From Thermosphaera sp. (GTDB taxonomy: Archaea; Thermoproteota; Thermoprotei_A; Sulfolobales; Desulfurococcaceae): a DNA stretch of 64,000 nt. Positions 1 to 64,000 of the stretch are shown piece after piece. The notes beneath the pieces were generated by a model that did no database searches, had not been told where the DNA came from, and saw only the letters and a program-made list of their open reading frames with translations. Position 1 is the first letter of the stretch; each line of letters begins with the position of its first letter. Location of the stretch: contig JAWBNK010000001.1 of NCBI GenBank assembly GCA_038827615.1, forward strand, positions 434,290 to 498,289. The letters run 5' to 3'. The translations under genes and the position numbers were made by a program.

Positions 1-2387
1 TTCTCGATCTCCTCGACTGCCTTAAGCAATTCTTCAGCATTTACCTGTAGCTTTGTGAGGCTCTTCTCGGAATCCCTATACCTTCTTAGGAGCATGAAAC
101 TTCTTAAAGCAACGTGTCTAAACCTTCTTTTGATTAATTCTGTTTTCCTGACGATCGAGATTAGGATATCGAACAAGCTGGTCTGATCTGCAGGTATGTT
201 TATCAACACTTCTCTCCAGTCCAGATATGGGTGACCGGGAAGTGTTAGCATGAACCCTGTATCTGTTACTGTAAGCTTGATGTTTACTCTCAGCGCTTTT
301 CCAATGTAGTAGGCGTAGATTCTCGATAATGCGTCGTTAGCTTTCCTGCCGAACATTGAGTGTACAATAACGTTTCTCCTGTCTGACTCATCGTAGATCT
401 CAATAAGGATGTTCTTGTCTGAAGGAACTGGTGCTTTAGTGTAGAGCTTTTGCATCTTAATGTAGTCGTATATGGTTTCAGCGGCCTTCCTTGTTAAATG
501 ATAGTGTTTCATAATGTATTCTACAACTTTCTCCTTGCCAAGTGCATCTATTAGTTCGGAGACCTGTCGCCTGAACTTGCCAACTTCAATGGCTGAGTCA
601 TATGCCAAAGGAAGCATTTCGCTAAACCAGCTTGGAACAGTCGGCCTTTGCCCATCTGCCGGGCGAACTTTCACTTTGAATCCTTTACTTTCAAGGTATT
701 CGTATACTCTTCCTCCGAGAACGAATAGGTCGCCGGGTACCAAATACTCTACAAAAGCCTCCTCCAAGTCCCCCACATATTTTCCGTCAGTTGTGAAAAC
801 GTGTGCTTTGGACTCATCCGGAATCACCCCCAAGTTTTGATAGTATATCATCCGCGAAGTCTTCTTGCGTCCGAACACACCTTCTTTCTCATCAAACCAT
901 ATCTTTGAGTAAACTCTTTGATACTCGTAGAAATCTCCCAATTCTCCGGCCAGATATTTCACAACACTTATAAAATCGTTGTAATCCAAGGTATGGAAGC
1001 TATACGAACGCTTGACAAGCTTGAAAGCATCCTCAATTCTCCACTTGTTTTCCAGTGAGAGGCCAACAATGTGTTGTGCTAACACATCGAGCGGGTTTTT
1101 AGGAATCCTTATTCTATCTATTTTTCTCTCTAAGGCCAACTTAGCCAACACCGTACACTCGACCAGGTCATCCCTGTCAACGACGATCAATCTTCCCTTG
1201 CTGACTTCTCGAATATGGTGACCAGCCCTCCCCACTCTCTGTAGAAGTCTCGTAACACTTTTAGGGCTGCTCAGTAGCACTACGACATCAATATAACCGA
1301 TATCAATTCCTAGTTCTAACGAGGTTGAGCTTACAACAGCCTTCAATCTACCATTTTTCAATTTATTCTCAATGTCTAGCCTTACGTCTCTGCTTAGACT
1401 ACTGTGATGTGCCTCGACATCATCTATGTCAATTACCTTGTTGTTCTCCATGGTCTTCTTTAGTTTGAACACAACTCTTTCTGTAGCGCTTCTCGTGTTT
1501 GTGAATACAAGTGTTGTTTTATGTTTTCTTATTGTCCTAATCAATTCTTTGTAAATTGCCTCGTTCAATTCTTCCGCGCTTGCATGAATCAAATCCTTTA
1601 CAGGCACCACTACCCTTATATCGATCTTCTTGTCGAATCTTGCATCTATTATGGTACACTCTCTAGGATTTTCATCGTCTTTGTACCCTACGAGAAATAA
1701 TGCAACTTCTTCTAACGGGGATATAGTTGCGCTGAGCCCTATTCTCTGAATTTTTTCTCCAACGAGATTTTCAAGCCGCTCAACGCTCAATGATAGATGA
1801 CTGCCTCTCTTGCTTGATGCAAGCTCGTGTATTTCATCAATTACTATTGTCCTTACGTTTTTCAATTTTTCCCTGAATCTGGGAGCGTTTAAAGCTATCG
1901 CTAGGCTTTCGGGAGTGGTAATCAGAATATGCGGAGGATTCTTCAGCATCTTCTGCTTCTCTGAAGGATGAGTATCGCTAGTCCTCACGCCTATTTTTAT
2001 CTCGGGAAGCTTAATTCCGTAGTTTTCGGCCTTATCTATTATACCCTGGACCGGATCAATTAAATTTTTCTTCATATCGTTATTCAAAGCTCTCAGCGGA
2101 CTCACGTAAATGACCAGGACCCCTTCTGGCAATCTCCCTTCGGATAAATAGATTCTGTATAGGTTGTCAATGATGCCGAGAAAAACAGCTAGGGTTTTAC
2201 CTGTGCCGGTGGGGCTGGAGACTAATATGTTGCCCCCCTTTTTTACGAGTGGAATGGTCTTACGTTGAACCGGTGTGAAGTCTCCATAACTCTCTTTAAA
2301 CCAATCGGCGATGAAAGGGAGTAGCATTTGAAATACTTCTTTGCTTGTGAAATCTTCGCTTAAAACTCTAATCAAGCCTCTACCCAC
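1..2387 (-). CDS. Lhr-type superfamily 2 DNA helicase (3' end outside window)
   Basis: ATP-dependent helicase of the Lhr (large helicase-related) family, thought to act in archaeal DNA repair or recombination. The reading frame is open from about 2408 to the left edge, so the C-terminus lies outside the window. Motifs seen in order: Walker A SSPTGTGKT, the DExH box in VIDEIHELASSKRG, motif III GLSATI, and motif VI RLLQRVGRAGH. These are followed by the winged-helix and Lhr-core region. The start is uncertain: GTG at 2387 is used here, with TTG at 2375 and GTG at 2408 as alternatives and no clear ribosome site for any. The minus-strand glycosyltransferase upstream ends 39 bases before this start. 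Confidence 0.9.
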   Translation of the reverse strand, partial: MGRGLIRVLSEDFTSKEVFQMLLPFIADWFKESYGDFTPVQRKTIPLVKKGGNILVSSPTGTGKTLAVFLGIIDNLYRIYLSEGRLPEGVLVIYVSPLRALNNDMKKNLIDPVQGIIDKAENYGIKLPEIKIGVRTSDTHPSEKQKMLKNPPHILITTPESLAIALNAPRFREKLKNVRTIVIDEIHELASSKRGSHLSLSVERLENLVGEKIQRIGLSATISPLEEVALFLVGYKDDENPRECTIIDARFDKKIDIRVVVPVKDLIHASAEELNEAIYKELIRTIRKHKTTLVFTNTRSATERVVFKLKKTMENNKVIDIDDVEAHHSSLSRDVRLDIENKLKNGRLKAVVSSTSLELGIDIGYIDVVVLLSSPKSVTRLLQRVGRAGHHIREVSKGRLIVVDRDDLVECTVLAKLALERKIDRIRIPKNPLDVLAQHIVGLSLENKWRIEDAFKLVKRSYSFHTLDYNDFISVVKYLAGELGDFYEYQRVYSKIWFDEKEGVFGRKKTSRMIYYQNLGVIPDESKAHVFTTDGKYVGDLEEAFVEYLVPGDLFVLGGRVYEYLESKGFKVKVRPADGQRPTVPSWFSEMLPLAYDSAIEVGKFRRQVSELIDALGKEKVVEYIMKHYHLTRKAAETIYDYIKMQKLYTKAPVPSDKNILIEIYDESDRRNVIVHSMFGRKANDALSRIYAYYIGKALRVNIKLTVTDTGFMLTLPGHPYLDWREVLINIPADQTSLFDILISIVRKTELIKRRFRHVALRSFMLLRRYRDSEKSLTKLQVNAEELLKAVEEIE

Positions 2388-2426
2388 GGGGATAGATGGT
2401 GAAAACACTTTTTAATTCTCAACACC

Positions 2427-3854
2427 CTACTTTCTAAAGACGTCGTTGGGCCATCTAAAGGTTACATATAGAAAGCCTAGAGATTGCATCAACACCCATA
2501 TACCTGTAAGAGTCAATTCCTTCGCGAAAAGAATGATACTCAACGCTAGGAATAGTAGTCCAGTTAAGAATTCAGTAGGAACTCTGCGAGTAAAGGCTAA
2601 ATATTCAAAGCGGCCCTTCGGTGTTCTCTTATACGTTATCTTTACGCGGGCAAACGCTTGAATCATGCTCCAGGAGAGGTGAGGAGTTAAAGCAGTCACG
2701 ATAGCAGCGTTCCGGCCAAGATTTACGATCGTTTTCCACGAGTTTCTAACAATATCTCTGATTTCATGATAGAGAATGGCCGCGTATACGGATTCTGCAG
2801 TCAACCACAGAATCAAAATGTAGTAGTGTCTCCCTAAGTACTCAGTACCTGATAAAATTGATATTAGCGCTAACATCCCTGTTCCCAAAAAAGCCAGCAT
2901 TGCTGGGAGGTATTGGAGAAGAAACATTGAAGCCTCGATCTTACCGATAACCCTCTGTGGTGATTTGACTATTTCCTTAAATCTTGAAATGAATACATCG
3001 GTTGCCCCGTAGGCCCAACGAGCCTGTTGGATTCTAAGACCCTTGTAAGTATTGGGTACCTCAACATAAGCTTTACATCCGTCTAAATACATGATCCTGA
3101 ATCTTCTGCTCATCAGCCTGCACCCTATCTCCATATCGTCTTGTATTCTCGCAGGATCCCAGCCCTTCACTTCTTTCTTTAGAATCTCCGAGTTGAAAAC
3201 AGTCCCCGTCCCAAGTGGAAAAACGCTCAACCCCAGCACGCTTCTCCCCTTAAACAAGATTTCAACCATCGTCTTCATTGCTAGGCCAACGGCCTGAGCA
3301 AGTCTCTCTGTGATATCTATAGGTTCCCATCGCCCCACGACACCTGCTACTCTGGGGTCTTTCAACATTATACCAATTCCCTTCCCTATGAGGCATTTCT
3401 CAGGACGACAATCAACGTCTAGGGGGAACACGAAGTCTCCTTTAGAAGCATATAAGCCAACATTTAATGCGCCGGACTTGTATCCAATGGGCTTAGCCCT
3501 CCATACGAACCACACGTTATATCCCATGTTCCTCCAATTTGAGACCTTCTCGAGTAATTTGTTTTTAGTCTCCTCCTCATCATCAGATACAATTATGATT
3601 TCATAATTAGGAAGACCCAGCTTGCTCACATAGTCGAGGAGACCTTCAACATACTCTAGTGGTTCGTTCCTCACAGGAGTAATGAAGCTAACAGTTCTGT
3701 TGTAAACCTCTCCTATGTATTCTTGGGCTGACTTGTACTTTCTCGATAAAGCGTAGAAAAATGCGTGTGATAAGAAAAATAAGGTCTGGGGAACAAATAC
3801 GATGAAAACACCTATGAAACCAATCACGTCATAGATGTTCATAATCATCTCCAA
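2427..3854 (-). CDS. Membrane-bound family 2 glycosyltransferase
   Basis: Processive-type GT2 enzyme that transfers a sugar from a nucleotide donor at the inner face of the membrane; donor and acceptor are unknown. A hydrophobic segment at residues 9-35 precedes the catalytic domain. That domain shows the donor-site DVD (146-148), QDD (238-240) as catalytic base region, and QQARW (276-280), the QxxRW signature of cellulose/hyaluronan-synthase-like enzymes. Several membrane segments follow between about 310 and 470. ATGs at residues 1, 3 and 5 are all possible starts. The product could be a cell-surface polysaccharide or glycolipid. No other glycan-export gene is adjacent. Confidence 0.85.
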   Translation of the reverse strand: MEMIMNIYDVIGFIGVFIVFVPQTLFFLSHAFFYALSRKYKSAQEYIGEVYNRTVSFITPVRNEPLEYVEGLLDYVSKLGLPNYEIIIVSDDEEETKNKLLEKVSNWRNMGYNVWFVWRAKPIGYKSGALNVGLYASKGDFVFPLDVDCRPEKCLIGKGIGIMLKDPRVAGVVGRWEPIDITERLAQAVGLAMKTMVEILFKGRSVLGLSVFPLGTGTVFNSEILKKEVKGWDPARIQDDMEIGCRLMSRRFRIMYLDGCKAYVEVPNTYKGLRIQQARWAYGATDVFISRFKEIVKSPQRVIGKIEASMFLLQYLPAMLAFLGTGMLALISILSGTEYLGRHYYILILWLTAESVYAAILYHEIRDIVRNSWKTIVNLGRNAAIVTALTPHLSWSMIQAFARVKITYKRTPKGRFEYLAFTRRVPTEFLTGLLFLALSIILFAKELTLTGIWVLMQSLGFLYVTFRWPNDVFRK

Positions 3855-3904
3855 GTTAAAAACGATATATAAGATTGAAAATATAACTCTAGATTGTGAG
3901 ATGA

Positions 3905-4546
3905 ATGAAGATTACTTGGCATGGTCATGCGTGCGTCTCTGTAGAAACACCCAATAAGTATACTCTAGTATTCGACCCTCATGACGGTGGAAGCATTGGC
4001 TTGAAAAAACCCAACGTGAAAGCCAACTTAGTCCTAGTTACACATAACCATTTTGATCACAATGCGGTTGAAGTAGTCAGCGAAAAAGATACCAGAGTAT
4101 TCAAAGAATTTATCGGTCAGGCAGTAATAGATGATTTAATTATCTACGGGTTCGAATCATTTCATGATAAAGTAGCCGGTAAAAGAAGGGGGATTAACAC
4201 AGTCTACATGGTTGAATTGCGGAACAAACGCATTGTTCACATGGGCGATATAGGGGATAAGCCGCCCGCGGAGCTTTTATCGAAGCTTCATGGTGCCGAC
4301 ATTTTAATGATCCCGGTAGGCGGGTTTTATACTATTGAGCCTAGCGAAGCATGGGAAATAATAGAAGCCGTTGAGCCTAGAAACGTGCTCCCTATCCATT
4401 ATTGGATTAAAGGATTAAATCTGCCGATTAGACCAGTTGAAGATTTTCTAAAATACGTTAAAAAATACGATGTAAAGAAACTGGAGACAAATTCCTTCAA
4501 TCTTGAGGATTTCGATAATTCGGTGATCTTGCCGAAATTACAATGA
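3905..4546 (+). CDS. Metallo-beta-lactamase-fold hydrolase (UlaG-like)
   Basis: Small metal-dependent hydrolase of the metallo-beta-lactamase superfamily, closest in look to the UlaG/UPF0173 group. It opens with TWHGHAC, typical of that group, carries the metal-binding signature THNHFDHN near residues 57-64, and has further candidate ligands in HMGDIGD and at PIHYW near the C-terminus. Its length of 213 residues fits the family. The substrate cannot be read from the sequence. It is the first gene of a likely plus-strand operon with the next two genes, which follow after 26 bases and then by overlap. Confidence 0.8.
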   Translation: MKITWHGHACVSVETPNKYTLVFDPHDGGSIGLKKPNVKANLVLVTHNHFDHNAVEVVSEKDTRVFKEFIGQAVIDDLIIYGFESFHDKVAGKRRGINTVYMVELRNKRIVHMGDIGDKPPAELLSKLHGADILMIPVGGFYTIEPSEAWEIIEAVEPRNVLPIHYWIKGLNLPIRPVEDFLKYVKKYDVKKLETNSFNLEDFDNSVILPKLQ

Positions 4547-4572
4547 ATCATGTTAAACGGGGTTGAAGAATA

Positions 4573-4863
4573 ATGGCGTATACATGGGAGCCCAGATGGG
4601 AGCCCATGAGATTTGAAAGTAATGGAATAATTATAACGACATGTAGGGACAAAGTCACAGGTCTCATAGCTTGCCCGATTTGTTTAAATGCAGACGCGAC
4701 ATGTAACTCGAAAAATACACACCACTCCGATACTAGAGGAGAGTTATCGTTTTTCTTCTCGATTGATGATCTCATCGAGCATATACGGGTGTTTCATGGA
4801 AGAGGCCTGGCGGCGAAAATTGAGGAGATACGAAAACGAATGGGTGAGAAGACGACTGACTGA
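4573..4863 (+). CDS. Small Cys/His zinc-finger-like protein, unknown function
   Basis: A 96-residue protein I cannot assign. It has a CPIC pair near residue 34 and a HIRVFH motif near residue 71, the spacing pattern of a stretched C2H2 zinc site, with extra Cys and His residues between. The N-terminus repeats WEP twice within a few residues, and the C-terminal 20 residues look like a charged helix. It lies between a metallo-hydrolase and a PfkB-type kinase and overlaps the start of the latter by 20 bases, so the three are probably cotranscribed. It may bind nucleic acid or simply be zinc-stabilised. Confidence 0.6.
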   Translation: MAYTWEPRWEPMRFESNGIIITTCRDKVTGLIACPICLNADATCNSKNTHHSDTRGELSFFFSIDDLIEHIRVFHGRGLAAKIEEIRKRMGEKTTD

Positions 4864-5683
4864 GAGATTCTGCTTGTATGGGAACCCTACTCTTGATTTA
4901 ATCAACGATCAGCTGAAAAAGCGTTGGCAATATGGAGGAGGGGTTTTTTACTCCAGTCTACCATTATTGATGCGTGGATTTGAGGTTGAAATCTATTCTA
5001 TAGTATCGCATCCAATTATAGACCATCCAGTTTACAAATATGTTAAACCACTCCAGTACTCAAGCGATTATAACATATTCTATCTTATGTATGATTCGAG
5101 AGGGTCTAGGTATTTTAAGGTTATTAGAACAGCTCCTCAATTGTATGATCACTGTATTCATGAAGAAGATTGTATTGCCATAGTTAACCCCGTTCTTCAA
5201 GAAATATCTGTAAATTTGGTTAAAAGACTTGCAGTTAAATCATCGATTCTGGCGGGAGATATTCAGGGTTTCATACGAATGAAGCAAGGAGATTCCATAG
5301 TATTGAAACCCGGACCGTTATTAATTGAAGTATTAAAGGAAATTGAGATTCTTCACATGGATGTTGATGAGGCAAGAGCGTTGATCAACAATTTCTCATT
5401 TAATGAAATAATAGAGAAATTGACAAAATTTTCGCGTGGAAAAGCACTAGTAATAACTAATGGTCCGGGAGACGTCACCATAATCTCTGATGGAAAGGTG
5501 TTAAAAATACCACATAAAGGAAAAGTTGTTAAAGATGCAACCGGCGCGGGAGACTTTTTCCTCGGAACTCTTGTAGCGTATTTTACAAAGTTGAACAATG
5601 TAACAGAGTCGGCATACAAAAGTATTGAGGAAACAGAGGTATGGCTTGAAAAAAGGCTTCATCGCCACCCACTGCCCGGTTGA
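4844..5683 (+). CDS. PfkB-family sugar or nucleoside kinase
   Basis: Ribokinase-like kinase that phosphorylates a sugar or nucleoside with ATP. The N-terminus RFCLYGNPTLDLI matches the usual first strand of the family. The C-terminal signature DATGAGDFF supplies the anion hole and the catalytic Asp of GAGD. The frame is open upstream to 4688, but family alignment supports GTG at 4844 (279 residues) or ATG at 4796; both overlap the zinc-finger-like gene. The C-terminal region after GAGD is short for the family, and its last codons contain one arm of the 13-bp inverted repeat described separately. The substrate is unknown. Confidence 0.75.
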   Translation: MRRRLTERFCLYGNPTLDLINDQLKKRWQYGGGVFYSSLPLLMRGFEVEIYSIVSHPIIDHPVYKYVKPLQYSSDYNIFYLMYDSRGSRYFKVIRTAPQLYDHCIHEEDCIAIVNPVLQEISVNLVKRLAVKSSILAGDIQGFIRMKQGDSIVLKPGPLLIEVLKEIEILHMDVDEARALINNFSFNEIIEKLTKFSRGKALVITNGPGDVTIISDGKVLKIPHKGKVVKDATGAGDFFLGTLVAYFTKLNNVTESAYKSIEETEVWLEKRLHRHPLPG

Positions 5684-5830
5684 AAATACTGTCTAAAGTT
5701 GTGCTAAAGTTTTGATATTATTTATTGTATACTCACTCAGTGAGATGGCTAAAAATCCTGTATACCAAATATCAATTCAAATACATGCTGGTATGTTGCG
5801 TATTTTTCGCATCCCACGGCAGTGGGTGGC
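5664..5830. repeat. 13-bp perfect inverted repeat enclosing several hairpins
   Basis: GCCACCCACTGCC at 5664-5676 is matched exactly by its reverse complement at 5818-5830. Between them lie CTCAC/GTGAG at 5732-5736/5740-5744, ATACCA/TGGTAT at 5762-5767/5789-5794, and TGCG/CGCA at 5797-5800/5808-5811. The right arm can also fold locally as CCCAC-GGCA-GTGGG (5813-5826). The left arm lies in the last codons of the kinase gene and the rest in the convergent gap 5684-5892. It could be a structured RNA, a bidirectional terminator or a small element remnant. No flanking direct repeat is visible. Confidence 0.5.
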
Positions 5831-5892
5831 TCTGCAATATAAAATTTGTTTTTCATCCCTTATAAATCTTCAAAAGCAAAACTAGTGAATCC

Positions 5893-6264
5893 TCATGAGG
5901 ATGCAAAGGCTACCTCTCTAAAACCCCCATCAAAATACCTTGCTGTTTCGATCTCGATTTCCTCGCTCTTAATCGCAGGCATTCCAATCCTTTCGCGAAT
6001 AGCTGATATTATCTCCGCTCTGTCGGGAGCTTTTCCGATGAACCGTATTTTTCCATTTATTATGATTTTTGGAAGATCCATGACCTCAGCCTCTAGGGGA
6101 TCGGTGAACCATACGTGATGGGGAATGACATCAACCCATATATGCTCGTCTAATAATTCCTCCGCTACTGATAGAAGTGTTTTAAGGGCCTTATCGCTTT
6201 CTTCGCTAAAGTCGAGATAGATTTCCACGATGACTTTTGCTACCTCCGGGAACTCTTGCTCCAT
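5893..6264 (-). CDS. Thioredoxin-fold protein without cysteines
   Basis: A roughly 123-residue protein with a thioredoxin/glutaredoxin-like pattern: strand VIVEIYLDF, helix, strand WVDVIPHHVWF, then LPKIIINGKIRFIGKAP with the usual cis-proline strand and a final helix AEIISAIRERIG. There is no CxxC and no cysteine at all, so redox activity is unlikely and a binding or scaffold role is more plausible. The frame is open to 6297. ATG at 6264 is preferred because GGGTG sits five bases before it and a TATA-like TTTAAAAAA at about 6300-6308 would place the transcript start downstream of 6291. It lies downstream of serS. Confidence 0.55.
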   Translation of the reverse strand: MEQEFPEVAKVIVEIYLDFSEESDKALKTLLSVAEELLDEHIWVDVIPHHVWFTDPLEAEVMDLPKIIINGKIRFIGKAPDRAEIISAIRERIGMPAIKSEEIEIETARYFDGGFREVAFASS

Positions 6265-6337
6265 GAAAGCACCCGTAGAATAATCACCCATGATCAATTT
6301 TTTAAACCACAGGGTGAATAGGAGACAAAAACCGGTT

Positions 6338-7720
6338 TTAGCTGGCTTTTTCTTTTTTAACAGGATGTATATAGTCTTTCGGGGCCGCCCTAAATATTTC
6401 CAAATACTTTCTCAAGGCCTTGGGTATGTAGACGGTTCCATCTTCAAGCTGATGGTTTTCAAGAATAGCCGTAATCGCTCTCGTACTTGCTATGGCTGTA
6501 CTGTTCAATGTGTGAACATACTCTTTAACCATTCCTTTTCTCCTAATCAGCCTCGTCTTAAGCCTATATGACTGCCAATCCGTCGTATTGCTACAGCTGA
6601 CCATCTCTCTAAACAGGCCCTGGGCCGGCATCCAGGTCTCGAGGTCGTATTTTTTCGCAGCAGGAGCTCCCAGGTCTCCGCTTGCTATATTAACTACCCT
6701 AAATGGAAGCTCCAACCCTTTAAACAATTCTTCAGCGTTTCCTATTAACTCCTCCATCAATTCCCAGCTCTCTTCGGGCTTGGCATACACGTATTGCTCC
6801 ACCTTATGGAATTGGTGAACTCGGAATATTCCCTTTAAATCCCTGCTACCAGCTCCTGCCTCCTTTCTGAAGCATGGACTTACTCCTGCGTACTTTAAGG
6901 GGAGCGACTCCTCCTCTAAGTCTTCATTGTAATGGAGTGCGGCTAGCGAGTGTTCGGCCGTTGCAATCAAGTACAAGTCCTCATTCTCAATCTTATAGAT
7001 AGCATCTCTAAATGTTGAGAGGTCGATAACCCCCGACATAACATCGTGGCGTAGCATATATGGGGGAAGGACGAGTGTGAATCCTTTACTCGTTAAATAG
7101 TCTATGGCGTACATCAGAAGAGCCATGTCTAGAAACACTAGGTCGTTGAAAAGATAATAGAACCGGCTTCCAGCAACCTCCCCAGCCTTCACAGTATCTC
7201 CAAGCTTTAACACATTCTCCAACATGTCAGCATGTCCAACGGGCTTCCAGTCGATTATCTCGAAATCCACTTTGAAACCATATTTTTCGGTTTGCTCCTT
7301 GAACTGGTCGATAAAGCCCCTCCAAACTTTGGGTCTACCCCAGAACCTAATTGGTTCGTTGAATGTGTCGTCAGGACCTATCGGCACGGTTTCATGGACG
7401 ATGTTTGGTAACCGCCATAAAACCTCTTCCCTGCGAGTTTCAAGCTCTTTTAGCTTGGCTTCTAAGATCTCTAATTGAGATAGAAGATTCTTCGCCTCTT
7501 TCAACAACTCCTCTTTCCTCTCGGGAGGGGCTTTAGATATCTCCCTACTTATTACATTGTGTTGGTGTCTTACTTCTTGTACCTCAGTTAGAAGCTTTCT
7601 CCACTCCATGTCTAGCCTATAGGCTTCGTCAACGATGGATGGTTCCATGTATCGCTTTTTCACGTGATTTTTTAACTCATCCGGGTTTTCACGGAGCAGT
7701 GTCAGTATACTCCACGACAA
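6338..7720 (-). CDS. serS: Seryl-tRNA synthetase
   Basis: Charges tRNA-Ser with serine in the cytoplasm. It is the standard class IIa enzyme, not the methanogen type. The N-terminal 110 residues form the long antiparallel coiled-coil arm that grips the tRNA variable arm, rich in Leu, Lys and Glu. Motif 2 is visible as [22 protein letters not shown] and motif 3 near [19 protein letters not shown]. At 460 residues it is of normal length. The start is TTG at 7720, fixed by a GGTGGT ribosome site four bases upstream. Confidence 0.95.
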
Positions 7721-7787
7721 TCATACCACCTATCTTTCACTATTTCATAGAATGCTTCCTCAAATATAAAAAAGAGTGCCTCTTACT

Positions 7788-8150
7788 CTACTCTTGTCTA
7801 GGATTAATAGACGCTTCATATTGTTCTACGATATCGTAACCAAACCTCTCCTTGAACATTTCCCGCCCCTTTGGAGTCATTCTCAAAGGCGTCCAAGGTG
7901 GGTCGTAGACTATGTTGATGTCGGCATCGAGATTTAAAGCCTCTTTCAACTGATCTATAACCATTAGCGGCAGAGTCGAGGCTAAAGGACAAAACATCGT
8001 TGTTAAACTCATGTCTATTTTTACCCTTTTCTCATCAACTATTTCGATATTATATATCAAACCCAGATTGTATACATCTATCCCGATCTCGGGGTCTACA
8101 ATACTCTCTAGTACTCTCACTATTTTCTCTCTTAGATCAGTGTTCGACAA
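7788..8150 (-). CDS. DUF59/MIP18-family Fe-S assembly protein
   Basis: Member of the MIP18/PaaD/SufT (DUF59) family, small proteins that help assemble or deliver iron-sulfur clusters. Residues 10-90 hold the family core: LESIVDPEIGIDVYNLGLIY, then MSLTTMFCPLA with the conserved cysteine of the TxxGCP-like loop. The C-terminus PPWTPLRMTPKGREMF is also typical. The start is TTG at 8150 behind GGGGTGAACC. Clients within this window could include Nth and the hydrogenase subunits, but no direct link is shown. Confidence 0.85.
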   Translation of the reverse strand: MSNTDLREKIVRVLESIVDPEIGIDVYNLGLIYNIEIVDEKRVKIDMSLTTMFCPLASTLPLMVIDQLKEALNLDADINIVYDPPWTPLRMTPKGREMFKERFGYDIVEQYEASINPRQE

Positions 8151-8178
8151 GGTTCACCCCATTAACAAAGTTATTGGA

Positions 8179-8511
8179 TTAATCTTTTTTAAATAGTCTT
8201 CTCCAAAATCTCCTCTTCTCCTTTCCGGCTTCATTGAGACCCATTGCTTTTCTAATATACGTCCTTGACAATTCTTCATAAGGTGAGTCAACTACTTGTT
8301 TGGCGATCCTATGTAAGATGATTAGTTCTTCGTGTGTGGCATAGTCTAATGGAATCCCCTTGTTTCCGTTTTTCTCCCATTCCTTGTATAATCTTTCCAT
8401 TATATTTTCCACTTCTTGATTAGAGTAAAAAGCTTCTTTTACTACGGGGATAGTGGAGTCGTCGATCAAATTTATTATCTCACTTTTTAACTTGTTCATT
8501 TCCTCTTGCAT
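8179..8511 (-). CDS. Conserved small helical protein, unknown function
   Basis: About 110 residues, predicted mostly helical and highly charged, ending in a basic tail KEKRRFWRRLFKKD that suggests contact with nucleic acid or membrane. I do not recognise the family. The frame is open to 8538, but that start would overlap the upstream isomerase gene. ATG at 8511 behind GGGGG, seven bases past that gene's stop, is preferred. It lies directly downstream of the ribose-1,5-bisphosphate isomerase gene and is probably cotranscribed. Confidence 0.55.
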   Translation of the reverse strand: MQEEMNKLKSEIINLIDDSTIPVVKEAFYSNQEVENIMERLYKEWEKNGNKGIPLDYATHEELIILHRIAKQVVDSPYEELSRTYIRKAMGLNEAGKEKRRFWRRLFKKD

Positions 8512-8518
8512 AAACCCC

Positions 8519-9520
8519 CTACTCCGAGATATCTTCAAATCTAATCTTTGTCAATCCCCCTTGTTTAATCTTATCTAAGGCCCACCCCATCCTCTCCATT
8601 AATACCAGGATAGCCGCTTGAGGTGGAATTACACCTATCTCTGTTATGATCGCATCAATATACTCTGGGGGCGTCACATCGAATGATGGATTTAACACCC
8701 TAATCTTTGAATGTAATCTATACCATGACTCGGGGACGACCTCCGTTGCCTCTCTAAACTCGATTGGAACGGGTTCACCGATTAACGTGGTCGGGGAAAA
8801 CTTGTACGTCTCGGCTACGACATAAACTCTAACTCTAGCCTCCTTTGCGGCTAGGGCTACTTGGCTTGTCCCTATTTTATTCACGACTGCACCATTGCTT
8901 GCTACAGTGTCGGCTCCAATAATTACGTGGTCTATTTCGTGCATGATGTATCTTACGGCGCTGTCGGGGATTTGAACGACGGGAACACCGTTTTCCAACA
9001 ATTGTCTCGCGGTTATTCTTCCCTGATAGAAGGGGCGTGTCTCAGTACTATATACTTTCACTACCCTCCCCATTTTATATGCCTCTGTGATCGCGCTAAC
9101 TGCCACGGAACTGTGGCAGTGTGTTAAAACTACTGAACCTTCTTTGATCCTTTTTGCCGCTGCCTCGCTTATTAGTTTAACAGCGTTTATGCTCTCCTCG
9201 ATGAACCTTTCAGCTGTTGATACTACCGCTTTGACAGCTTCATCTAGCGTGTTCGGATTAGACTTGTAAAGCCCGTTGAGGACATACATCACAGCGTTGG
9301 GGAGGCTGACAGCAGTCGGGCGGGTCGCTAGGAGAATGTCAGCTATTCTTCCTATATATTTTTTAAACAACGTGATGTTTTCCTCACCATTATATTCTAA
9401 GGCAGCTATTTTAAGCGCTTCTGCGGCAGATCTGGCGATTTTCCCTGCCCCCCTTATTTGCATTGTTTTGATTCCATTGGCTATTTCAAGCACCCTTGGC
9501 GGAACCGAGTCTCCGGTCAA
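8519..9520 (-). CDS. Ribose-1,5-bisphosphate isomerase
   Basis: Converts ribose 1,5-bisphosphate to ribulose 1,5-bisphosphate in the archaeal AMP/pentose bisphosphate pathway. It belongs to the eIF2B-alpha/MtnA fold family. The catalytic cysteine is seen in THCHSS (Cys135) and the catalytic aspartate in IGADTVASNG (Asp204), matching the Cys133/Asp202 pair known from the Thermococcus enzyme. The N-terminal RGAG loop is also present. At 333 residues its length is normal. Its ATG overlaps the stop of the upstream paralogue by four bases, so both are translated from one message. AMP phosphorylase and RuBisCO are not in this window. Confidence 0.9.
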   Translation of the reverse strand: MTGDSVPPRVLEIANGIKTMQIRGAGKIARSAAEALKIAALEYNGEENITLFKKYIGRIADILLATRPTAVSLPNAVMYVLNGLYKSNPNTLDEAVKAVVSTAERFIEESINAVKLISEAAAKRIKEGSVVLTHCHSSVAVSAITEAYKMGRVVKVYSTETRPFYQGRITARQLLENGVPVVQIPDSAVRYIMHEIDHVIIGADTVASNGAVVNKIGTSQVALAAKEARVRVYVVAETYKFSPTTLIGEPVPIEFREATEVVPESWYRLHSKIRVLNPSFDVTPPEYIDAIITEIGVIPPQAAILVLMERMGWALDKIKQGGLTKIRFEDISE

Positions 9521-10464
9521 AGATTGTACACCTCCTTCAATCTTTTTACTAGTTTAGATAAAGGCGTGATGCTCGGCGGGTATGACCCGTATACTTCTCT
9601 CAATAAGATAGGTATGGCTTGAGGTGAAAATATGCCATACTCGGTTGCCACAGCATCCACATACTCGGGAGGGGTTACGTCGTATATAGGAGCTCTTGCA
9701 ACGTAGTTCTCGGGAAGGGTTCTGCGAACTTCTTCGCTCATCAGTAGCTCCCAGCCACCTTCTGGCAACTTGATCATTTCGCCGTAAATGGATTCAAAGC
9801 TAAATTTGATTAACGGGGCGATCACGTAAACCCTCACCCTTGCCTCCTTAGCCACTAGTGCCATTAAGCTGGAACCAGCCTTACTCACAGTTGCCCCATT
9901 GGCTGCAACTGCCTCAGCTCCAAGGAAGACTTTGTCAATATTTTTCATGAAATACCTAATTGCCGAATCAACGATTATATTGACCGAAAAGCCTAGGGTT
10001 TCGAGAAACTCAGCTAGTAAAATTCCTTCAAGCCCAGGCCTTGATTCTGGAACATACACTTCTACATCAATATTTTCTTCTTTAAGTCTTGTGAAAAATC
10101 TTCTAATAGCCAAACTGTTGCTATTCGTCATCAACTTATCTCCTTTAGAAACTCTTTTACACGCTACCTCTGAGGCAGCCCACAGAGCTTTATCGTAACT
10201 TGTTTTCAATTCGTTTATTGTTGAGGCGATCCCGTTTAGCCCATTTGCGAGAAACGACTCAATGATGTTTCTCAATACATTTAATATGCCAGCTGAAGCT
10301 GGCCTATCAGTAGTTATCCTCTCATAAGTTTCCAAGATTTTTTTAGCGAATAATTTTTCTTCTTGAGAGAGAGCGGTTTTATATAGGTCGTCAAGCGTGG
10401 AGAACAATATCTCGGAGCCGGTGGGTCGAGGCTTAAACCCATGTGTAATAAGCTCGTTAATCAA
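9517..10464 (-). CDS. eIF2B-alpha-like paralogue of the adjacent isomerase, catalytic residues lost
   Basis: A 315-residue relative of the next gene with the same fold signatures (DSAIRYFMKNIDKVFLGAE, AANGATVSKAGSS, DVTPPEYVDAV). The catalytic Cys position reads TNSNS (Ser115) and the catalytic Asp is Glu in LGAEAVAANG (Glu184). It is therefore unlikely to isomerise ribose 1,5-bisphosphate. It may be an archaeal IF2B-like regulator, a partner subunit of the isomerase, or act on another sugar phosphate. The start is TTG at 10464 with GGTGAG upstream. It is cotranscribed with the active paralogue by a four-base overlap. Confidence 0.8.
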   Translation of the reverse strand: MINELITHGFKPRPTGSEILFSTLDDLYKTALSQEEKLFAKKILETYERITTDRPASAGILNVLRNIIESFLANGLNGIASTINELKTSYDKALWAASEVACKRVSKGDKLMTNSNSLAIRRFFTRLKEENIDVEVYVPESRPGLEGILLAEFLETLGFSVNIIVDSAIRYFMKNIDKVFLGAEAVAANGATVSKAGSSLMALVAKEARVRVYVIAPLIKFSFESIYGEMIKLPEGGWELLMSEEVRRTLPENYVARAPIYDVTPPEYVDAVATEYGIFSPQAIPILLREVYGSYPPSITPLSKLVKRLKEVYNL

Positions 10465-10579
10465 GTATCCTACTCACCACAATTTATGTTGAAAACAACA
10501 TCATACTACTTAAAAATATCATCGAGAATTATATACTTTTAAACTCAGCCCGAAATAACTTTTTTAACAAGGTGAGATT

Positions 10580-12271
10580 ATGTCTAGGGATTCATGGAAA
10601 ACCGCCATCATTTTGATCACATTGTACGTTTTGTCTGCTCCTATTATAACGGATTCCACACCAAGCAGTGAGATTCTTGTTATTATATCGCCTGGAATTA
10701 GTTGGGAAGAAGCATCTTATCTCGCGAACAAATTAAACATAAGTGATTATGGGCTGTCAAAACTCCATCCATTACCCCCATATGATTACGATTTATTCTT
10801 ATATCAGTTATTCACGCACAACAAACAATATTATGATGTGATTCCAATAAACGAGGTATTTGCTTCAATGAAGGGGGAAGTCATATCGTGGTATAATAGT
10901 GTTAATCAGAGTCAGCTGCTTGATTTATGGGGCAATGTAAGCCTTTTAAACGTCTTAATAGTAGACCCCGTTAAACATCCATATGCCTTTAATCCGGCCT
11001 ATGATTCTTTAAATAGAACGATACCTCCCTGCATATTCACCGTGGAGATAAACGGGACACTCGAATGGGAGATTTTGAACACGACTCTTACTTTCACACT
11101 TCAGGATGATTTACTGAGAATATTCCTTAACTCGTATAATGTGACACTGAACATCAATGTGACTACTAAGGTCTCTTCCGAGGCAAGAGTTGCTGTCAAT
11201 GATAACAGTGTTTTGAAGAATGGAACTTACTATATTAAGTTTTACCTCGTAGACATAAATCAGACGAGTGCAACAGTCTTCTTCCCTGGTACAATATCCT
11301 CTCTTGGCTGGCAATCTCCAGGGTTGGGAGAGTTCACCGGCACTCTCCCATTTTGGTTCTTGTACCGTGAGGAAATAATGTCTCAACTAACCCCTGACGA
11401 CGCAGTGAAATGGTGGATCAACGAGTCTGTGCTGGCTTTCGAAAAAACAGTTACCACAGCCCTATCAAGGTCTAGCGCGAAGGTCCATATCTTATACTAT
11501 CCTTACTACCGTTTCATTAACAATATCGACAGTCGCGTCAACAAGAGTGAAGCCGCCAAATTGATCAGCGATTCGTTGAGCCGTATTATATCGCAATACT
11601 TATCAGGAAAACCCGGTTCAACTGTAGTGTTGGTGAACCCCTTCCAGCTGATAGGGGAACCTATGGATAACTTCCCGGGCAACAGGATAACAAGAGGATT
11701 TTTAAATGTAACAGGAAGGATCAACGATCTCTACACATTTCTCTCTCAAGAGCCGTACCTCAATTTCACGTTAATTAATCTTAATCATGAAACATATTTA
11801 GAGATCGCCACTCCGTGGGTAGAAGGGGTCGGCGATGGACTCATATTTTTCACTCCTCGAAGCACTGTCAACCTGGCAAACGGTGCTGGTTTAGACACAT
11901 CTGATATTATAGAATATATTTTCATGTTATCGCAGGGCTTCAACCCCAGCATCGGCACATTGACCAACTTGATAAGCATCAAGGAGAAAACCATTGACGA
12001 GATGAATGCAACAATAACCGAGTTACAACTTCGAATCAATGAGTTAAATGCAACATTGACGAATCTTCAGTCTCGGCTAGGCGAGTGTCAATCCATTAAT
12101 GCCGGTTTATCAACAAGGATCCTTTCAATAGAAGACGAGCTTAAAAAGGCTGAAGAACTCAGAAACGAAGCTTACACCTTTATAACGGTAGGGTACATTG
12201 GATTGGTAATAATATCCGTTGGCCTAGCTCTCCTATCATCTAGGATCATTTCTTCAAGGCAAAAATCCTAG
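10580..12271 (+). CDS. Secreted, sequon-rich membrane-anchored surface protein
   Basis: A 563-residue exported protein of unknown function. Residues 7-26 form a signal or anchor segment. The exterior part carries about sixteen N-x-S/T sequons, as expected for a heavily glycosylated archaeal surface protein. A coiled coil with heptad Leu/Ile spans about 465-525, followed by a membrane segment (about 533-555) and a short basic tail. The strand near ILVIISPGISW and a C-terminal block near GVGDGLIFFTP loosely recall alkaline-phosphatase-fold proteins, but I see no metal-ligand set. The start has an AAGGTGAGATT site, and TTTTAAAC at about 10536-10543 is a likely TATA box. Confidence 0.65.
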   Translation: MSRDSWKTAIILITLYVLSAPIITDSTPSSEILVIISPGISWEEASYLANKLNISDYGLSKLHPLPPYDYDLFLYQLFTHNKQYYDVIPINEVFASMKGEVISWYNSVNQSQLLDLWGNVSLLNVLIVDPVKHPYAFNPAYDSLNRTIPPCIFTVEINGTLEWEILNTTLTFTLQDDLLRIFLNSYNVTLNINVTTKVSSEARVAVNDNSVLKNGTYYIKFYLVDINQTSATVFFPGTISSLGWQSPGLGEFTGTLPFWFLYREEIMSQLTPDDAVKWWINESVLAFEKTVTTALSRSSAKVHILYYPYYRFINNIDSRVNKSEAAKLISDSLSRIISQYLSGKPGSTVVLVNPFQLIGEPMDNFPGNRITRGFLNVTGRINDLYTFLSQEPYLNFTLINLNHETYLEIATPWVEGVGDGLIFFTPRSTVNLANGAGLDTSDIIEYIFMLSQGFNPSIGTLTNLISIKEKTIDEMNATITELQLRINELNATLTNLQSRLGECQSINAGLSTRILSIEDELKKAEELRNEAYTFITVGYIGLVIISVGLALLSSRIISSRQKS

Positions 12272-12733
12272 TATTAAAGAAAAAATCTTTTCCCCAATCA
12301 TTTCATACACTCTGAGCAAAATGATCATTATTGAGACCATGACGAAGATAAGGTTTGCGAGAAAACTATTGCTTTTACATAGGCCAGCCGAGAAAACCCT
12401 TTTGCTAAATGGATAAAAAAGTGCCACGCCCTTTAATGTGAGAATATCAAGAAACAAATGGGACATATATCCTATAAGGAAAGCCCATAAGAGCGTGATC
12501 CTGCTCACAGGCAGGGTGAATCTAATGTAGTTTAGTGAGAGCCACATCAATGTTGCGAGAACTAGTGCCGACAAAAAATTATGCAGAAGCTTTCTATGGG
12601 ATTTTTTTAAATCGAAATCGGGTATGTAAGACCCTATGACGCTCGGTAATATGGTGTAAAAACATAGGGAAGGATTATGACATAAGATAAGCCCTATCGA
12701 TGCACCGACAAATAAATGTGTTACCCTCTTCAC
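12254..12733 (-). CDS. YdjM/DUF457-like membrane metal-dependent hydrolase
   Basis: A 159-residue integral membrane protein of the YdjM (DUF457) type. It shows the family pattern: an N-terminal THLFVGASIG, then YIPDFDLKKSHRKLLHN with the conserved Asp and His residues of the putative metal site, then GYMSHLFLDILTLKGVALFYPF. About four membrane segments are predicted. The enzymatic role of the family is not settled; it may act on lipids. GTG at 12733, four bases after the rpiA stop, is taken as the start. The 3' end overlaps that of the convergent surface-protein gene by 18 bases. Confidence 0.75.
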   Translation of the reverse strand: MKRVTHLFVGASIGLILCHNPSLCFYTILPSVIGSYIPDFDLKKSHRKLLHNFLSALVLATLMWLSLNYIRFTLPVSRITLLWAFLIGYMSHLFLDILTLKGVALFYPFSKRVFSAGLCKSNSFLANLIFVMVSIMIILLRVYEMIGEKIFSLILGFLP

Positions 12734-12737
12734 GGAC

Positions 12738-13457
12738 TCAACCCGGTTCAGTCTTCTTAACAATCAACGACTCTTTATCGTATCCTATAACCACATAATC
12801 AACGAGATACGAGGGAAATATCCCCGTGTCAACTACCCCATGAATGAGCTTAAGTTTTTCATGGATTTTCGCGGGGTTTTCCAAGGGCTTTGAGAACTTC
12901 AAGTCAATTATGAAATTCCCATTGTCTGTAACAACAGGTCCATCTTTCGAATTATCGAACCTTAAGAGGACTTCAGCTTCTTCTAGTAATCTCAGAGATT
13001 TCACGACGTCTGGCAGAGCGAGTTGAATTACTTCAATTGGAACAGGTTTCAAGTAGAGATAGGGTTTGCCTGTGTACTTGGAGTGATCAACCACGTAAAT
13101 CCTTTCCGAAGCCCGAAGGGCTAGTGTTTTCTCTCTTAGAAACGCTCCTCCTCTACCCTTGATAAGGTCTAATTTACTGCTTACTTCATCGGCGCCGTCC
13201 ACATAAACGTCTATGGATTCCGCGTAACTAATATCTAAAATGCTTTTAACCCCTTTACTTCTCAAGTAAATCCCCGTGTCGAAGGATGATGTAACGAGAC
13301 TCTTAGTGCTGAGGAAATCTAAACACGCTTCTATGAAGTATTTTATCGTAGATCCCGTTCCGATACCTATTATCCTAGCATCGCTAAAGGCGGTTCTCAC
13401 AAGGTTGCAGGCATCCACTGCTGCCCTCTTTTTACTAGACTCCGGGGCCGAGCTCAT
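12738..13457 (-). CDS. rpiA: Ribose-5-phosphate isomerase A
   Basis: Interconverts ribose 5-phosphate and ribulose 5-phosphate, joining nucleotide synthesis with the archaeal ribulose-monophosphate route. Family motifs: IGIGTGSTIKYF (phosphate loop), DVYVDGADEV with catalytic Asp residues, and LIKGRGGAFLREK containing the catalytic lysine region. At 239 residues it is of normal length. It overlaps the upstream macro-domain gene by four bases and the YdjM-like gene follows immediately, so it sits inside a tightly coupled minus-strand operon. Confidence 0.93.
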   Translation of the reverse strand: MSSAPESSKKRAAVDACNLVRTAFSDARIIGIGTGSTIKYFIEACLDFLSTKSLVTSSFDTGIYLRSKGVKSILDISYAESIDVYVDGADEVSSKLDLIKGRGGAFLREKTLALRASERIYVVDHSKYTGKPYLYLKPVPIEVIQLALPDVVKSLRLLEEAEVLLRFDNSKDGPVVTDNGNFIIDLKFSKPLENPAKIHEKLKLIHGVVDTGIFPSYLVDYVVIGYDKESLIVKKTEPG

Positions 13458-14056
13458 TTCGTCACCTTCATGCTTTGTTTTCTTTCAAGAAATTTCTCCA
13501 CAATCTCTACTACTTTACCGTATTCTATAGGAGTCTTGACATAAATTGTGATCTCCAAGTATTCCCCGGCGAACTTTTCTATGCCATTCAGCATTGCCAG
13601 AACAGAATCTTCTATCGACAACCCACCGGTCCCTGCCCCCATTAAAGGAAAAGACACACTCTTTAACCCGTATTTAACTGCAACATTTAAGGCGGCTTGA
13701 ACAGCTTTTACAACGTATAGGGTGTTTGATCTGTCTCCAGGATTTACAACCGTTGGGGCATGTATAACTTTTGCGGCCTTCAATCTATACCCGCTTGTTA
13801 CGATTGCCTCACCGATAGAGATTGGAGCTTTAGAGGTTGCCTCTTCCTCGATTTCAGGGCCGGCTTTTTTCTTGATCGCTAAAGCGACTCCCCCTCCCAT
13901 GATACCCAACGTGTTAGCGGGGTTAACGATAGCGTCTCCAACGAAATCTGTTATATCACCTATCGTTATACAAATGATTGATCTATCCATCTGAAAACAC
14001 TTCATTAGCGACGCCACGGTAAAATTATCTGTGAGCTGATATAAATTTACGCTCAT
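13454..14056 (-). CDS. Macro-domain ADP-ribose-binding protein
   Basis: Macro domain protein expected to bind or hydrolyse ADP-ribose derivatives (ADP-ribosylated groups, O-acetyl-ADP-ribose or ADP-ribose 1''-phosphate). Seen are the nucleotide-binding VNPANTLGIMGGGVALAI and the phosphate loop PLMGAGTGGLSIED. About 25 residues precede the domain. ATG at 14056 overlaps the upstream gene as ATGA and is taken as the start, though internal ATGs just before DRSIICITIGD are also possible. It lies in one operon with rpiA and a transglutaminase-like protein. The ADP-ribose link to ribose phosphate metabolism is suggestive only. Confidence 0.88.
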   Translation of the reverse strand: MSVNLYQLTDNFTVASLMKCFQMDRSIICITIGDITDFVGDAIVNPANTLGIMGGGVALAIKKKAGPEIEEEATSKAPISIGEAIVTSGYRLKAAKVIHAPTVVNPGDRSNTLYVVKAVQAALNVAVKYGLKSVSFPLMGAGTGGLSIEDSVLAMLNGIEKFAGEYLEITIYVKTPIEYGKVVEIVEKFLERKQSMKVTK

Positions 14057-15087
14057 CTAGTTACGCTTTTAATATAGTTAACGAGTTGAACTAGTGAAGA
14101 GCTTCCATAGTAGATATTAAATCCCACTACCCTGTACTCCGTGGGATGAGCACCGTTCGAAGTCCAATAATAAACCCACTGGCTGAGAAGGAAGTACAAG
14201 TCACTACCGTCTATGAATTCCTGATTGGGAGGGACTGTTAAATCCACATAGGCGTAACCACTGCTTATGAGCCAATCCTTTATCTCCGGTCTAATGGTCA
14301 GGGGAGGAATTTTCGCCTCGTACGTGTAATTTATTTTCGATATTTTCAAGCTTAGATATGATTTCAAGCCGTTATACCAGTTTCCAGCAGTATCAATTAA
14401 ATACCATTTCCCAGATATATAGGTTAAGACAGCGACATGTCCTACGCTGTCTCCAACCCACTGCACCAAATACGTCCTAGTGTGACCTGTCTTAACCAAT
14501 ATAGAAAATACTAAAAGCGACAAGTCCTCGCAATCCCCTCCAAGGTCAACCAAGGTCTCATTAGGCATTTTCCAATACTCTTTGACAACGACCGGGTCTG
14601 GTTGATAATACGTGATCAGGGATACATAGATGGGGATCGCCATGGGAACGCCATACCTATTTACGTATTCATCCAAGGGGAGATCCTCGGGAACACTGCT
14701 GACGGCTCTTTGTAGGAAGAGATTTCTATCTTGTTGTGTGAGTTTTTCGAGATAATCTATCCCTTGTGGTGAAGACAACGAATTCCTATACCATGAGAGC
14801 ATATTAGATAGATAAATAATCTTCTCTAAGAGAATAGGGATACTGCTTATGTTGCCCTTAAGCCATGATTCGTACAGGGACAAAGTCTCGTTAAAGGAGC
14901 GCTCTACGGATGTCAAATTTTGAAGAAGAGCGTCTCTCTCAGCTTTCAAGTTTTCATATTTTGAATTCAAATCTTTGTAATTCTCCTCAAGTCGATGGTA
15001 TGATTCGTTTAGTAAAAAGTAATTAAAGGACATGAGAATAAAGCCTATTGAAAACGTTACTATCAATACTTTTTCAACCCATTTCAC
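14053..15087 (-). CDS. Membrane-anchored transglutaminase-like cysteine protease-fold protein
   Basis: A 344-residue extracellular protein with an N-terminal anchor (about 6-25), a coiled coil at about 28-60 and a transglutaminase-like core. The catalytic triad is visible: Cys186 in GGDCEDLS, His217 in VGHVAVLTY and Asp232 in LIDTAGNW. In archaea such domains usually act as proteases or peptide-modifying enzymes; the substrate is unknown. ATG at 15087 is preceded by GGGGTGAA. Its stop overlaps the macro-domain gene by four bases. It is the first gene of the TGase-macro-rpiA-ydjM operon. Confidence 0.8.
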   Translation of the reverse strand: MKWVEKVLIVTFSIGFILMSFNYFLLNESYHRLEENYKDLNSKYENLKAERDALLQNLTSVERSFNETLSLYESWLKGNISSIPILLEKIIYLSNMLSWYRNSLSSPQGIDYLEKLTQQDRNLFLQRAVSSVPEDLPLDEYVNRYGVPMAIPIYVSLITYYQPDPVVVKEYWKMPNETLVDLGGDCEDLSLLVFSILVKTGHTRTYLVQWVGDSVGHVAVLTYISGKWYLIDTAGNWYNGLKSYLSLKISKINYTYEAKIPPLTIRPEIKDWLISSGYAYVDLTVPPNQEFIDGSDLYFLLSQWVYYWTSNGAHPTEYRVVGFNIYYGSSSLVQLVNYIKSVTR

Positions 15088-15173
15088 CCCATTTCACCTT
15101 TCTTCATACTAATGTTTCAAAAATTAAATATTGAGATGCACATAAATTACGAATATAATCGGGTTTGATGATT

Positions 15174-16022
15174 ATGAAGGCATTTATCTCTATTGATGTT
15201 GAGGGATTACCCGGTGTATCCTCTACAACCATGCTCAACCCTTGGAACTCGCAATATGAAAGAACAGTAAGGATAATTACGAAAATCGTGAACGTTCTAA
15301 TCGAACAGCTTTCGAGAAACGGGTTCAACGATATCGTAGTCGCGGATAGTCACGGCTTAATGACTAACATAGACTACTTGGATGTTCATGGCCAGGCTAA
15401 AATCCTTCAAGGATATCCTAGACCCTATAGCATGGTCACTCCCCTGGACTCAACTTATGATGCATCGCTTTTCATAGGTTATCACTCAGCGGCTGGGACA
15501 ACTCACGGGATACTTGACCACACGATGAGTGGGAGAACTTTTTCAGAGATAAGGATTAACGGGGCAAGAGCAAGCGAGTTCCTCATTAATGGTATATATT
15601 CAGCCGAAAACAATGTCCCCGTGATCTTGGTAGCAGGAGACGAGTATCTCAAAAGTGAAGTAGAAAACTACTCCCCCGGAACAGTTTTCATCGGGTTCAA
15701 AAAAGGGGTATCGAGGTACTCTGCTATCATGCCAACGCTAGAGGTAATTCTCCACGACCTTAGAGAAAAAGTTAATGAGGCAACAAATAGGTTGAAGGAA
15801 AGACGCGTAGGTTTAATAAGGTTTGAAAAACCCTATAAAGTGGAGGTAGTCTTCCGCGACTCTTTAATTGCAGATATTACTGAGCAATATGAAAAGTTTC
15901 AAAGAATTGACGCTTACACAATAGGTTTCACGGCCAATAGTGCGAAAGAGTTGCTTGGATTAATAGAGCTATTAGCAATTATTGGCTACGGAGTAGATTC
16001 TTTGAAAAGCAATATCAAATGA
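15174..16022 (+). CDS. M55-family D-aminopeptidase (DppA-like)
   Basis: Zinc aminopeptidase of family M55, which releases N-terminal D-residues from short peptides. The N-terminus MKAFISIDVEGLPGV gives the first metal ligands (Asp, Glu). DIVVADSHG and IGYHSAAGTTHGILDHT supply further Asp and His ligands. At about 282 residues it is of usual length. ATG at 15174 is preferred because homologues start at this point; ATG at 15168 and TTG at 15165 are alternatives. It is divergent from the transglutaminase-like gene with a short shared promoter region. Confidence 0.88.
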   Translation: MKAFISIDVEGLPGVSSTTMLNPWNSQYERTVRIITKIVNVLIEQLSRNGFNDIVVADSHGLMTNIDYLDVHGQAKILQGYPRPYSMVTPLDSTYDASLFIGYHSAAGTTHGILDHTMSGRTFSEIRINGARASEFLINGIYSAENNVPVILVAGDEYLKSEVENYSPGTVFIGFKKGVSRYSAIMPTLEVILHDLREKVNEATNRLKERRVGLIRFEKPYKVEVVFRDSLIADITEQYEKFQRIDAYTIGFTANSAKELLGLIELLAIIGYGVDSLKSNIK

Positions 16023-16033
16023 TTTTTAACGAA

Positions 16034-16585
16034 TTAATTCTCCATTATTTCCCTGACGCATTCGTTCAGCCTATTTCTCAACGCAGGATCGTTCACGGAC
16101 GAAATTAAGTGTTTTACCTGATTCATCATGTTTTCAACAATCTCCTTGACCTCGAAGTAACCCTGGGACTCAAGCCTCCTACCTTCGATAATTGTCGCCA
16201 AGGAATCTGATATCTTCACAACAATGGACTCCAACGTTTTCTTCTCTTCGAATTCCCTGTAAACACCAATGTATCTACTCATGCCAAGCATTTCCAAGCT
16301 TTTTTCATCGAGCCTTCTAAAGTAGGAGGGGTCCTCCTCTTTTACATACCTAACGATATCTCCGGTGACTGTTTCTGGAAGGTCGTGCAGTAATCCCATT
16401 ATTAATACCTTAGCAATGTCAAGGTTGTAACCAGACTCGAGAAGTTTTTCAGTGATCTTTAAAGATACAAGCATGACTAATACGATGTGGTCTGAAATAG
16501 TTTCTGCAATGGAAGGTGGGACTCCTCTCAACACCCACCCTGTCCTAGGTATGTGTCTTATATTGGAAATACTGGATATCTTCAA
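16034..16585 (-). CDS. HD-domain phosphohydrolase (YfbR/HDDC2-like)
   Basis: HD-superfamily hydrolase resembling 5'-deoxynucleotidase YfbR. The order RTGWVLRGV, SIAETISDHIV, GLLHDLPE and a later VVKISDSLATI matches the family's His...His-Asp...Asp metal site, and the Glu of HDLPE matches the YfbR group. It probably dephosphorylates a nucleoside monophosphate; the exact substrate is unknown. TTG at 16585 is chosen because GGGTGG sits four bases upstream; ATG at 16600 is the alternative. It is convergent with the M55 peptidase gene and downstream of the aminotransferase. Confidence 0.8.
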   Translation of the reverse strand: MKISSISNIRHIPRTGWVLRGVPPSIAETISDHIVLVMLVSLKITEKLLESGYNLDIAKVLIMGLLHDLPETVTGDIVRYVKEEDPSYFRRLDEKSLEMLGMSRYIGVYREFEEKKTLESIVVKISDSLATIIEGRRLESQGYFEVKEIVENMMNQVKHLISSVNDPALRNRLNECVREIMEN

Positions 16586-16635
16586 AAAACCACCCAACAT
16601 GTTATTGACTATTATTTGAACATAAAAGTAGTTCG

Positions 16636-17832
16636 TTAAACATGTGTTTCAATCCACTCAGCCATGAGCTTGATACCCTTTTCAAGGTCCTGCTCGTTCA
16701 TTGTGACGAACGTTATTCTCAAATGCCCTTTACCCGAAGGACCAAATATTGACCCGGGCAACGTGATTACGGATTTCTCGTCAGCTATTTTCATAGCGAA
16801 TCTGAAATCATCCAAATTCAACTTCTCAAGATAGGCGGTAATGTCTGGGAACAAGTACATGCTAGCGACCGGTTTTTGAACCCTAGCTTCAGGCAAATAT
16901 TTGACCAATGCACTGTATGCAACATCCCGCCTCCTCATATAAACGGGAAGCACGTTCCTCAGGTATTCTTCCTTGAAGCCCATCTCCAAGTAATAGTAGG
17001 CAAGCCATTGACTCGGAACCGGGGCGACTATTCCCAACGCTCCTTTCAACTTGACAAGCTCTTTCACCACTTCTCTAGAAGTGTATATGTAGCCTAGTCT
17101 TCCGCCCGGAATCGCTATGTCCTTACTGAATGATCCCACGACTACCAAGTTATCGAGTGGAAGATATTTTTCAAGCCATACATGCTTACCTTCATAAACA
17201 ATGTGCTTGTAGGCGACATCGTATATTACCCATATCTTTTTTTCGACAGCTATTTCGGAAACAGTTTTTGCAACCTCTTCATTGATGATGCGAGAAGTAG
17301 GGTTGTCGGGGCTAGCAAACAGAATAGCTTTTGTCTTGCTAGTTATTTTTTCCTTAATACACTCTGGGTCGGGGCTAAAGCCTTTTTCATATGACTGGGG
17401 GCATGATTGTACTTTTAGACCTGCGAATTTCGCTAGGTCCCAGTAAACGCTGTAGCATGGTTCGAGTAAAAGGATCTCATCTCCTGGATCAGTTGTTGTA
17501 AAAATCGAGAGGACAAGCCCATCCGCGCCGCCTGAAACTATTAATATTTCATCAGGTGAAACTTCAACGCCCCCGTATTTTCGGAGGTCGTTTGATAATG
17601 CTTGCCTTAGTTCAAAAAGACCCTGAGTGGGAATATATCTGAAGTGTTTAAAGGGGTCCTCCTTTAATTTCTCAATGAAGAACTCTAGGGCTTTTTTGTC
17701 GGGTGGAAGTCCCGGTTGACCAGCCGTGTAATTGTAGACTTTCAATCCTTTACGGGCCAGTTCATCGGCTTTCGCTATGAGAAGCCTTTGCGGGTTTTGC
17801 TCTAGGTTTTTAACTCTCGCGGATACATTCAT
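16636..17832 (-). CDS. PLP-dependent class I aminotransferase
   Basis: Fold-type I aminotransferase of the aspartate aminotransferase family. Motifs: YTAGQPGLPP near the N-terminus, SPDNPTSRI, YDVAYKH, the PLP-lysine site GSFSKDIAIPGGRLGY, and a C-terminal LRITFVTM with the substrate-carboxylate arginine. Substrate specificity cannot be told from sequence; aspartate, aromatic or branched-chain amino acids are all possible. The start is ATG at 17832 with GAGGAGATATGT directly upstream, preferred over TTG at 17856. It is apparently a single gene or the first of a pair with the HD hydrolase. Confidence 0.9.
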   Translation of the reverse strand: MNVSARVKNLEQNPQRLLIAKADELARKGLKVYNYTAGQPGLPPDKKALEFFIEKLKEDPFKHFRYIPTQGLFELRQALSNDLRKYGGVEVSPDEILIVSGGADGLVLSIFTTTDPGDEILLLEPCYSVYWDLAKFAGLKVQSCPQSYEKGFSPDPECIKEKITSKTKAILFASPDNPTSRIINEEVAKTVSEIAVEKKIWVIYDVAYKHIVYEGKHVWLEKYLPLDNLVVVGSFSKDIAIPGGRLGYIYTSREVVKELVKLKGALGIVAPVPSQWLAYYYLEMGFKEEYLRNVLPVYMRRRDVAYSALVKYLPEARVQKPVASMYLFPDITAYLEKLNLDDFRFAMKIADEKSVITLPGSIFGPSGKGHLRITFVTMNEQDLEKGIKLMAEWIETHV

Positions 17833-17903
17833 ACATATCTCCTCGTATATATTCAATATATACCAATAAATATTCGAAGTATAAAACGATTAGAGCAGAA
17901 TCG

Positions 17904-19247
17904 TTAACCCACAAAAAACGATCCTATAGGATGAGGTATAAATCTATTCTTTTCCTTCCCCATTCTTTCTAACGGCTTCATCATGTGCTTGAAAGCACTA
18001 TATGGTGGTTGATACCATCCCTCGCTTAATCCTCTTTCGACGATTATTATCTTTCTGAAAGAATCTTTAGACCTGAAGCCACACTTCTCGCATTTAAAAC
18101 CCTTACCTCTCCCTGCACTCTTCAACCGTTTTCCACACCTTGGGCAGGTAGGGTTTTGAAATAAGAATTTTGGTTTGAGACTGACAACTCGGAGCTTTTC
18201 TAGGTTTAATGTAGAACCATGTGAAGTGGATGGAGGTCTCACACAGCCCTGAGCTTCTACAACGTCCCCTGGCTCTAGAAGTTCAACTATCTCTCTAAAC
18301 CACTTGGTAGGCTCGTAGGCGGCTACGTCAATACAGCAGTCACTATCGCATAGTTTGAAAAATACGTGTCCCCCGATCAATCTAACAGGTTTCGAGGAGA
18401 CTTCGCCGCGCACTCTTACGCACATATAAGGTCGAACGTAACAGATGCTAGCAACCGAGCGAATATGAGCATCCGTGTGCTGATTAGTTCTAAATATTGC
18501 TGCGAAATCTGCTTCCTCGCATAACTTCAACATTCTAAAAGCCTCTGTTAAGATTGATGGCGATTCTCCCCTAATCCCTAATAAGACTGGGTCAAACCCT
18601 CCAGGAAGGATGAGAACTCGGTTCTCACGGGGATCGTAGTTTAGAATAGTTTCTCCCTTGTAAACCTTATCCATCAATATGATACTTTCCTTGTCAACAC
18701 ATCGATCTTTTTCCAGATTTTCGCTCTTCCTATAAGCCAATAGCTCGTAGGTATAATCTTCATGCTCCATAGTGTTTCCAATGGCGCCGAGGGCTCCTAC
18801 AACGCCTCGATTGCCATGGAAACACTTTATAATATGTTCTGATCCCTCCAAAGACTTTAGGGCAAGGTCTACTGGAACAATATCGTGGAGGGCCTTCTTG
18901 GCGACTCTAACTACGTTGTGATTGACCTGTCCTTTCACGACGATGAAGCAGGGTTGATGTTTAGGATTCTTATATTGTTTAATGTAATCAATCATGATTT
19001 CTTCGATAATTTCACTTGTTTCAGATAATCCCATATTCGATATGAACCTGAGGGCGACAGCTCCATTTCCACGAGTTTTCCATGGGACTCCAGGGTTCAA
19101 TCTAACAAGATTTGGGTAATCAATGAAAACGTTTCCCAGTTCAATTAACTTTTTCGCAATTATAAGTGAGAGATGAGTGGTGCAACCTCCGAAAGGAGAG
19201 TCAACATCGTCGATTCCTACATGAAGAATATTTTCCCAATCCGTCAT
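17904..19247 (-). CDS. tiaS: tRNA(Ile2) 2-agmatinylcytidine synthetase
   Basis: Joins agmatine to C34 of the CAU-anticodon isoleucine tRNA so that it reads AUA, an archaea-only modification. The N-terminal domain starts HVGIDDVDSPFGGCTTH, the characteristic TiaS opening. KTRGNGAVALRF and HGNRGVVGALGAIG follow. An OB-like region is near residues 290-370, and a C-terminal zinc ribbon reads CPRCGKRLKSAGRGKGFKC with a further CGF. At 447 residues it is of family length. ATG at 19247 overlaps the stop of dys by four bases as ATGA, which decides the start over an upstream ATG at 19286. Confidence 0.93.
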   Translation of the reverse strand: MTDWENILHVGIDDVDSPFGGCTTHLSLIIAKKLIELGNVFIDYPNLVRLNPGVPWKTRGNGAVALRFISNMGLSETSEIIEEIMIDYIKQYKNPKHQPCFIVVKGQVNHNVVRVAKKALHDIVPVDLALKSLEGSEHIIKCFHGNRGVVGALGAIGNTMEHEDYTYELLAYRKSENLEKDRCVDKESIILMDKVYKGETILNYDPRENRVLILPGGFDPVLLGIRGESPSILTEAFRMLKLCEEADFAAIFRTNQHTDAHIRSVASICYVRPYMCVRVRGEVSSKPVRLIGGHVFFKLCDSDCCIDVAAYEPTKWFREIVELLEPGDVVEAQGCVRPPSTSHGSTLNLEKLRVVSLKPKFLFQNPTCPRCGKRLKSAGRGKGFKCEKCGFRSKDSFRKIIIVERGLSEGWYQPPYSAFKHMMKPLERMGKEKNRFIPHPIGSFFVG

Positions 19248-20242
19248 CTTTCCCCAGCTGAAATCTTTTCCTTCTTCAATAAACACTTTGAGCCTGCGAT
19301 TATTAAAGGCAATATTATTGTTGCATCACCGTAAACAGTGATGGTTTTTCCAAGTGGTTTTATTTTACCCCAGCTTACAGCTTCCCGTGGGTGGGCTCCA
19401 CTAAGACTTCCATCGTATTCCACTGCCGTCGTAACATAGATGGCGTAGTCGAGGCCTTCCCTGAACTGTGCCCACCATATTGTATGATGTTTGCTTATTC
19501 CTCCGCCAACGATCAACGCTCCAAGTTTTTGACTCGAAAACACTAGTTCGGCGAGCTTCTTTTCATCCTCTAGCAAATCTACCTCTAGCCCAATTGTTGA
19601 TTGGTTGAAAACTATTTGGGAACCGAACGCGCCATCGTAGAAACCTGGAACGAAAACTGGAGTCTTGGCCTCATACGCGGCTCTTAGAATGCTGTTTTCA
19701 TCATTGATGCGTCTTCCAGCCTCCCATAGAAGTTCGTAGCCGCTCCAACGCCTTCTATCTTTTACGAGTTCTTCGAACAACCTCCTAGAAAACCTCTCCA
19801 CAGTTAAGCCATAATTCTCTACTGGAATTAAGATGTTTCCCAGCCGGTGGATTTCGACCGCCTTTAAAAAAGCATCATCAAAACCCCAGTCTCCTTTATA
19901 ATAAACACCACCCGTGCCCCTAGCTATATCGTGGTCTATCATCCCGCACGTGGTAATGACCGCGTTAAAATATCCCTCTCGCAATAATTGCGCTAAAACC
20001 CCCCTTAAGCCCGTCGCAACCAAGTTCCCTGTGAAAGACAATATTTTGAAAACGTCTTTATCGAGAAACATGTCTGATAGTATTCTAGCAGCCTTAGACA
20101 AGTGGCCCGCCATGAAACCATGGGCTTGCTCGAAGTAGGTTAATAAATCGCACACTGACTCATCTCCTTTGATAGTGTAGTCCTTCACTCTATCTGTTAA
20201 AATACGCTTCCTAGCGTCTTCAATGAAACTCGACTCGCTCAA
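19244..20242 (-). CDS. dys: Deoxyhypusine synthase
   Basis: Transfers the aminobutyl group of spermidine (or a related donor) to a lysine of translation factor aIF5A, using NAD. Recognised by TTCGMIDHDIARG, GGGISKHH, VEYDGSLSGAHP and the active-site lysine in AVSWGKIKP (Lys293). At 332 residues it is of normal length. TTG at 20242 is the start, with GGGTGG seven bases upstream. The gene overlaps tiaS by four bases, pairing two translation-related modifications that both draw on arginine-derived amines. Confidence 0.95.
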   Translation of the reverse strand: MSESSFIEDARKRILTDRVKDYTIKGDESVCDLLTYFEQAHGFMAGHLSKAARILSDMFLDKDVFKILSFTGNLVATGLRGVLAQLLREGYFNAVITTCGMIDHDIARGTGGVYYKGDWGFDDAFLKAVEIHRLGNILIPVENYGLTVERFSRRLFEELVKDRRRWSGYELLWEAGRRINDENSILRAAYEAKTPVFVPGFYDGAFGSQIVFNQSTIGLEVDLLEDEKKLAELVFSSQKLGALIVGGGISKHHTIWWAQFREGLDYAIYVTTAVEYDGSLSGAHPREAVSWGKIKPLGKTITVYGDATIILPLIIAGSKCLLKKEKISAGER

Positions 20243-20306
20243 GCAGTTCCACCCAATTCATTTAAAGGATTACTCAATAATAACAATTTTTAAGGAAGAT
20301 GCTTAA

Positions 20307-20972
20307 ATGCTTGAACAGAACTTAATAACGGCGCTGTTAAAGCATAGAAGGCTCCTCATTGACGAACTCTCGACCCTGACAGGGTTAGACCGTGAAATAC
20401 TTATGGAAAGACTCGCTGATATAGGCGAATCTGTAAAAATCGTGGGCGAGGAAGTCTTTGTGAGAGATGTTCTAGGGTTGGTGGAGCACGCTCTTGACGC
20501 TGGTTTGGAGATAGGTAAGCTTAGCCGACTAGTTAGCTGGAGAGATTTCGAGAATATTGCTTCCGAGATATTGTCAATTCATGGATATGAGACGCTAAAC
20601 AACCTAGTGGCAAGCACGCCATTTAGGTTTCAAATAGATGTTTTCGCGATTGACACTCCTACTGGAAGAGGATTAGTCGTTGATTGCAAACATTGGGCAA
20701 CGTCATCACCAAGTAGGTTGGCCGAGGCGGCAAGAAATCATTATGTGAGAACGTTAAAGCTCGCGCAATCGATCAACAGTCTTTCTTTGAAATACCCGAT
20801 TATTAAAAACACGAGGTATCTCCTACCTATAGTTATAACTCTGACGACGCCGAGTCTTCGTTCCTTCCAAAACGTCCTAATAGTGAGTATAAGGGAATTG
20901 AACCGGTTTCTTCAGGAAATCTTCTATGTCATTGAGGAATTCAAGATAAAACCAGTATCGGTGTTAAAATAA
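20307..20972 (+). CDS. Winged-helix plus Mrr-like PD-(D/E)xK nuclease
   Basis: A 221-residue protein with an N-terminal helix-turn-helix-like part (residues 1-55) and a restriction-endonuclease-fold core. Core residues seen: Glu in RDFENIASEIL, Asp in FQIDVFAI, and the D-x-K element in VVDCKHW, the PD-(D/E)xK arrangement of Mrr-like nucleases. No methylase or specificity subunit is nearby, so a repair or replication role is more likely than restriction. It precedes PCNA on the same strand by about 70 bases, which supports a replication-linked role. Confidence 0.75.
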   Translation: MLEQNLITALLKHRRLLIDELSTLTGLDREILMERLADIGESVKIVGEEVFVRDVLGLVEHALDAGLEIGKLSRLVSWRDFENIASEILSIHGYETLNNLVASTPFRFQIDVFAIDTPTGRGLVVDCKHWATSSPSRLAEAARNHYVRTLKLAQSINSLSLKYPIIKNTRYLLPIVITLTTPSLRSFQNVLIVSIRELNRFLQEIFYVIEEFKIKPVSVLK

Positions 20973-21043
20973 TTGCTTCTCGCTAAGAAATAAATATGGT
21001 TGCAACATTAATTAAAATAGTGCTTACTCATATGGGTGGGTTT

Positions 21044-21784
21044 ATGATTAAAGTAGTCATACCTGAGGCGAAGATTTTCAAAGAATTATTCGAATCAATA
21101 GGAAAATTGGTGGATGAAGTATCCCTCAATATCACTAGAGATGAGATATTCTTAAAAGCCATGGATATCTCGGAAGTTGCTCTAATAGAGGTTCATTTTC
21201 CTAAAGAAATGTTTTTAGAATTTGTCGTTGATGAGGAGAGATCCCTAGGGTTTTCGACTTCGAGTATTCAGAAAGTATTGAAACACGTCAAGAAAGGCGA
21301 GAACCTCATATTAGAGTCGGATGGAGAGTACGTCAGTTTTCACATAGAAGGCCTTGTCAGGAGGGAGTATAAGTTTAGAAACCTGGATGTCCCAGTGCCT
21401 GATATACCGCCAGCTCGGCTTGATACTAGAGTCAAGGCTCAAATAATAGCGAGTATAGTTAATAATGCTATTCAGGATGTAGAGGTGGTTGGAAGCTCTA
21501 TCGAGCTTGAAGCTACATCTTCCAACGAGCTCGTCTTCAGAGGATATGGAACGGGTGTTAATGAAACAAGGTTGAAGCCCGGTTCTACCGGACTAATATT
21601 CTTGGAGATAATTGAGCCTTCCAAATCTCAGTATGATGTTTCATATCTGAGAAACATAATACAGTTGTGTAAGGTTTCAGACACGGTCACGCTGGGTTTT
21701 TCAACGGATTCTCCCCTCTTAATGGAGTTCATGATTGGAGGGACCGGGAAAGTAAGATATATTATGGCCCCGGCTTCAAAATAA
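21044..21784 (+). CDS. pcn: DNA polymerase sliding clamp (PCNA)
   Basis: Ring-shaped processivity factor that tethers DNA polymerase, FEN1 and ligase to DNA. At 246 residues it covers both clamp domains. Recognised by the start IKVVIPEAKIFKELFESIGK, FLKAMDISEVALIEVHF, and the C-terminal SPLLMEF...VRYIMAP, where the PIP-binding groove lies. ATG at 21044 is chosen because GGTGGG precedes it and the product then begins as homologues do; the frame is open to 20996. Relatives in this order often have several PCNA subunits. Only one is in the window. Confidence 0.95.
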   Translation: MIKVVIPEAKIFKELFESIGKLVDEVSLNITRDEIFLKAMDISEVALIEVHFPKEMFLEFVVDEERSLGFSTSSIQKVLKHVKKGENLILESDGEYVSFHIEGLVRREYKFRNLDVPVPDIPPARLDTRVKAQIIASIVNNAIQDVEVVGSSIELEATSSNELVFRGYGTGVNETRLKPGSTGLIFLEIIEPSKSQYDVSYLRNIIQLCKVSDTVTLGFSTDSPLLMEFMIGGTGKVRYIMAPASK

Positions 21785-21884
21785 ACTGCTTTATTGAGGC
21801 AATTACACGTATTGGAGATAAATGGAGTTTAAATCACCATAAATTTATTGAAAAGAAAGAGTATTCGTAGATAGGTGATAATGG

Positions 21885-23024
21885 ATGGAGCGTTCATTGC
21901 TGAACATGATAAAACCGCAATCACGAGGGCAAGTCAACCTACTTGAAGCCTTGAGAAACCAAAAATATGAGATTGTGGGGATTTTCGGACCAACAGGAAC
22001 TGGTAAAAGCTTATTCAGTATTCTATATGGAGTTGAAAGCGTTCTAAACGAGAGATACAAGAGATTCATAATTGCCCGTCCGTTAATCGATGTTACATCC
22101 GGAAAAGAGATAACTCCTGCAGACATAGGGGAGCTCTATTATGAGTTGGCATTATCTTATCTTAGAGATATATTATATGGATATGTCGATTGGAAATCTA
22201 TCGAAGATTTAATTAAGAATTACAGAATAGTTTTGGCAGATTCCCATTATCTGAGGGGAAGAACTTTCGACGACTCCCTTATCTTTCTTGATGATTCACA
22301 GAGCATTTCTTTGGAGAGCGCGATTGAAGTCATAACGAGGATTGGGAATAGAAGTAGGCTGATAATAGCTGGAGACCCCATATTTCAAAGGCCTACGGAG
22401 AGTAAAAACTCTATTCTACTTCTCAGAGAATTATTACTTAATGAGGATTCTGCAAAGGTGATTGATCTAGGATTAAGGGACATTGTCCGTCCTGGTGCCA
22501 AGAAGGGTATTAAACTATTATTGGAATCGAAAATGCGTTCGAGGAAGCTTAATGAAACGGAGAAGCAAATCGTTGATGTGGCACGAGTCCATGCCCCTGA
22601 TGCAGATTTAATAACTGTTGTTGACCTTATCGACTTAAAGAAGAAATTAGATATTTCTTCAGAGAACACACCGGACTCGTTAATAATAGTTAAAGAAGGG
22701 CATCTAGGGAGAATAATAGGGAAAAAAGGAGAGAGAATAGAAGCTATTGAAAAAGATGTGGGCTTGAAGATCAGAGCGACACAATTATCGTTAGACCTTC
22801 TCCCGTTAATAAAGGCTGTGCATCCCGTGGGTTGGATTATCAAACACATTGTTGAAGCAGATTTTGCCGGCCCCTTCATGATTGTAAAGATCGATGAGGA
22901 AGCCTATGGGGCTTTCGTGGGTCAGAGAGGAGTGTATGCGAGATTTATTGACGGGGTTTTAAACAGATTGATCGGCGCCTCTGTTAGGGTCTACGAGGCT
23001 AAGTCTCAAGAATCTAGGAAGTAA
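21885..23024 (+). CDS. PhoH-like ATPase with two C-terminal KH domains
   Basis: A 379-residue fusion of a PhoH-type P-loop ATPase with an RNA-binding region. Walker A is GPTGTGKS (35-42). The PhoH-specific RGRTFDDS leads into a Walker B reading LIFLDDSQS (132-140), where the usual DEAQN is DDSQS. The C-terminal part has KH-type GxxG loops at GKKG (279-282) and GQRG (346-349). It is probably an RNA-dependent ATPase or helicase in RNA processing or decay. The start is ATG at 21885, six bases after GGTGA. It follows PCNA by 100 bases on the same strand. Confidence 0.85.
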   Translation: MERSLLNMIKPQSRGQVNLLEALRNQKYEIVGIFGPTGTGKSLFSILYGVESVLNERYKRFIIARPLIDVTSGKEITPADIGELYYELALSYLRDILYGYVDWKSIEDLIKNYRIVLADSHYLRGRTFDDSLIFLDDSQSISLESAIEVITRIGNRSRLIIAGDPIFQRPTESKNSILLLRELLLNEDSAKVIDLGLRDIVRPGAKKGIKLLLESKMRSRKLNETEKQIVDVARVHAPDADLITVVDLIDLKKKLDISSENTPDSLIIVKEGHLGRIIGKKGERIEAIEKDVGLKIRATQLSLDLLPLIKAVHPVGWIIKHIVEADFAGPFMIVKIDEEAYGAFVGQRGVYARFIDGVLNRLIGASVRVYEAKSQESRK

Positions 23025-23037
23025 GCCCTTTCCTGGT

Positions 23038-23898
23038 TTAAATTATATTGACGTCTAAGACGACTTGAAATGTCCTCGGACCCACATTTCTCACAACTCT
23101 TGAGTTTTGAATAATATATTTTCTAACGTTGAGTTGATCAAGCTTTTCGTTGACAATCCTTGATGACTCGGTCAACGGGTTCATCCCCCTTGTCGTCTTA
23201 ACGTGAAGGTAGATGTGAACCCATCCCCTACCGTTTCTCAAAGCGGTAAGTGAGTACTTCAAGTACTCTAATGCCAGCTCCGGGTAAGGCATTATAACTC
23301 TATCGGCAGTATTTCTTAGAGATTTCTCAATGATTTCTCCAGCATCTCCCAAGAGGGGGATAACTATTTCCTCAACCTTATTGATCCTTATGTTTTCAAC
23401 CATGTATTCGAAAGCGTACGGATTTATGTCTATGCTGTAGACTTTTTCAGGTTTCGAGTATTTTGCAATTATGATGCTGAACAACCCAGCTCCCGCGAAC
23501 ATGTTGACCACTACTTCCCCTTTGCCCACGAGCTTAGCGATCCTCTTGTGCTCGTAGTTCAGTGTGGGAGATACATATACTTTGTTAATGTCGACTTTAA
23601 ACTGGCACCCATGCTCTCTATAAATGGTTTCACTACGATGTTCTCCCGCTAAGTGAACGTGTTTCCTCAGTCGATAGTGGCCTTCGATCCCAGGTATCCC
23701 GGCCCAAACGGTCTTTACGAAAGGAAATCTGGATAGAATTGCTTCCGCAAGAGGCCTGAGCTCCAAGGGTTGTATGTCCAGAGGGCATCTTATGACTGCG
23801 ATGTCGCCTATGAACTCAACTCTCTTCCAGATCTTTGAGGCTTTTTCCGCACCGTAGAGCTCCACTGCTAATTCCTTTAATATCTTACCTCGACCCAT
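23038..23898 (-). CDS. Trm5-family tRNA guanine-37 methyltransferase-like protein
   Basis: Class I SAM methyltransferase of the Trm5/Tyw2 family, which modifies G37 of tRNA or builds wyosine bases. SAM motif I is VVVNMFAGAGLFSI, motif II VYSIDINPYAFEYM, with DRVIMPYPELALEYL where canonical Trm5 carries NLP, so the catalytic motif is variant. The N-terminal region with GDIAVIRCP and GHYRLRKH matches the family. ATG at 23898 behind GGAGGG is used, overlapping nth by 14 bases; the frame is open to 23988. It could be Trm5a, Trm5b or Taw2. Confidence 0.8.
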   Translation of the reverse strand: MGRGKILKELAVELYGAEKASKIWKRVEFIGDIAVIRCPLDIQPLELRPLAEAILSRFPFVKTVWAGIPGIEGHYRLRKHVHLAGEHRSETIYREHGCQFKVDINKVYVSPTLNYEHKRIAKLVGKGEVVVNMFAGAGLFSIIIAKYSKPEKVYSIDINPYAFEYMVENIRINKVEEIVIPLLGDAGEIIEKSLRNTADRVIMPYPELALEYLKYSLTALRNGRGWVHIYLHVKTTRGMNPLTESSRIVNEKLDQLNVRKYIIQNSRVVRNVGPRTFQVVLDVNII

Positions 23899-24577
23899 GG
23901 GAGACAACCCTCCTACCGAGCTGGCAATACTCGAGCAGGGGGCAATTGATGCATTGTGGTTTAACCGCTCTGCAGACTCTTCTCCCATGTGTTATCAAGA
24001 GAAGATGTAGTGTTAGATAATTCTGAGGAGAGGTATTGGTCGCCCAAAACCTAGATATTTCTACATATCTTCCACCTTCAACGTAACCAAGTCTTTTCGT
24101 GACTCTTCTTATGTGAGTGTCTACAGGGAAAACCGGCTTCCCAAAGAACATTAAAAGAGTTACATCCGCGGTCTTATCGCCAATTCCCGGAAACTCAAGA
24201 AGTATTTTACGCGAACTATCCGTATCGCTCTTACTGATCAGTTCAATCAAATTTTTTTCGAAGCCTTCATTCGAGAATATCCTGGCTAGCTCAAGTATGA
24301 CTTGGCTACGGATCCTATGCATCCCAGCCGGCTTAATCCACTCCGAGACCCTCTCTGCTCCAGCCTCGATAATTCCATGTGGAGTAATTCTCCCCAGTTT
24401 TTCTCTGAGGTTTTCAAAAGCTTTCATCGCATTCCTATCCGACGTGTTCTGGCTAAGAATTACTCCTATTAAAAACTCGAATAACGAAGTCCTATTTACG
24501 CGGAAAATTGTAAATTCATTTTCATCTATTTTGTACTCTTCATCCAATATCCGTTTCATGACGTCTCCGATCTTCAA
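23885..24577 (-). CDS. nth: Endonuclease III (DNA glycosylase/AP lyase)
   Basis: Base-excision repair glycosylase that removes oxidised pyrimidines and cleaves AP sites. The helix-hairpin-helix EFPGIGDKTAD contains the catalytic Lys135, and PVDTHIRRV the catalytic Asp153. Four cysteines spaced C-x6-C-x2-C-x5-C (202, 209, 212, 218) hold the [4Fe-4S] cluster. At 230 residues it is of normal length. TTG at 24577 and ATG at 24559 (with CGGAG five bases before) are both reasonable starts. It lies between asnS and a tRNA methyltransferase gene and is probably cotranscribed with both. Confidence 0.93.
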   Translation of the reverse strand: MKIGDVMKRILDEEYKIDENEFTIFRVNRTSLFEFLIGVILSQNTSDRNAMKAFENLREKLGRITPHGIIEAGAERVSEWIKPAGMHRIRSQVILELARIFSNEGFEKNLIELISKSDTDSSRKILLEFPGIGDKTADVTLLMFFGKPVFPVDTHIRRVTKRLGYVEGGRYVEISRFWATNTSPQNYLTLHLLLITHGRRVCRAVKPQCINCPLLEYCQLGRRVVSHGSR

Positions 24578-24589
24578 TTTAAAACCTCG

Positions 24590-25891
24590 CTATGGATATA
24601 TCCTACCTCTAAACCTAGGGAAAGGCATGGTTTCCCTGATATGGTCTAGTCCTGTAATCCACATCAATATTCTCTCTATCCCTAGGCCGAATCCGCTGTG
24701 CGGAACACTTCCGTACTTCCTTAAATCAAGGTACCATTTGTAGTCCTCTGGGTTGTATCCCTGTTCTATTAATCTTTTGACGAGAGTGTCGTAGTCATCT
24801 TCGCGTTGCCCGCCTCCTATAATTTCTCCATACCCCTCAGGGGCCAGTAAGTCAAAACCTAACACTACATTAGGGTTGGAGGGGTCGAGCTTCATATAGA
24901 AGCTTTTAATATGTCTCGGAAAATGGGTCAGAAAGAAGGGTGCTTCGAAATCCATAGTAAGAATCTTCTCTTCGTCTGCGCCGAGGTCGTCACCCCATTT
25001 CACATTGATACCCTTCTTCTGGAGTATTTCTATTGCTTCATCGTACTTGATTCTTGGGTATGGCGTGCTTAGCGCGTATTTAAGTTTACTTGCATCTCTT
25101 CCAAGCTGTTCAAGCTCGCTTTTCCTTTCTTCAAGAACTTTTGAGACTATATGAGAGACGAGTTCTTCGGCCACCTTCATCATATCATTCATGTCATACC
25201 AAGCGGCCTCCGGCTCCAGGTGCCAATACTCTGCTAGATGACGTCTAGTCCTGGATTTCTCGGCCCTGAAGCTAGGTGTCAGGCTATACACTTTCTCCAA
25301 AGTATAAATCAATACTTCAAGGTACAGCTGAGCACTCTGGCTGAGAAATGCTGTTCGTTCGAAATACTGAACTGGGAAAAGGGTTGCTCCGCCCTCACAC
25401 GCCGATGCGGTGAGAATGGGGGGTGTTACTTCCCACCAACCATTCTTGTTAAAATATTCTCTTCCAGCCCTTAGTATTGTATGTTTGATTTTATAGAGTG
25501 AAGCGTACTTTGGACTACGGATCCATAAATGTCTCATATCCAAAAGGTATTCTAGACCTTCACCACCCTTTATTGGAAAATCCTTACTTTCTCCTACGAT
25601 CTGAAACGAGTTTGCATGGAGTTCAAGACCCCCAGGCGCCTTGGGTTCTTCGCGAACGATTCCACACGTGATGACGCTTGCTTCAAGTCCTATGTTCTTC
25701 AAGTAATTAACGAGCTCTTCTCCGAACCTAGAGGCATCGACTACCACTTGAATGACGCCTGTCGAGTCTCTAACTCTTATGAAGGCTTTTCCTCCCACCA
25801 CGCTTCTGCGGTATATCCATCCTCTTATACATATCTGGCTATCGGTCAGTCTCTGAGCGAAGATTGAATCTATGGGAGTGAACTCCAACAT
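24590..25891 (-). CDS. asnS: Asparaginyl-tRNA synthetase
   Basis: Class IIb synthetase that charges tRNA-Asn. The N-terminal 110 residues form the OB-fold anticodon-binding domain (CIRGWIYRR, FIRVRDSTG). The catalytic core has FLSQSAQLYLEV, motif 2 SFRAEKSRTRRHLAEYWHLE, YGEIIGGGQRE (AspRS has an S-x-x-Q pattern here) and motif 3 GFGLGIERILMW. The GEIIGGGQRE element favours AsnRS over AspRS. ATG at 25891, or GTG at 25894, is the start. A TATA-like TTAAATAA lies 41-48 bases upstream. It heads a likely asnS-nth-methyltransferase operon. Confidence 0.9.
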   Translation of the reverse strand: MLEFTPIDSIFAQRLTDSQICIRGWIYRRSVVGGKAFIRVRDSTGVIQVVVDASRFGEELVNYLKNIGLEASVITCGIVREEPKAPGGLELHANSFQIVGESKDFPIKGGEGLEYLLDMRHLWIRSPKYASLYKIKHTILRAGREYFNKNGWWEVTPPILTASACEGGATLFPVQYFERTAFLSQSAQLYLEVLIYTLEKVYSLTPSFRAEKSRTRRHLAEYWHLEPEAAWYDMNDMMKVAEELVSHIVSKVLEERKSELEQLGRDASKLKYALSTPYPRIKYDEAIEILQKKGINVKWGDDLGADEEKILTMDFEAPFFLTHFPRHIKSFYMKLDPSNPNVVLGFDLLAPEGYGEIIGGGQREDDYDTLVKRLIEQGYNPEDYKWYLDLRKYGSVPHSGFGLGIERILMWITGLDHIRETMPFPRFRGRIYP

Positions 25892-25931
25892 CACGCACCA
25901 TTGTCCTGTCTAGAATATGATTAAGAAGTGG

Positions 25932-25939
25932 TTATTTAA
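25932..25939 (-). promoter_or_regulatory. Predicted TATA box of asnS
   Basis: Minus-strand TTAAATAA centred about 44 bases before the asnS start. A transcript starting some 25 bases downstream would carry a leader of roughly 20 bases containing the GGTGC ribosome site. Seen in sequence; promoter function is inferred. Confidence 0.45.
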
Positions 25940-25999
25940 GATGTCTATGCTTCAATTGCGAGAGAGGTTTGGTTCTGATATAGGTTTTAAACATGGGAT

Positions 26000-26060
26000 G
26001 CGATTACCTCGGAGAGGATTAAGCAACTCCGCGGGTTAGGAGTCCGTGCAGTAATTTCGC
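26000..26060. other. Possible structured RNA or cruciform in the asnS-rimI gap
   Basis: The 228-base gap 25892-26119 holds no convincing ORF. Within it GCG-ATTAC (26000-26007) pairs with GTAAT-TT-CGC (26051-26060), an eight-pair helix with a two-base bulge. It encloses two local hairpins: CCTC-GGA-GAGG (26007-26017) and ACTCC-N8-GGAGT (26026-26043). The three-way layout recalls a tRNA, but there is no T-loop motif, so it is not called a tRNA. Either strand could be the transcript. Confidence 0.35.
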
Positions 26061-26068
26061 GGAATAGT

Positions 26069-26098
26069 GATATGAAGCGATATGAACAGATATAGAAC
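26069..26098. repeat. Three tandem 10-bp repeats
   Basis: GATATGAAGC, GATATGAACA and GATATAGAAC follow one another without spacing, a period of 10 bp close to one DNA turn. They lie about 180 bases upstream of asnS and just beyond the 3' end of rimI. They could be stacked protein-binding sites or chance repetition. Confidence 0.5.
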
Positions 26099-26119
26099 CT
26101 AGAACAGTTAGACCAGGGT

Positions 26120-26680
26120 CTATGGCAGTGAGCGTGCCATGATATATGCATCTTCTCCATCTAAATAGTATTGCTTTTCAACTCGAATCTTAACGTATCC
26201 TATCTTCTCATATAACCTTATGGCTGGCATGTTGCTTACTCTTACCTCTAAATAGGTCTCAGAGCACCCGTAGTTCTCATAAAGGCTTTTTAACGCGTAA
26301 GCCATTAGCCCAAGACCTAGGGCTCTTCCACGGTGTTCTTCAAGCACTGCGATGCTGACAATATGGCCACTCTTAACTAAGAGGGTTTTGAAAAATCCTG
26401 GCTTGTACTCCACACGGCTCATAATGTACCCAACTATCTCGCCTGAGGGGGATTCAGCAACGAAGAATGATTTGTCATATGACTTAAGCAGTTCTTCGAA
26501 AAAAGCCTTAGGGTAGTTTTCCGGTAAGGATTCGCGATTTATGCGTATGACAGAGTCTATATCATCCATCTTAGCTAGCCTGATTACATATCCGGGTGAC
26601 CTAGTTGACAGGGCGTGCAAGGCTTCCTCATAGATCTTGGATATATGAGGCGAAGGTGGTTTTTCCTTTTTGAAAAGCAT
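26120..26680 (-). CDS. rimI: Ribosomal-protein-alanine / N-terminal acetyltransferase (RimI/Ard1-like)
   Basis: GNAT-fold acetyltransferase that acetylates protein N-termini using acetyl-CoA. In Thermoproteota the single Ard1-like enzyme acts on many proteins. Motif A is HRGRALGLGLMAYALKSLYE (the acetyl-CoA pyrophosphate loop), preceded by SIAVLEEHR. The LEVRVSNMPAIRLYEKIGY segment is typical RimI. About 35 residues precede the domain, as in related Ard1 proteins. ATG at 26680 has GGTGATAT directly before it. It is transcribed divergently from coaBC. Confidence 0.88.
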   Translation of the reverse strand: MLFKKEKPPSPHISKIYEEALHALSTRSPGYVIRLAKMDDIDSVIRINRESLPENYPKAFFEELLKSYDKSFFVAESPSGEIVGYIMSRVEYKPGFFKTLLVKSGHIVSIAVLEEHRGRALGLGLMAYALKSLYENYGCSETYLEVRVSNMPAIRLYEKIGYVKIRVEKQYYLDGEDAYIMARSLP

Positions 26681-26751
26681 TATATCACCGCGCGCAACTA
26701 CGATATTATAATTAGATCTTTTAATAAAATATTATCGTATGGGAGTTAACC

Positions 26752-27972
26752 ATGCTTAAAGAGGAGATTGGTAAGAAAGAATATGGTGCATTAATTGGAA
26801 AGCACATAGCTTTAGGAGTTACAGGTTCAGTAGCTGCTTACAAGTCTGTTGACTTGGCGAGAAGGCTTATAAGGATGGGAGCTGAAATCAAACCCATCCT
26901 AACCAGGTTCGCCACGAGGCTTATAGGGCCTGATTTACTATGGTGGGCAACTGGATCTAAACCACTGTTTGAAATGACTGGCGAGACGGAGCACATAGAT
27001 GTGGCGAAATGGTCTGATGCATTAGTGATTGCCCCGGCGACACTGAACACTATGAGTAAGATTGCACACGGAATACTTGACGAGTTGCTCTCTCTGACTG
27101 CAACCACCATGATGGGGGATGGTAAGAAAGTATTGTTCGTTCCGACAATGAATTTAAGATTGTTCAACTCTCCCCAATACGATAAGGCGAGAAAGTTGTT
27201 GGAAGAATATGGGGCGATCATTTTGCCACCGTTTATCGAGGAAGACAAGGCTAAGTTTCCCCCGATGGATGACCTTGCACACTGTATTGATGCCGTAGTG
27301 AACAGAGGCCTGGATTTGAAAGGAAAGCGAGTGCTCGTTACCGCTGGACCAACTAGGGAGTATATTGACCCTGTTCGCGTAATAACTAATTCAAGCAGCG
27401 GTCTCATGGGGATTCTAATAGCTCGCGAAGCGACTTGTAGAGGGGCGGAAGTGGATTTAATTCTCGGACCCACGCACTTATCACCTCCTTACATGGCTCA
27501 CACCATTAGGGTTGAAACGACTATTGAAATGGCAAATGCCGTTGAGAAACTGACAACAGATAAAAGGTATGATGCAGGAATCTTTGCAGCTGCTCCTGCA
27601 GATTTTACTCCGAAGACTGCATTCGATATAAAAATCTCAACCAGAAGTACAAGCACTCTACTACTAGAACTTGCTCCTACGAGAAAGGTCTTGAAGTCAA
27701 TTATACATAGGCCCGGCAAGATGATAGGTTACGCTGCCGAGACCGCTTCCAGCCAAGCTGAACTAGTGGACAAGGGAAGGGTTAAGCTGGATGATTACAA
27801 GCTCGACTTGGTAGTAGCCAATAACATATTATCCGAGAAGGCGGGGTTCTCAAAGCCCCTCTTAGATGTTTGCTACGTATGGGGTAATGGTTTTAGATGT
27901 GTAGGCGAAACTTTTAAGGAACTCGTGGCAAGGTTTGTCATAGACTATATCAGCGAGGGAAACTATTCTTGA
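26752..27972 (+). CDS. coaBC: Bifunctional phosphopantothenoylcysteine decarboxylase / phosphopantothenate-cysteine ligase
   Basis: Makes 4'-phosphopantetheine from phosphopantothenate and cysteine. The N-terminal FMN-dependent CoaC half begins LGVTGSVAAYKSVDLA and contains APATLNTMSKIAHG and PTMNLRLF, a variant of PxMNxxMW. The C-terminal CoaB half begins GKRVLVTAGPTREYIDPVR and has NSSSG. The cysteine-bearing clamp of bacterial CoaC is not recognisable; the region reads PPFIEEDKAKFPP instead. At 406 residues it is of family length. TTTTAATAA at about 26720-26728 is a likely TATA box. The 3' end overlaps the convergent P-loop gene by 10 bases. Confidence 0.93.
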   Translation: MLKEEIGKKEYGALIGKHIALGVTGSVAAYKSVDLARRLIRMGAEIKPILTRFATRLIGPDLLWWATGSKPLFEMTGETEHIDVAKWSDALVIAPATLNTMSKIAHGILDELLSLTATTMMGDGKKVLFVPTMNLRLFNSPQYDKARKLLEEYGAIILPPFIEEDKAKFPPMDDLAHCIDAVVNRGLDLKGKRVLVTAGPTREYIDPVRVITNSSSGLMGILIAREATCRGAEVDLILGPTHLSPPYMAHTIRVETTIEMANAVEKLTTDKRYDAGIFAAAPADFTPKTAFDIKISTRSTSTLLLELAPTRKVLKSIIHRPGKMIGYAAETASSQAELVDKGRVKLDDYKLDLVVANNILSEKAGFSKPLLDVCYVWGNGFRCVGETFKELVARFVIDYISEGNYS

Positions 27973-28883
27973 AATAAAGTGTTTTTTACTATCTCAGGTA
28001 TTGATCCGAAAACCTCGTGGACCCTGTCAGCATAGCTTTCTTCTATTATATGGAAGAAATCATCGAGTTTTCTCTCTGCATCATTGATTAGTAGATCTCT
28101 CAGGGGGCGGGGGTCGTAATAATCAACTCCATTTAATAGTGAAGTAGAAAAGTACCACAAAGTTTTCCTAACCTTCCTCCCTCTAATTGGGGAGGTGCTG
28201 AAGCCCTTACACGTAAATCCCGAGTGTATTACGAAAATCCTATCGATACTCAGATCTAGTGGCATATTGGGGTATCTAGTTGCTAAGTCTATATACTCGT
28301 ATCCGTGCTTAGTCGAGCCATCGGGAACCATTTTTATATCGTAAAGCTCTTTTATCCTTGGGTCGTAAACCAACACTGTTGTTCCGCTGACAACTTTGAG
28401 GGGACGAGAAATTCTTATTAAAGTATTCTCTGTTGATAGTACTCTTGCTCCGAGATAGTACGCTAGGGCACTTACAGAGCTTTTACCCGAATGAGGGTAT
28501 CCTAGGAATAATATGACTTTTCCATTACTTTCCACAGCGACCGAGTCAGTTATCAAAATACTGTCATGTTTAATGGATGCGTAAGCGAACACCTGAAGCA
28601 GGAAGAATACGGGGGATTCGTTGACATATGGAGCGGGATAATCACCCTCCACAATAAATATTGATGGAAGTCCTATTGAGGATAAGTTTTTCGTTAATAA
28701 GGTAAAGCCGGTTGGCTTATACAACCAGTATATAATTACATCAGATTGACATTCGTTTATCACATGAAACTTTGGCAGATATCTCCTGCTGAAAGAATCT
28801 TCAAGGGCTTTGATGAACTTATCTGGATACTGAGTAAATATCTGGATTTCTGCATCTCCCGTTTTAAGACAGAGGGGTTTCAT
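27963..28883 (-). CDS. HPr-kinase-like P-loop protein, unknown substrate
   Basis: A 306-residue protein with a P-loop FLGYPHSGKSS near residue 140, followed by SALAYYLGARVLSTENTLIRI, the layout of HPr kinase/phosphorylase catalytic domains. The 120-residue N-terminal half shows no known motif. No HPr or PTS gene is present, so the target is unknown; a small-molecule kinase or a protein kinase are both possible. ATG at 28883 has GAGGAGGG six bases before it. It lies 10 bases downstream of the phosphopantoate-beta-alanine ligase gene, which suggests shared transcription with CoA biosynthesis. Confidence 0.6.
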   Translation of the reverse strand: MKPLCLKTGDAEIQIFTQYPDKFIKALEDSFSRRYLPKFHVINECQSDVIIYWLYKPTGFTLLTKNLSSIGLPSIFIVEGDYPAPYVNESPVFFLLQVFAYASIKHDSILITDSVAVESNGKVILFLGYPHSGKSSVSALAYYLGARVLSTENTLIRISRPLKVVSGTTVLVYDPRIKELYDIKMVPDGSTKHGYEYIDLATRYPNMPLDLSIDRIFVIHSGFTCKGFSTSPIRGRKVRKTLWYFSTSLLNGVDYYDPRPLRDLLINDAERKLDDFFHIIEESYADRVHEVFGSIPEIVKNTLFQE

Positions 28884-28893
28884 TTGGCCCTCC

Positions 28894-29670
28894 TCAGAAC
28901 TTTATTTGTAAACCTTTTGAAGCGAGCTCAGAGAGTCTTGATGTGATGAATTTTAATGCTTCTCGCAGAACTTCGTCATTATTGTATGTCTCGATCACGG
29001 TTTTTAGAAATTCTTCATCCCTATTCTTGAATTCTATCACCTTCCTAGTTATTTGTGGAACAGCCCTGACCACGTTGTCAACTATCGTTATATCGGCAGT
29101 CCTCGCAGTTCTCGATAGAGGGTTTAAATCTATAGTTATAACTTTCTTCCCGATTCTTTTGAGAGCTTCTGTACGATCCCCGTCCTCTAATGGAACTAGT
29201 ACGACGTCAGCTATCAAGATACCCCGGGGGCTCACTCTCCTCCTTTCACTGAAGAGTTCAGGTATTACTGCAGAGGCATCATCTCCCACTCCAAGGACTT
29301 CCCTGGCTCCGTTAGCCTCCAGAAGCCTCTTAATGGCTTCTTCCCTCTCCCTCGATCTATAAAATAGATTTACTTCGATGCGGGCACCAGAGACCTCTGC
29401 TAGCTTGACTATTTGATCAGGTACTAGGGCTGCTACATTTCCGTTAACAGATATGACAGGGTATTTTGCGAGCAATAATGCGGCGGCAGCGGCTTCAATA
29501 GCTTTGAGCGCGAAGGACTGGGTCTTTTCTCCTATTAAATAGTCGAAGCATTCACCTCTTCCATGAGCAATTAACCCCTCAGGAGCAACTACTCCGTTTC
29601 TGAAGCCTTCAACAAGCTTTTCTCTCACTAACAAGCTTTCTCGTCTAGGGTGATTAGGCGGTATGTTCAA
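28894..29670 (-). CDS. 4-phosphopantoate--beta-alanine ligase
   Basis: Archaeal phosphopantothenate synthetase (DUF137), which condenses 4-phosphopantoate with beta-alanine using ATP. Recognised by [18 protein letters not shown] at the N-terminus, [19 protein letters not shown], and [11 protein letters not shown]. The frame is open to 29736. TTG at 29670 is preferred because the protein then starts with the family's NIPPNHPR and GGTG lies seven bases upstream, overlapping the pantoate kinase gene by 17 bases. ATG at 29703 has no ribosome site. It works directly after the kinase encoded upstream. Confidence 0.93.
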
Positions 29671-30502
29671 TGTCGACACCCTGCTTTGAAATCTCGCACT
29701 CATATACTGATAATTTCTTATTAGATAAAATATCAACTATTTCGCTCACACTATCTTTTTCCACCCATATAATTAATGCTGATTTTTTAAGGTAGAATCC
29801 AACAACACCAGAATGATTGTATAGCTCGCTTGGTACTGCAGAGTAATCAAAAATTCTCATAGTGAATTCTCTAGCCGCGTGAAAAAACTCCACCAAATCC
29901 TCAGTATTCTCCACCCTCCTAAGTAGGAGCAACCCTCTCTGGTAGTGTTCTAACGGAGTTCTCTTAAGCATGTCGACAGTTGACTCTGTCCGTGGTAAGC
30001 TCGCCACCACAAGTTTAACAGGGTGTCTCAACGGGATTCTTAAAGCTGAACCAATTCCAGGGGGTCCGGGTGCCGTGCGGATTACGAAGCCGCCGTAATA
30101 TTGTGAAATAACATCCCCTAAGCCTGTTCCATGTATTACTTCTAGTTCGTGGGCCTTTTGAAACGCCCTAATAGATGGCTTCCCTGATTGAAAAGCGTTT
30201 GCGAGTGACTGAGAGATCAAAAGTGATGAAGATGTTGCGAACCCTGTGCCAAGGATGAACGGAGTTTCTACTCTTACTCCGGCCTTAGTTTGAAAGTAAT
30301 TGCATATAACTTCAGCCTGCTCTTTCATCACTTCTTGACCGTTTAGGAGAATTGTGCATTCATCTTCAACTACTAGTGCCCTGCTTGTAATGGATATGTT
30401 TAGCCCGGCCCCTATGCTGCCGCTTTTTAACGGGTGTTGAGCCCTCACCGGGATCCATAAACCCGAAATATGATGCGGGATCTTTATGATCAAAAATCTC
30501 AC
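29654..30502 (-). CDS. Pantoate kinase (GHMP family)
   Basis: Phosphorylates pantoate with ATP in the archaeal CoA route. Recognised by the N-terminal [12 protein letters not shown] and [10 protein letters not shown], the GHMP ATP loop [18 protein letters not shown], and [20 protein letters not shown]. About 282 residues is normal. The frame is open to 30577, but GTG at 30502 overlaps the apgM stop as GTGA and matches family N-termini; TTG at 30493 is the alternative. It is translated in series with apgM and the ligase gene. Confidence 0.92.
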
Positions 30503-31776
30503 TCCTTTAGTTGCTCTACCACCATTGGTAAGAGCATCCATCCATGATCCAAGACTCCAATGCTTCCTTTTGCGCACTCCTTCTCAGTAAACTTGGTTAC
30601 GCCATCTGGCTCTATTCCCGGAGCATAAAACGCGACAGGAACCGGGTCATCTGTGTGAGATCGAACCAGTGGTGGCGTCGCGTGGTCAGCTGTCACTATG
30701 AGTGCTACTTGTCCAAACACTTTGTCCAACAATGGGCGAACATAAAACTTGTCTATCTCCTCCACTTTATTCTTTTTCAACTCTAAATCCCCGTCATGAC
30801 CCGGCTCATCAGGACCCTTCAAATGCACATATACTATGTCTGAGATTCTTAATGCTTCAAGGGTTTTCTCCACTCTTATCCTGTAATCGCGCTCAGGATC
30901 TCCCGTTGGAGGATCCATAATCAGAGTTTCTGCTCCGAAGGCTCTTCCAATACCTATTTCAACCGGCATTTCAGCGAGGACAGTGAACTTACTTTGATAT
31001 TTAATGCCTAATGGAGTGGCTCTGGGGAAGCGTCCTCCAGCATCCCTGATGAGTAAAACATTAGCGGGCGGAAGACCACGTTGCACCCTAGCCTTGTTCA
31101 CTGGGTGTCTATCCAGTATCTCTATTGTTTTCTTGACGAACATGTTTGCCAGTTCAGCTGTTATCTTAGCTTCTTCCGAATTGTCTAATGGAGTGATTTC
31201 CCTCAAATAGGGCTTAAAAGATTGGACGGCAACGCTCACTAATCCATGTCTAGAGTATGCTGGGTCATTGTTTTCAACCATAGGCGAGAGCTTGTGCTTC
31301 TTGCTCCCTATAATCACTACTGCTCTGTGACCGATGGTTGCAACAACCCTGGCATATCCTTCATATTTTTCCAAAGACATATTGTCTAGATCCTTCGCAA
31401 GAAGCCGTGCCTCCTCGCTTGAAAGACTTCTTCCAACTCTTCTATCCATGATTTTTAAAGTTGAGGGATTTATTGTGGCGAAATTGGCTCGAAATGCTAT
31501 CTCATATCCCTCCTTAATACTTAACCCCGCTCCTAGGGCTTCCAAAGGCCCTCTACCGGTGTAAACCTCGTGAGGGTCGTAGCCGAGGAGTGATATAACG
31601 GCTTCATCGCTCTCAGGGGCAATCCCCTTTCCAACCGTGTACATGAGACCGCATTTAGAATTCCTAGCAATTAAGTCCAATCCCGGTTTTTCAGCTATCT
31701 CTAAAGTCGTAGTAGGGTCAGATACTCGATCCCCAACACCGTCAAGTACGAGATATATCAGTTTATGCTTGAGCAT
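30499..31776 (-). CDS. apgM: Cofactor-independent phosphoglycerate mutase, archaeal type
   Basis: Interconverts 3- and 2-phosphoglycerate in glycolysis and gluconeogenesis; alkaline-phosphatase superfamily, Mn-dependent. Recognised by YLVLDGVGDR, APESDEAVISLLGYDP with the nucleophile serine (PESD), and VTADHATPPLVRSHTDDPVP carrying metal-binding Asp and His. About 425 residues is typical of the archaeal form. ATG at 31776 is chosen: GGTGGT lies eight bases upstream and the protein then starts MLKHKLIYLVLDG. It is first in an operon with the two CoA genes. Confidence 0.95.
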   Translation of the reverse strand: MLKHKLIYLVLDGVGDRVSDPTTTLEIAEKPGLDLIARNSKCGLMYTVGKGIAPESDEAVISLLGYDPHEVYTGRGPLEALGAGLSIKEGYEIAFRANFATINPSTLKIMDRRVGRSLSSEEARLLAKDLDNMSLEKYEGYARVVATIGHRAVVIIGSKKHKLSPMVENNDPAYSRHGLVSVAVQSFKPYLREITPLDNSEEAKITAELANMFVKKTIEILDRHPVNKARVQRGLPPANVLLIRDAGGRFPRATPLGIKYQSKFTVLAEMPVEIGIGRAFGAETLIMDPPTGDPERDYRIRVEKTLEALRISDIVYVHLKGPDEPGHDGDLELKKNKVEEIDKFYVRPLLDKVFGQVALIVTADHATPPLVRSHTDDPVPVAFYAPGIEPDGVTKFTEKECAKGSIGVLDHGWMLLPMVVEQLKE

Positions 31777-31879
31777 CTTTAATACCACCCAGGGTATCAT
31801 ATGAGACTCCATGGTTAAAATATGTGTCCTTTGTTAACTATATTAAGATGAACGGAAATTATTTGAATGCGTGTTGAAA

Positions 31880-32617
31880 ATGCCTCAGAGTGCCGTGTTA
31901 GCGACTAATTTGACGAAAATATATGGTAAGAAAACCGTGGGAGTTAAATCGTTGAGCCTAGAGATCAAGGATGGAGAAATATATGGCCTAATAGGTCCTA
32001 ATGGAAGCGGTAAAACGACTACTCTACGGATAATAGCTACACTACTAAAACCTTCGGATGGCGAGGTTTTTGTTTACGGGGTGAGCGTGAATAAAAACCC
32101 ACTAGAAGCAAGAAAACTCTTAAACTATCTTCCCGAGGAGGCTGGAGCTTATAGGGATTTAACAGGGCTCGATTTCATTAGATTCATGCTCTCAGTCCGT
32201 TTCTCGGGTCGGAGACTCGAGGAAGCCGTGAGTGAAGCTATCGATATAGCCGACTTGGGGAATGACTTGAAAAAACCTATTCGAGGCTACAGTAAAGGTA
32301 TGAAGAGGATGGTTGCATTAAGCACCGTGCTAGCCTCTCGCCCTAAGCTTTTAATCCTTGATGAGCCTACGAGCGGCTTGGATGTTGAAAGGAGCATCTA
32401 TGTTAGAAATATGATCAAGAGGTATAATAAAGAATATGGTATAACCGTTTTGATAAGTAGCCACAACATGCTGGAGGTGGAATACTTGTGTAATAAGGTT
32501 GGGATCTTGTACAAGGGAGTGCTTCTGGCCGAGGGTAGTGTAAGCGACCTCAAGGCTAAGACTGGGGCTCAAAACCTAGAGGAAGTGTTTCTAAAGATTA
32601 AGGGGAGAGGCGCATGA
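31880..32617 (+). CDS. ABC transporter ATP-binding protein
   Basis: ATPase subunit of an ABC-2 type exporter. Walker A GPNGSGKTT, Q-loop region LNYLPEEAG, signature YSKGMKRM, Walker B LLILDEPTSGLD and the switch histidine SSHNM are all present, so it should be active. ATG at 31880 is taken; GTG at 31871 and TTG at 31874 are in frame. It overlaps the permease gene by four bases. The cargo is unknown; ions, drugs or surface material are possible. It resembles the second ATPase gene at 37224. Confidence 0.92.
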   Translation: MPQSAVLATNLTKIYGKKTVGVKSLSLEIKDGEIYGLIGPNGSGKTTTLRIIATLLKPSDGEVFVYGVSVNKNPLEARKLLNYLPEEAGAYRDLTGLDFIRFMLSVRFSGRRLEEAVSEAIDIADLGNDLKKPIRGYSKGMKRMVALSTVLASRPKLLILDEPTSGLDVERSIYVRNMIKRYNKEYGITVLISSHNMLEVEYLCNKVGILYKGVLLAEGSVSDLKAKTGAQNLEEVFLKIKGRGA

Positions 32618-33882
32618 GTTTAAGACCATTAGTCATTAGAGAGGTAAAAGCATTCGTTAAAAATCCAGCATTTATCTTCAGTCTCATACTTATTTTTATC
32701 TTCTATGGTGTGTTGGGACAGCTCATATCTGCTGGTGTTCAAACCGCTGTTCAGGAAACAGTGAAAGTGCAAGTAGGCCTTGTTCAACTTGATGAAAGCG
32801 AGTTCGCTAAGAAAGTAGTGGAGATTGCTAATCACACAATGGGAGGAAGATTGCAATTAGTCCCCAGTGTGGAATATGGACTATCAAGATACGACTTAGT
32901 TGTCGTTTTACCATCAGACTTCACGGTGAGAGCTCTCAGCTTGAATGAATCACTTCATATTGAGACGTATGTAAAAGTAGATACGGTTTCACCCGTCGTT
33001 AGTGGAGCTAAAACCAATTTGGCTTACCAGGTTAGCGACTTTATCAGTAAGTCGGCAACGTATGTGATTGCATTAGAACGAAACATTGATCCCTCTCTTA
33101 TCAATAAGGCTGTCTCCGTTAATTCAACAGTTCAAGTTTATGGTAAAACCATGAGAATGGAGGAATATTCGGCTTTTTCAACAATAACAGGATTCCTACC
33201 ACTGGTTATTGCTGTAATAATAGGAGTTAATTCGATGTATGCCTCTCAGTTCACGGCTGTCGAGAAGGTAGAGAAAGCCTTTGAAATGTTGTTGGCCCAA
33301 CCGATCCCGAGGCGAAACGTGGTTTTCGCTAAAATAATCGGCTCCATAATAGCTTCTCTATTAATGGGTCTTGCATACTTCGCCGGAATATTACTTCTAC
33401 TCTCGGGTTCGCTGAGCACTCCACAGGGCGTCGATCAAGGAGCAGTAAACCTCGCAGAATTCGTCTATACCAAGATCGGGGTCGATCCACTGATAATATC
33501 AATAGCTTCTATAGTGTTAGGATTGATTTACTCAGGTGCGATAGGAGTTACTCTCGGCTCGATAGTTTCTGATGAAAGGATTGCGGGGGCAATTACTACA
33601 CCTATAATGTTCGTCTTCATAGGAGTCGGCTATGCACTAATATTCATAGGATTACCAGTGAATCTGACCACAGGCATCATTGCAGGTATAACAATTGCCC
33701 CCCTTCCAGTGGTAGCAATTGTTTCCAGTATGCTAGGAGACTACACAACTCTTACGGTGTCCTTAATATCCGCTGTCATTTCAACAATTATCGTCATGAG
33801 CCTAGCCATATATATCTTCAATAGGGATATCGTGGTACTAGGTTTACGAATTGGAAAATTAAGGATGAAGGAAAAATCATAA
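32614..33882 (+). CDS. ABC-2 type transporter permease
   Basis: A 422-residue membrane partner of the ATPase just upstream. Layout is typical of ABC-2 permeases: a membrane segment at about 20-40, a large extracytoplasmic part to about 185, then five more membrane segments to about 410. The coupling-helix region reads EKVEKAFEMLLAQPIPRRN. Substrate unknown. The 3' end lies one base from the convergent panB gene, leaving no room for a separate terminator. Confidence 0.88.
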   Translation: MSLRPLVIREVKAFVKNPAFIFSLILIFIFYGVLGQLISAGVQTAVQETVKVQVGLVQLDESEFAKKVVEIANHTMGGRLQLVPSVEYGLSRYDLVVVLPSDFTVRALSLNESLHIETYVKVDTVSPVVSGAKTNLAYQVSDFISKSATYVIALERNIDPSLINKAVSVNSTVQVYGKTMRMEEYSAFSTITGFLPLVIAVIIGVNSMYASQFTAVEKVEKAFEMLLAQPIPRRNVVFAKIIGSIIASLLMGLAYFAGILLLLSGSLSTPQGVDQGAVNLAEFVYTKIGVDPLIISIASIVLGLIYSGAIGVTLGSIVSDERIAGAITTPIMFVFIGVGYALIFIGLPVNLTTGIIAGITIAPLPVVAIVSSMLGDYTTLTVSLISAVISTIIVMSLAIYIFNRDIVVLGLRIGKLRMKEKS

Positions 33883-33883
33883 C

Positions 33884-34693
33884 CTAAAGGTCTTTTTTCT
33901 CTATAAAGTAGTGCTCTGGGCCAGGAAACTTACCTGTTTTAACCTCTTCTACATAAGTTTTGACTGCAGATGAAATAGCTTCTCTCAATCTAGCATATTG
34001 TTTAGAGAATGGAGGGGGATTTTCAGTTAAGCCCAAAACGTCATGAAACACTAATACCTGTCCATCACACCATGGGCCACTTCCGATACAAATGGTAGGT
34101 ATGCTTAGTTCCTCGGTTATTTCCTTTGCGACGTCTGCAGAGGTAAATTCAATTACTATGGAAAACGCCCCTGTTTTTTCTAAGACCCTAGCATCTTCTA
34201 TTATTCTTTCTCTTTCTTTATCAGTAATTCCTCTTTTCCTGTAGCCTCCTATTAGCATAGATCTTTGAGGATTTAGACCTATATGTCCCATGACCGGGAT
34301 CCCCGCCCTTACCAAGGCTCTTACGGTCTCCTCGTACTCGAACCCTCCTTCAAGTTTAACAGCCTCTGCTCCAATCTTCATCAACAAGCCAGCGTTCCTA
34401 ACGGCATCTTCAATGCTAGTTTCGTAACTTAAAAAAGGCATGTCAGCTACAATGAGCGCGCGAGGCTGTGCTCTAACGACGCTAGACAGGTGGAGCACCA
34501 TCATCTCCATAGTTACAGGTATAGTTGATGAGAACCCATGTGAAACCATCCCAACACTATCTCCTACTAAAATCATGTCAACCCCTGCGGCATCAACCAG
34601 TTTCGCAGATAAATAGTCGTAAGCAGTAATCATTGCTATTTTTTCATGATTTTTCATTTTGAGAATCGTTTTAACAGTTACTTTATTCGCCAT
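33884..34693 (-). CDS. panB: Ketopantoate hydroxymethyltransferase
   Basis: Adds a hydroxymethyl group from methylene-tetrahydrofolate or its archaeal analogue to 2-oxoisovalerate, giving ketopantoate, the first step towards CoA. Recognised by AMITAYDYLSAKLVDAAGVD, ILVGDSVGMVSHG, KLEGG, PVMGHIGLNPQR, IVIEF and GSGPWCDGQVLVFHDVLGL. At 269 residues it is normal. ATG at 34693 has GGAGG three bases before it and lies inside the 3' end of panE (11-base overlap), so both are made from one message. Confidence 0.95.
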   Translation of the reverse strand: MANKVTVKTILKMKNHEKIAMITAYDYLSAKLVDAAGVDMILVGDSVGMVSHGFSSTIPVTMEMMVLHLSSVVRAQPRALIVADMPFLSYETSIEDAVRNAGLLMKIGAEAVKLEGGFEYEETVRALVRAGIPVMGHIGLNPQRSMLIGGYRKRGITDKERERIIEDARVLEKTGAFSIVIEFTSADVAKEITEELSIPTICIGSGPWCDGQVLVFHDVLGLTENPPPFSKQYARLREAISSAVKTYVEEVKTGKFPGPEHYFIEKKDL

Positions 34694-35612
34694 TTTCCTC
34701 CCCCTCTAACAAATGAATTAAACGTGTAATAAAGAAATTCAAGCTTCCTCGCCCCAACTCTCTTGCTAAAAATCCGTTGATATAATCTATCTCGGTTCGT
34801 TTCTTTCTCAATATATCTTGGAGCATGCTTGATTTATTCTCCCTTGTTAATTCGACATTCCTGATGATATAGCTCACTAATCCCTCTTTTTCAAACGAAA
34901 ACCCATACTTCTTGGCTACTTGAATGAATTCTTCAATAAGCTGATCAACAAGTTCCCTAGCGTCTTCATCTAAAATAATCTTGTTCCTCTTCCGTGTTAG
35001 AGCAGTGATCGGGTTCACAATACTATTTAATGCTAGCTTGAGCCATCTATAGTAATCTATGTTAGAAGTGATTCTAAAATCACACCCGCCTCTTATAAAT
35101 ACCGTTTGTAACTCTTTTAGCTCATAGCATATCCTTCCGGGGCAACCAGTTATTATGGTTTTTCCCCCAGAATACGTTATGGATGAGGGCGAGTCACGTT
35201 CGGAACCAATGAATGCGACTCCAACAGCTACTTTAACATTAGCGAGTTTCTCGGCAACCAATTCGTAGCTTCCAATTCCATTTTGAAGCATTATGATCAC
35301 GGTATCTCCGTGAGATAGTTTTTTCATCAAATCGATTGTAGCTTCGACATCGTAGGCTTTAACCGAGTTAATGATGAAGTCGCACTCGTCAACAGGGTTT
35401 GATGAGATACGAGGTTGTATTGGAACCAAGTAAACTTCTCTCTGGTGCGGGATGCGAATGAGGATACCACGTGTATCTAGGATTGACTTGACACTCGTCT
35501 CTGACCTATAGTAGACGGGAATGTTGAATAATCCTCCTTTATATAGAAAGTAAGCAAGCACTCCTCCAATGCTTCCTCCTCCAACAATACATACGTTCCT
35601 CGGCATTTCCAT
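34683..35612 (-). CDS. panE: Ketopantoate reductase
   Basis: Reduces ketopantoate to pantoate with NAD(P)H. The N-terminal dinucleotide fold reads VCIVGGGSIGGVLAYFLY, INSVKAYDVEATID and MLQNGIGSYE are ApbA/PanE motifs, and WLKLALNSIVNPITALT carries the substrate-binding Lys and Asn. About 309 residues is normal. ATG at 35612 is used (GTG at 35615 also in frame); it joins the stop of the regulator gene as TGATG. Together with panB it supplies pantoate for the kinase encoded 5 kb away. Confidence 0.93.
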   Translation of the reverse strand: MEMPRNVCIVGGGSIGGVLAYFLYKGGLFNIPVYYRSETSVKSILDTRGILIRIPHQREVYLVPIQPRISSNPVDECDFIINSVKAYDVEATIDLMKKLSHGDTVIIMLQNGIGSYELVAEKLANVKVAVGVAFIGSERDSPSSITYSGGKTIITGCPGRICYELKELQTVFIRGGCDFRITSNIDYYRWLKLALNSIVNPITALTRKRNKIILDEDARELVDQLIEEFIQVAKKYGFSFEKEGLVSYIIRNVELTRENKSSMLQDILRKKRTEIDYINGFLARELGRGSLNFFITRLIHLLEGEENGE

Positions 35613-36478
35613 CACTGCAGTAGCAAATCAATGATATTTTCTAATTCATTAAAATCCGCTGTGAACAAGTAGATAACAGGCTCAAGCCCCGTTCCTCCTC
35701 TGTCAGCAATTACATCTGGTTTCTTCAAGGCCGCATTCTCCATGGCTACCCAGAAAGAATCCAGATTGCTATGAGGACCTGTTTCTTCAACACGCAGGTT
35801 AAAGGTCTCGAGCCTCGATAATATTGCTCGATCGTATTTTACGTTAAACCCGATCTTCTTTGAACTGTTGTATTTTGAAATGATTAGTAAGAGCCTTGAA
35901 AGGTGGCGGCTACCACCGTAGAAAGGTTCTCCAGTTACTACTATACCCGTCAAAGTCTTCGTGATCCTCCCTGTTAAACCTATAACACCAGCTTCCGAGC
36001 TCGGGGGCTCCGGTGCATATACGAGATTACTACCTACCTCGGGCAATAATTTGGCCAATCCCGGTTTCGAGACATACCGCGATAGAATAATTTTGTAAAT
36101 TTCTACATGAGGATCTTTGAGTAGACCTCTAGCGCAGTCTTCACGTAGTTCTTGATATTCCCTGCACGCGATAATTGCAGCCATGTGTGCGGTAAACCCG
36201 TGCGAAGTGATCACGAACCTTGAGTACTGATTGTTTACCGCAATTTCAGCCAAGATTTTACAGTAGTGGAGAACAATACTTTGATCTAGCCCATGCTTTT
36301 CTAATTTACTTAAATAATCTTCAAGAGGTTTTTTCAACAATTTGTGAACGAGTGGTTGAGTTATGTTCAAAATGCTCGCTATCCTATGCTGACTTAGCCC
36401 CCTTGATTTTAACTCATGCGCGAGTATCCCTCTTATATTAGGAAGTATGATCTCACTGACTATGTCCTCTATAATCAT
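35612..36478 (-). CDS. HTH-ThiN two-domain transcriptional regulator or thiamine-phosphate synthase
   Basis: About 288 residues. Residues 10-60 form a helix-turn-helix domain (KSRGLSQHRIASILNITQPLV). The C-terminal half from about residue 115 is a ThiN domain: IGFNVKYDRAILSRL, VIADRGGTGLEPVIYLF. HTH-ThiN proteins are known in archaea as thiamine-responsive regulators (ThiR) as well as ThiN enzymes. Here the gene lies directly ahead of panE and panB rather than thiamine genes. It may sense a thiamine phosphate or a pantothenate-pathway ligand. ATG at 36478 overlaps the upstream gene by 26 bases. Confidence 0.78.
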   Translation of the reverse strand: MIIEDIVSEIILPNIRGILAHELKSRGLSQHRIASILNITQPLVHKLLKKPLEDYLSKLEKHGLDQSIVLHYCKILAEIAVNNQYSRFVITSHGFTAHMAAIIACREYQELREDCARGLLKDPHVEIYKIILSRYVSKPGLAKLLPEVGSNLVYAPEPPSSEAGVIGLTGRITKTLTGIVVTGEPFYGGSRHLSRLLLIISKYNSSKKIGFNVKYDRAILSRLETFNLRVEETGPHSNLDSFWVAMENAALKKPDVIADRGGTGLEPVIYLFTADFNELENIIDLLLQ

Positions 36479-37130
36479 TTTTCGCAACGTCCTCCCGATA
36501 CATCCCGTATGTGACTTTGGATCCTGCGGCGCGTTCCCTCTCAATTCTTCTAGATATTTTATCGGCTAGTGAGAATATTTCTTTTATAAAGCTGATCTCG
36601 TTTTCAAAAAAGTCTTCGTAGTTATACATTTCTTCGACAAGTTTTACTAATTGTTCTATTTCGTTAAACACGAGGGCCCGGAACTTAGTCTTATCAGCTG
36701 GAGTCAAGTTGGGCTTAACGATTAGCCTTTGAAGCGTAGAGTAGATCTCTTCGGGCTCAAGAGATCTGTATTTTATAGCGATTAATCTAATTTTTGGGTC
36801 TTCAAAGGTGTTTGAAGAATCACTCGAAAATAGGGCTTGTTCAACCGAATCGATATCCTTAAAACGCCACCATGTTTGATTGCTTGAGGAGTAGGTTTTT
36901 TCAATAATACCATATTCTTTCTCGAGCATTCTTACTAAATTTACGGGATTGTATGAAAAACCAAGGGTATTTAGTCTCAAAATCAAGTGTTTGAAACTAA
37001 AATCTCCTAGCTTGTGGTCGATATTAGGGTCCTTGGCGATAGAAAGAGCTGTCTTTAGAACTATATGCCCTTTCTCACCATATTTCTGTAAAAACGAGAG
37101 AACATTCTCCCTTAAGTTATTCGTAAACAA
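36453..37130 (-). CDS. Conserved crenarchaeal-type protein, unknown function
   Basis: A 225-residue soluble, mostly helical protein that I do not recognise. The first 90 residues look like a winged-helix fold (LILRLNTLGFSYNPVNLVRML, then YGIIEKTY...WWRF); the rest is a charged helical region. It could be a DNA-binding or replication-associated protein. TTG at 37130 is the start, behind AGGGG. It heads the message with the HTH-ThiN regulator and the pan genes, and shares a central TTTTAAAA promoter element with the divergent ABC gene. Confidence 0.55.
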   Translation of the reverse strand: MFTNNLRENVLSFLQKYGEKGHIVLKTALSIAKDPNIDHKLGDFSFKHLILRLNTLGFSYNPVNLVRMLEKEYGIIEKTYSSSNQTWWRFKDIDSVEQALFSSDSSNTFEDPKIRLIAIKYRSLEPEEIYSTLQRLIVKPNLTPADKTKFRALVFNEIEQLVKLVEEMYNYEDFFENEISFIKEIFSLADKISRRIERERAAGSKVTYGMYREDVAKNDYRGHSQ

Positions 37131-37163
37131 TCAAAACCCCTATAATAATAAAAGAGGTCCAGG

Positions 37164-37173
37164 TTTTAAAATA
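37164..37173. promoter_or_regulatory. Shared TATA element between divergent genes
   Basis: TTTTAAAATA reads as a TATA box on both strands. On the plus strand a transcript would start near 37194, after the TTG at 37182 and before the TTG at 37224, which decides the ABC ATPase start. On the minus strand it would start near 37142, just ahead of the gene at 37130. Confidence 0.5.
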
Positions 37174-37223
37174 ATTTATCATTGATCATAATCAACATAG
37201 GACAGTATGTTACGAGGGGGTTA

Positions 37224-37952
37224 TTGACGAGGAAGATACTTGAAGTACAGGACATTAGGAAAACATATGAAGGCCACGTTAAGGCTGTTGATGGAATATC
37301 TTTTAATGTCTACGAGGGCGAGATATATGGATTAATAGGTCCGAATGGGGCTGGGAAAACCACTTCGCTGAGAATCATAGCTGGCCTAATAAAACCTGAC
37401 TCGGGCAGAGTTCTAGTGGAAGGTGTGAACATTCATGAAGGTCGTAAAGTAAGTGAAAAGCTCATAGGTTACCTTCCAGAAGAAGCCAACACGTATCCAT
37501 TGCTAACAGGATATGAACATTTGAAGATCTATGGTGGGCTTTACAATGCCAGTGATGAAGACTTGCGGTTTGGGATGGAGGTAACTGGTCTCGGGGACAA
37601 ACTCTTTCTCAAGACCGGTAAGTACAGCCATGGGATGAAAAGGAGGCTTTTACTAGGTGCTGTTTTAATGACGAGGCCAAGACTCGCGATTCTCGACGAG
37701 CCGACGAGCGGGCTTGACGTGCATGCAAGCGTGATGGTTAGGAAAACAATAAAAGATTATGTGAAAAGAACGGGTGCTTCGGCAATAGTGAGTAGTCACA
37801 ATATGTTGGAGATAGAATACTTGTGCGATAGGGTTGGTCTCATTTTCAAAGGGCGAATAATCGAGGAAGGACCCCCACGCGACTTGATCAGAAAATATAG
37901 TGCTCATAATTTAGAAGAGGTATTTGTCCACGTTGTCAAAGGTGTGGAGTGA
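37224..37952 (+). CDS. ABC transporter ATP-binding protein (second system)
   Basis: Complete ABC ATPase: Walker A GPNGAGKTT, Q-loop region IGYLPEEANTY, signature YSHGMKRR, Walker B LAILDEPTSGLD, H-loop SSHNM. In the signature motif the usual SGG is SHG, shared in style with the first system (SKG). TTG at 37224 is preferred over TTG at 37182 because AGGGGG precedes it and the predicted transcript starts near 37194. The stop overlaps the permease ATG at 37952 by one base. Substrate unknown, possibly sodium (NatA-like). Confidence 0.9.
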   Translation: MTRKILEVQDIRKTYEGHVKAVDGISFNVYEGEIYGLIGPNGAGKTTSLRIIAGLIKPDSGRVLVEGVNIHEGRKVSEKLIGYLPEEANTYPLLTGYEHLKIYGGLYNASDEDLRFGMEVTGLGDKLFLKTGKYSHGMKRRLLLGAVLMTRPRLAILDEPTSGLDVHASVMVRKTIKDYVKRTGASAIVSSHNMLEIEYLCDRVGLIFKGRIIEEGPPRDLIRKYSAHNLEEVFVHVVKGVE

Positions 37953-39229
37953 TGGTACAATATCGTAGATTGAGAATCCTACTAGAGAAGGAGTTTAAAG
38001 ACTTGTTGAGAGATAAGAAGGCTTTAATGACAACTATTCTACTTCCTTTGATATCACTACCCTCCATAGGGATTATGACATTACTACTTGTTTCTCAGCA
38101 ACCACTGTTAGTGGCGTTAGTAGACGAAGATAAATCAATTCATTATAACACTGAACTGTTCGTTTCAATGTCGTCGGAATGGGTTGTTGGGAATCTTACG
38201 ATTGCGTTGAACTCACGCGGTTATAGAGTATTAATAATAGAAAATAGATTGAAAGCGCTAGAAGACCCAAGCATCGATTTAATCGTAGTAATTCCCAAGG
38301 ATTTTTCAAGAAACTCAACTAGCATGGATTCAATCGGGAGAATAGAAATCTTGAGAAGAGCTAATGTACAGTCAGCGATAAATGCGGAGAACGTCGTGAG
38401 GGGAACCGTGTACGCTATAGCTGTAAACCTCTCTCACGCAAAGATCTCAGGGCTTTATGAGAGGGCAGGATTGGATCCGAGCCTGTTTAAGCCTGAGTCA
38501 TTTAGAGAGCCCATAACTACTGGTCCTACGACTCTTTTATCTCCACGAGGAGAGAGAGTAGGGATTGAAGCAGAGTTGAAAACATATCTTGCGCGCTTAT
38601 TGGTTATGGCTTTTGCGTTTGTAGTCACCCCTGCTTCAACATACGTTATAGATGGAATAATTGGCGAGAGACAAAGGAAGACTCTTGAGTTGCTGTTAGC
38701 ATCTCCGGCTACTCTTATTGAAATTCTTCTTTCCAAAATAAGTGTTGCCACGGTTCTTGGTCTTATAGCCTCTATGGCAGATATTACAGCATTGGTAGCC
38801 TACATAGCTATTTTAATGATGATCCTGGGTGGACAACTTTTCACGATCCTGGATGTAGGTCTCCTCATATTGCATTCTATTACCTCTTTCTTCACTATAC
38901 TTGCAACTGTCGCGATAGCTGTACCCTTCATCACGAGAACTAGGGGGATTAGGAGTGCTGGAAACATAGCTGGATTGATTACCAGCATTGCTATAATATT
39001 CTTTTTCATAGGGTTTTTCGTAGATTTTCCCAAACTTGACCCCACAGTATTGAATATTCTTCAAATTATTCCTTACACTCAAGCTATACTTACGGTGCAA
39101 AACTATATTTATGGGAGACCGGGAGATTCGGTGTTTAGTTTGTTTATACTGGCGATTTTTTCATTAATAATTTTGATCGTTGCAGTAAAAACAGTGAATA
39201 AGGAAAAAATACTGCTAACTCAAGATTGA
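37952..39229 (+). CDS. ABC-2 type transporter permease (NatB-like)
   Basis: A 425-residue permease partner of the preceding ATPase. It has an N-terminal membrane segment at about 25-50 after RLRILLEKEFKDLLRDKKAL, an extracytoplasmic domain to about 210, and further membrane segments. The coupling region GERQRKTLELLLASPATL is typical of NatB-like and other ABC-2 permeases. The cargo cannot be told. It is the last gene before the glycogen cluster regulator. Confidence 0.88.
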   Translation: MVQYRRLRILLEKEFKDLLRDKKALMTTILLPLISLPSIGIMTLLLVSQQPLLVALVDEDKSIHYNTELFVSMSSEWVVGNLTIALNSRGYRVLIIENRLKALEDPSIDLIVVIPKDFSRNSTSMDSIGRIEILRRANVQSAINAENVVRGTVYAIAVNLSHAKISGLYERAGLDPSLFKPESFREPITTGPTTLLSPRGERVGIEAELKTYLARLLVMAFAFVVTPASTYVIDGIIGERQRKTLELLLASPATLIEILLSKISVATVLGLIASMADITALVAYIAILMMILGGQLFTILDVGLLILHSITSFFTILATVAIAVPFITRTRGIRSAGNIAGLITSIAIIFFFIGFFVDFPKLDPTVLNILQIIPYTQAILTVQNYIYGRPGDSVFSLFILAIFSLIILIVAVKTVNKEKILLTQD

Positions 39230-39252
39230 GAGATGGGGAATTAGTAAGTATA

Positions 39253-39281
39253 TTTATATAGAAAAAGTAATATATAATTAC
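39253..39281 (+). promoter_or_regulatory. Promoter and candidate operator of the glycogen cluster
   Basis: TTTATATA (39253-39260) would start transcription near 39282, 14 bases before the regulator ATG. Over this start lies a dyad GTAAT-N5-ATTAC (39267-39281). Its position suggests an operator for the HTH protein encoded just downstream; binding is inference. Confidence 0.45.
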
Positions 39282-39295
39282 TCAGGTTAAAGAAT

Positions 39296-39805
39296 ATGAA
39301 AGTTAAGAAAGCTTACAAACTTTTAATGTTGGCTGATGAAGATAATACGATAGATGTCAGTAAGGCGTGCAGGATTTTTAACGCCAGCCCCAGTACTGTT
39401 CGCAAGTATTTACACCAGTTGATTTCTGAGGGATTCGTGGAGAAAACAGTGGATGGAAGATTTGTTTTAAGTAAACTCGGCATTTCCATAAGGAACTTTG
39501 CTAGTGCTGATTCAAGTAGGGATAGAATACCTAATTACGTAATTACCGATGTTGAAACCGGTCAACCAATACCCCTGTCCTTTAAAAGTTATGAGCAACT
39601 CTTGAGTATAATCAATTATGAATTGGCTCCTAAACAGGTCCTTGAGGAACACTTGAAAAAATACATGATAGAGTGGATTCGCAACTCAATGAAGGATGAG
39701 CTTCTTGCCGAAAAAATAGCTAAAGGGGAGATACGAACTGTTGACGACTTGAAAAAATACTTAGAATTTATATTAACACTTATTGAATCGTTAAGAAGTG
39801 GGTAG
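39296..39805 (+). CDS. HTH regulator of the glycogen/maltodextrin cluster
   Basis: A 169-residue protein with an N-terminal helix-turn-helix (about 1-60; VSKACRIFNASPSTVRKYLH is the recognition unit). The C-terminal part with NYVITDVETGQPIPLSF and a helical tail looks like the DUF5752-type region found beside archaeal GH57 genes; that match is tentative. It is first in a nine-kilobase plus-strand array of glucan genes and lies directly after a dyad, so autoregulation and sugar control are plausible. The next gene starts seven bases after its stop. Confidence 0.7.
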   Translation: MKVKKAYKLLMLADEDNTIDVSKACRIFNASPSTVRKYLHQLISEGFVEKTVDGRFVLSKLGISIRNFASADSSRDRIPNYVITDVETGQPIPLSFKSYEQLLSIINYELAPKQVLEEHLKKYMIEWIRNSMKDELLAEKIAKGEIRTVDDLKKYLEFILTLIESLRSG

Positions 39806-39811
39806 AGATGT

Positions 39812-41242
39812 TTGAACCACGAATTAGACGCTATTAAAGAAGTCCTAGAAACTGAGTACCTACCTAAGGCAAGATGGTGGCCGTGGAAGAACTCTAAGAA
39901 ACATTTAGATATCAAAGTATTCTCTAAAGCCAATTCATTGATCTTTCTTATTTTCAAAGTAGACGGGTTGGTTTTCCAGCTCCCCTTGATCTCTCTTAGA
40001 CGAGGTGGGGAGTTTATCGATGATAGGAGTTTTTGCATTAATAACGAGTGTTTCCTTGAAGCAGAATATCATCCTGGCTATATTGAGGCTTTCGAAAGAA
40101 TAGAGGGAGCCAGGCTTCAAGTGTTGGCAAGGCCACCAGGCAAAATCCTGAGAGCGTCGCCTGTCACGCTGGAGTCAACAAACGTTGTGTCCTTATTGAT
40201 AGATGAAAAGGGAGGAAAATATGTGTTGAAAAGTTATAGACTCTTGCCCGAGACAAATATGGAGGCCCTGATGATAAAGGCCTTGGTTAAGAATAAATTT
40301 AAGCACATTCCGAACGTATATTTAATCCTTGAACATAAAGGTCTTGTATCGGGCATTCTGATGGAGTATGTTGAAGGAGTAGGAGACGGAGGATATCCGT
40401 TCTATAGGCATCTTATAAACTACCTAAAGGGTTCTTCTAGAGTAAACGAAATACTGGGTTTGTCAGCAAGTTTGGGAGTGATCATCGGAGAAATGCATAA
40501 AGCATTAAACATTGGGCATGAGAACTCCTTTTATGGTTTGGAGGAGATTGGCAGCGAAGATACGGAGATTTGGATGAAAAGGATGAACAGGTACTATGAA
40601 GAAACCACGAGGAGATTGGATGAATCAGTTGGACGTTTAGAATCTTCAAGAAGAATCTCGCTTGAAAAATGGAGAGGCATATTCGAGAAACATGGGCAGA
40701 GGATTCTCGATGAAGTGAGCTCCTTTTTAAAAGCATACGAGGGTCTTGAAAAAGGAAGAATACATCAAGACTTACATTTAGCTCAAATGATTTTTGTCCC
40801 ATCGCGTAACGATTTTATTATAACTGATTTCGAGGGCGAACCAGGGCGTGCTCCAGAAGAGAGACTAATGAAGGAACCATTGCTCCGCGACCTTGCCACC
40901 ATGATTAGAAGTTATCACTACTTGGCCCATGCGGGAGTCATGAATCACTTTGCAATAGGAATCGACCAAGCAAGCGACATTATGGTTGGAAATGATCCAA
41001 CGTTAGAATGGAGGATGAGAAACGTCATGGCGATGGTGAACGCTTACCTGGCTAGCACAGCAGGTAGCAACTTATTGAAGAGTTTGAGAGCCCACGGTGT
41101 TAAAAAAGTACATACCTACTTGTACCCATGGATAGTTGAACGCGCTTTATATGAAGCTTACTATGAATCCATGTATCGTATAGAATGGTTCTCGATCCCC
41201 GTCGCCGGTTTATTGGACCCCCTACTCAAATATTTAAAGTAG
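39812..41242 (+). CDS. Maltokinase-like sugar kinase (APH fold)
   Basis: A 476-residue kinase of the aminoglycoside-phosphotransferase fold, closest to bacterial maltokinases. The N-terminal lobe starts EYLPKARWWPWK, as maltokinases do. The catalytic loop is GRIHQDLHLAQMIF and the metal site ITDFEGEPGR, followed by KEPLLRDLATMIRSYHY. It probably phosphorylates maltose, glucosamine or another sugar at C1. TTG at 39812 is the start behind GAGATG. No GlgE-type maltosyltransferase is in the window, so the fate of a maltose-1-phosphate product is open. Confidence 0.75.
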   Translation: MNHELDAIKEVLETEYLPKARWWPWKNSKKHLDIKVFSKANSLIFLIFKVDGLVFQLPLISLRRGGEFIDDRSFCINNECFLEAEYHPGYIEAFERIEGARLQVLARPPGKILRASPVTLESTNVVSLLIDEKGGKYVLKSYRLLPETNMEALMIKALVKNKFKHIPNVYLILEHKGLVSGILMEYVEGVGDGGYPFYRHLINYLKGSSRVNEILGLSASLGVIIGEMHKALNIGHENSFYGLEEIGSEDTEIWMKRMNRYYEETTRRLDESVGRLESSRRISLEKWRGIFEKHGQRILDEVSSFLKAYEGLEKGRIHQDLHLAQMIFVPSRNDFIITDFEGEPGRAPEERLMKEPLLRDLATMIRSYHYLAHAGVMNHFAIGIDQASDIMVGNDPTLEWRMRNVMAMVNAYLASTAGSNLLKSLRAHGVKKVHTYLYPWIVERALYEAYYESMYRIEWFSIPVAGLLDPLLKYLK

Positions 41243-41287
41243 ATAATTAAATTGAGGGGAAACTCATTACTTAACTCGGTGAGGTCT

Positions 41288-42835
41288 TTGACAAGTGTTA
41301 CCTTGTTGTTTGAGGTTCATCAGCCATATAGGCTTGATAGAAGGATGCATGAGAAAATCATTGAGAAGGCGCTGAAAGGCGATTTAGACTCTAAAGAGAT
41401 TGAGGAGGCGATCTTTGACAACTCATTGAACAAGTATGTTATGGAAAGAGCGGCTCGCAGGTGCTATTTGCCGGCTACAAAAATCATTCTTGAGAACATA
41501 AAACGCTACTCTGATTTCTCGAGACCTTTCAAAGTCTCCTTCAGCATTAGTGGAGTTTTTCTCGAGCAAGCGTTGAAATGGGCTCCCGATGTTGTCGATG
41601 TTCTACGAGAAGCTGTCTCCACTGGAATGGTTGAATTGTTGGAACAAACATACTATCATAGTATAGCAGCCTTCCTCCCTAATTATGGATATGACGAGTT
41701 AAGGAGCCAAGTGCTTCAGCATAGAAAGATCATTAAGGAACTCTTCGATTACGACCCTATCACCATTGAAAACACGGAGTTCACCTTTAATAACGATTTA
41801 GCCTGCTTTTTCAACGGCTTAGGTTATAAGGCAGTAGTGACTGAGGGCGTCGATAGAATACTGGGATGGAGAAGCCCCAATTATGTCTACAAGGCATGGG
41901 GTTGTGAGGCGAGGGTTTTAACTAGGAATTACAGGTTAAGCGATGATGTTGGGTTTAGATTCAGTGATAAAAAATGGGATCAATACCCCTTAACAGCGGA
42001 TAAGTACGCATCATGGTTGGCCTTAACTCCCGGTGATGTGATTTTAATCGCAGTAGACTACGAAACATTTGGGGAGCATCACTGGCCTGAGTCAGGAATA
42101 CACGAGTTCCTTAGATGGCTCCCAGGGGAAATCTTAAAGTACGGTCATCTCGACTTTTCTACCCCACGAGAAGTTATTGAGAAGTATCAGCCGAGAGACG
42201 TATACGACGTTCCACCGTGGTCTACAATAAGTTGGGCCGATGAGAGAGACGTAAGTGCTTGGATCGGGAATACCATGCAACAGGAGGCGGTCAGAGCCGT
42301 TGCGGACCTTTATCCATATGTTCAGGCAATCCGCGATCCTGAAATAATCGAATTGTGGAGAAAGTTAACAATAAGTGATCACTTTTATTATATGGCTACT
42401 AAGTTTGGAACCGTAGAGGAAGTGCATGCTTACTTTTCACCATTCAAAAATGCTAGCATAGCGTATGGGTTGTTCATGGAGGCCATTGGAATCATGTCAA
42501 AATTCATCTTTGACAAAATAAAGGAGGACCCTGCGAAAGTAGCTTCGAGGCTGACCGCACCCCTAGATAAAGCCTTCTACTTCACTGCCCCAAGCGGTGT
42601 TTATATAGGATTGCATGCAAGATCCCTGAGGGAACTATACTATCGATTGAACGAAGCTCCTATCGAATCCTCAATTTATCATTTAAAGAATGGCCATATC
42701 TCACAGTGGATTAAAAACGTCCTATTGATGGAAGAATTATCGCATAGAATTGATGAACTCTGTAAAGAGCACATTGAACCTGTGAAACTGGTTGAGGAAG
42801 TGAAAAAAGAGATAAAGCAGTTCTTGGAGGATTGA
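41288..42835 (+). CDS. GH57 alpha-amylase-type glycoside hydrolase
   Basis: A 515-residue GH57 enzyme acting on alpha-1,4-glucans. Family regions: VTLLFEVHQPYRL (region 1), LEQTYYHSIAAFLPN (region 2), ITIENTEFTFNN with the likely nucleophile Glu (region 3), and IAVDYETFGEHH with the acid/base Asp (region 4). There is no signal peptide, so it works in the cytoplasm on glycogen or imported dextrins. The frame is open to 41252, but TTG at 41288 is directly preceded by GGTGAGG and starts the product at the family position. Confidence 0.87.
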   Translation: MTSVTLLFEVHQPYRLDRRMHEKIIEKALKGDLDSKEIEEAIFDNSLNKYVMERAARRCYLPATKIILENIKRYSDFSRPFKVSFSISGVFLEQALKWAPDVVDVLREAVSTGMVELLEQTYYHSIAAFLPNYGYDELRSQVLQHRKIIKELFDYDPITIENTEFTFNNDLACFFNGLGYKAVVTEGVDRILGWRSPNYVYKAWGCEARVLTRNYRLSDDVGFRFSDKKWDQYPLTADKYASWLALTPGDVILIAVDYETFGEHHWPESGIHEFLRWLPGEILKYGHLDFSTPREVIEKYQPRDVYDVPPWSTISWADERDVSAWIGNTMQQEAVRAVADLYPYVQAIRDPEIIELWRKLTISDHFYYMATKFGTVEEVHAYFSPFKNASIAYGLFMEAIGIMSKFIFDKIKEDPAKVASRLTAPLDKAFYFTAPSGVYIGLHARSLRELYYRLNEAPIESSIYHLKNGHISQWIKNVLLMEELSHRIDELCKEHIEPVKLVEEVKKEIKQFLED

Positions 42836-42840
42836 TCTGA

Positions 42841-44769
42841 GTGACTCCTGTTAACTTTATATTTGCACTACACTTTCACCAGCCCACAGGACAATTGGAA
42901 CATATAAATAAGAGGATAATGGAGAATAGTTACAAATTGTTGCTTGAGATTTTCAAAGAATATAGCAGTTTCAAATTTACCGTTCATATTAGTGGGCCAC
43001 TCCTCAACTATATGATGGACTATTATCCCGATTATCTGAACGAGTTATTGAAATTACATGATTATGGAACCATTGAATTCATGGCGGGGAGTATAGGGGA
43101 AGCCATACTACCGATCCTGCCAATGGAGGATAGAATTGAACAGTTGAAGTTCTACCTGGATGTTTTCGAAAAACTGGCCGGGTTCAGGCCAAAGGGCTTA
43201 TGGTTGCCAGAGAGGGTGTGGGAACCAAGTCTGCCCTATGTAACTGCAGTAAACAATATAGAATATGTGTTAATAGATGACTCAACACTCGTTAAAACGG
43301 GGCTGAGTTCTAACTACTCTAATTATGCTTGGCTTACAGAGGAAGGAGGGTTCCCCCTCAAAGTATTCTTCATAGACGCCGGCCTGCGAAATATATTGCC
43401 TTGGGAAGACCCTAAGAAGGTATTGGAATACATGCGTAGCAAAATGGGCGATGAACCCAAAGTCCTCCTGTGGGGAAGCGATGCCGAGAAATTCGGAGAG
43501 TGGATGGATCCGGGTTGGAGTAGAGAATGGCTCACAAGATTCCTCGAAGCATTGAGAAGCAACAGTGACATAATCAGGATGGTGCAACCGTCTGAATATT
43601 TGGATTCTTACGGCGTTAAAGGGTTGTTGTATTTGAACTCAGGAAGCTATGATAAAATGTTAGAGTGGAGTGGGGGATTCTTCAGGAATTTCCTAATAAA
43701 ATATAAGGAGAGTAATAATATGCATAAAAAAATACTCTATGTCAAGAAGAAAATGAGAAACGCTATACTCTCAAGAGACATCACTCTCAAATACTATTTG
43801 GCTCAGTGTAATGATGCATTCTGGCATGGATTGTTTGGAGGAATCTACTTATCACATTTGAGACAGGCTATATATGAGAACCTTATTTACGTTGAAAGAG
43901 AAATCGAAAGAGTCTCAAACTATTTCGAGAAAGATGATTCAATTTATAAACTATACGACTTTGATTACGATGGGAGAAAAGAACTATTAATAGAGACGCC
44001 TCTTCAAAACCTATACGTCAAGCCCGACGACGGCGGGGTCCTGTTCGAATACGACGTCAAGGTGATGGGGCTCGAGCATAATCTCCAGGATACTATGAGC
44101 AGGTATCCTGAACCATATTTGAACATCCCATGGTTTAACCCGGACTGGTATAGACGAGTCAGCTGGAGAGTCCATCTGTGGAGTCATGACACTGGAATTT
44201 ACGAATGGATCAATAATTCGCCATTTAAGGATATGAGCGACTTAGCCCTTTCGCGAAGCTATGTTTCCCTATCCCAGGATGACCCCAGAGAAGTTATTCT
44301 CAGGAGCATAGGAGGTTATTACGTGTTGGGAGGTCTTTCGAGCAAATTGCTTCTAGAGAAACGCGTTAGGCTTGACAGGTTGGGGCATAAAGTTTCATAC
44401 AAAATTGTAAACATGGGTCCTGGCGACGTTAAAGCAAGATTGGGGTTAGAATACCATGTCTCCCCCAAGATCGACAGAAAAGGCATGCAAAAGCCGGTTT
44501 ACTTCATTAAGGGAGAAGAGAGAGATATAATGCAGTCCTTTATCGGAAGAGGTAATAGTATATCGTTAAAGTCTCCAATATATTCGCCGATCATTTTGAA
44601 GACATCCAGAGATGTTGACTTATGGGTTTCCCCTCTCAACATGTACGCAAGGACCGAGAAAGGAGTAATGGAGACTAATCAGGGCTTGGCGATAATGTTC
44701 AGCGAAGTTATCGAGCTGAAGAAGGACGAAGAATACTCGCTTGATATTGAGTGGAATATCGGTGATTGA
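42841..44769 (+). CDS. GH57 4-alpha-glucanotransferase / alpha-amylase
   Basis: A 642-residue enzyme of the Thermococcus litoralis 4-alpha-glucanotransferase type, which moves glucan chains between maltodextrins. Region 1 is ALHFHQPTGQL, the nucleophile Glu lies in WLPERVWEPS and the acid/base Asp in WGSDAEKFGEW. Beta-rich C-terminal domains (about 370-640) match the DUF1925/DUF1926-type tail of that group. No signal peptide. GTG at 42841 begins five bases after the preceding stop, so it is cotranslated with the other GH57 gene. Confidence 0.87.
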   Translation: MTPVNFIFALHFHQPTGQLEHINKRIMENSYKLLLEIFKEYSSFKFTVHISGPLLNYMMDYYPDYLNELLKLHDYGTIEFMAGSIGEAILPILPMEDRIEQLKFYLDVFEKLAGFRPKGLWLPERVWEPSLPYVTAVNNIEYVLIDDSTLVKTGLSSNYSNYAWLTEEGGFPLKVFFIDAGLRNILPWEDPKKVLEYMRSKMGDEPKVLLWGSDAEKFGEWMDPGWSREWLTRFLEALRSNSDIIRMVQPSEYLDSYGVKGLLYLNSGSYDKMLEWSGGFFRNFLIKYKESNNMHKKILYVKKKMRNAILSRDITLKYYLAQCNDAFWHGLFGGIYLSHLRQAIYENLIYVEREIERVSNYFEKDDSIYKLYDFDYDGRKELLIETPLQNLYVKPDDGGVLFEYDVKVMGLEHNLQDTMSRYPEPYLNIPWFNPDWYRRVSWRVHLWSHDTGIYEWINNSPFKDMSDLALSRSYVSLSQDDPREVILRSIGGYYVLGGLSSKLLLEKRVRLDRLGHKVSYKIVNMGPGDVKARLGLEYHVSPKIDRKGMQKPVYFIKGEERDIMQSFIGRGNSISLKSPIYSPIILKTSRDVDLWVSPLNMYARTEKGVMETNQGLAIMFSEVIELKKDEEYSLDIEWNIGD

Positions 44770-44780
44770 GAGGATCTAAA

Positions 44781-46295
44781 ATGAAAAATATATGGATGTT
44801 GTCTTTTGAATCATTCCTAGTTAGGAAGGTAGGAGGGTTAGCTGAAGTTCCACCGAGGCTTGCTGAGGCCATAACTCGGAAAGGTTATTCAGCAGTAGTT
44901 GTCACACCAGGACATGGAATAACCGCCCCTGCGAGTTCGAAAGAACTCTTTTCAGCTAAAATAGATGGTGAAACCTTCAAAATAGTCAGACTCGACGTTA
45001 AACCAGAACACTTGATAGCGTTGGGTGGAGTTTTAAATGATCCAAATGTATATTCGGGATCTAATCTCTTAAAGAAGTCAGTCGTTTTCGGGATATTGGT
45101 GGCAAGTTACATAAAGTATCTTGTCGAACAAGATTATGAAAGTATTCCCATTGTAGTTCACGGCAACGATTGGCACAGTTTCCCAGCACTACTACTCGTT
45201 AACTCCTTTAGGACGGAGAGGAATTTAAATATTAAATTGGTGTATCAACTACACTTGTTCTCCAAGTTAAAAATCGGCTTGGACTTCCTTCAACATAACC
45301 TTGGACTCTCCCCTGAGACACTTGTGACTGGAGTAGATGGAGTCCAAGCTGTTAAACACTATTACGATAGATCTAAAGGATGGATCGAGAAGTTCGTTTT
45401 CCTCACAGTGGACAAATACGTAACGGTAAGTAAAGGCTATGTCAAAGATGTGGAAAGAAACCTTGGCTTAGACGTTGCTGGAAAAATAGACTTCATTCCT
45501 AATGCTCTTGTCTGGACCACTAAAGAGGTTTTCGAAACAGTGAAGAGGCAATATGATATTGAAAACCCTCTTGATCCAAAGAATAGAAAGAAGGTGAGGA
45601 GAAGGATCCTTACTGAAGAGTTGAAAAATGTTGAGGGGATCATTACTGAGCCGAATGTCGAATCATATGTGAGGAACATAGTAGATAAGTATGAATTGTC
45701 CACACCGAAACCTTTCAAATCCGATGGAGAATTGTTATTCCTTTCCGGCAGGCTTGCTGGACAAAAAGGGCTTGAAGATTTCCTGGACGTATTAGAAGAG
45801 GTAGTGATCGCTGAACCAAACGTAAGGATACTAATGGCCTATATTCCAATCGAGGGGAGTGCATCATTACTTGAAAAGCTTGGGGAATACTCTCTATTGT
45901 TCGATGATCATTTGAGAGTTATCATAGGGAAAATACCTATTGAAAAATACCTTTCAATATATTTTGCCGCAGACGCGTACATCGCTCCAAGCAGGTACGA
46001 GCCCTTTGGCCTTGTCGCTGTTGAGGCCCTAGCTGCGGGGACACCTGTCGTTGCTTCACGCACTGGAGGATTAAAGGATATTGTAATCGATATTCGAAAA
46101 GATTTTTTCAACGGGGTGGGAATACTGTTTAATCCCAGGGATAAACACGCCCTCTTAAATGCCGTTTTGGAACTTCTTGAAAGAATGCGCGATCCTACTT
46201 TCGAGAAACAAATAAGGAGCAACTGTGTGAAGAGGGCTGAAGAGTTTTCATGGGACAAGTCCGCGGAAAAAGCTCTGAACACATATTTCTCTTAA
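44781..46295 (+). CDS. glgA: Glycogen synthase (GT5)
   Basis: Elongates alpha-1,4-glucan from a nucleotide-glucose donor (ADP- or UDP-glucose) in the cytoplasm. The N-terminal SFESFLVRKVGGLAEVPPRL contains the K-x-G-G-L donor loop. GNDWHSFPALLL and the C-terminal YEPFGLVAVEALAAGTPVV with TGGLKDIV are GT-B glycogen synthase signatures. About 504 residues is normal for the archaeal form. ATG at 44781 is chosen for the GAGAGGATC site; the frame is open to 44766, overlapping the previous stop. Surrounded by degradative enzymes, it points to a storage cycle. Confidence 0.92.
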   Translation: MKNIWMLSFESFLVRKVGGLAEVPPRLAEAITRKGYSAVVVTPGHGITAPASSKELFSAKIDGETFKIVRLDVKPEHLIALGGVLNDPNVYSGSNLLKKSVVFGILVASYIKYLVEQDYESIPIVVHGNDWHSFPALLLVNSFRTERNLNIKLVYQLHLFSKLKIGLDFLQHNLGLSPETLVTGVDGVQAVKHYYDRSKGWIEKFVFLTVDKYVTVSKGYVKDVERNLGLDVAGKIDFIPNALVWTTKEVFETVKRQYDIENPLDPKNRKKVRRRILTEELKNVEGIITEPNVESYVRNIVDKYELSTPKPFKSDGELLFLSGRLAGQKGLEDFLDVLEEVVIAEPNVRILMAYIPIEGSASLLEKLGEYSLLFDDHLRVIIGKIPIEKYLSIYFAADAYIAPSRYEPFGLVAVEALAAGTPVVASRTGGLKDIVIDIRKDFFNGVGILFNPRDKHALLNAVLELLERMRDPTFEKQIRSNCVKRAEEFSWDKSAEKALNTYFS

Positions 46296-46350
46296 ACATT
46301 TATTACAGTTAAGGGGCTAATTTAGATCAATCTCTGCATAGGGTTTTGCT

Positions 46351-48237
46351 ATGAACTCGCTGATACCCATTAGAAATCTTGATGGGTTGGAGGGATATCT
46401 AGTTCTTAATAGACCAGTTTTCAAAGTAGGGGAGGAAGCCAGAATACACGCCATCCTTAGATCACTTAATGGAGAAAAGGCGGCACGTTATTCTATTACT
46501 AGAAATGGTGAAGTAATTGCCGAAGGAAACATAATGGTGACGAGCGGGAAGGATGAAATAGTAGTTATCTCCGTGGGAGTTGAGGAGAAACCTGGTGAGT
46601 ACGACTTGACTTTAAAGGTAAATGATGCACCTATGGACTTGTTGAAGTACATCGTTATTGAACACGTGCCTCGTGCAACCTTTTTGTCATTTGTTTGGCA
46701 CAATCACCAAGCACCCAATTATCTACCCGACAAAGTTTACCACTCTCCTTGGGCATTCATTCATGTTTACGGGGAGCAATTGAAACCATATGGAAGAGGA
46801 CCGTATCATTACCACACAGAAATGCTAGTAAAACATACGGATTACAGGGCAACTTATAATTTAAGTCCAAGTTTACTGTATCAATGGTATCAAGCAATTG
46901 AAGAAGGTGTTGTCTTTCTCTCAGGGGAAAAAATTAATAAGGATGATGAAAGAGCCCAGCTAATTCGTGAAACCCTCAATAGATATAAAGCAGCTCTTAA
47001 AAGCGCGCAAATAGACGTCTTATCCAGTATATATGCCCACACTATAGCGGGGTATGTTTCGAGCGTATTTAACGCCCCTGAAATCATCAGTGAGGAGCTC
47101 AAATACGGAATGGAGATAACACGTAGGGTAATGGAGGGTTATCAACCGCTGGGTGTTTGGACACCTGAAATGTCTTTTTCAATGGATTTAGTTGACATAT
47201 ATTACGATGCAGGAGTAGAATATACTATACTCGACGACAAATGTCACTTACTACCCGCAGAGGGCGAGAAGAACTCTAAGTATGAGCCTTATTTAGTATT
47301 AAATTCTTCCTCTGGTAAACACATTACAGTGTTCTTCAGGGATCAAGAATTAAGTGATCTCATCGGGTTCAAAAACGAATTTGAAAGCGCAATACATGCA
47401 TGGAGGAACGCGTATGAAACTTCACTCATAATTTCCAGAAAAATACTTACCGAAAAACCTAGAGTCCTAACGCTGGCTCTTGACGGTGAAAACTGGATGA
47501 TCTTCGCCAAAAACCCGCCGTTCACTGCGCACTTTTTTGATAAATTGCTAATCTACCTGGAGTCATTATACGACCTGGGAGTTTTGAGAATGACCTCCCT
47601 TCGCGACGTATATGAAAACGTTCCTGTTAGGCGTATTCTGACCAAAATCCCCTCGACGACTTGGTTATGCACTTATAGGAAATGGAGAGGGCAGATTAAG
47701 GATCAAGAATCCTATTGGGTTAAGGTAAAAGAAATCTACTTAAGAATTAAATCGTATGAGGATGCAATACGTGGAAGAGATGAATCCAGTAACCTTGCTA
47801 GGTGGGCTTTGTGGCACGCATTAGACAGTGATTATTGGTGGGCTGAGTTCTGGCTTCCAAAAGTCATTGAGAGTTGGCTGAGCGAGGCCTCACGGATAAT
47901 TACTAGCAGATTTTCCCAAGTAAGAATCAGGCAGATACTTGTTCCGCAGGAGATATTTAAGGATGAAGAGTTTGAAGCGATCATTGAAGTAGAGAACAAC
48001 TTGGAGAAGACTCTCTCCTTAGAGCTGGCTGTTCTTCCTTGTGATGATGGATACTATTGTGGGAGCAAAGAAATCATCGTCAAACCAAAGGGTATTTCGC
48101 CGTTTCCAGCAAGAGTAAAGCTATCTCGTGTCGGTAAACAACCACTAGTTGCCCTCTTGACAAAGGGCGAAGTAATCATTCATAATAAAGCGGTTGAAAT
48201 TGAAGTAAAACCATCTCTTCCTCCCAACCCTTCATAA
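46351..48237 (+). CDS. GH57 amylopullulanase-type hydrolase with flanking beta domains
   Basis: A 628-residue GH57 enzyme of the amylopullulanase type. An N-terminal Ig-like domain (about 1-105) leads into FLSFVWHNHQAPNYL (region 1). The nucleophile Glu lies in GVWTPEMSFSMD and the acid/base Asp in LALDGENWMIF. A C-terminal beta domain (about 525-628) follows. There is no signal peptide. It may debranch or cleave glycogen at alpha-1,6 and alpha-1,4 links. It comes 55 bases after glgA and ends the glycogen cluster. Confidence 0.85.
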   Translation: MNSLIPIRNLDGLEGYLVLNRPVFKVGEEARIHAILRSLNGEKAARYSITRNGEVIAEGNIMVTSGKDEIVVISVGVEEKPGEYDLTLKVNDAPMDLLKYIVIEHVPRATFLSFVWHNHQAPNYLPDKVYHSPWAFIHVYGEQLKPYGRGPYHYHTEMLVKHTDYRATYNLSPSLLYQWYQAIEEGVVFLSGEKINKDDERAQLIRETLNRYKAALKSAQIDVLSSIYAHTIAGYVSSVFNAPEIISEELKYGMEITRRVMEGYQPLGVWTPEMSFSMDLVDIYYDAGVEYTILDDKCHLLPAEGEKNSKYEPYLVLNSSSGKHITVFFRDQELSDLIGFKNEFESAIHAWRNAYETSLIISRKILTEKPRVLTLALDGENWMIFAKNPPFTAHFFDKLLIYLESLYDLGVLRMTSLRDVYENVPVRRILTKIPSTTWLCTYRKWRGQIKDQESYWVKVKEIYLRIKSYEDAIRGRDESSNLARWALWHALDSDYWWAEFWLPKVIESWLSEASRIITSRFSQVRIRQILVPQEIFKDEEFEAIIEVENNLEKTLSLELAVLPCDDGYYCGSKEIIVKPKGISPFPARVKLSRVGKQPLVALLTKGEVIIHNKAVEIEVKPSLPPNPS

Positions 48238-48326
48238 CGAGGGTATATCGTGACAAAACATTTATATTGATTTCTTCAAGAATATTTTAATGTTTTAAAT
48301 AGTTTTGTCTATAAGGTGTTAGCCGT

Positions 48327-49268
48327 TTGAGGAGTGGTAAAAGGAGAGGGATTATAACACACTGGGATTTGGACGGGATAGCGTCAGCTGTGATCTTAAG
48401 CAGGGTATTGAATCCGGAAAAGAATGTGCTCTCCTCTGTAAATAGTGTTATCAAATACATTGGAGAACTCATCGATCAAGGTTTTAGCGAAATCTGGATA
48501 GCAGATCTAAATCCTCCTAGTTTACAGAAAGACGATGTAGGTTTGACTCTGGAAAAGGCTCGGAGACGTGGGGTTCGATTATATTGGTTTGATCATCATC
48601 AATGGGCAGACGAGATGTTAAAACTCTTTAATGAATACGATGACGTATTGTTTTTCTTAAACGAGCCTATGCTTGTAGCCTCCGAACTCGTAGCTAACTA
48701 TCTTGGAGTAAGTAGTAATGAATACTTTAGAAAACTAGTGAGTCTTGCATATGATGATGATTTTTTCGAGAACAAGTATGAGATTACGCGAATTTATCGT
48801 AGGGTCTTGAAGTGGGATGGGTGGGATATTAGATATAAGGTTTTGTACGATTTAATAAGGGGAGAGCTAGAGCCCAGGTGGCTCTTAGAATACTATGTAA
48901 ATGAAGTCAAAAATGTATATGAAAACTTGATTCGAGAAGCCATTGGTAGAATGGAAATAGTTGAAAAGAACAACGTAAAAATAATCGTCTTTCCAGACGT
49001 GGATCCTAGGGTTCATCCCGGAGAGTTAATCGAAGTTGTTAGAAGCAGGAATTTCTTTGCACACGTCTATGTAGTGAGATATCCGCGAGGGGTTAGTCTT
49101 AGAAGCGATTATATCGATGTGTCTCAGATTGCAGCGATATACGGCGGAGGAGGACATGCGAAAGTCGCTGGAATACCTGGAGGGGTGAGACTTGACAATA
49201 TATTGAAAACCATTATGGAGTCTGTTGAGAAACAATTAGGTAGCGAACGTCCCTTATATATCGGCTGA
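48327..49268 (+). CDS. DHH-family phosphoesterase
   Basis: A 313-residue DHH/DHHA1 phosphoesterase. Seen are GIITHWDLDGIASAVIL (first Asp ligands), IWIADLNPP, YWFDHHQW (the DHH motif), and YGGGGHAKVAGIPGG (DHHA1 domain, substrate binding). Such archaeal proteins cleave short RNA or DNA oligonucleotides or cyclic dinucleotide products. TTG at 48327 is the start, with GGTG about nine bases upstream and TTTAAATA at about 48294 as a likely TATA box. It is a stand-alone gene convergent with the CcdA-like gene. Confidence 0.87.
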   Translation: MRSGKRRGIITHWDLDGIASAVILSRVLNPEKNVLSSVNSVIKYIGELIDQGFSEIWIADLNPPSLQKDDVGLTLEKARRRGVRLYWFDHHQWADEMLKLFNEYDDVLFFLNEPMLVASELVANYLGVSSNEYFRKLVSLAYDDDFFENKYEITRIYRRVLKWDGWDIRYKVLYDLIRGELEPRWLLEYYVNEVKNVYENLIREAIGRMEIVEKNNVKIIVFPDVDPRVHPGELIEVVRSRNFFAHVYVVRYPRGVSLRSDYIDVSQIAAIYGGGGHAKVAGIPGGVRLDNILKTIMESVEKQLGSERPLYIG

Positions 49269-49278
49269 CTATTTTAGA

Positions 49279-49968
49279 TTAACTTGTTAAACTCAAATAC
49301 AATCCCACTATGATTGCTAACAACCCGCCAATAATTTTGAAAATCTTTTCATGTCGAAGTAGAGTTGAGAAGACGATTTTAATTCTTGTGACTCCTACTA
49401 TTCCAAATGTTAAAGCCACTAAAGGAGATATGAAAACTAAGACGTAGAAGGCTGTTAGGGGAAGCCACAAGGATATTTCATACCTAGTAGTCAGGATGAC
49501 GTAAACAACGTATAAACCAGCGCTACACGGGAGGATCGTAAGGGACGCTAGTAAACCCAACAGGATCAAATAAGGTCCAGTGAGGGAGCGAGTTATTTTA
49601 AGTGTTCTTACCAATCTACACTCAAGCCTATCATCCCTACACACTTCTTCGCTAAGAACTTTCTTTGAAAACAAAATAGTGTATCCTATCATTGCACCTC
49701 CATACGCGATCAGGATAAGTCCCATATGCCATCTTTCAACTAGAATGAGCGAGGTAAGCGATCTCAATAGTAGCCCTAAAAGAAGGTATCCGAAATAAAC
49801 GCTTGTGAGAAAGAAGCCAGCATTTTTCAAAATCCTTCTTAAATCCGTTAGCGAAGTAGATAGCATTATACTCACGTAGAGAGCATAGAAGCAGGGGTCA
49901 ATGGAATCCAACAGTGCTGATGTAGCTACCCAAACAATGAGCGAAGGGAGATTATCCTCTACCAGCAT
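49279..49968 (-). CDS. CcdA/DsbD-like membrane thiol-redox protein
   Basis: A 229-residue membrane protein with about six segments. Two conserved Pro-Cys sites lie in membrane helices: LDSIDPCFYALY (Cys26) and LTILPCSAGLYVVY (Cys148), the arrangement by which CcdA/DsbD carry electrons from cytoplasmic thioredoxin outwards. A cytoplasmic or external loop at 102-125 adds two cysteines. It is transcribed divergently from a membrane-anchored CPHC thioredoxin, its probable partner. Confidence 0.82.
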   Translation of the reverse strand: MLVEDNLPSLIVWVATSALLDSIDPCFYALYVSIMLSTSLTDLRRILKNAGFFLTSVYFGYLLLGLLLRSLTSLILVERWHMGLILIAYGGAMIGYTILFSKKVLSEEVCRDDRLECRLVRTLKITRSLTGPYLILLGLLASLTILPCSAGLYVVYVILTTRYEISLWLPLTAFYVLVFISPLVALTFGIVGVTRIKIVFSTLLRHEKIFKIIGGLLAIIVGLYLSLTS

Positions 49969-50048
49969 CGATTCCTACCATGAACATGTAAATGACATGA
50001 AGTATTTATATTGCTTATTTTTACTTTTAAAAACTTAAGGGGGTTTAT

Positions 50049-50627
50049 TTGGCTAAGAGGATCGGTAACAAGAAATCATCTAAGAGAAAGGGAACACCCG
50101 GTTTCGTCATTACCTTAATAGTGATAGGGATATTTGTTATAATAGGCTCAGTAGCTTACTTCTTATTAACACGCATGGGATCAAACGAGGTTTCTTATCA
50201 AATACCCCAGGTCGGGGAAAACCAGATCGGAGTTTTCTTGTCGGGAAGATATGTTCAGAGTATTAATAGTACAGACAAGCTTCAAAGAGTGATTGAAGAG
50301 ATCAATACGACATACGATATTAGTAGTATAAGAATAATAATGTTTGGTTCACTGACGTGTCCTCACTGTAAGGCGATGGATGCATTTTTCAGCGAGAATT
50401 ACTCAGGGATTTACAGAGTGATATGGATTACGGGTGGTAGCAACTCAAGTTTAAACTGGTTTGTTGAAATAGCATCCGAAGAGGTTCAACAGGGGATACC
50501 GGAGCAATACGCAGGAGCGGTTCCACATACTCTGATTCTCGATAATTCGAGCAGGTTGAGAGCGATAGTTATAGGGGAGATCACGGATAAAGGATTTTGG
50601 GATTTATTACTGGAAAAAATGGGATGA
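50049..50627 (+). CDS. Membrane-anchored thioredoxin-fold protein (CPHC)
   Basis: A 192-residue protein with a basic N-terminus, one membrane anchor (about 18-41) and an external thioredoxin-like domain. The redox centre is TCPHC (Cys104, Cys107), and the cis-proline strand is AVPHTLIL. CPHC is the active-site sequence of DsbA-type oxidases, so it may form or reshuffle disulfides on exported proteins. TTG at 50049 follows GGGGG. Its stop abuts the stop of the hydrogenase operon's last gene with no gap. Confidence 0.83.
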   Translation: MAKRIGNKKSSKRKGTPGFVITLIVIGIFVIIGSVAYFLLTRMGSNEVSYQIPQVGENQIGVFLSGRYVQSINSTDKLQRVIEEINTTYDISSIRIIMFGSLTCPHCKAMDAFFSENYSGIYRVIWITGGSNSSLNWFVEIASEEVQQGIPEQYAGAVPHTLILDNSSRLRAIVIGEITDKGFWDLLLEKMG

Positions 50628-51614
50628 TTACAGTATAATATGTAATGTTGCTAATATGCCTGCAACTATGGACGGTGCTAATCCGTATTTTAATATGGAA
50701 ACTAATGCTTGCTCGATCCTAAATCTCCCGAAAACGTTTTTCACATATGTTGCTATTGTTATTACAGCGAGATATTTGACAATTAACATCACAATTCCTT
50801 CAATGCTCGAGTGTGAGAAGGGTGCAGGTCCGCCCAGGATCAGGTACACTATCGCTAAGCCGGAGACCGCGCTATCCAGATCGTGAAGGAGTGATGATAA
50901 TGCTAGCAGGGGCCCTGAAAACTCTGTCTCGAAACCTGCTATAAGCTCTTGCTCTGCTTCAGGTATGTTGAAGGGAGGCATCATCAGTTTGGCCTGGGTT
51001 GCCGTTATCACTGAAATTAATACGAGAATCATTATTGGTAGCGTAAGCGGATTAGTCCATAACTGGAAAACTCTCATGGATACAACAGTCATCATTAGAG
51101 GCGTATCTGTTTCCCATGAGGCTAGGAAGGTGGGGATTAATAGACTAGTGAAAAATGCGGGCTCGCTAACAGTTAAGATAGATAGGAGCCTCGACACACC
51201 GATGCTTGTGTAAGGTCCCGGCATGGAGAGGGCAGCTATGATGATCATTATTATGGGCCAAATGCTTGCCATATAGAAGAATATTAAGAAATCGTATGGG
51301 CTTCCGAGCCCGAAAATATTTAACGGTAATAGCAGTAAGGATGCTACGAGAGACGATATTCCGAGAAGCAAGGAGATCTCTGCAGCTCTCACCATGCTAT
51401 ACCTCGTTTTCACGATCTCCTTGACTCTCAGTAATTTGATGAAATCGTAGACAGGCTGAAGGATCCCAACAGGCCCCACGTACTTAGGACCCATTCTTCT
51501 CTGCATTCTTGCACTTATTTTTCTAATATAGTACTGTGTAAAGAACGATAGTGCTAGGGCAAATAATATCCCTGGGAACACCAATATGCTGAACAATAGG
51601 CTTAGAAGGTTCAT
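50628..51614 (-). CDS. Hydrogenase membrane anchor subunit (MbhM/NuoH-like)
   Basis: A 328-residue NuoH/HyfC-like membrane subunit that links the Fe-S/Ni-Fe peripheral arm to the ion-pumping module. About eight membrane segments. The quinone-pocket-derived loops GPKYVGPVGILQPVYDFIKLL and MPPFNIPEAEQELIAGFETE, with their conserved Glu residues, are clear. ATG at 51614 joins the preceding stop as TAATG and follows GGGGGTG, deciding the start over an upstream frame extension to 51683. In Pyrococcus the equivalent gene lies beside the large subunit; here it is last in the operon. Confidence 0.9.
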   Translation of the reverse strand: MNLLSLLFSILVFPGILFALALSFFTQYYIRKISARMQRRMGPKYVGPVGILQPVYDFIKLLRVKEIVKTRYSMVRAAEISLLLGISSLVASLLLLPLNIFGLGSPYDFLIFFYMASIWPIIMIIIAALSMPGPYTSIGVSRLLSILTVSEPAFFTSLLIPTFLASWETDTPLMMTVVSMRVFQLWTNPLTLPIMILVLISVITATQAKLMMPPFNIPEAEQELIAGFETEFSGPLLALSSLLHDLDSAVSGLAIVYLILGGPAPFSHSSIEGIVMLIVKYLAVITIATYVKNVFGRFRIEQALVSILKYGLAPSIVAGILATLHIIL

Positions 51615-51979
51615 TATACTTGCACCCCCGTCACGTATAATATAATCATCAATATTGCGAGTAAGAATAACAATCCAAGCCATGATGAGATAAAGTCGAA
51701 CCAGTCATGCAGACTCCCCGTCTGAATTCTATTCAAAATAATGCTGTATGTGTTCTTTGCAAACTTTCTAATGAACCCCCAATACAAGTGTCCTATGCTG
51801 GGAGAGACCTCTTTAACCACTTCTTCAGGCTCGCCTGACAAGTATATATGCGTCTCCCTTACCGACTTAGACTTCAACGAGTTGTAAAAAACATAGAGTA
51901 TTGTAAAAGCTATTCCCATCGAAGCGAAGACCATGATTGTTGTTATTAAGGGATCATAGAGGCTGTATGGATGGTTCAT
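51614..51979 (-). CDS. Small hydrogenase membrane subunit (MbhI-like)
   Basis: A 121-residue protein with two membrane segments (about 10-32 and 96-118) and a soluble part between them. Sequence identity to a known family is not obvious. Its position between the MrpD-like and NuoH-like genes and its size match MbhI, which bridges the antiporter and hydrogenase modules. It overlaps the MrpD-like gene by four bases and the NuoH-like gene by one base. Confidence 0.65.
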   Translation of the reverse strand: MNHPYSLYDPLITTIMVFASMGIAFTILYVFYNSLKSKSVRETHIYLSGEPEEVVKEVSPSIGHLYWGFIRKFAKNTYSIILNRIQTGSLHDWFDFISSWLGLLFLLAILMIILYVTGVQV

Positions 51980-53598
51980 GGATTTACACCTCCCAGCTTT
52001 AAGATCGCATGAAAAGTTTCATGGATATAATTAACGACCCCTTCCCTTGAAATAGACATTAGTCTAGGTTCGGATACTAATCCCAATAATAAAACCACGG
52101 CCGCTCCCAATATAACTAGGGACGCGGATAAGATTAGCATTAACAGTTCAACCCTTCTAGTAGAAACATCTCCTTCTCTTTGATTACCAGTAGCGAAGAT
52201 CACTGAGTAAAGAGCCTTCAGGTATCCGGGGATTGAAAGGGCTGAAACACCGATTAAAATGATGTTCCCTAACGCCCAGCCCGCTTCAGAATATGCTTGA
52301 TACATCAGCAATTTCGAGAAGAAACCAATGAAGGGCACCAGTCCTATCAGATTTAGGAATCCTATTGTGAAGGCAGTTGATGCCAATGGATGTTTTCTGC
52401 CAACACCCCTCATATCGTCCATGTTTCTAGTCCCGGCTGAATCTATAAAGATTCCGCTAGTCATGAAGAGAAGGGCTTTTGAAACCCCATGAGATATTAT
52501 ATGCAATACCACTGCTGCGATGCTCAGCTCGACTACTCTTGAATTATTTGAGAAAGCTGGAGTGGCTATCACCATAAAAATAAGGCCCATGTGGCTTATG
52601 GTACTGTATGCCAGCAGCCTTTTGATATCCTTTTGAATCATCATCATTAATGCTCCAATGAGGGCACCTACGACTCCCAGGACGAACAGGGCTATTAGAA
52701 CCAAATTCCTATATTCGCCAAGCAGGCTTCCCTCGCCGAATATTGTGTACAAGAATCTTATAGTAGCGTAGACTCCAATATTCACTACTAATCCTGATAG
52801 GGCTGCTGAAACGGGAGTTGGGGCTTCAGGATGCGCGTCTGGAAGCCAGAAGTGGTTGGGGAAGAGGGCGGCCTTATAGGTGAATACCCAGAGGGACATT
52901 GAAACGGCTATTAATGCCGCGATCTTGTATACCTCCACGTTCCCTGTAACAGGCAATACTGGGGTGCAAGACGGAGCTCTCGATAGACATGATAGAACAC
53001 CCATGTTTAGGGAACCGTATGTTGCGTAAATGACGATGAGAGCTGTGAAGTATATTGTTGTAGCCACAGCCCCAATTAAAGCGTACTTTGCCGACGCTTC
53101 AACGGCCTCTGCCCTCTCCTTATGATATGCTACTAGCCCGTAAGCCGATATCCCAAGCACTTCGAGCATAACGAATAAGTTGAAAGCATCGCCGGTGTAG
53201 AGACATCCCAGCATGCCTGCGAGCAAGCCTATTAATAGTACGTGATACCATACTGGTTCATCGAGATGTTTACTATACCATAGTGAGTACAACGCTATTG
53301 CTAAGAAAACCCACGAAGTCATTAAACCGATTATCCCGTTCAAACCATCGACTGCATAGCTTATTCCAAAGTGTGGAGGCCAGCCACCAAAGCCGTATAC
53401 TATCGGCCTCTGGTTTTTAACTACCCAGTAGTATATCACCGAGCTACTGAAAGATGCCCAAGCTCCGGCCACCACGCTTAGAAGTCCAATGATGCTTTTA
53501 TTCTTCGTTAATTTGTCTAGGAGGGGTGTGGCGAACGCTATCACAGCGAGAACTGGGACGAGTAGACCAGTCAAGTTGAATGCAAGCGCATCCATCAT
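51976..53598 (-). CDS. Mrp antiporter MrpD-type subunit (MbhH-like)
   Basis: A 540-residue proton- or sodium-translocating subunit homologous to MrpD/NuoN, with about 14 membrane segments. Family signatures: VMLEVLGISAYGLVAY (conserved Glu), FPNHFWLPDAHPEAPTPVSA, DIKRLLAYSTISHMG with the conserved Lys, and the broken-helix Lys/His region. It is the only large antiporter-type subunit in this operon. It follows the MrpE gene by 10 bases and overlaps the MbhI-like gene by four. Confidence 0.92.
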   Translation of the reverse strand: MMDALAFNLTGLLVPVLAVIAFATPLLDKLTKNKSIIGLLSVVAGAWASFSSSVIYYWVVKNQRPIVYGFGGWPPHFGISYAVDGLNGIIGLMTSWVFLAIALYSLWYSKHLDEPVWYHVLLIGLLAGMLGCLYTGDAFNLFVMLEVLGISAYGLVAYHKERAEAVEASAKYALIGAVATTIYFTALIVIYATYGSLNMGVLSCLSRAPSCTPVLPVTGNVEVYKIAALIAVSMSLWVFTYKAALFPNHFWLPDAHPEAPTPVSAALSGLVVNIGVYATIRFLYTIFGEGSLLGEYRNLVLIALFVLGVVGALIGALMMMIQKDIKRLLAYSTISHMGLIFMVIATPAFSNNSRVVELSIAAVVLHIISHGVSKALLFMTSGIFIDSAGTRNMDDMRGVGRKHPLASTAFTIGFLNLIGLVPFIGFFSKLLMYQAYSEAGWALGNIILIGVSALSIPGYLKALYSVIFATGNQREGDVSTRRVELLMLILSASLVILGAAVVLLLGLVSEPRLMSISREGVVNYIHETFHAILKLGGVNP

Positions 53599-53608
53599 TT
53601 TCTCACCC

Positions 53609-54115
53609 TTATTCGAAAATTATTTTTGCATATTTCTCAAACACGGATGAGATCATTTGTCTAGCTTTGTGAGGCTCGATGCTTTTTGCATCAATCCAGT
53701 GAACATAGAAGACCTTTTCCTCGAGATTCACATCTACAACAACTGTACCTGGAGTATTCGTGATCGAGTTTGCTATCCCTGTTATAGCGTATTCTGTTGA
53801 AACCTCAAATGGAACCTTGACAATCGCAGGGTTAACAGGCGTTCTTGGGTGTAGAATACGTTTAATAACGTCTATGTGCGCCCTTGTCTCATCTACGATA
53901 AGGTAACGTATTGCGTAAAATACTGTAAAAATCCATCGTTTGGGGTTTAACGTTTTCCTCGGATTTTTAATAGTTATATTTGAAAACAGATATCCTGTTA
54001 TAACTCCTACCCCAGCCCCAGTGACAATGTCGTATGTTGAAATGCTTCCGGAGAATAAAATGTATATTGTGAAGCATAAGAGAGCGATTAAAAGTGTATT
54101 GAGAATCTTCATCAC
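53609..54115 (-). CDS. Mrp antiporter MrpE-type subunit (MbhA-like)
   Basis: A 168-residue MrpE homologue with two or three N-terminal membrane segments and a cytoplasmic domain. IANSITNTPGTVVVDVNLEE is the family signature, with the final HWIDAKSIEPHKA also typical. In Mrp complexes it is a structural membrane subunit. It lies three bases after the MrpC-like gene. In Pyrococcus mbh this gene comes first; here it is placed late, after MrpC. Confidence 0.9.
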   Translation of the reverse strand: MMKILNTLLIALLCFTIYILFSGSISTYDIVTGAGVGVITGYLFSNITIKNPRKTLNPKRWIFTVFYAIRYLIVDETRAHIDVIKRILHPRTPVNPAIVKVPFEVSTEYAITGIANSITNTPGTVVVDVNLEEKVFYVHWIDAKSIEPHKARQMISSVFEKYAKIIFE

Positions 54116-54118
54116 ACT

Positions 54119-54538
54119 TCACCCCTTTAACTTCCTAATCCTTCTCATGTCGAGTGTTCCATAATGCAGGTAGAGCTGATGACCCAGAAATATGAGGAAA
54201 ACCGTCACGGCAAGCCCTATGACAACCGCGGTTAGTACTAAGGCTTGGGGGAGGGGGTCAACAGCCCTGGCTAGGAATTGGGATAGGACTCCAGGCGACA
54301 CTTCTGTGGTTGGTAAGACTGGGGGTCTCGGATTAATTGTCCCGTCATTCAGCCAGCGGCGGTATCCAATGTATATTGCGAAAGTGTTGGCTGTGTCGGA
54401 CAATATTGTTAAGCAGATCACTTTTTTAATGTAGTGTGGTTTATAGAATATGCCATATAATGCTAATGCAGTGTTCAGTAAAAGCGAGAATATAACTATT
54501 GAGAGCAAGTAAGTATTTAGAAACTCCGGGTTAATCAT
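54119..54538 (-). CDS. Mrp antiporter MrpC-type subunit (MbhG-like)
   Basis: A 139-residue MrpC/NuoK homologue with three membrane segments. It shows LNTALALYGIF in helix one and DPLPQALVLTAVVIGLAVTV, the family core around the third helix, where a conserved acidic or polar residue sits in the ion path. The loop between helices 2 and 3 is somewhat long. The start overlaps the stop of the MrpB fusion gene by four bases. Confidence 0.88.
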   Translation of the reverse strand: MINPEFLNTYLLSIVIFSLLLNTALALYGIFYKPHYIKKVICLTILSDTANTFAIYIGYRRWLNDGTINPRPPVLPTTEVSPGVLSQFLARAVDPLPQALVLTAVVIGLAVTVFLIFLGHQLYLHYGTLDMRRIRKLKG

Positions 54539-55323
54539 TTTTCCTCGCCCTCGCTTCTAGAGGGATAAGTCAATAACAAGAATGCGATAGTGAATCCAGC
54601 CGCCACCGCGATCATTTCAAAAAAGTTGAAAAACCAAAGCGATCCGCTGATAAGGAAACCATTTAACGTAGCAGGAAACGTGACAGGCGAGGTAGGCTTA
54701 GCCATGTTTTGAAATACATAGGCAGATTCACCTAATACTAACCCAGTTAGAAATGCGGCTAATGCGGTTACACCAATCCCAACCAAGCCTATGCTTCTAA
54801 GCATAAGCATGTTTTCTTTCGTGACTCTCCTGTTCAATAGGTAATAGATAGAGAAGACAATGATGATGAGTAGTGGAATGACAGCTATCGTTGCTCCACC
54901 TTGGAAGCCTCCCCCAGGGGTTAGGTGGCCGTGAAGACCGATGGATGCTCCAACAGCAATTATCATAGGCGCTGTTATCTTTGTCACGGATTTAACAATA
55001 ACGGATAATCCTCCCTCTTTTCCCGGGTTGGCTTTCAATGATATTCCGCGAGCTAGAGAAATCCCCGCTATTAACGCTAGATAGAACACCGCGGTCTCGA
55101 AAAGCGTGTCCAATCCTCTGTAATCCCATACGATTGCTGTTACAGCTTCAGGTGAATTTGCTGTGAGATTTTGCATCCACGGATTCAACGTTGTTGATAG
55201 ATAGAAAATTGCCAGAGGCCTGACCTCCATTCCGGGAATAAAGTACTCAGATGCTAGTGTAAGTAAAAGACTGAAACCGAGAACTACGAATATGATGAGT
55301 AAGATCTTAAACAGACTCCTCAT
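54535..55323 (-). CDS. MbhE-MbhF-type fusion (MrpA C-terminal region plus MrpB)
   Basis: A 262-residue membrane protein joining two units that are separate in Pyrococcus mbh. The first 95 residues, with AVTAIVWDYRGLDTLFE, match MbhE (the C-terminal part of MrpA). From about residue 108 the MrpB/MbhF core follows, with GLHGHLTPGGGFQGG as signature. The start overlaps the upstream gene by 17 bases. The fusion would fix the two units next to each other in the antiporter module. Confidence 0.87.
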   Translation of the reverse strand: MRSLFKILLIIFVVLGFSLLLTLASEYFIPGMEVRPLAIFYLSTTLNPWMQNLTANSPEAVTAIVWDYRGLDTLFETAVFYLALIAGISLARGISLKANPGKEGGLSVIVKSVTKITAPMIIAVGASIGLHGHLTPGGGFQGGATIAVIPLLIIIVFSIYYLLNRRVTKENMLMLRSIGLVGIGVTALAAFLTGLVLGESAYVFQNMAKPTSPVTFPATLNGFLISGSLWFFNFFEMIAVAAGFTIAFLLLTYPSRSEGEEK

Positions 55324-55582
55324 CTTGCTCCACCCTCTCAGTTTTACTTATTAAGAGGATTAGCACTCCGGGTATAAGACCCACTGCGACCGGAAGATAA
55401 ACGAGGACTATATCAGGCGCCATCAGTAAGAAGTAAAGAAGCGCATAAAAAGTACTTTGAATTGCGCTATAGATTACAGCTTTAATCAGATCCTTTTCGA
55501 TTACAGCGTAGTAAACGGATACAGTTGAACCTATTCCAGCAAGCGCCATAAACAAGTAAATAAGGGTTTCAGCCGAGATCAA
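55307..55582 (-). CDS. MbhD-type antiporter subunit (DUF4040, MrpA C-terminal)
   Basis: A 91-residue membrane protein with three segments, matching the DUF4040 region of MrpA. KAVIYSAIQSTFYALLYFLLMAPDIVL is represented by AIQSTFYALLYFLLMAPDI, and the following Val/Leu-rich helix carries the conserved pattern. It is the first of the three antiporter units that correspond to the end of MrpA and MrpB. It overlaps the MrpG-like gene by four bases and the fusion gene by 17. Confidence 0.85.
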   Translation of the reverse strand: MISAETLIYLFMALAGIGSTVSVYYAVIEKDLIKAVIYSAIQSTFYALLYFLLMAPDIVLVYLPVAVGLIPGVLILLISKTERVEQDEESV

Positions 55583-55953
55583 ATCTTATCACCACACAAT
55601 TCCGGGTCTAACTCATCGTGAATACATGGAGACACTTTAACTATCCTAGATCTATGCACTGCACGAGCTAACGCATGGGATCCGGCGGGTGCAAGTAGCA
55701 AAATGATTAATGAGGTAACTAGGCCCGCTCCGCCCATTAAATATCTGTAAGAACCCAATTCATCGTACACAAACGCGATTAGCGAGGCCCCGATAATGGG
55801 AAACACCGCTCCCCATATCGTGCCGACTGTAGTGGCATGGAGGCGTAGATAGAAGTTTTTAAATCGATGCATGCCTATTGAAGCTATTAGGTCGCTTAAT
55901 CCTCCTAAACCTATTAAGGCTAAGCCTAAATAGATGATAATATCCTTTAGCAT
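55579..55953 (-). CDS. Mrp antiporter MrpG-type subunit (MbhC-like)
   Basis: A 124-residue MrpG homologue with three membrane segments. LGGLSDLIASIGMHRFKNFY and RLHATTVGTIWGAV are the family signatures around helix one and two, and the C-terminus SHALARAVHRS is standard for MrpG. Two bases separate it from the MrpF-like gene. Confidence 0.9.
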   Translation of the reverse strand: MLKDIIIYLGLALIGLGGLSDLIASIGMHRFKNFYLRLHATTVGTIWGAVFPIIGASLIAFVYDELGSYRYLMGGAGLVTSLIILLLAPAGSHALARAVHRSRIVKVSPCIHDELDPELCGDKI

Positions 55954-55955
55954 GG

Positions 55956-56231
55956 CTATTCACCCATCTCCCTCTTTTCAAGGTATTTTGCTATGTAAAT
56001 GTCAAGCGAGTAGATCCATAATGCTAATGGAATTGCGGTTACGATTAGTATTGGTTCCCTGAAGAACAACCCGAGTATAACAAGCAGGGCTGCTAAGTCA
56101 TAAGTCAATGAATCTATAGCCAATATTTGGTCTCCAATAGTGGGGCCTTTGACCGCCCTTATCAAGTATAAAACGATAGACGTTAAGAAGAGTGGTAAGA
56201 AAATTAAGATAGTGGTTTGAACTAGATCCAT
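55956..56231 (-). CDS. Mrp antiporter MrpF-type subunit (MbhB-like)
   Basis: A 91-residue MrpF homologue with three membrane segments. RAVKGPTIGDQILAIDSLTY is the family signature, carrying the conserved Asp residues of the ion path. It is the first antiporter gene after the hydrogenase catalytic module, four bases past the ferredoxin-like gene. Confidence 0.9.
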   Translation of the reverse strand: MDLVQTTILIFLPLFLTSIVLYLIRAVKGPTIGDQILAIDSLTYDLAALLVILGLFFREPILIVTAIPLALWIYSLDIYIAKYLEKREMGE

Positions 56232-56235
56232 ATCA

Positions 56236-56631
56236 TCACCCCTTCTTACTTAACGTGGATAAGGAGAGCATAGAAGAGTCTTGTTTAGCGGCATCTGAAA
56301 GCCTGTATTCATTACTCACTACATAAGCATTGAAGGGGCACACTGTGATGCATCGGTAACAGAAAACACACCTTCCGTAGAAAATTACAGGATATATCTT
56401 CCTGGGGTTCGTTTTTGGAGGCTCATACTCCGGGGGTATGGGTGTCATTTTGATTGTATCTGCTGGGCATTCAATGCTACACAGGGAGCATCCTGTACAC
56501 TTGGACAAATCGGCATAATGTCTCCCTCTAAAATCCGGCTCTATAACAGTGGGTTCATATGGATATTGGATTGTTGCTGGTTTAGATAGCACGTTGGTGA
56601 GTGTGAGCTTTAAAAGCTTGGGCCTTCTCAT
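56236..56631 (-). CDS. Hydrogenase polyferredoxin subunit (MbhN/NuoI-like)
   Basis: A 131-residue subunit with two [4Fe-4S] sites: CTGCSLCSIECP and CVFCYRCITVCP, each C-x2-C-x2-C-x3-CP. It passes electrons from reduced ferredoxin to the small hydrogenase subunit. At the N-terminus LLKLTLTNVLSKPATIQYP resembles the membrane-surface helix of NuoI. The start overlaps the large-subunit gene by four bases. Confidence 0.92.
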   Translation of the reverse strand: MRRPKLLKLTLTNVLSKPATIQYPYEPTVIEPDFRGRHYADLSKCTGCSLCSIECPADTIKMTPIPPEYEPPKTNPRKIYPVIFYGRCVFCYRCITVCPFNAYVVSNEYRLSDAAKQDSSMLSLSTLSKKG

Positions 56632-57830
56632 CTAAATCCCCTTGACAGATCTTTAATGGGGATTTTGTATAAAGCATTCTTCTCGAGATCGATAATTACA
56701 GCTCTCTCCATACACGATATGCAAGGATCTAGAGAAGTCAAAATAACGGGTAAATCTGCTATTGAATAGCCCACGTACATAAAGCCCGTGTTTATAATGT
56801 TGTTGAAGCTTGGAGTTCTGATTTTTACCCTGTATGGATTAGGAGATTTACCATCGCTCATCACGTAATAGGTTAGCTCGCCTCGCTGAGCCTCTACTCT
56901 AGTATAAGCTTCACCAAACGGGAATTTTCTCGGAAGCTTTTTCTCATCCGGAACAGGGTTAGCGTCGCTGGGAAGATTATCCAACACATACCTAGCTATA
57001 TTGATGGATTCTAATGCCTCATCCCATCGAACCATCATTCTCGCCCATGAGTCTCCCTCGGTCCTCGTTATTACGTTGAAAGGTATCTCGCTATAGGCAT
57101 CGTATTTATCGCTAGCACGTGAATCTATTTTGACGCCAGAAGCCCGTGCGACGGGTCCGACGATGGAGTGTTTTAAGACCTCTTCTCTCGAGACTTTGCC
57201 AACATCTATTAGTCTCTTTAGAATGCTAGAGTCCTCTTCGAAAACGCGCTTGTAGAATCTCAACCTTTCCTCGGTTTTAGCTAAGATCTCTTTAATCTTC
57301 TCCTTTTTAACCTCATCTATGTCTCTCCTGACTCCTCCAACCATAACGTAATCGGATAACACTCTATTTCCGGTAAGGATTTCTTTTGCCTTCATGATTC
57401 TTTCACGGTCCAGCATAATATTCATGAACAGGTTGTCGAATCCAATGTTCTCAGCCATAACGGCGTTGATTAACATGTGACTATGTAAACGCTCAAGCTC
57501 CATGGCAAGAACCCTTAGATACTTCGCTCTATTACTGATTTCCATACCAAGGATGCTCTCCAGCGCCCTTACATAGCAATCCGCATGGACGAGATTACAT
57601 ATCCCGCAAACTCTGGCAACAATAAAGATGTCGCGGTAAAACGAATTCTTTTCGCAAAGTTTCTCTATCCCTCTGTGATTATAACCAGTGTTAATTTCAA
57701 CCTTAACGATTTCCTCGCCGTCGGCGTAAGCTTTGAGTAAAACTGGTTCGTGAAGAGCTGGGTGCTGGGGCCCGACTGGCAACTCAAGCGCCAAGGGAAT
57801 TTCTACTACCTTGGTCACTCCCATGCTCAT
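56628..57830 (-). CDS. Group 4 [NiFe] hydrogenase large subunit (MbhL/NuoD-like)
   Basis: A 400-residue catalytic subunit that reduces protons to H2. Both metal-binding motifs are complete: RVCGICNLVH (Cys75, Cys78) and DPCISCMER (Cys370, Cys373), which supports a real Ni-Fe centre, unlike MBX/MBS or Nuo relatives that lack some of these. The last 24 residues after Arg376 may be a C-terminal extension removed by a maturation protease; no such protease is in the window. Other landmarks: GPQHPALHEP and NTGYNHRGIEK. The start overlaps the NuoC-like gene by four bases. Confidence 0.92.
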   Translation of the reverse strand: MSMGVTKVVEIPLALELPVGPQHPALHEPVLLKAYADGEEIVKVEINTGYNHRGIEKLCEKNSFYRDIFIVARVCGICNLVHADCYVRALESILGMEISNRAKYLRVLAMELERLHSHMLINAVMAENIGFDNLFMNIMLDRERIMKAKEILTGNRVLSDYVMVGGVRRDIDEVKKEKIKEILAKTEERLRFYKRVFEEDSSILKRLIDVGKVSREEVLKHSIVGPVARASGVKIDSRASDKYDAYSEIPFNVITRTEGDSWARMMVRWDEALESINIARYVLDNLPSDANPVPDEKKLPRKFPFGEAYTRVEAQRGELTYYVMSDGKSPNPYRVKIRTPSFNNIINTGFMYVGYSIADLPVILTSLDPCISCMERAVIIDLEKNALYKIPIKDLSRGFR

Positions 57831-58276
57831 ACACCGCTATCTTTTCTCAATGGGTATTTATCCGCCTCAACTATCTCATGGGGCACAAAGAATCCTCTTC
57901 TCAAAAAAGAGTTTCCTTTGAAAACAACCCCTAAAAGATCATAAGTCTCGCATTCTCCCGAGAGCGCACCAGGAAACATATCTATGAGCGAGTCTATCGT
58001 GGGATCATCTCTTGGGAGAAAAGTTCTAAAAACTATAGTTTCTTCCTTCGGTAAAAAGACAACGTAGTAATCCAACCTTATTTTTCCTTCATCCTTCAAA
58101 TCTGTTCCGATAATGGTTGAGATGTAGAAAGATGAGGGGCCCAGATTTTCGATGAGTTTCTCAAATATTCTTCTCAAATCTTCACGCTTGAAAACATAAA
58201 CCTTCCGATCTGGTTTCACAATCTGCGTTTCCAAAATATATTCAGAAATAAAATGGAGGTCTCCGGGAGCATTCAT
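57827..58276 (-). CDS. Hydrogenase NuoC-like subunit (MbhK-like)
   Basis: A 149-residue homologue of the NuoC/HycE N-terminal domain. LRLDYYVVFLPKEE in variant form, DDPTIDSLIDMFPGA and ECETYDLLGVVFKGN are family features. It bridges the small and large subunits and has no metal ligand of its own. It overlaps the small subunit gene upstream and the large subunit gene downstream by four bases each. Confidence 0.87.
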   Translation of the reverse strand: MNAPGDLHFISEYILETQIVKPDRKVYVFKREDLRRIFEKLIENLGPSSFYISTIIGTDLKDEGKIRLDYYVVFLPKEETIVFRTFLPRDDPTIDSLIDMFPGALSGECETYDLLGVVFKGNSFLRRGFFVPHEIVEADKYPLRKDSGV

Positions 58277-58737
58277 TTATTCTCGACCTCGGCCTCAAGC
58301 TTCTTTAAAAGTTTAACTATTCCATCTAAGATAGCCTCGGGTCTTGGGGGGCATCCAGGGATGTACATAGACACGGGGACAGCCTTGTCCGCTCCTCCCT
58401 CCACGCTATAGGACTTATAGAAAACTCCTCCATCGACAGCGCAGGCACCGACGGCTACGACGAACTTGGGACTCGGCATCTGGTCATAAAGTCTTTTCAA
58501 TCTTTCTCCCGACTTCTTCGTTACTGCTCCGGTGACCACTAGAATATCTCCATGTCTTATACTGGGGGCTAATTTAACCCCAAATCTCTCGGGGTCGTAG
58601 AGAGGTGTTATTGAGGCTAATACCTCTATGTCACATCCGTTGCATGCTCCAGTGTTGAAGTGAACTAACCATGGCGAGTATCTGATGACTTTGCAACGCC
58701 CCTGGCAAGCTTGCTGGGTCTTAGACAGTTGAACCAC
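58273..58737 (-). CDS. Group 4 hydrogenase small subunit (MbhJ/NuoB-like)
   Basis: A 154-residue subunit holding the single proximal [4Fe-4S] cluster. The four ligand cysteines lie in NTGACNGCDIE, VAVGACAVDGG and PGCPPRPEAIL. GTG at 58737 is the start. Fifty-nine bases separate it from the end of hypF, the largest gap in the operon, where an internal promoter could lie. It opens the structural part of the hydrogenase operon. Confidence 0.92.
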   Translation of the reverse strand: MVQLSKTQQACQGRCKVIRYSPWLVHFNTGACNGCDIEVLASITPLYDPERFGVKLAPSIRHGDILVVTGAVTKKSGERLKRLYDQMPSPKFVVAVGACAVDGGVFYKSYSVEGGADKAVPVSMYIPGCPPRPEAILDGIVKLLKKLEAEVENK

Positions 58738-58796
58738 CTGCTTCTTGATTGAAATAAATCCAGAGTTAACGTTAAAAAATACTGCGTTAGGAAATC

Positions 58797-61103
58797 CTAA
58801 TATTGTTGAGAGAGCATGGCAGCAATGACTTGTCCGAAAGACAATCCTCCGTCTCCTGGAGGGATTCTACGCGGTATATGAACAGTTAAACCCTCGAGAG
58901 CTAGGCGATCTTTCAGGCCTTGATATATGTAATCATTGACGATAGCACCGCCACTAGCCACTATAACGTCAACGCCCCGTTTGACTGCTGACATTAAGAC
59001 GAGCTCGCCCACGTAATATCCATATGAGTAGAGGAAACTTTTGGCGAGAATGGACTTATTCAACGAGTCCTTGGCTTCAATTATGGTGTCAACAAGATTA
59101 TCATAGTCGAAAACATACAGTTCGCTCGTTTGTGTAATGCGACCAGGCTCTAAAAGTATAGGCGGCTCTCTGCTAAGGTGAGCAACAGACTCTAGTTTTA
59201 TTGCTGGCTCACCATCATACGTTCTCTCCTCAGCTATACCGAGAATGTTTGAGACGAGATCTAGAATTCTTCCAGTACTAGTGGCTTTTACGAATTTACC
59301 TTTAGTTACTGATTCATGTATCATTCTATGTTCGATAAGTTCTTCCCTACTTTTGAGATTCAAGAGCCTTAGGATTTCTTCGAAAGACCAACCTCTTCTC
59401 GTGAAGTATAGTGTGATTAATCTTCGAGTTTTTCTCGCATCTACATCACTCGTTATAGGCACCCAGTTTATAGTCCCTACTCTTTCGTATCCCCCCTTGA
59501 AAGTATCGAACACTATTACCTCTCCACCCCAGATAGACTCGTCATCCCCCCACCCTAATCCATCCAACGCTACTCCAGCTATCCGACCTTCCAAACCATT
59601 ATCAAATGCGGCCCCAAGGAGATGGGCATAGTGGTGCTGTACTTCAACCCATTCGCACCCGTGTCTTTGAGCGAATTCCACCCCGATTCTGCGCGAGAAA
59701 TAGCCTTTGTGTTTATCCACAACAACTCTGAGATTTCTATAGCCTAAACCGTAAGCATCTAGGAAGAAGCCAATGTATTCACTTAATTCTGCGAGATTAT
59801 CTGGAGAATCGAGATCCCCAATATACTGTGAGATAACTACTTTATCATCAAACCCTATTGCGAAGGTGTTCGATAGATCTCCTCCAAAGGCTAGAATTTT
59901 GCTTTCAAAACTTCTCCCTATTCTGATCCATTTTGGAGCATATCCTCTGCTCCTCCTTAGAAATAAATAGTGTTCGCCAGTCTTTCTGAGAACGCTATCG
60001 TCGACGCGGTTAACGATCTCTCTATTGTGGACCAGATAAAAGTCAACTATAGGTTTAAGCTTGTTCTTTGCACACTCATCTGAGATACACATTGGAGAAC
60101 CAGAGGAGTTGCCGCTGGTCATTATTGCAAATTTATCCTTAGTATTCATTAGAAGTAAGTAGTGAAGGGGTGTGTAAGCACGGAAAACGCCCTCGTGGCT
60201 TAAACCAGGCGACACATATCTTGAGACAGGTGTTTCATCCTTCTTAGGAAGGATGAGAATGGGTGCTTGTGGGGAATTCAGCAAGGACTCGTCTTCTTTC
60301 GTAATTTTCACTAAGAGTTTTAAAACGGATGTATCGAGACCCATTATAGCGAATGGTTTGTATGGCCTGTTCTTCCTTTTTCTCAGCTTTAAAACCACGT
60401 CATCATTGGAGGCTGAAGCCGCTATGTGATAACCTCCGATGCCTTTGATAGCAACAATCCATCCCTCGTCAATCAATTTGGCGGCCTCAGATATTGGGTC
60501 TTTTGTCTCAATGGTTCGAAAATCTCTATCCATCAGAAATACTTTGGGACCATCCATGGGACAGCTGATTCCCTGAGCATGATATCTTCTTACATTTTCC
60601 GGGTCCCTGTACTCCTTAAGACATCGATCGCATAATGGGAATTTGCTCATACTTGTGTTTTCACGATCATATGGAACCTTATACATCATGGAGAATCTAG
60701 GCCCGCACCATGCGCACGAGTTGAAAGGATACATGTATCTAGGGTTTGACGGATCTAAAATCTCAGCTAAGCAGTCCTGACACATTGCAAAATCCGGCGG
60801 AATCATCGAACCCAACGCCTTATCAGATCCGCTTTTTTCTATGCGAAAGCCGGTAAACCCCAGGGGCTCAGTAAATTCTATAAATAACTCCTCTATTTCT
60901 GCAGGCGGCGGCCTCTCATTAATGAGGGCAGCAATAAACTCGTATATTAACAACTCATCGCCCTCTAAGAATATCTCAACCTCAGATCCTCCTATGTTTT
61001 TAACATAACCGTTTAGCCCCAGCCCTCTCACAACTCTATCAACGAATGGTCTAAACCCGACTCCCTGTACAACACCGACGACGAGTAATCTTGTAGCTAT
61101 CAA
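58797..61103 (-). CDS. hypF: Hydrogenase maturation carbamoyltransferase HypF
   Basis: A 768-residue enzyme that activates carbamoyl phosphate as carbamoyl-AMP and hands the carbamoyl group to HypE for making the Ni-Fe cyanide ligands. Domains in order: acylphosphatase (1-90, VVQGVGFRPF), two zinc fingers (about 105-185; CQDC...CAWC, CDRC...C), YrdC-like (about 205-385) and Kae1-like (about 400-768, with VQHHYAHLLG). All are intact. Downstream are hydrogenase structural genes; upstream is hypC. Confidence 0.95.
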   Translation of the reverse strand: MIATRLLVVGVVQGVGFRPFVDRVVRGLGLNGYVKNIGGSEVEIFLEGDELLIYEFIAALINERPPPAEIEELFIEFTEPLGFTGFRIEKSGSDKALGSMIPPDFAMCQDCLAEILDPSNPRYMYPFNSCAWCGPRFSMMYKVPYDRENTSMSKFPLCDRCLKEYRDPENVRRYHAQGISCPMDGPKVFLMDRDFRTIETKDPISEAAKLIDEGWIVAIKGIGGYHIAASASNDDVVLKLRKRKNRPYKPFAIMGLDTSVLKLLVKITKEDESLLNSPQAPILILPKKDETPVSRYVSPGLSHEGVFRAYTPLHYLLLMNTKDKFAIMTSGNSSGSPMCISDECAKNKLKPIVDFYLVHNREIVNRVDDSVLRKTGEHYLFLRRSRGYAPKWIRIGRSFESKILAFGGDLSNTFAIGFDDKVVISQYIGDLDSPDNLAELSEYIGFFLDAYGLGYRNLRVVVDKHKGYFSRRIGVEFAQRHGCEWVEVQHHYAHLLGAAFDNGLEGRIAGVALDGLGWGDDESIWGGEVIVFDTFKGGYERVGTINWVPITSDVDARKTRRLITLYFTRRGWSFEEILRLLNLKSREELIEHRMIHESVTKGKFVKATSTGRILDLVSNILGIAEERTYDGEPAIKLESVAHLSREPPILLEPGRITQTSELYVFDYDNLVDTIIEAKDSLNKSILAKSFLYSYGYYVGELVLMSAVKRGVDVIVASGGAIVNDYIYQGLKDRLALEGLTVHIPRRIPPGDGGLSFGQVIAAMLSQQY

Positions 61104-61112
61104 CTCATTCCC

Positions 61113-61358
61113 TCACAACTCTAGTTCGCCGCCCAGACCAGAAATAGATTCAATTAGTTTGACTAGTTCATAGTATTCTTCCCTGTTGATTTTACTAATA
61201 ATTACTCCAGCATGTACGATAACATAATCCCCGGGCGAGATACTCTCGTCGGTTGCGATTAATACTTCTTTTACAACCCCTCCAACTCTAACTTTCGCGG
61301 TTGGAGGTGTAGAGGTATCGCTGACTTGAACGACTTCTCCTGGAACTCCAAGGCACAT
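61113..61358 (-). CDS. hypC: Hydrogenase maturation chaperone HypC
   Basis: An 81-residue chaperone that carries the Fe(CN)2CO group and delivers it to the large subunit. It begins MCLGVPGEVV, where the cysteine after Met is the essential ligand. ATG at 61358 is chosen for this and for the GAGGTG site upstream; the frame is open to 61367. It lies between hypE and hypF with gaps of about 10 bases each, so the three are cotranscribed. Confidence 0.95.
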   Translation of the reverse strand: MCLGVPGEVVQVSDTSTPPTAKVRVGGVVKEVLIATDESISPGDYVIVHAGVIISKINREEYYELVKLIESISGLGGELEL

Positions 61359-61368
61359 GATTGACACC

Positions 61369-62409
61369 TCAGCAGATTCTGGGAAGGTTTAGTGCGTCAC
61401 CTTTAATGATCCTTTTTCCACCAATCTCTGTGACACCTATTACTCTACCATTGAGCGCCTCACTCTCAGGTGGAGCAACCTCCCCTATTATTGAAGGATT
61501 CTCCCCATTTGCCCTCAGCATCTCCAATACTTCATTGCTTACATCCTTGCTCACGCTAAGTACAGCGACCCCCTCGGATGCGACAGTCAATGGGTCAATC
61601 CCCAGCATCTCAAGGAATGTTTTAACTTCGTCTCTCAATGGAAGCTTGGATTCATCTATTATTATTGAGAAAGGCTTACCCTTTATCCATTCATTTAATA
61701 TTGATGAAAGACCTCCCCTTGTTGGATCCCTTGCAGCATGAACATAACCACGGTATTTCTCAATTACGGGAAGCACCGTTTTGACAAGGGGTTTTGAATC
61801 GCTTCTCAAAGTGTAATTTTCATTATCCATCCCTAGCTGTGCCGCCAAAATCGCGGCACCGTGCTCTGCTATATTGTTGGTTACTATGATGACATCCCCA
61901 ATTCTTACATCATCTACGATGGGGGGCTCTTGAGTAACCCCTACTCCGTAGCCAGATATCACCAGTTTGTCGAGCGTTCCCCTCGGCATTACTTTGAAAT
62001 CTCCCCCGATCAACGCAACATTGTTTTCTCTAAGGATTTTTACCATGGATTCAATGATTATTTCCAAGTCCTTTATCGGAAAACCCTCCTCAACGATAAT
62101 GTTGTCCATGAAGGCTACCGGTCTGCTACCCATCATCACTAGATCATTCAATACGCCTGATGCCGCCAGCTCCCCGATATTTCCTCCCGGGTAAAACAAG
62201 GGTTTCACGGTGTACGAGTCGCTAGAAAAAACCACGTAGATTTCTCCGACTTTAATGAAGGAGCCATCGTCCAATATATCCAGTCCATGTCCACCAAGTG
62301 TTTTACGAAGAATATCTGGAACTTTTCTAACCACTATTTTTTCAATGAACTCTATAGATTCTAAGCCTCCTGCACCTTGAGATAAAGTTATGTAGGTCTC
62401 CATCTCCAT
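61369..62409 (-). CDS. hypE: Hydrogenase maturation dehydratase HypE
   Basis: A 346-residue AIR-synthase-like enzyme that dehydrates the carbamoyl group on its C-terminal cysteine to thiocyanate. The C-terminus ends PRIC, the essential Cys tail. Glycine-rich QGAGG at the N-terminus, DDGSF, and ARDPTRGGLSS are family motifs. ATG at 62409 or 62403 is the start. A TATA-like TTATAAAG is part of the palindrome just upstream and would give a nearly leaderless transcript. It is first in the twelve-kilobase hyp-mbh operon. Confidence 0.95.
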   Translation of the reverse strand: MEMETYITLSQGAGGLESIEFIEKIVVRKVPDILRKTLGGHGLDILDDGSFIKVGEIYVVFSSDSYTVKPLFYPGGNIGELAASGVLNDLVMMGSRPVAFMDNIIVEEGFPIKDLEIIIESMVKILRENNVALIGGDFKVMPRGTLDKLVISGYGVGVTQEPPIVDDVRIGDVIIVTNNIAEHGAAILAAQLGMDNENYTLRSDSKPLVKTVLPVIEKYRGYVHAARDPTRGGLSSILNEWIKGKPFSIIIDESKLPLRDEVKTFLEMLGIDPLTVASEGVAVLSVSKDVSNEVLEMLRANGENPSIIGEVAPPESEALNGRVIGVTEIGGKRIIKGDALNLPRIC

Positions 62410-62419
62410 CCCAACAACG

Positions 62420-62440
62420 CTTTATAACCTTGTTATAAAG
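62420..62440. promoter_or_regulatory. 21-bp palindrome over the hypE promoter
   Basis: CTTTATAAC-CTT-GTTATAAAG has perfect 9-bp arms about a 3-bp centre. Each arm contains a TATA-like TTATAAAG. On the minus strand the distal arm would start transcription near the hypE ATG. On the plus strand it could serve the oxidoreductase gene at 62515. A dimeric regulator bound here would block both. Seen in sequence; regulator unknown. Confidence 0.55.
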
Positions 62441-62514
62441 ATATCAATTATATACTTAAATATAGTTTATTTATCCATACGGAGAGTCTAAAAACGAGGA
62501 ATAGAGGGGTATCC

Positions 62515-63975
62515 ATGGAAGACTACAGAATCGTTGAACATCCCATAATAGATTTCAAGCGGGGAAGGAGAATCCATTTCACATACAACAATAAAGTTAT
62601 TGAAGCATATGAAGGGGAAAGCATTTTAGCGGGACTCTATGCTGCAGGGATTAGGGTTTTTGCAAAAGCCCCTGTAGGAGGAAATCCCAGAGGAGCCTTC
62701 TGCATGATAGGGAAGTGTTCCAGCTGTCTGTCGAAACTAAATGGTCTTCCCAACACGAGAATATGCATAGAACCGGTTAGAGATGGTATTAACGTTGAGT
62801 TTCAAGATGGAGTCCCAGATAAGCCGCCTGAATCCGTAGGTAATGATGTTTATGAGGAGGAAAGAGACGTTGACGTTTTAATTATCGGCGCCGGCCCAGC
62901 AGGACTCAAAGCGGCTGAGATATTGGGATCACACGGTATGAGTGTGTTGGTTGTCACAGATCATTTCAAAGCGGGTGGGCAATTGATAAAGCAAACTCAC
63001 AAGTTCTTCGGAGACACTACTTATTATGGAGGCATTAGAGGTTTTAGAATCGCAGAGAGACTGGTTACAAACCTTAGGGAGATGAGTAATGTGGAGATTT
63101 CGGTAAGAACTTTCGTCTACGGATTCTTTGGGGAAGGATATTTTGGGGCAGAGAAAATTGGCGAGAAACACTACAATCTACTTGTGAAACCTAAGTACGT
63201 TATAGTAGCTTCAGGGGCTACCGAGAGAAACCTATTGTTTGAGAACAACGATCTTCCAGGCATCATGGGAGCTGGAGGGGCTCAAACACTAATGAACGAA
63301 TATGGGGTAAGACCAGGTCGAGACGCCCTTGTCATAGGAAGCGGAAACGTTGGTCTAATAGTAGCCTATCAACTACTTCAGGCAGGGGTCAGAGTCCATG
63401 GTATAGCGGAAGTAATGAAAGAGATTGGAGGTTGGTTTGTTCATGCTGCTAAGGTCAGAAGACATGGAATCCCCATCTATACTGGACACACCATCACAAG
63501 GGCAATAGGCAAAGATACCGTGGAAAAGGCCGTAATAAGCGAGGTAGATGAAAGGTTTCAACCAGTAAAAGGCACTGAAAAAGAATTTAACGTAGATCTT
63601 GTCCTCTTAGCCGTTGGACTTCAACCTAATTACTCACTTTTAAGTCAAATGGGAGCAGTGATGAAATATATTCCCGAGGCTGGAGGGTTGATTCCCTTGA
63701 GGACAAAGTACATGGAAACAAGCATAAGGAATGTGTTTGTTGCAGGAGATTTATCGGGTATTGAAGAGGCCACGACTGCCTTTATAGAGGGCGAAATAGC
63801 AGCTTACACGATCCTTGAGAGAGAAGGGTTCAGTGACGTATTGGATAGAAGGGAAAAAATAGTAAACTACTTATGGAATGAGTACAGAATGTCCCCAGTT
63901 GTAAAGCGGTCCAGGGAGGCTAAACTCAAGGCAACGGTTAGCGAGGCGGAAATGGAGGAACTCAGGAGGAGATAG
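62515..63975 (+). CDS. FAD-dependent oxidoreductase with N-terminal [2Fe-2S] domain
   Basis: A 486-residue protein. Residues 15-100 form a Fer2_4-like [2Fe-2S] domain, with cysteines in FCMIGKCSSC and RIC spaced C-x5-C-x2-C-x12-C. A pyridine-nucleotide-disulfide-oxidoreductase fold follows: the FAD loop VLIIGAGPAGLKAAE, NAD-type loop ALVIGSGNVGLIVA, and a final FAD motif VFVAGDLSG. The fusion resembles alpha subunits of sarcosine, octopine or proline dehydrogenase complexes. ATG at 62515 follows GAGGGGT. The next gene starts two bases after its stop. Substrate unknown. Confidence 0.82.
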   Translation: MEDYRIVEHPIIDFKRGRRIHFTYNNKVIEAYEGESILAGLYAAGIRVFAKAPVGGNPRGAFCMIGKCSSCLSKLNGLPNTRICIEPVRDGINVEFQDGVPDKPPESVGNDVYEEERDVDVLIIGAGPAGLKAAEILGSHGMSVLVVTDHFKAGGQLIKQTHKFFGDTTYYGGIRGFRIAERLVTNLREMSNVEISVRTFVYGFFGEGYFGAEKIGEKHYNLLVKPKYVIVASGATERNLLFENNDLPGIMGAGGAQTLMNEYGVRPGRDALVIGSGNVGLIVAYQLLQAGVRVHGIAEVMKEIGGWFVHAAKVRRHGIPIYTGHTITRAIGKDTVEKAVISEVDERFQPVKGTEKEFNVDLVLLAVGLQPNYSLLSQMGAVMKYIPEAGGLIPLRTKYMETSIRNVFVAGDLSGIEEATTAFIEGEIAAYTILEREGFSDVLDRREKIVNYLWNEYRMSPVVKRSREAKLKATVSEAEMEELRRR

Positions 63976-63977
63976 AT

Positions 63978-64000
63978 ATGGATTTCAAGAAAACAGGTGT
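63978..64000 (+). CDS. Start of a downstream gene, cut by the window end
   Basis: ATG at 63978 behind AGGAGGAGATAG opens a frame reading MDFKKTG to the window end. It lies two bases after the stop of the FAD oxidoreductase gene and is probably its next subunit. Too little is present to identify it. Confidence 0.5.

Follow-up and report, generated by a model that had tools for sequence, protein, structure and literature searches.

The window analysed here is a stretch of 64,000 nucleotides from Thermosphaera sp. (GCA_038827615.1, contig JAWBNK010000001.1, positions 434,290 to 498,289), which carries on its minus strand two overlapping genes of the PF01008 family. The first to be translated is an ORF at 10464-9517 (315 aa, TTG start), and it is followed by an ORF at 9520-8519 (333 aa, TTG start). 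The two share the four bases TTGA (9517-9520), in which TTG is the start of the second gene and TGA the stop of the first, and a Shine-Dalgarno-like GGAGGTG at 9529-9535, whose function is inferred from the sequence alone, lies inside the 3' end of the first gene, 8 nt before the second start. When aligned to the solved ribose-1,5-bisphosphate isomerase (R15Pi) of Pyrococcus horikoshii (PH0208), the second product has the catalytic Cys135 (codon TGC, 9116-9118) and Asp204, whereas the first has Ser115 (codon AGC, 10120-10122) in place of the Cys and Glu184 (codon GAG, 9913-9915) in place of the Asp. The first-pass annotation had described the overlap and these substitutions, and its observation was confirmed.

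The two products are 34% identical over 270 columns. The downstream product passes the curated NCBIfam cut-off for R15Pi (TIGR00511, 369.3 against 314.1 bits), and it has Arg22, Gln166 and Lys240 together with the other catalytic, substrate and chain-A AMP-site residues; the upstream product does not pass this cut-off (186 bits), and in addition to the catalytic Cys and Asp it has lost the 1-phosphate ligand Gln166 (Glu146 here) and the RGAG phosphate-binding motif around Arg22. It does, however, keep the AMP-site residues Arg104, Arg209, Arg211 and Asp270. AlphaFold2 models of the single chains (pLDDT 90.4 for the upstream and 88.4 for the downstream product) predict the same fold for both, and the best PDB match of the upstream model is R15Pi C135S (TM 0.80). 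Both proteins fall below the cut-off for methylthioribose-1-phosphate isomerase (MtnA; TIGR00512, 87.6 and 206.6 against 279 bits), and the tree separates MtnA, of which one member is present elsewhere in this genome, with support of 100/100, so membership in MtnA was rejected. The upstream product also falls below the NCBIfam cut-offs for aIF2B-alpha (85.4 against 339 bits) and aIF2B-delta (61.9 against 249 bits), although an aIF2B-like protein from another locus (L098) fails these cut-offs as well.

In a survey of the 147 genomes of the order, both genes were found in 59, were adjacent in 55, and in all 55 the first-translated copy lacks the Cys while the second has both Cys and Asp, the copies having been labelled in this case by position. 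The survey could have missed a very divergent altered copy. All 59 order genomes in which an altered copy was found also have the isomerase, and all 22 genomes of the window's family-level group have the pair, so that conservation among Desulfurococcales relatives, which the first-pass annotation had proposed as a check, came out positive. AMP phosphorylase was found in 47 of the 59 genomes with the pair and in 5 of the other 88, those five genomes all being under 90% complete, and RuBisCO was found in 49 of the 59 and in 17 of the 88; conversely, 12 of the 59 showed no AMP phosphorylase and 10 no RuBisCO.

The analysis was extended to 86 pairs from 18 family-level groups of Thermoproteota, 27 of which were added from a survey of the phylum and are a sample rather than a census. 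Loci with only one family member in the fetched stretch (L098, L212, L237 and L240-L247) were not counted as pairs, and named contigs L101-L180 were not added because some are the same genes as loci already taken from the surveyed genomes. No fetched locus with two members had two Cys-bearing copies. In 81 of the 86 pairs the genes are adjacent, and in all 81 they lie on one strand with the altered gene first, at a median distance of -4 bp by a first-start rule. These results rule out chance pairing, and the open frames and conserved residues across the 86 pairs rule out a gene error or pseudogene.

The two copies decay in opposite ways. The copies were labelled by Cys135 (and Asp204), so that counts at these two positions are partly produced by construction, but counts at the remaining positions are not. 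Altered copies keep Gln166 in 0 and Arg22 in 3 of 86 pairs, while the isomerases keep each of them in 86; at the AMP site, altered copies keep Arg124 in 84, Arg229 in 86 and Asp290 in 86, while the isomerases keep them in 47, 57 and 69 (one isomerase is cut off before residue 290). The isomerase has lost at least part of this AMP half-site in 41 of 85 pairs, the pair with the cut-off isomerase having been dropped; group f35 (for example loci L221 and L229) is a lineage in which the isomerase lacks the half-site. By contrast, 19 R15Pi without an adjacent altered copy keep Arg124, Arg229, Asp290 and Gln166 in 19 of 19; these were chosen for having Cys135, Asp204 and Arg22, which left out L263-L269 among the single-gene stretches, and not all of their genomes were checked for an altered copy elsewhere. 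On a 130-row tree, the isomerase side requires 8, 7 and 2 changes at Arg124, Arg229 and Asp290 and the altered side 1, 0 and 0, so the losses in the isomerase are repeated. The replacement of Asp by Glu seen in the window is not universal in the altered family, since it occurs in 68 of 86 and Asp is kept in 18, whereas the loss of Gln166 is.

The opposing pattern has limits. In the window's own family-level group (f1) and in group f2 the isomerase still has Arg124, Arg229 and Asp290, so it could be regulated alone. The other AMP contacts (Asn209, Arg190 and Lys194) do not divide one way, Arg190 being lost in the isomerase in 12 pairs and in the altered copy in 5, and residue 231 varies also in the 19 unpaired enzymes, of which 9 have R or W. 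Loss of single AMP residues also occurs without a visible partner (His124 at locus L163, Gln229 at L164, and His290 in the group L265-L269).

Residues at the subunit interfaces were also compared. The contact between Arg229 and Glu287 of neighbouring subunits, known from PH0208, is best preserved as altered Arg229 to isomerase Glu/Asp287 (80 of 85 pairs), compared to 59 for altered-altered, 56 for isomerase-isomerase and 41 for isomerase-altered combinations. In the window pair the predicted partner of altered-copy Arg209 is Glu286 of the isomerase. An AMP site made only of altered copies would, however, be complete in 73 of 85 pairs, nearly as often as the best mixed site (77 of 85), so that a separate AMP-binding ring remains possible. 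The dimer salt-bridge residues Glu160 and Arg162 are kept in both copies in 86 and 85 of 86 pairs. The altered copy evolves faster: at locus L056 it has 43% identity to the window copy where the isomerase has 70%.

All altered copies form one ancient clade, which includes head-to-head examples from Asgard archaea. The Asgard pairs L152 and L158 show the same AMP-side pattern, as does L151 as far as its cut-off isomerase can be read, although the altered copies of L152 and L158 still have the Cys. The split between altered copies and isomerases is not an artefact of shared active-site losses, since it stays at SH-aLRT 95 when 51 functional columns are removed. In the trees the altered copies group with aIF2B and eIF2B alpha/beta/delta (100/97), and each human subunit taken alone falls on that side, but the end branches are 2.1-3.8 changes per column, which is a warning of long-branch effects, and with the 51 functional columns masked a tree with eIF2B-alpha outside the altered clade is not rejected (p-AU 0.515). 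A firm claim that eIF2B lies inside the altered clade is for these reasons not accepted. When compared against MtnA and R15Pi, the altered copy shares Ser161 with aIF2B, eIF2B-alpha and eIF2B-delta (Cys in beta), the loss of Gln166 with aIF2B, alpha and delta (kept in beta), the loss of Cys135 with all of them, and the change of Asp204 to Glu with alpha only; Glu184, Ser115 and Lys220 align with Glu198, Ala129 and Lys234 of human eIF2B-alpha, which contact fructose 6-phosphate there (PMC8187479). The eIF2B subunits and aIF2B (PH0440, PDB 1VB5), which are catalytically dead members of the same fold, lack most of the R15Pi AMP-site residues, although delta keeps Asp290, and eIF2B acts on eIF2. 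In the one genome examined for this point (G003), the aIF2B and R15Pi genes are on different contigs.

The explanation that best accounts for these results, and which is held with fairly good confidence, is that the two genes encode the two subunits of one R15P isomerase. In this view the downstream product is the catalytic subunit, and the upstream product is a catalytically dead paralogue that assembles with it, most likely into a mixed hexamer of the kind the family forms, and carries the AMP-binding half-site built from Arg124, Arg229, residue 231 and Asp290 (PH0208 numbering). AMP binding to that subunit would tell the ring that AMP is available for the route from AMP phosphorylase through R15Pi to RuBisCO and would switch the catalytic subunits on, and the 4-bp overlap with its internal Shine-Dalgarno-like site would keep the two made together. 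The dead pocket still has sugar and 5-phosphate ligands but not the 1-phosphate ligands, so it may also hold a sugar 5-phosphate or nucleotide. Replacement of Cys by Ser is the very mutation that left R15P bound but unconverted in PH0208 (PMC5789824). What the analysis establishes directly is the genes and their order, the residue patterns, the separate clade and the co-occurrence with the pathway; the inactivity of the altered copy, the activity, AMP activation and hexameric state of the isomerase, the contact between the two proteins and its stoichiometry, the passing of an AMP signal between subunits and the ligand of the dead pocket are all inferred from these.

The first-pass annotation had proposed that the altered copy is either a regulatory subunit in mixed rings or an IF2B-like protein, and this interpretation is partly supported. 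The regulatory subunit is well supported indirectly, by the fixed gene order, the overlapping genes, the strong co-occurrence and the mirror-image loss of catalytic and AMP-site residues in related pairs, while the IF2B-like reading is also partly right and is not a true alternative, since the altered copies fall in one clade with aIF2B/eIF2B in the trees, although this grouping is insecure as described above. Known R15Pi enzymes (Thermococcus kodakarensis TK0185 and P. horikoshii PH0208; PDB 3VM6 and the 5YFJ series) are homohexamers of one gene product that carries both catalysis and the AMP site (PMC5789824), while here the two are found on two chains encoded in tandem. The proposed arrangement would work like other catalytic/regulatory pairs derived from gene duplication, such as HisG-HisZ and yeast NAD-IDH, in which a dead paralogue keeps the effector site and the active paralogue keeps catalysis, although the folds are unrelated and the complex here is inferred. 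No paper on the paired altered copy was found in literature searches, which covered open-licence papers only.

Among the other explanations considered, the least unlikely is that the altered copy is an aIF2B-like factor working in translation or another non-metabolic process, as a separate AMP or sugar-phosphate sensing ring that does not touch the isomerase, with the operon only tying nucleotide state to translation. The grouping with aIF2B and eIF2B, the alignment with the fructose 6-phosphate contacts of eIF2B-alpha and the frequent completeness of an all-altered AMP site are in its favour, and an R15Pi homologue was a hub among initiation factors in Haloferax (PMC8576121). However, co-occurrence follows the AMP/RuBisCO pathway and not translation, which every genome has; the 21 genomes of group f11 show one PF01008 member each (E <= 0.001); the gene sits directly before the isomerase in 81 of 86 pairs; and a bystander would not explain why partnered isomerases lose the AMP half-site in 41 of 85 pairs while 19 of 19 unpaired ones keep it.

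It is more doubtful still that the altered copy is an enzyme in its own right with a changed substrate, such as a sugar monophosphate isomerase using Glu184 and no Cys. The pocket is not erased, since Arg65, Ser137, Lys215 and Lys240 are kept in 84, 83, 79 and 86 of 86 altered copies and Glu is the common replacement for Asp, but Cys is replaced by Ser, Gly, Ala or Thr in different lineages and the sugar ligand Asn214 is lost in 40 of 86, so no constant new catalytic set is seen, and crystals of the C135S and D204N mutants of PH0208 held unconverted R15P (PMC5789824). A purely structural or assembly partner that stabilises the isomerase hexamer without sensing anything is similarly improbable: the dimer residues are kept, AMP itself was proposed to act by stabilising the hexamer (PMC5789824), and many of the lineages are hyperthermophiles, but a scaffold need not keep Arg124, Arg229 and Asp290 at 84-86 of 86, and R15Pi of the hyperthermophiles T. 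kodakarensis and P. horikoshii crystallise as single-gene enzymes. A decaying recent duplicate, which the loss of catalytic residues and the faster evolution might suggest, is already refuted by the conservation of one clade across 18 family-level groups and Asgard archaea, with open frames and with AMP-site residues kept in nearly all copies.

If the two-subunit reading is true, an enzyme known as a homohexamer is a two-subunit, allosterically partitioned enzyme in a large part of the Thermoproteota; annotation by family resemblance would mislabel the altered gene, and assays of the catalytic gene alone would miss AMP control. It would be a clean natural case of one ancestral enzyme splitting catalysis and regulation between two chains, seen again in Asgard archaea. 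A further possibility, which is unlikely on present evidence but is not excluded, is that the altered copy is the archaeal sister lineage of the eIF2B regulatory subunits, such that a heteromeric ring of R15P isomerase and AMP-sensing pseudo-isomerase already existed in the ancestors of Asgard archaea and Thermoproteota, and the eukaryotic eIF2B alpha/beta/delta core is a later, fully dead descendant of such a mixed ring whose nutrient-sensing pocket (for sugar phosphates in eIF2B-alpha today) was inherited from it. The two-subunit reading, if true, would also give a testable route to the old question of why eIF2B is built on a sugar-phosphate isomerase, because the intermediate, a pseudo-isomerase that senses and partners an active one, may still exist.

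The neighbouring genes gave no help with function. The 119-aa gene at 8179-8538 has no family, the gene at 7788-8150 has an Fe-S assembly domain and is followed by a gene that is seryl-tRNA synthetase-like by resemblance, and RpiA is at 12738-13457. AMP phosphorylase and RuBisCO are present in this genome but lie far away from the pair.

The contig segment analyzed (C1:434290-498289 of the genome G000, which is 1.36 Mb in 6 contigs) holds two overlapping minus-strand genes, one at 10464-9517 encoding a protein of 315 aa (P0001, the "altered" copy) and one at 9520-8519 encoding a protein of 333 aa (P0002, the "isomerase"), which share the bases TTGA, with a GGAGGTG lying inside the first gene 8 nt before the second start. 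The two products are 34% identical, and the second passes the curated cut-off of the ribose-1,5-bisphosphate isomerase (R15Pi) model TIGR00511 (369.3 versus 314.1 bits), while the first does not (186 bits). The first-pass annotation had stated that the altered copy carries Ser115 and Glu184 in place of the catalytic Cys and Asp and that the other copy retains both residues, and this observation is correct: when the two proteins are aligned to the solved R15Pi of P. horikoshii (PH0208), P0002 has Cys135 and Asp204, and P0001 has Ser115 and Glu184. P0001 also has Glu146 in place of Gln166 and lacks the RGAG motif, both of which are ligands of the 1-phosphate in PH0208 (PMC5789824). AlphaFold2 predicts the fold of P0001 with confidence (pLDDT 90.4), and the best match to the model among solved structures is the R15P-bound C135S mutant of R15Pi (TM 0.80).

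The genome contains three members of PF01008, namely the pair and an MtnA, as well as one AMP phosphorylase and one RuBisCO, both of which are far from the pair. The neighbouring genes are not obviously connected with the pair, and the gene directly after the isomerase (8179-8538, minus strand, 119 aa) matches no Pfam or NCBIfam family. The occurrence of R15Pi in some Desulfurococcales and in most Thermofilum species has been reported (PMC9700705), but no mention of a second, altered copy was found in the passages of that paper that were examined.

In a survey of 147 genomes of the order, some of them incomplete assemblies, 59 genomes hold both copies, and these fall in seven family-level groups (designated f1, f2, f4, f5, f8, f9 and f10), including all 22 genomes of the family to which the present genome belongs. 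The two genes are adjacent in 55 of the 59 genomes and lie on different contigs in the other 4. One further genome (G025, 87% complete) seems, from the survey matches alone, to hold an isomerase without the altered copy. From a survey of 398 genomes of the phylum, again with some incomplete assemblies, 27 more pairs were retrieved as a sample in eleven other groups (f12, f13, f35, f48, f50, f58, f60, f62, f65, f67 and f68). Of the resulting 86 pairs, 81 are adjacent, and all 81 are on one strand with the altered gene first; the median distance is -4 bp, and 30 pairs have exactly a 4-bp overlap when starts are assigned by a first-start rule. The same arrangement is seen on named contigs of Staphylothermus, Thermogladius, Zestosphaera and Thermofilum assemblies. 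In Asgard assemblies (the loci L151, from Sifarchaeum, L152, and L158, from Njordarchaeum), an altered copy and an isomerase instead lie head to head, and the altered copies of L152 and L158 keep the Cys but have Glu for Asp and have lost Arg22 and Gln166. Two loci depart from these arrangements: in L157 (archaeon RBG_16_50_20) an altered copy and an isomerase, at 1000-1947 and 2905-3894, are on one strand but about 960 bases apart, and in L179 (2947-4710) the frame of the altered copy runs on without a stop across the isomerase region in another frame (587 aa), which may reflect either an assembly error or a real read-through.

The presence of the pair is associated with that of the AMP/RuBisCO pathway. 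AMP phosphorylase is found in 47 of the 59 genomes with the pair and in 5 of the 88 without it, all five of which are under 90% complete (52 genomes had a match, of which 45 were over the family's cut-off), and RuBisCO is found in 49 of 59 and 17 of 88, respectively; the corresponding Fisher p-values (2e-21 and 9e-15) ignore the relatedness of the genomes. In three of the five pair-bearing genomes of one genus, g42, the gene for the RuBisCO large subunit lies next to the pair on the opposite strand (G132:C2:28408-31742, G126:C14:28021-31344 and G091:C8:6691-10025; loci L068, L077 and L070), while in the other two (G097 and G109) no RuBisCO was found. In the single-contig genome G065, which has both the pair and RuBisCO, AMP phosphorylase was matched in two pieces (C1:1430323-1431814), the first of which contains two in-frame TGA. 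In genomes of group f3 (for example G002, G013 and G024), RuBisCO was found without AMP phosphorylase and without R15Pi in the same survey, so that the source of its substrate is not evident from these data.

The residues that bind substrate and AMP in PH0208 were mapped onto both copies by alignment, a procedure which relies on the description of a single structure. In the order survey, where copies were labelled by position, the first copy lacks Cys in 55 of 55 adjacent pairs, and the second has Cys and Asp in 55 of 55. For the full set of 86 pairs the labels were assigned by Cys135 and Asp204, so the counts at those two positions are partly by construction, although no retrieved locus with two members had two Cys-bearing copies. 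The counts at the other positions are independent of the label: altered copies keep Gln166 in 0 and Arg22 in 3 of 86 cases, whereas isomerases keep them in 86 and 86. On the AMP side (the residues of chain A), altered copies keep Arg124 in 84, Arg229 in 86 and Asp290 in 86 cases, while isomerases keep them in 47, 57 and 69 (one isomerase is cut off before position 290), and no pair has any of these three residues in the isomerase only. All three together are present in 83 of 85 altered copies and in 44 of 85 isomerases.

By comparison, 19 R15Pi taken without an adjacent altered copy, which were chosen for having Cys135, Asp204 and Arg22, keep Arg124, Arg229 and Asp290 in 19 of 19 cases. Among 27 R15Pi on named contigs with no partner in the retrieved stretch, some of which are the same genes as the 19, one lacks Arg124 (L163) and one lacks Arg229 (L164). 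A related group in other Thermoproteota that was left out of the 19 (loci L265-L269) keeps Cys and Asp, as well as Arg124 and Arg229, but has Gln for Arg22, His290 and Glu for Asn214, and possibly acts on another substrate. On a tree of 130 rows, the isomerases require 8, 7 and 2 changes at the three AMP positions, compared to 1, 0 and 0 for the altered copies, so the AMP half-site was lost repeatedly in isomerases that have this partner and hardly ever in the partner. The remaining AMP contacts (Asn209, Arg190 and Lys194) do not divide cleanly between the copies, and position 231 varies in general; these positions are counted as neutral or as evidence against a division of roles. The inter-dimer contact Arg229-Glu287 is intact from altered copy to isomerase in 80 of 85 pairs, compared to 59 for altered-altered, 56 for isomerase-isomerase and 41 for isomerase-altered.

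The simplest reading of the fixed gene order, the overlap and the mirror-image loss of residues is a two-subunit isomerase composed of a catalytic chain and an AMP-sensing pseudoenzyme chain. R15Pi is a hexamer in which one AMP touches three chains (PMC5789824), so mixed rings would place AMP where the altered chain can act on its neighbours. While the genes, their order and the residue patterns are observed directly, the contact between the two proteins, their stoichiometry and the passage of a signal between them, like the inactivity of the altered copy, are inferences from sequence; moreover, in the present family both copies keep the AMP half-site, so that the division of labour is visible in relatives and is only presumed here. 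The suggestion in the first-pass annotation that the altered copy may form mixed rings as a regulatory subunit, or act as an IF2B-like protein, is partly supported. Known catalytic/regulatory enzyme pairs from gene duplication include HisG-HisZ and yeast NAD-IDH, and the two chains would work like them. The presumed dead pocket keeps ligands of the sugar and the 5-phosphate (Arg54, Ser117, Lys195 and Lys220 in P0001) but not those of the 1-phosphate, like, by alignment, the sugar-phosphate pocket of eIF2B-alpha (Ala129, Glu198 and Lys234; PMC8187479), and a second ligand, such as ribose 5-phosphate, is therefore possible. Related literature includes PMC8576121, in which an R15Pi homologue was a hub among initiation factors in Haloferax, and PMC12628685.

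On the tree of 130 rows, all 55 altered copies, from both Thermoproteota and Asgard archaea, are separated from all 75 isomerases, including those of Pyrococcus and methanogens, by one branch (SH-aLRT 99), and the split holds at 95 in a tree of 88 rows from which 51 functional columns were removed. With MtnA as outgroup, the altered copies, aIF2B (PH0440 and the locus L098), human eIF2B alpha, beta and delta, and a small further PF01008 group that appears catalytically dead (loci L247, L263 and L264, with Gly for Cys and Thr or Ile for Asp) form one clade (100/97), and each human subunit taken alone falls on the altered side. The signature columns mostly agree with this grouping. Thr161 is present in 6 of 6 MtnA and 48 of 50 isomerases, while Ser occupies this position in 35 of 37 altered copies, in 2 of 2 aIF2B, and in eIF2B-alpha and delta (it is Cys in beta); Gln166 is present in 6 of 6 MtnA and 50 of 50 isomerases but in 0 of 37 altered copies, and it is absent from aIF2B, alpha and delta, although it is kept in beta and in the small dead group. 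Against this, the eIF2B branches are very long, and a tree with eIF2B-alpha outside the altered clade is not rejected (p-AU 0.515), so the kinship of the altered copy with eIF2B is best regarded as likely but unproven. The phylogeny also includes a genome with a second altered copy (L212, on G443:C151, and L171; Gly for Cys) that groups with the Asgard altered copies and not with its own paired copy.
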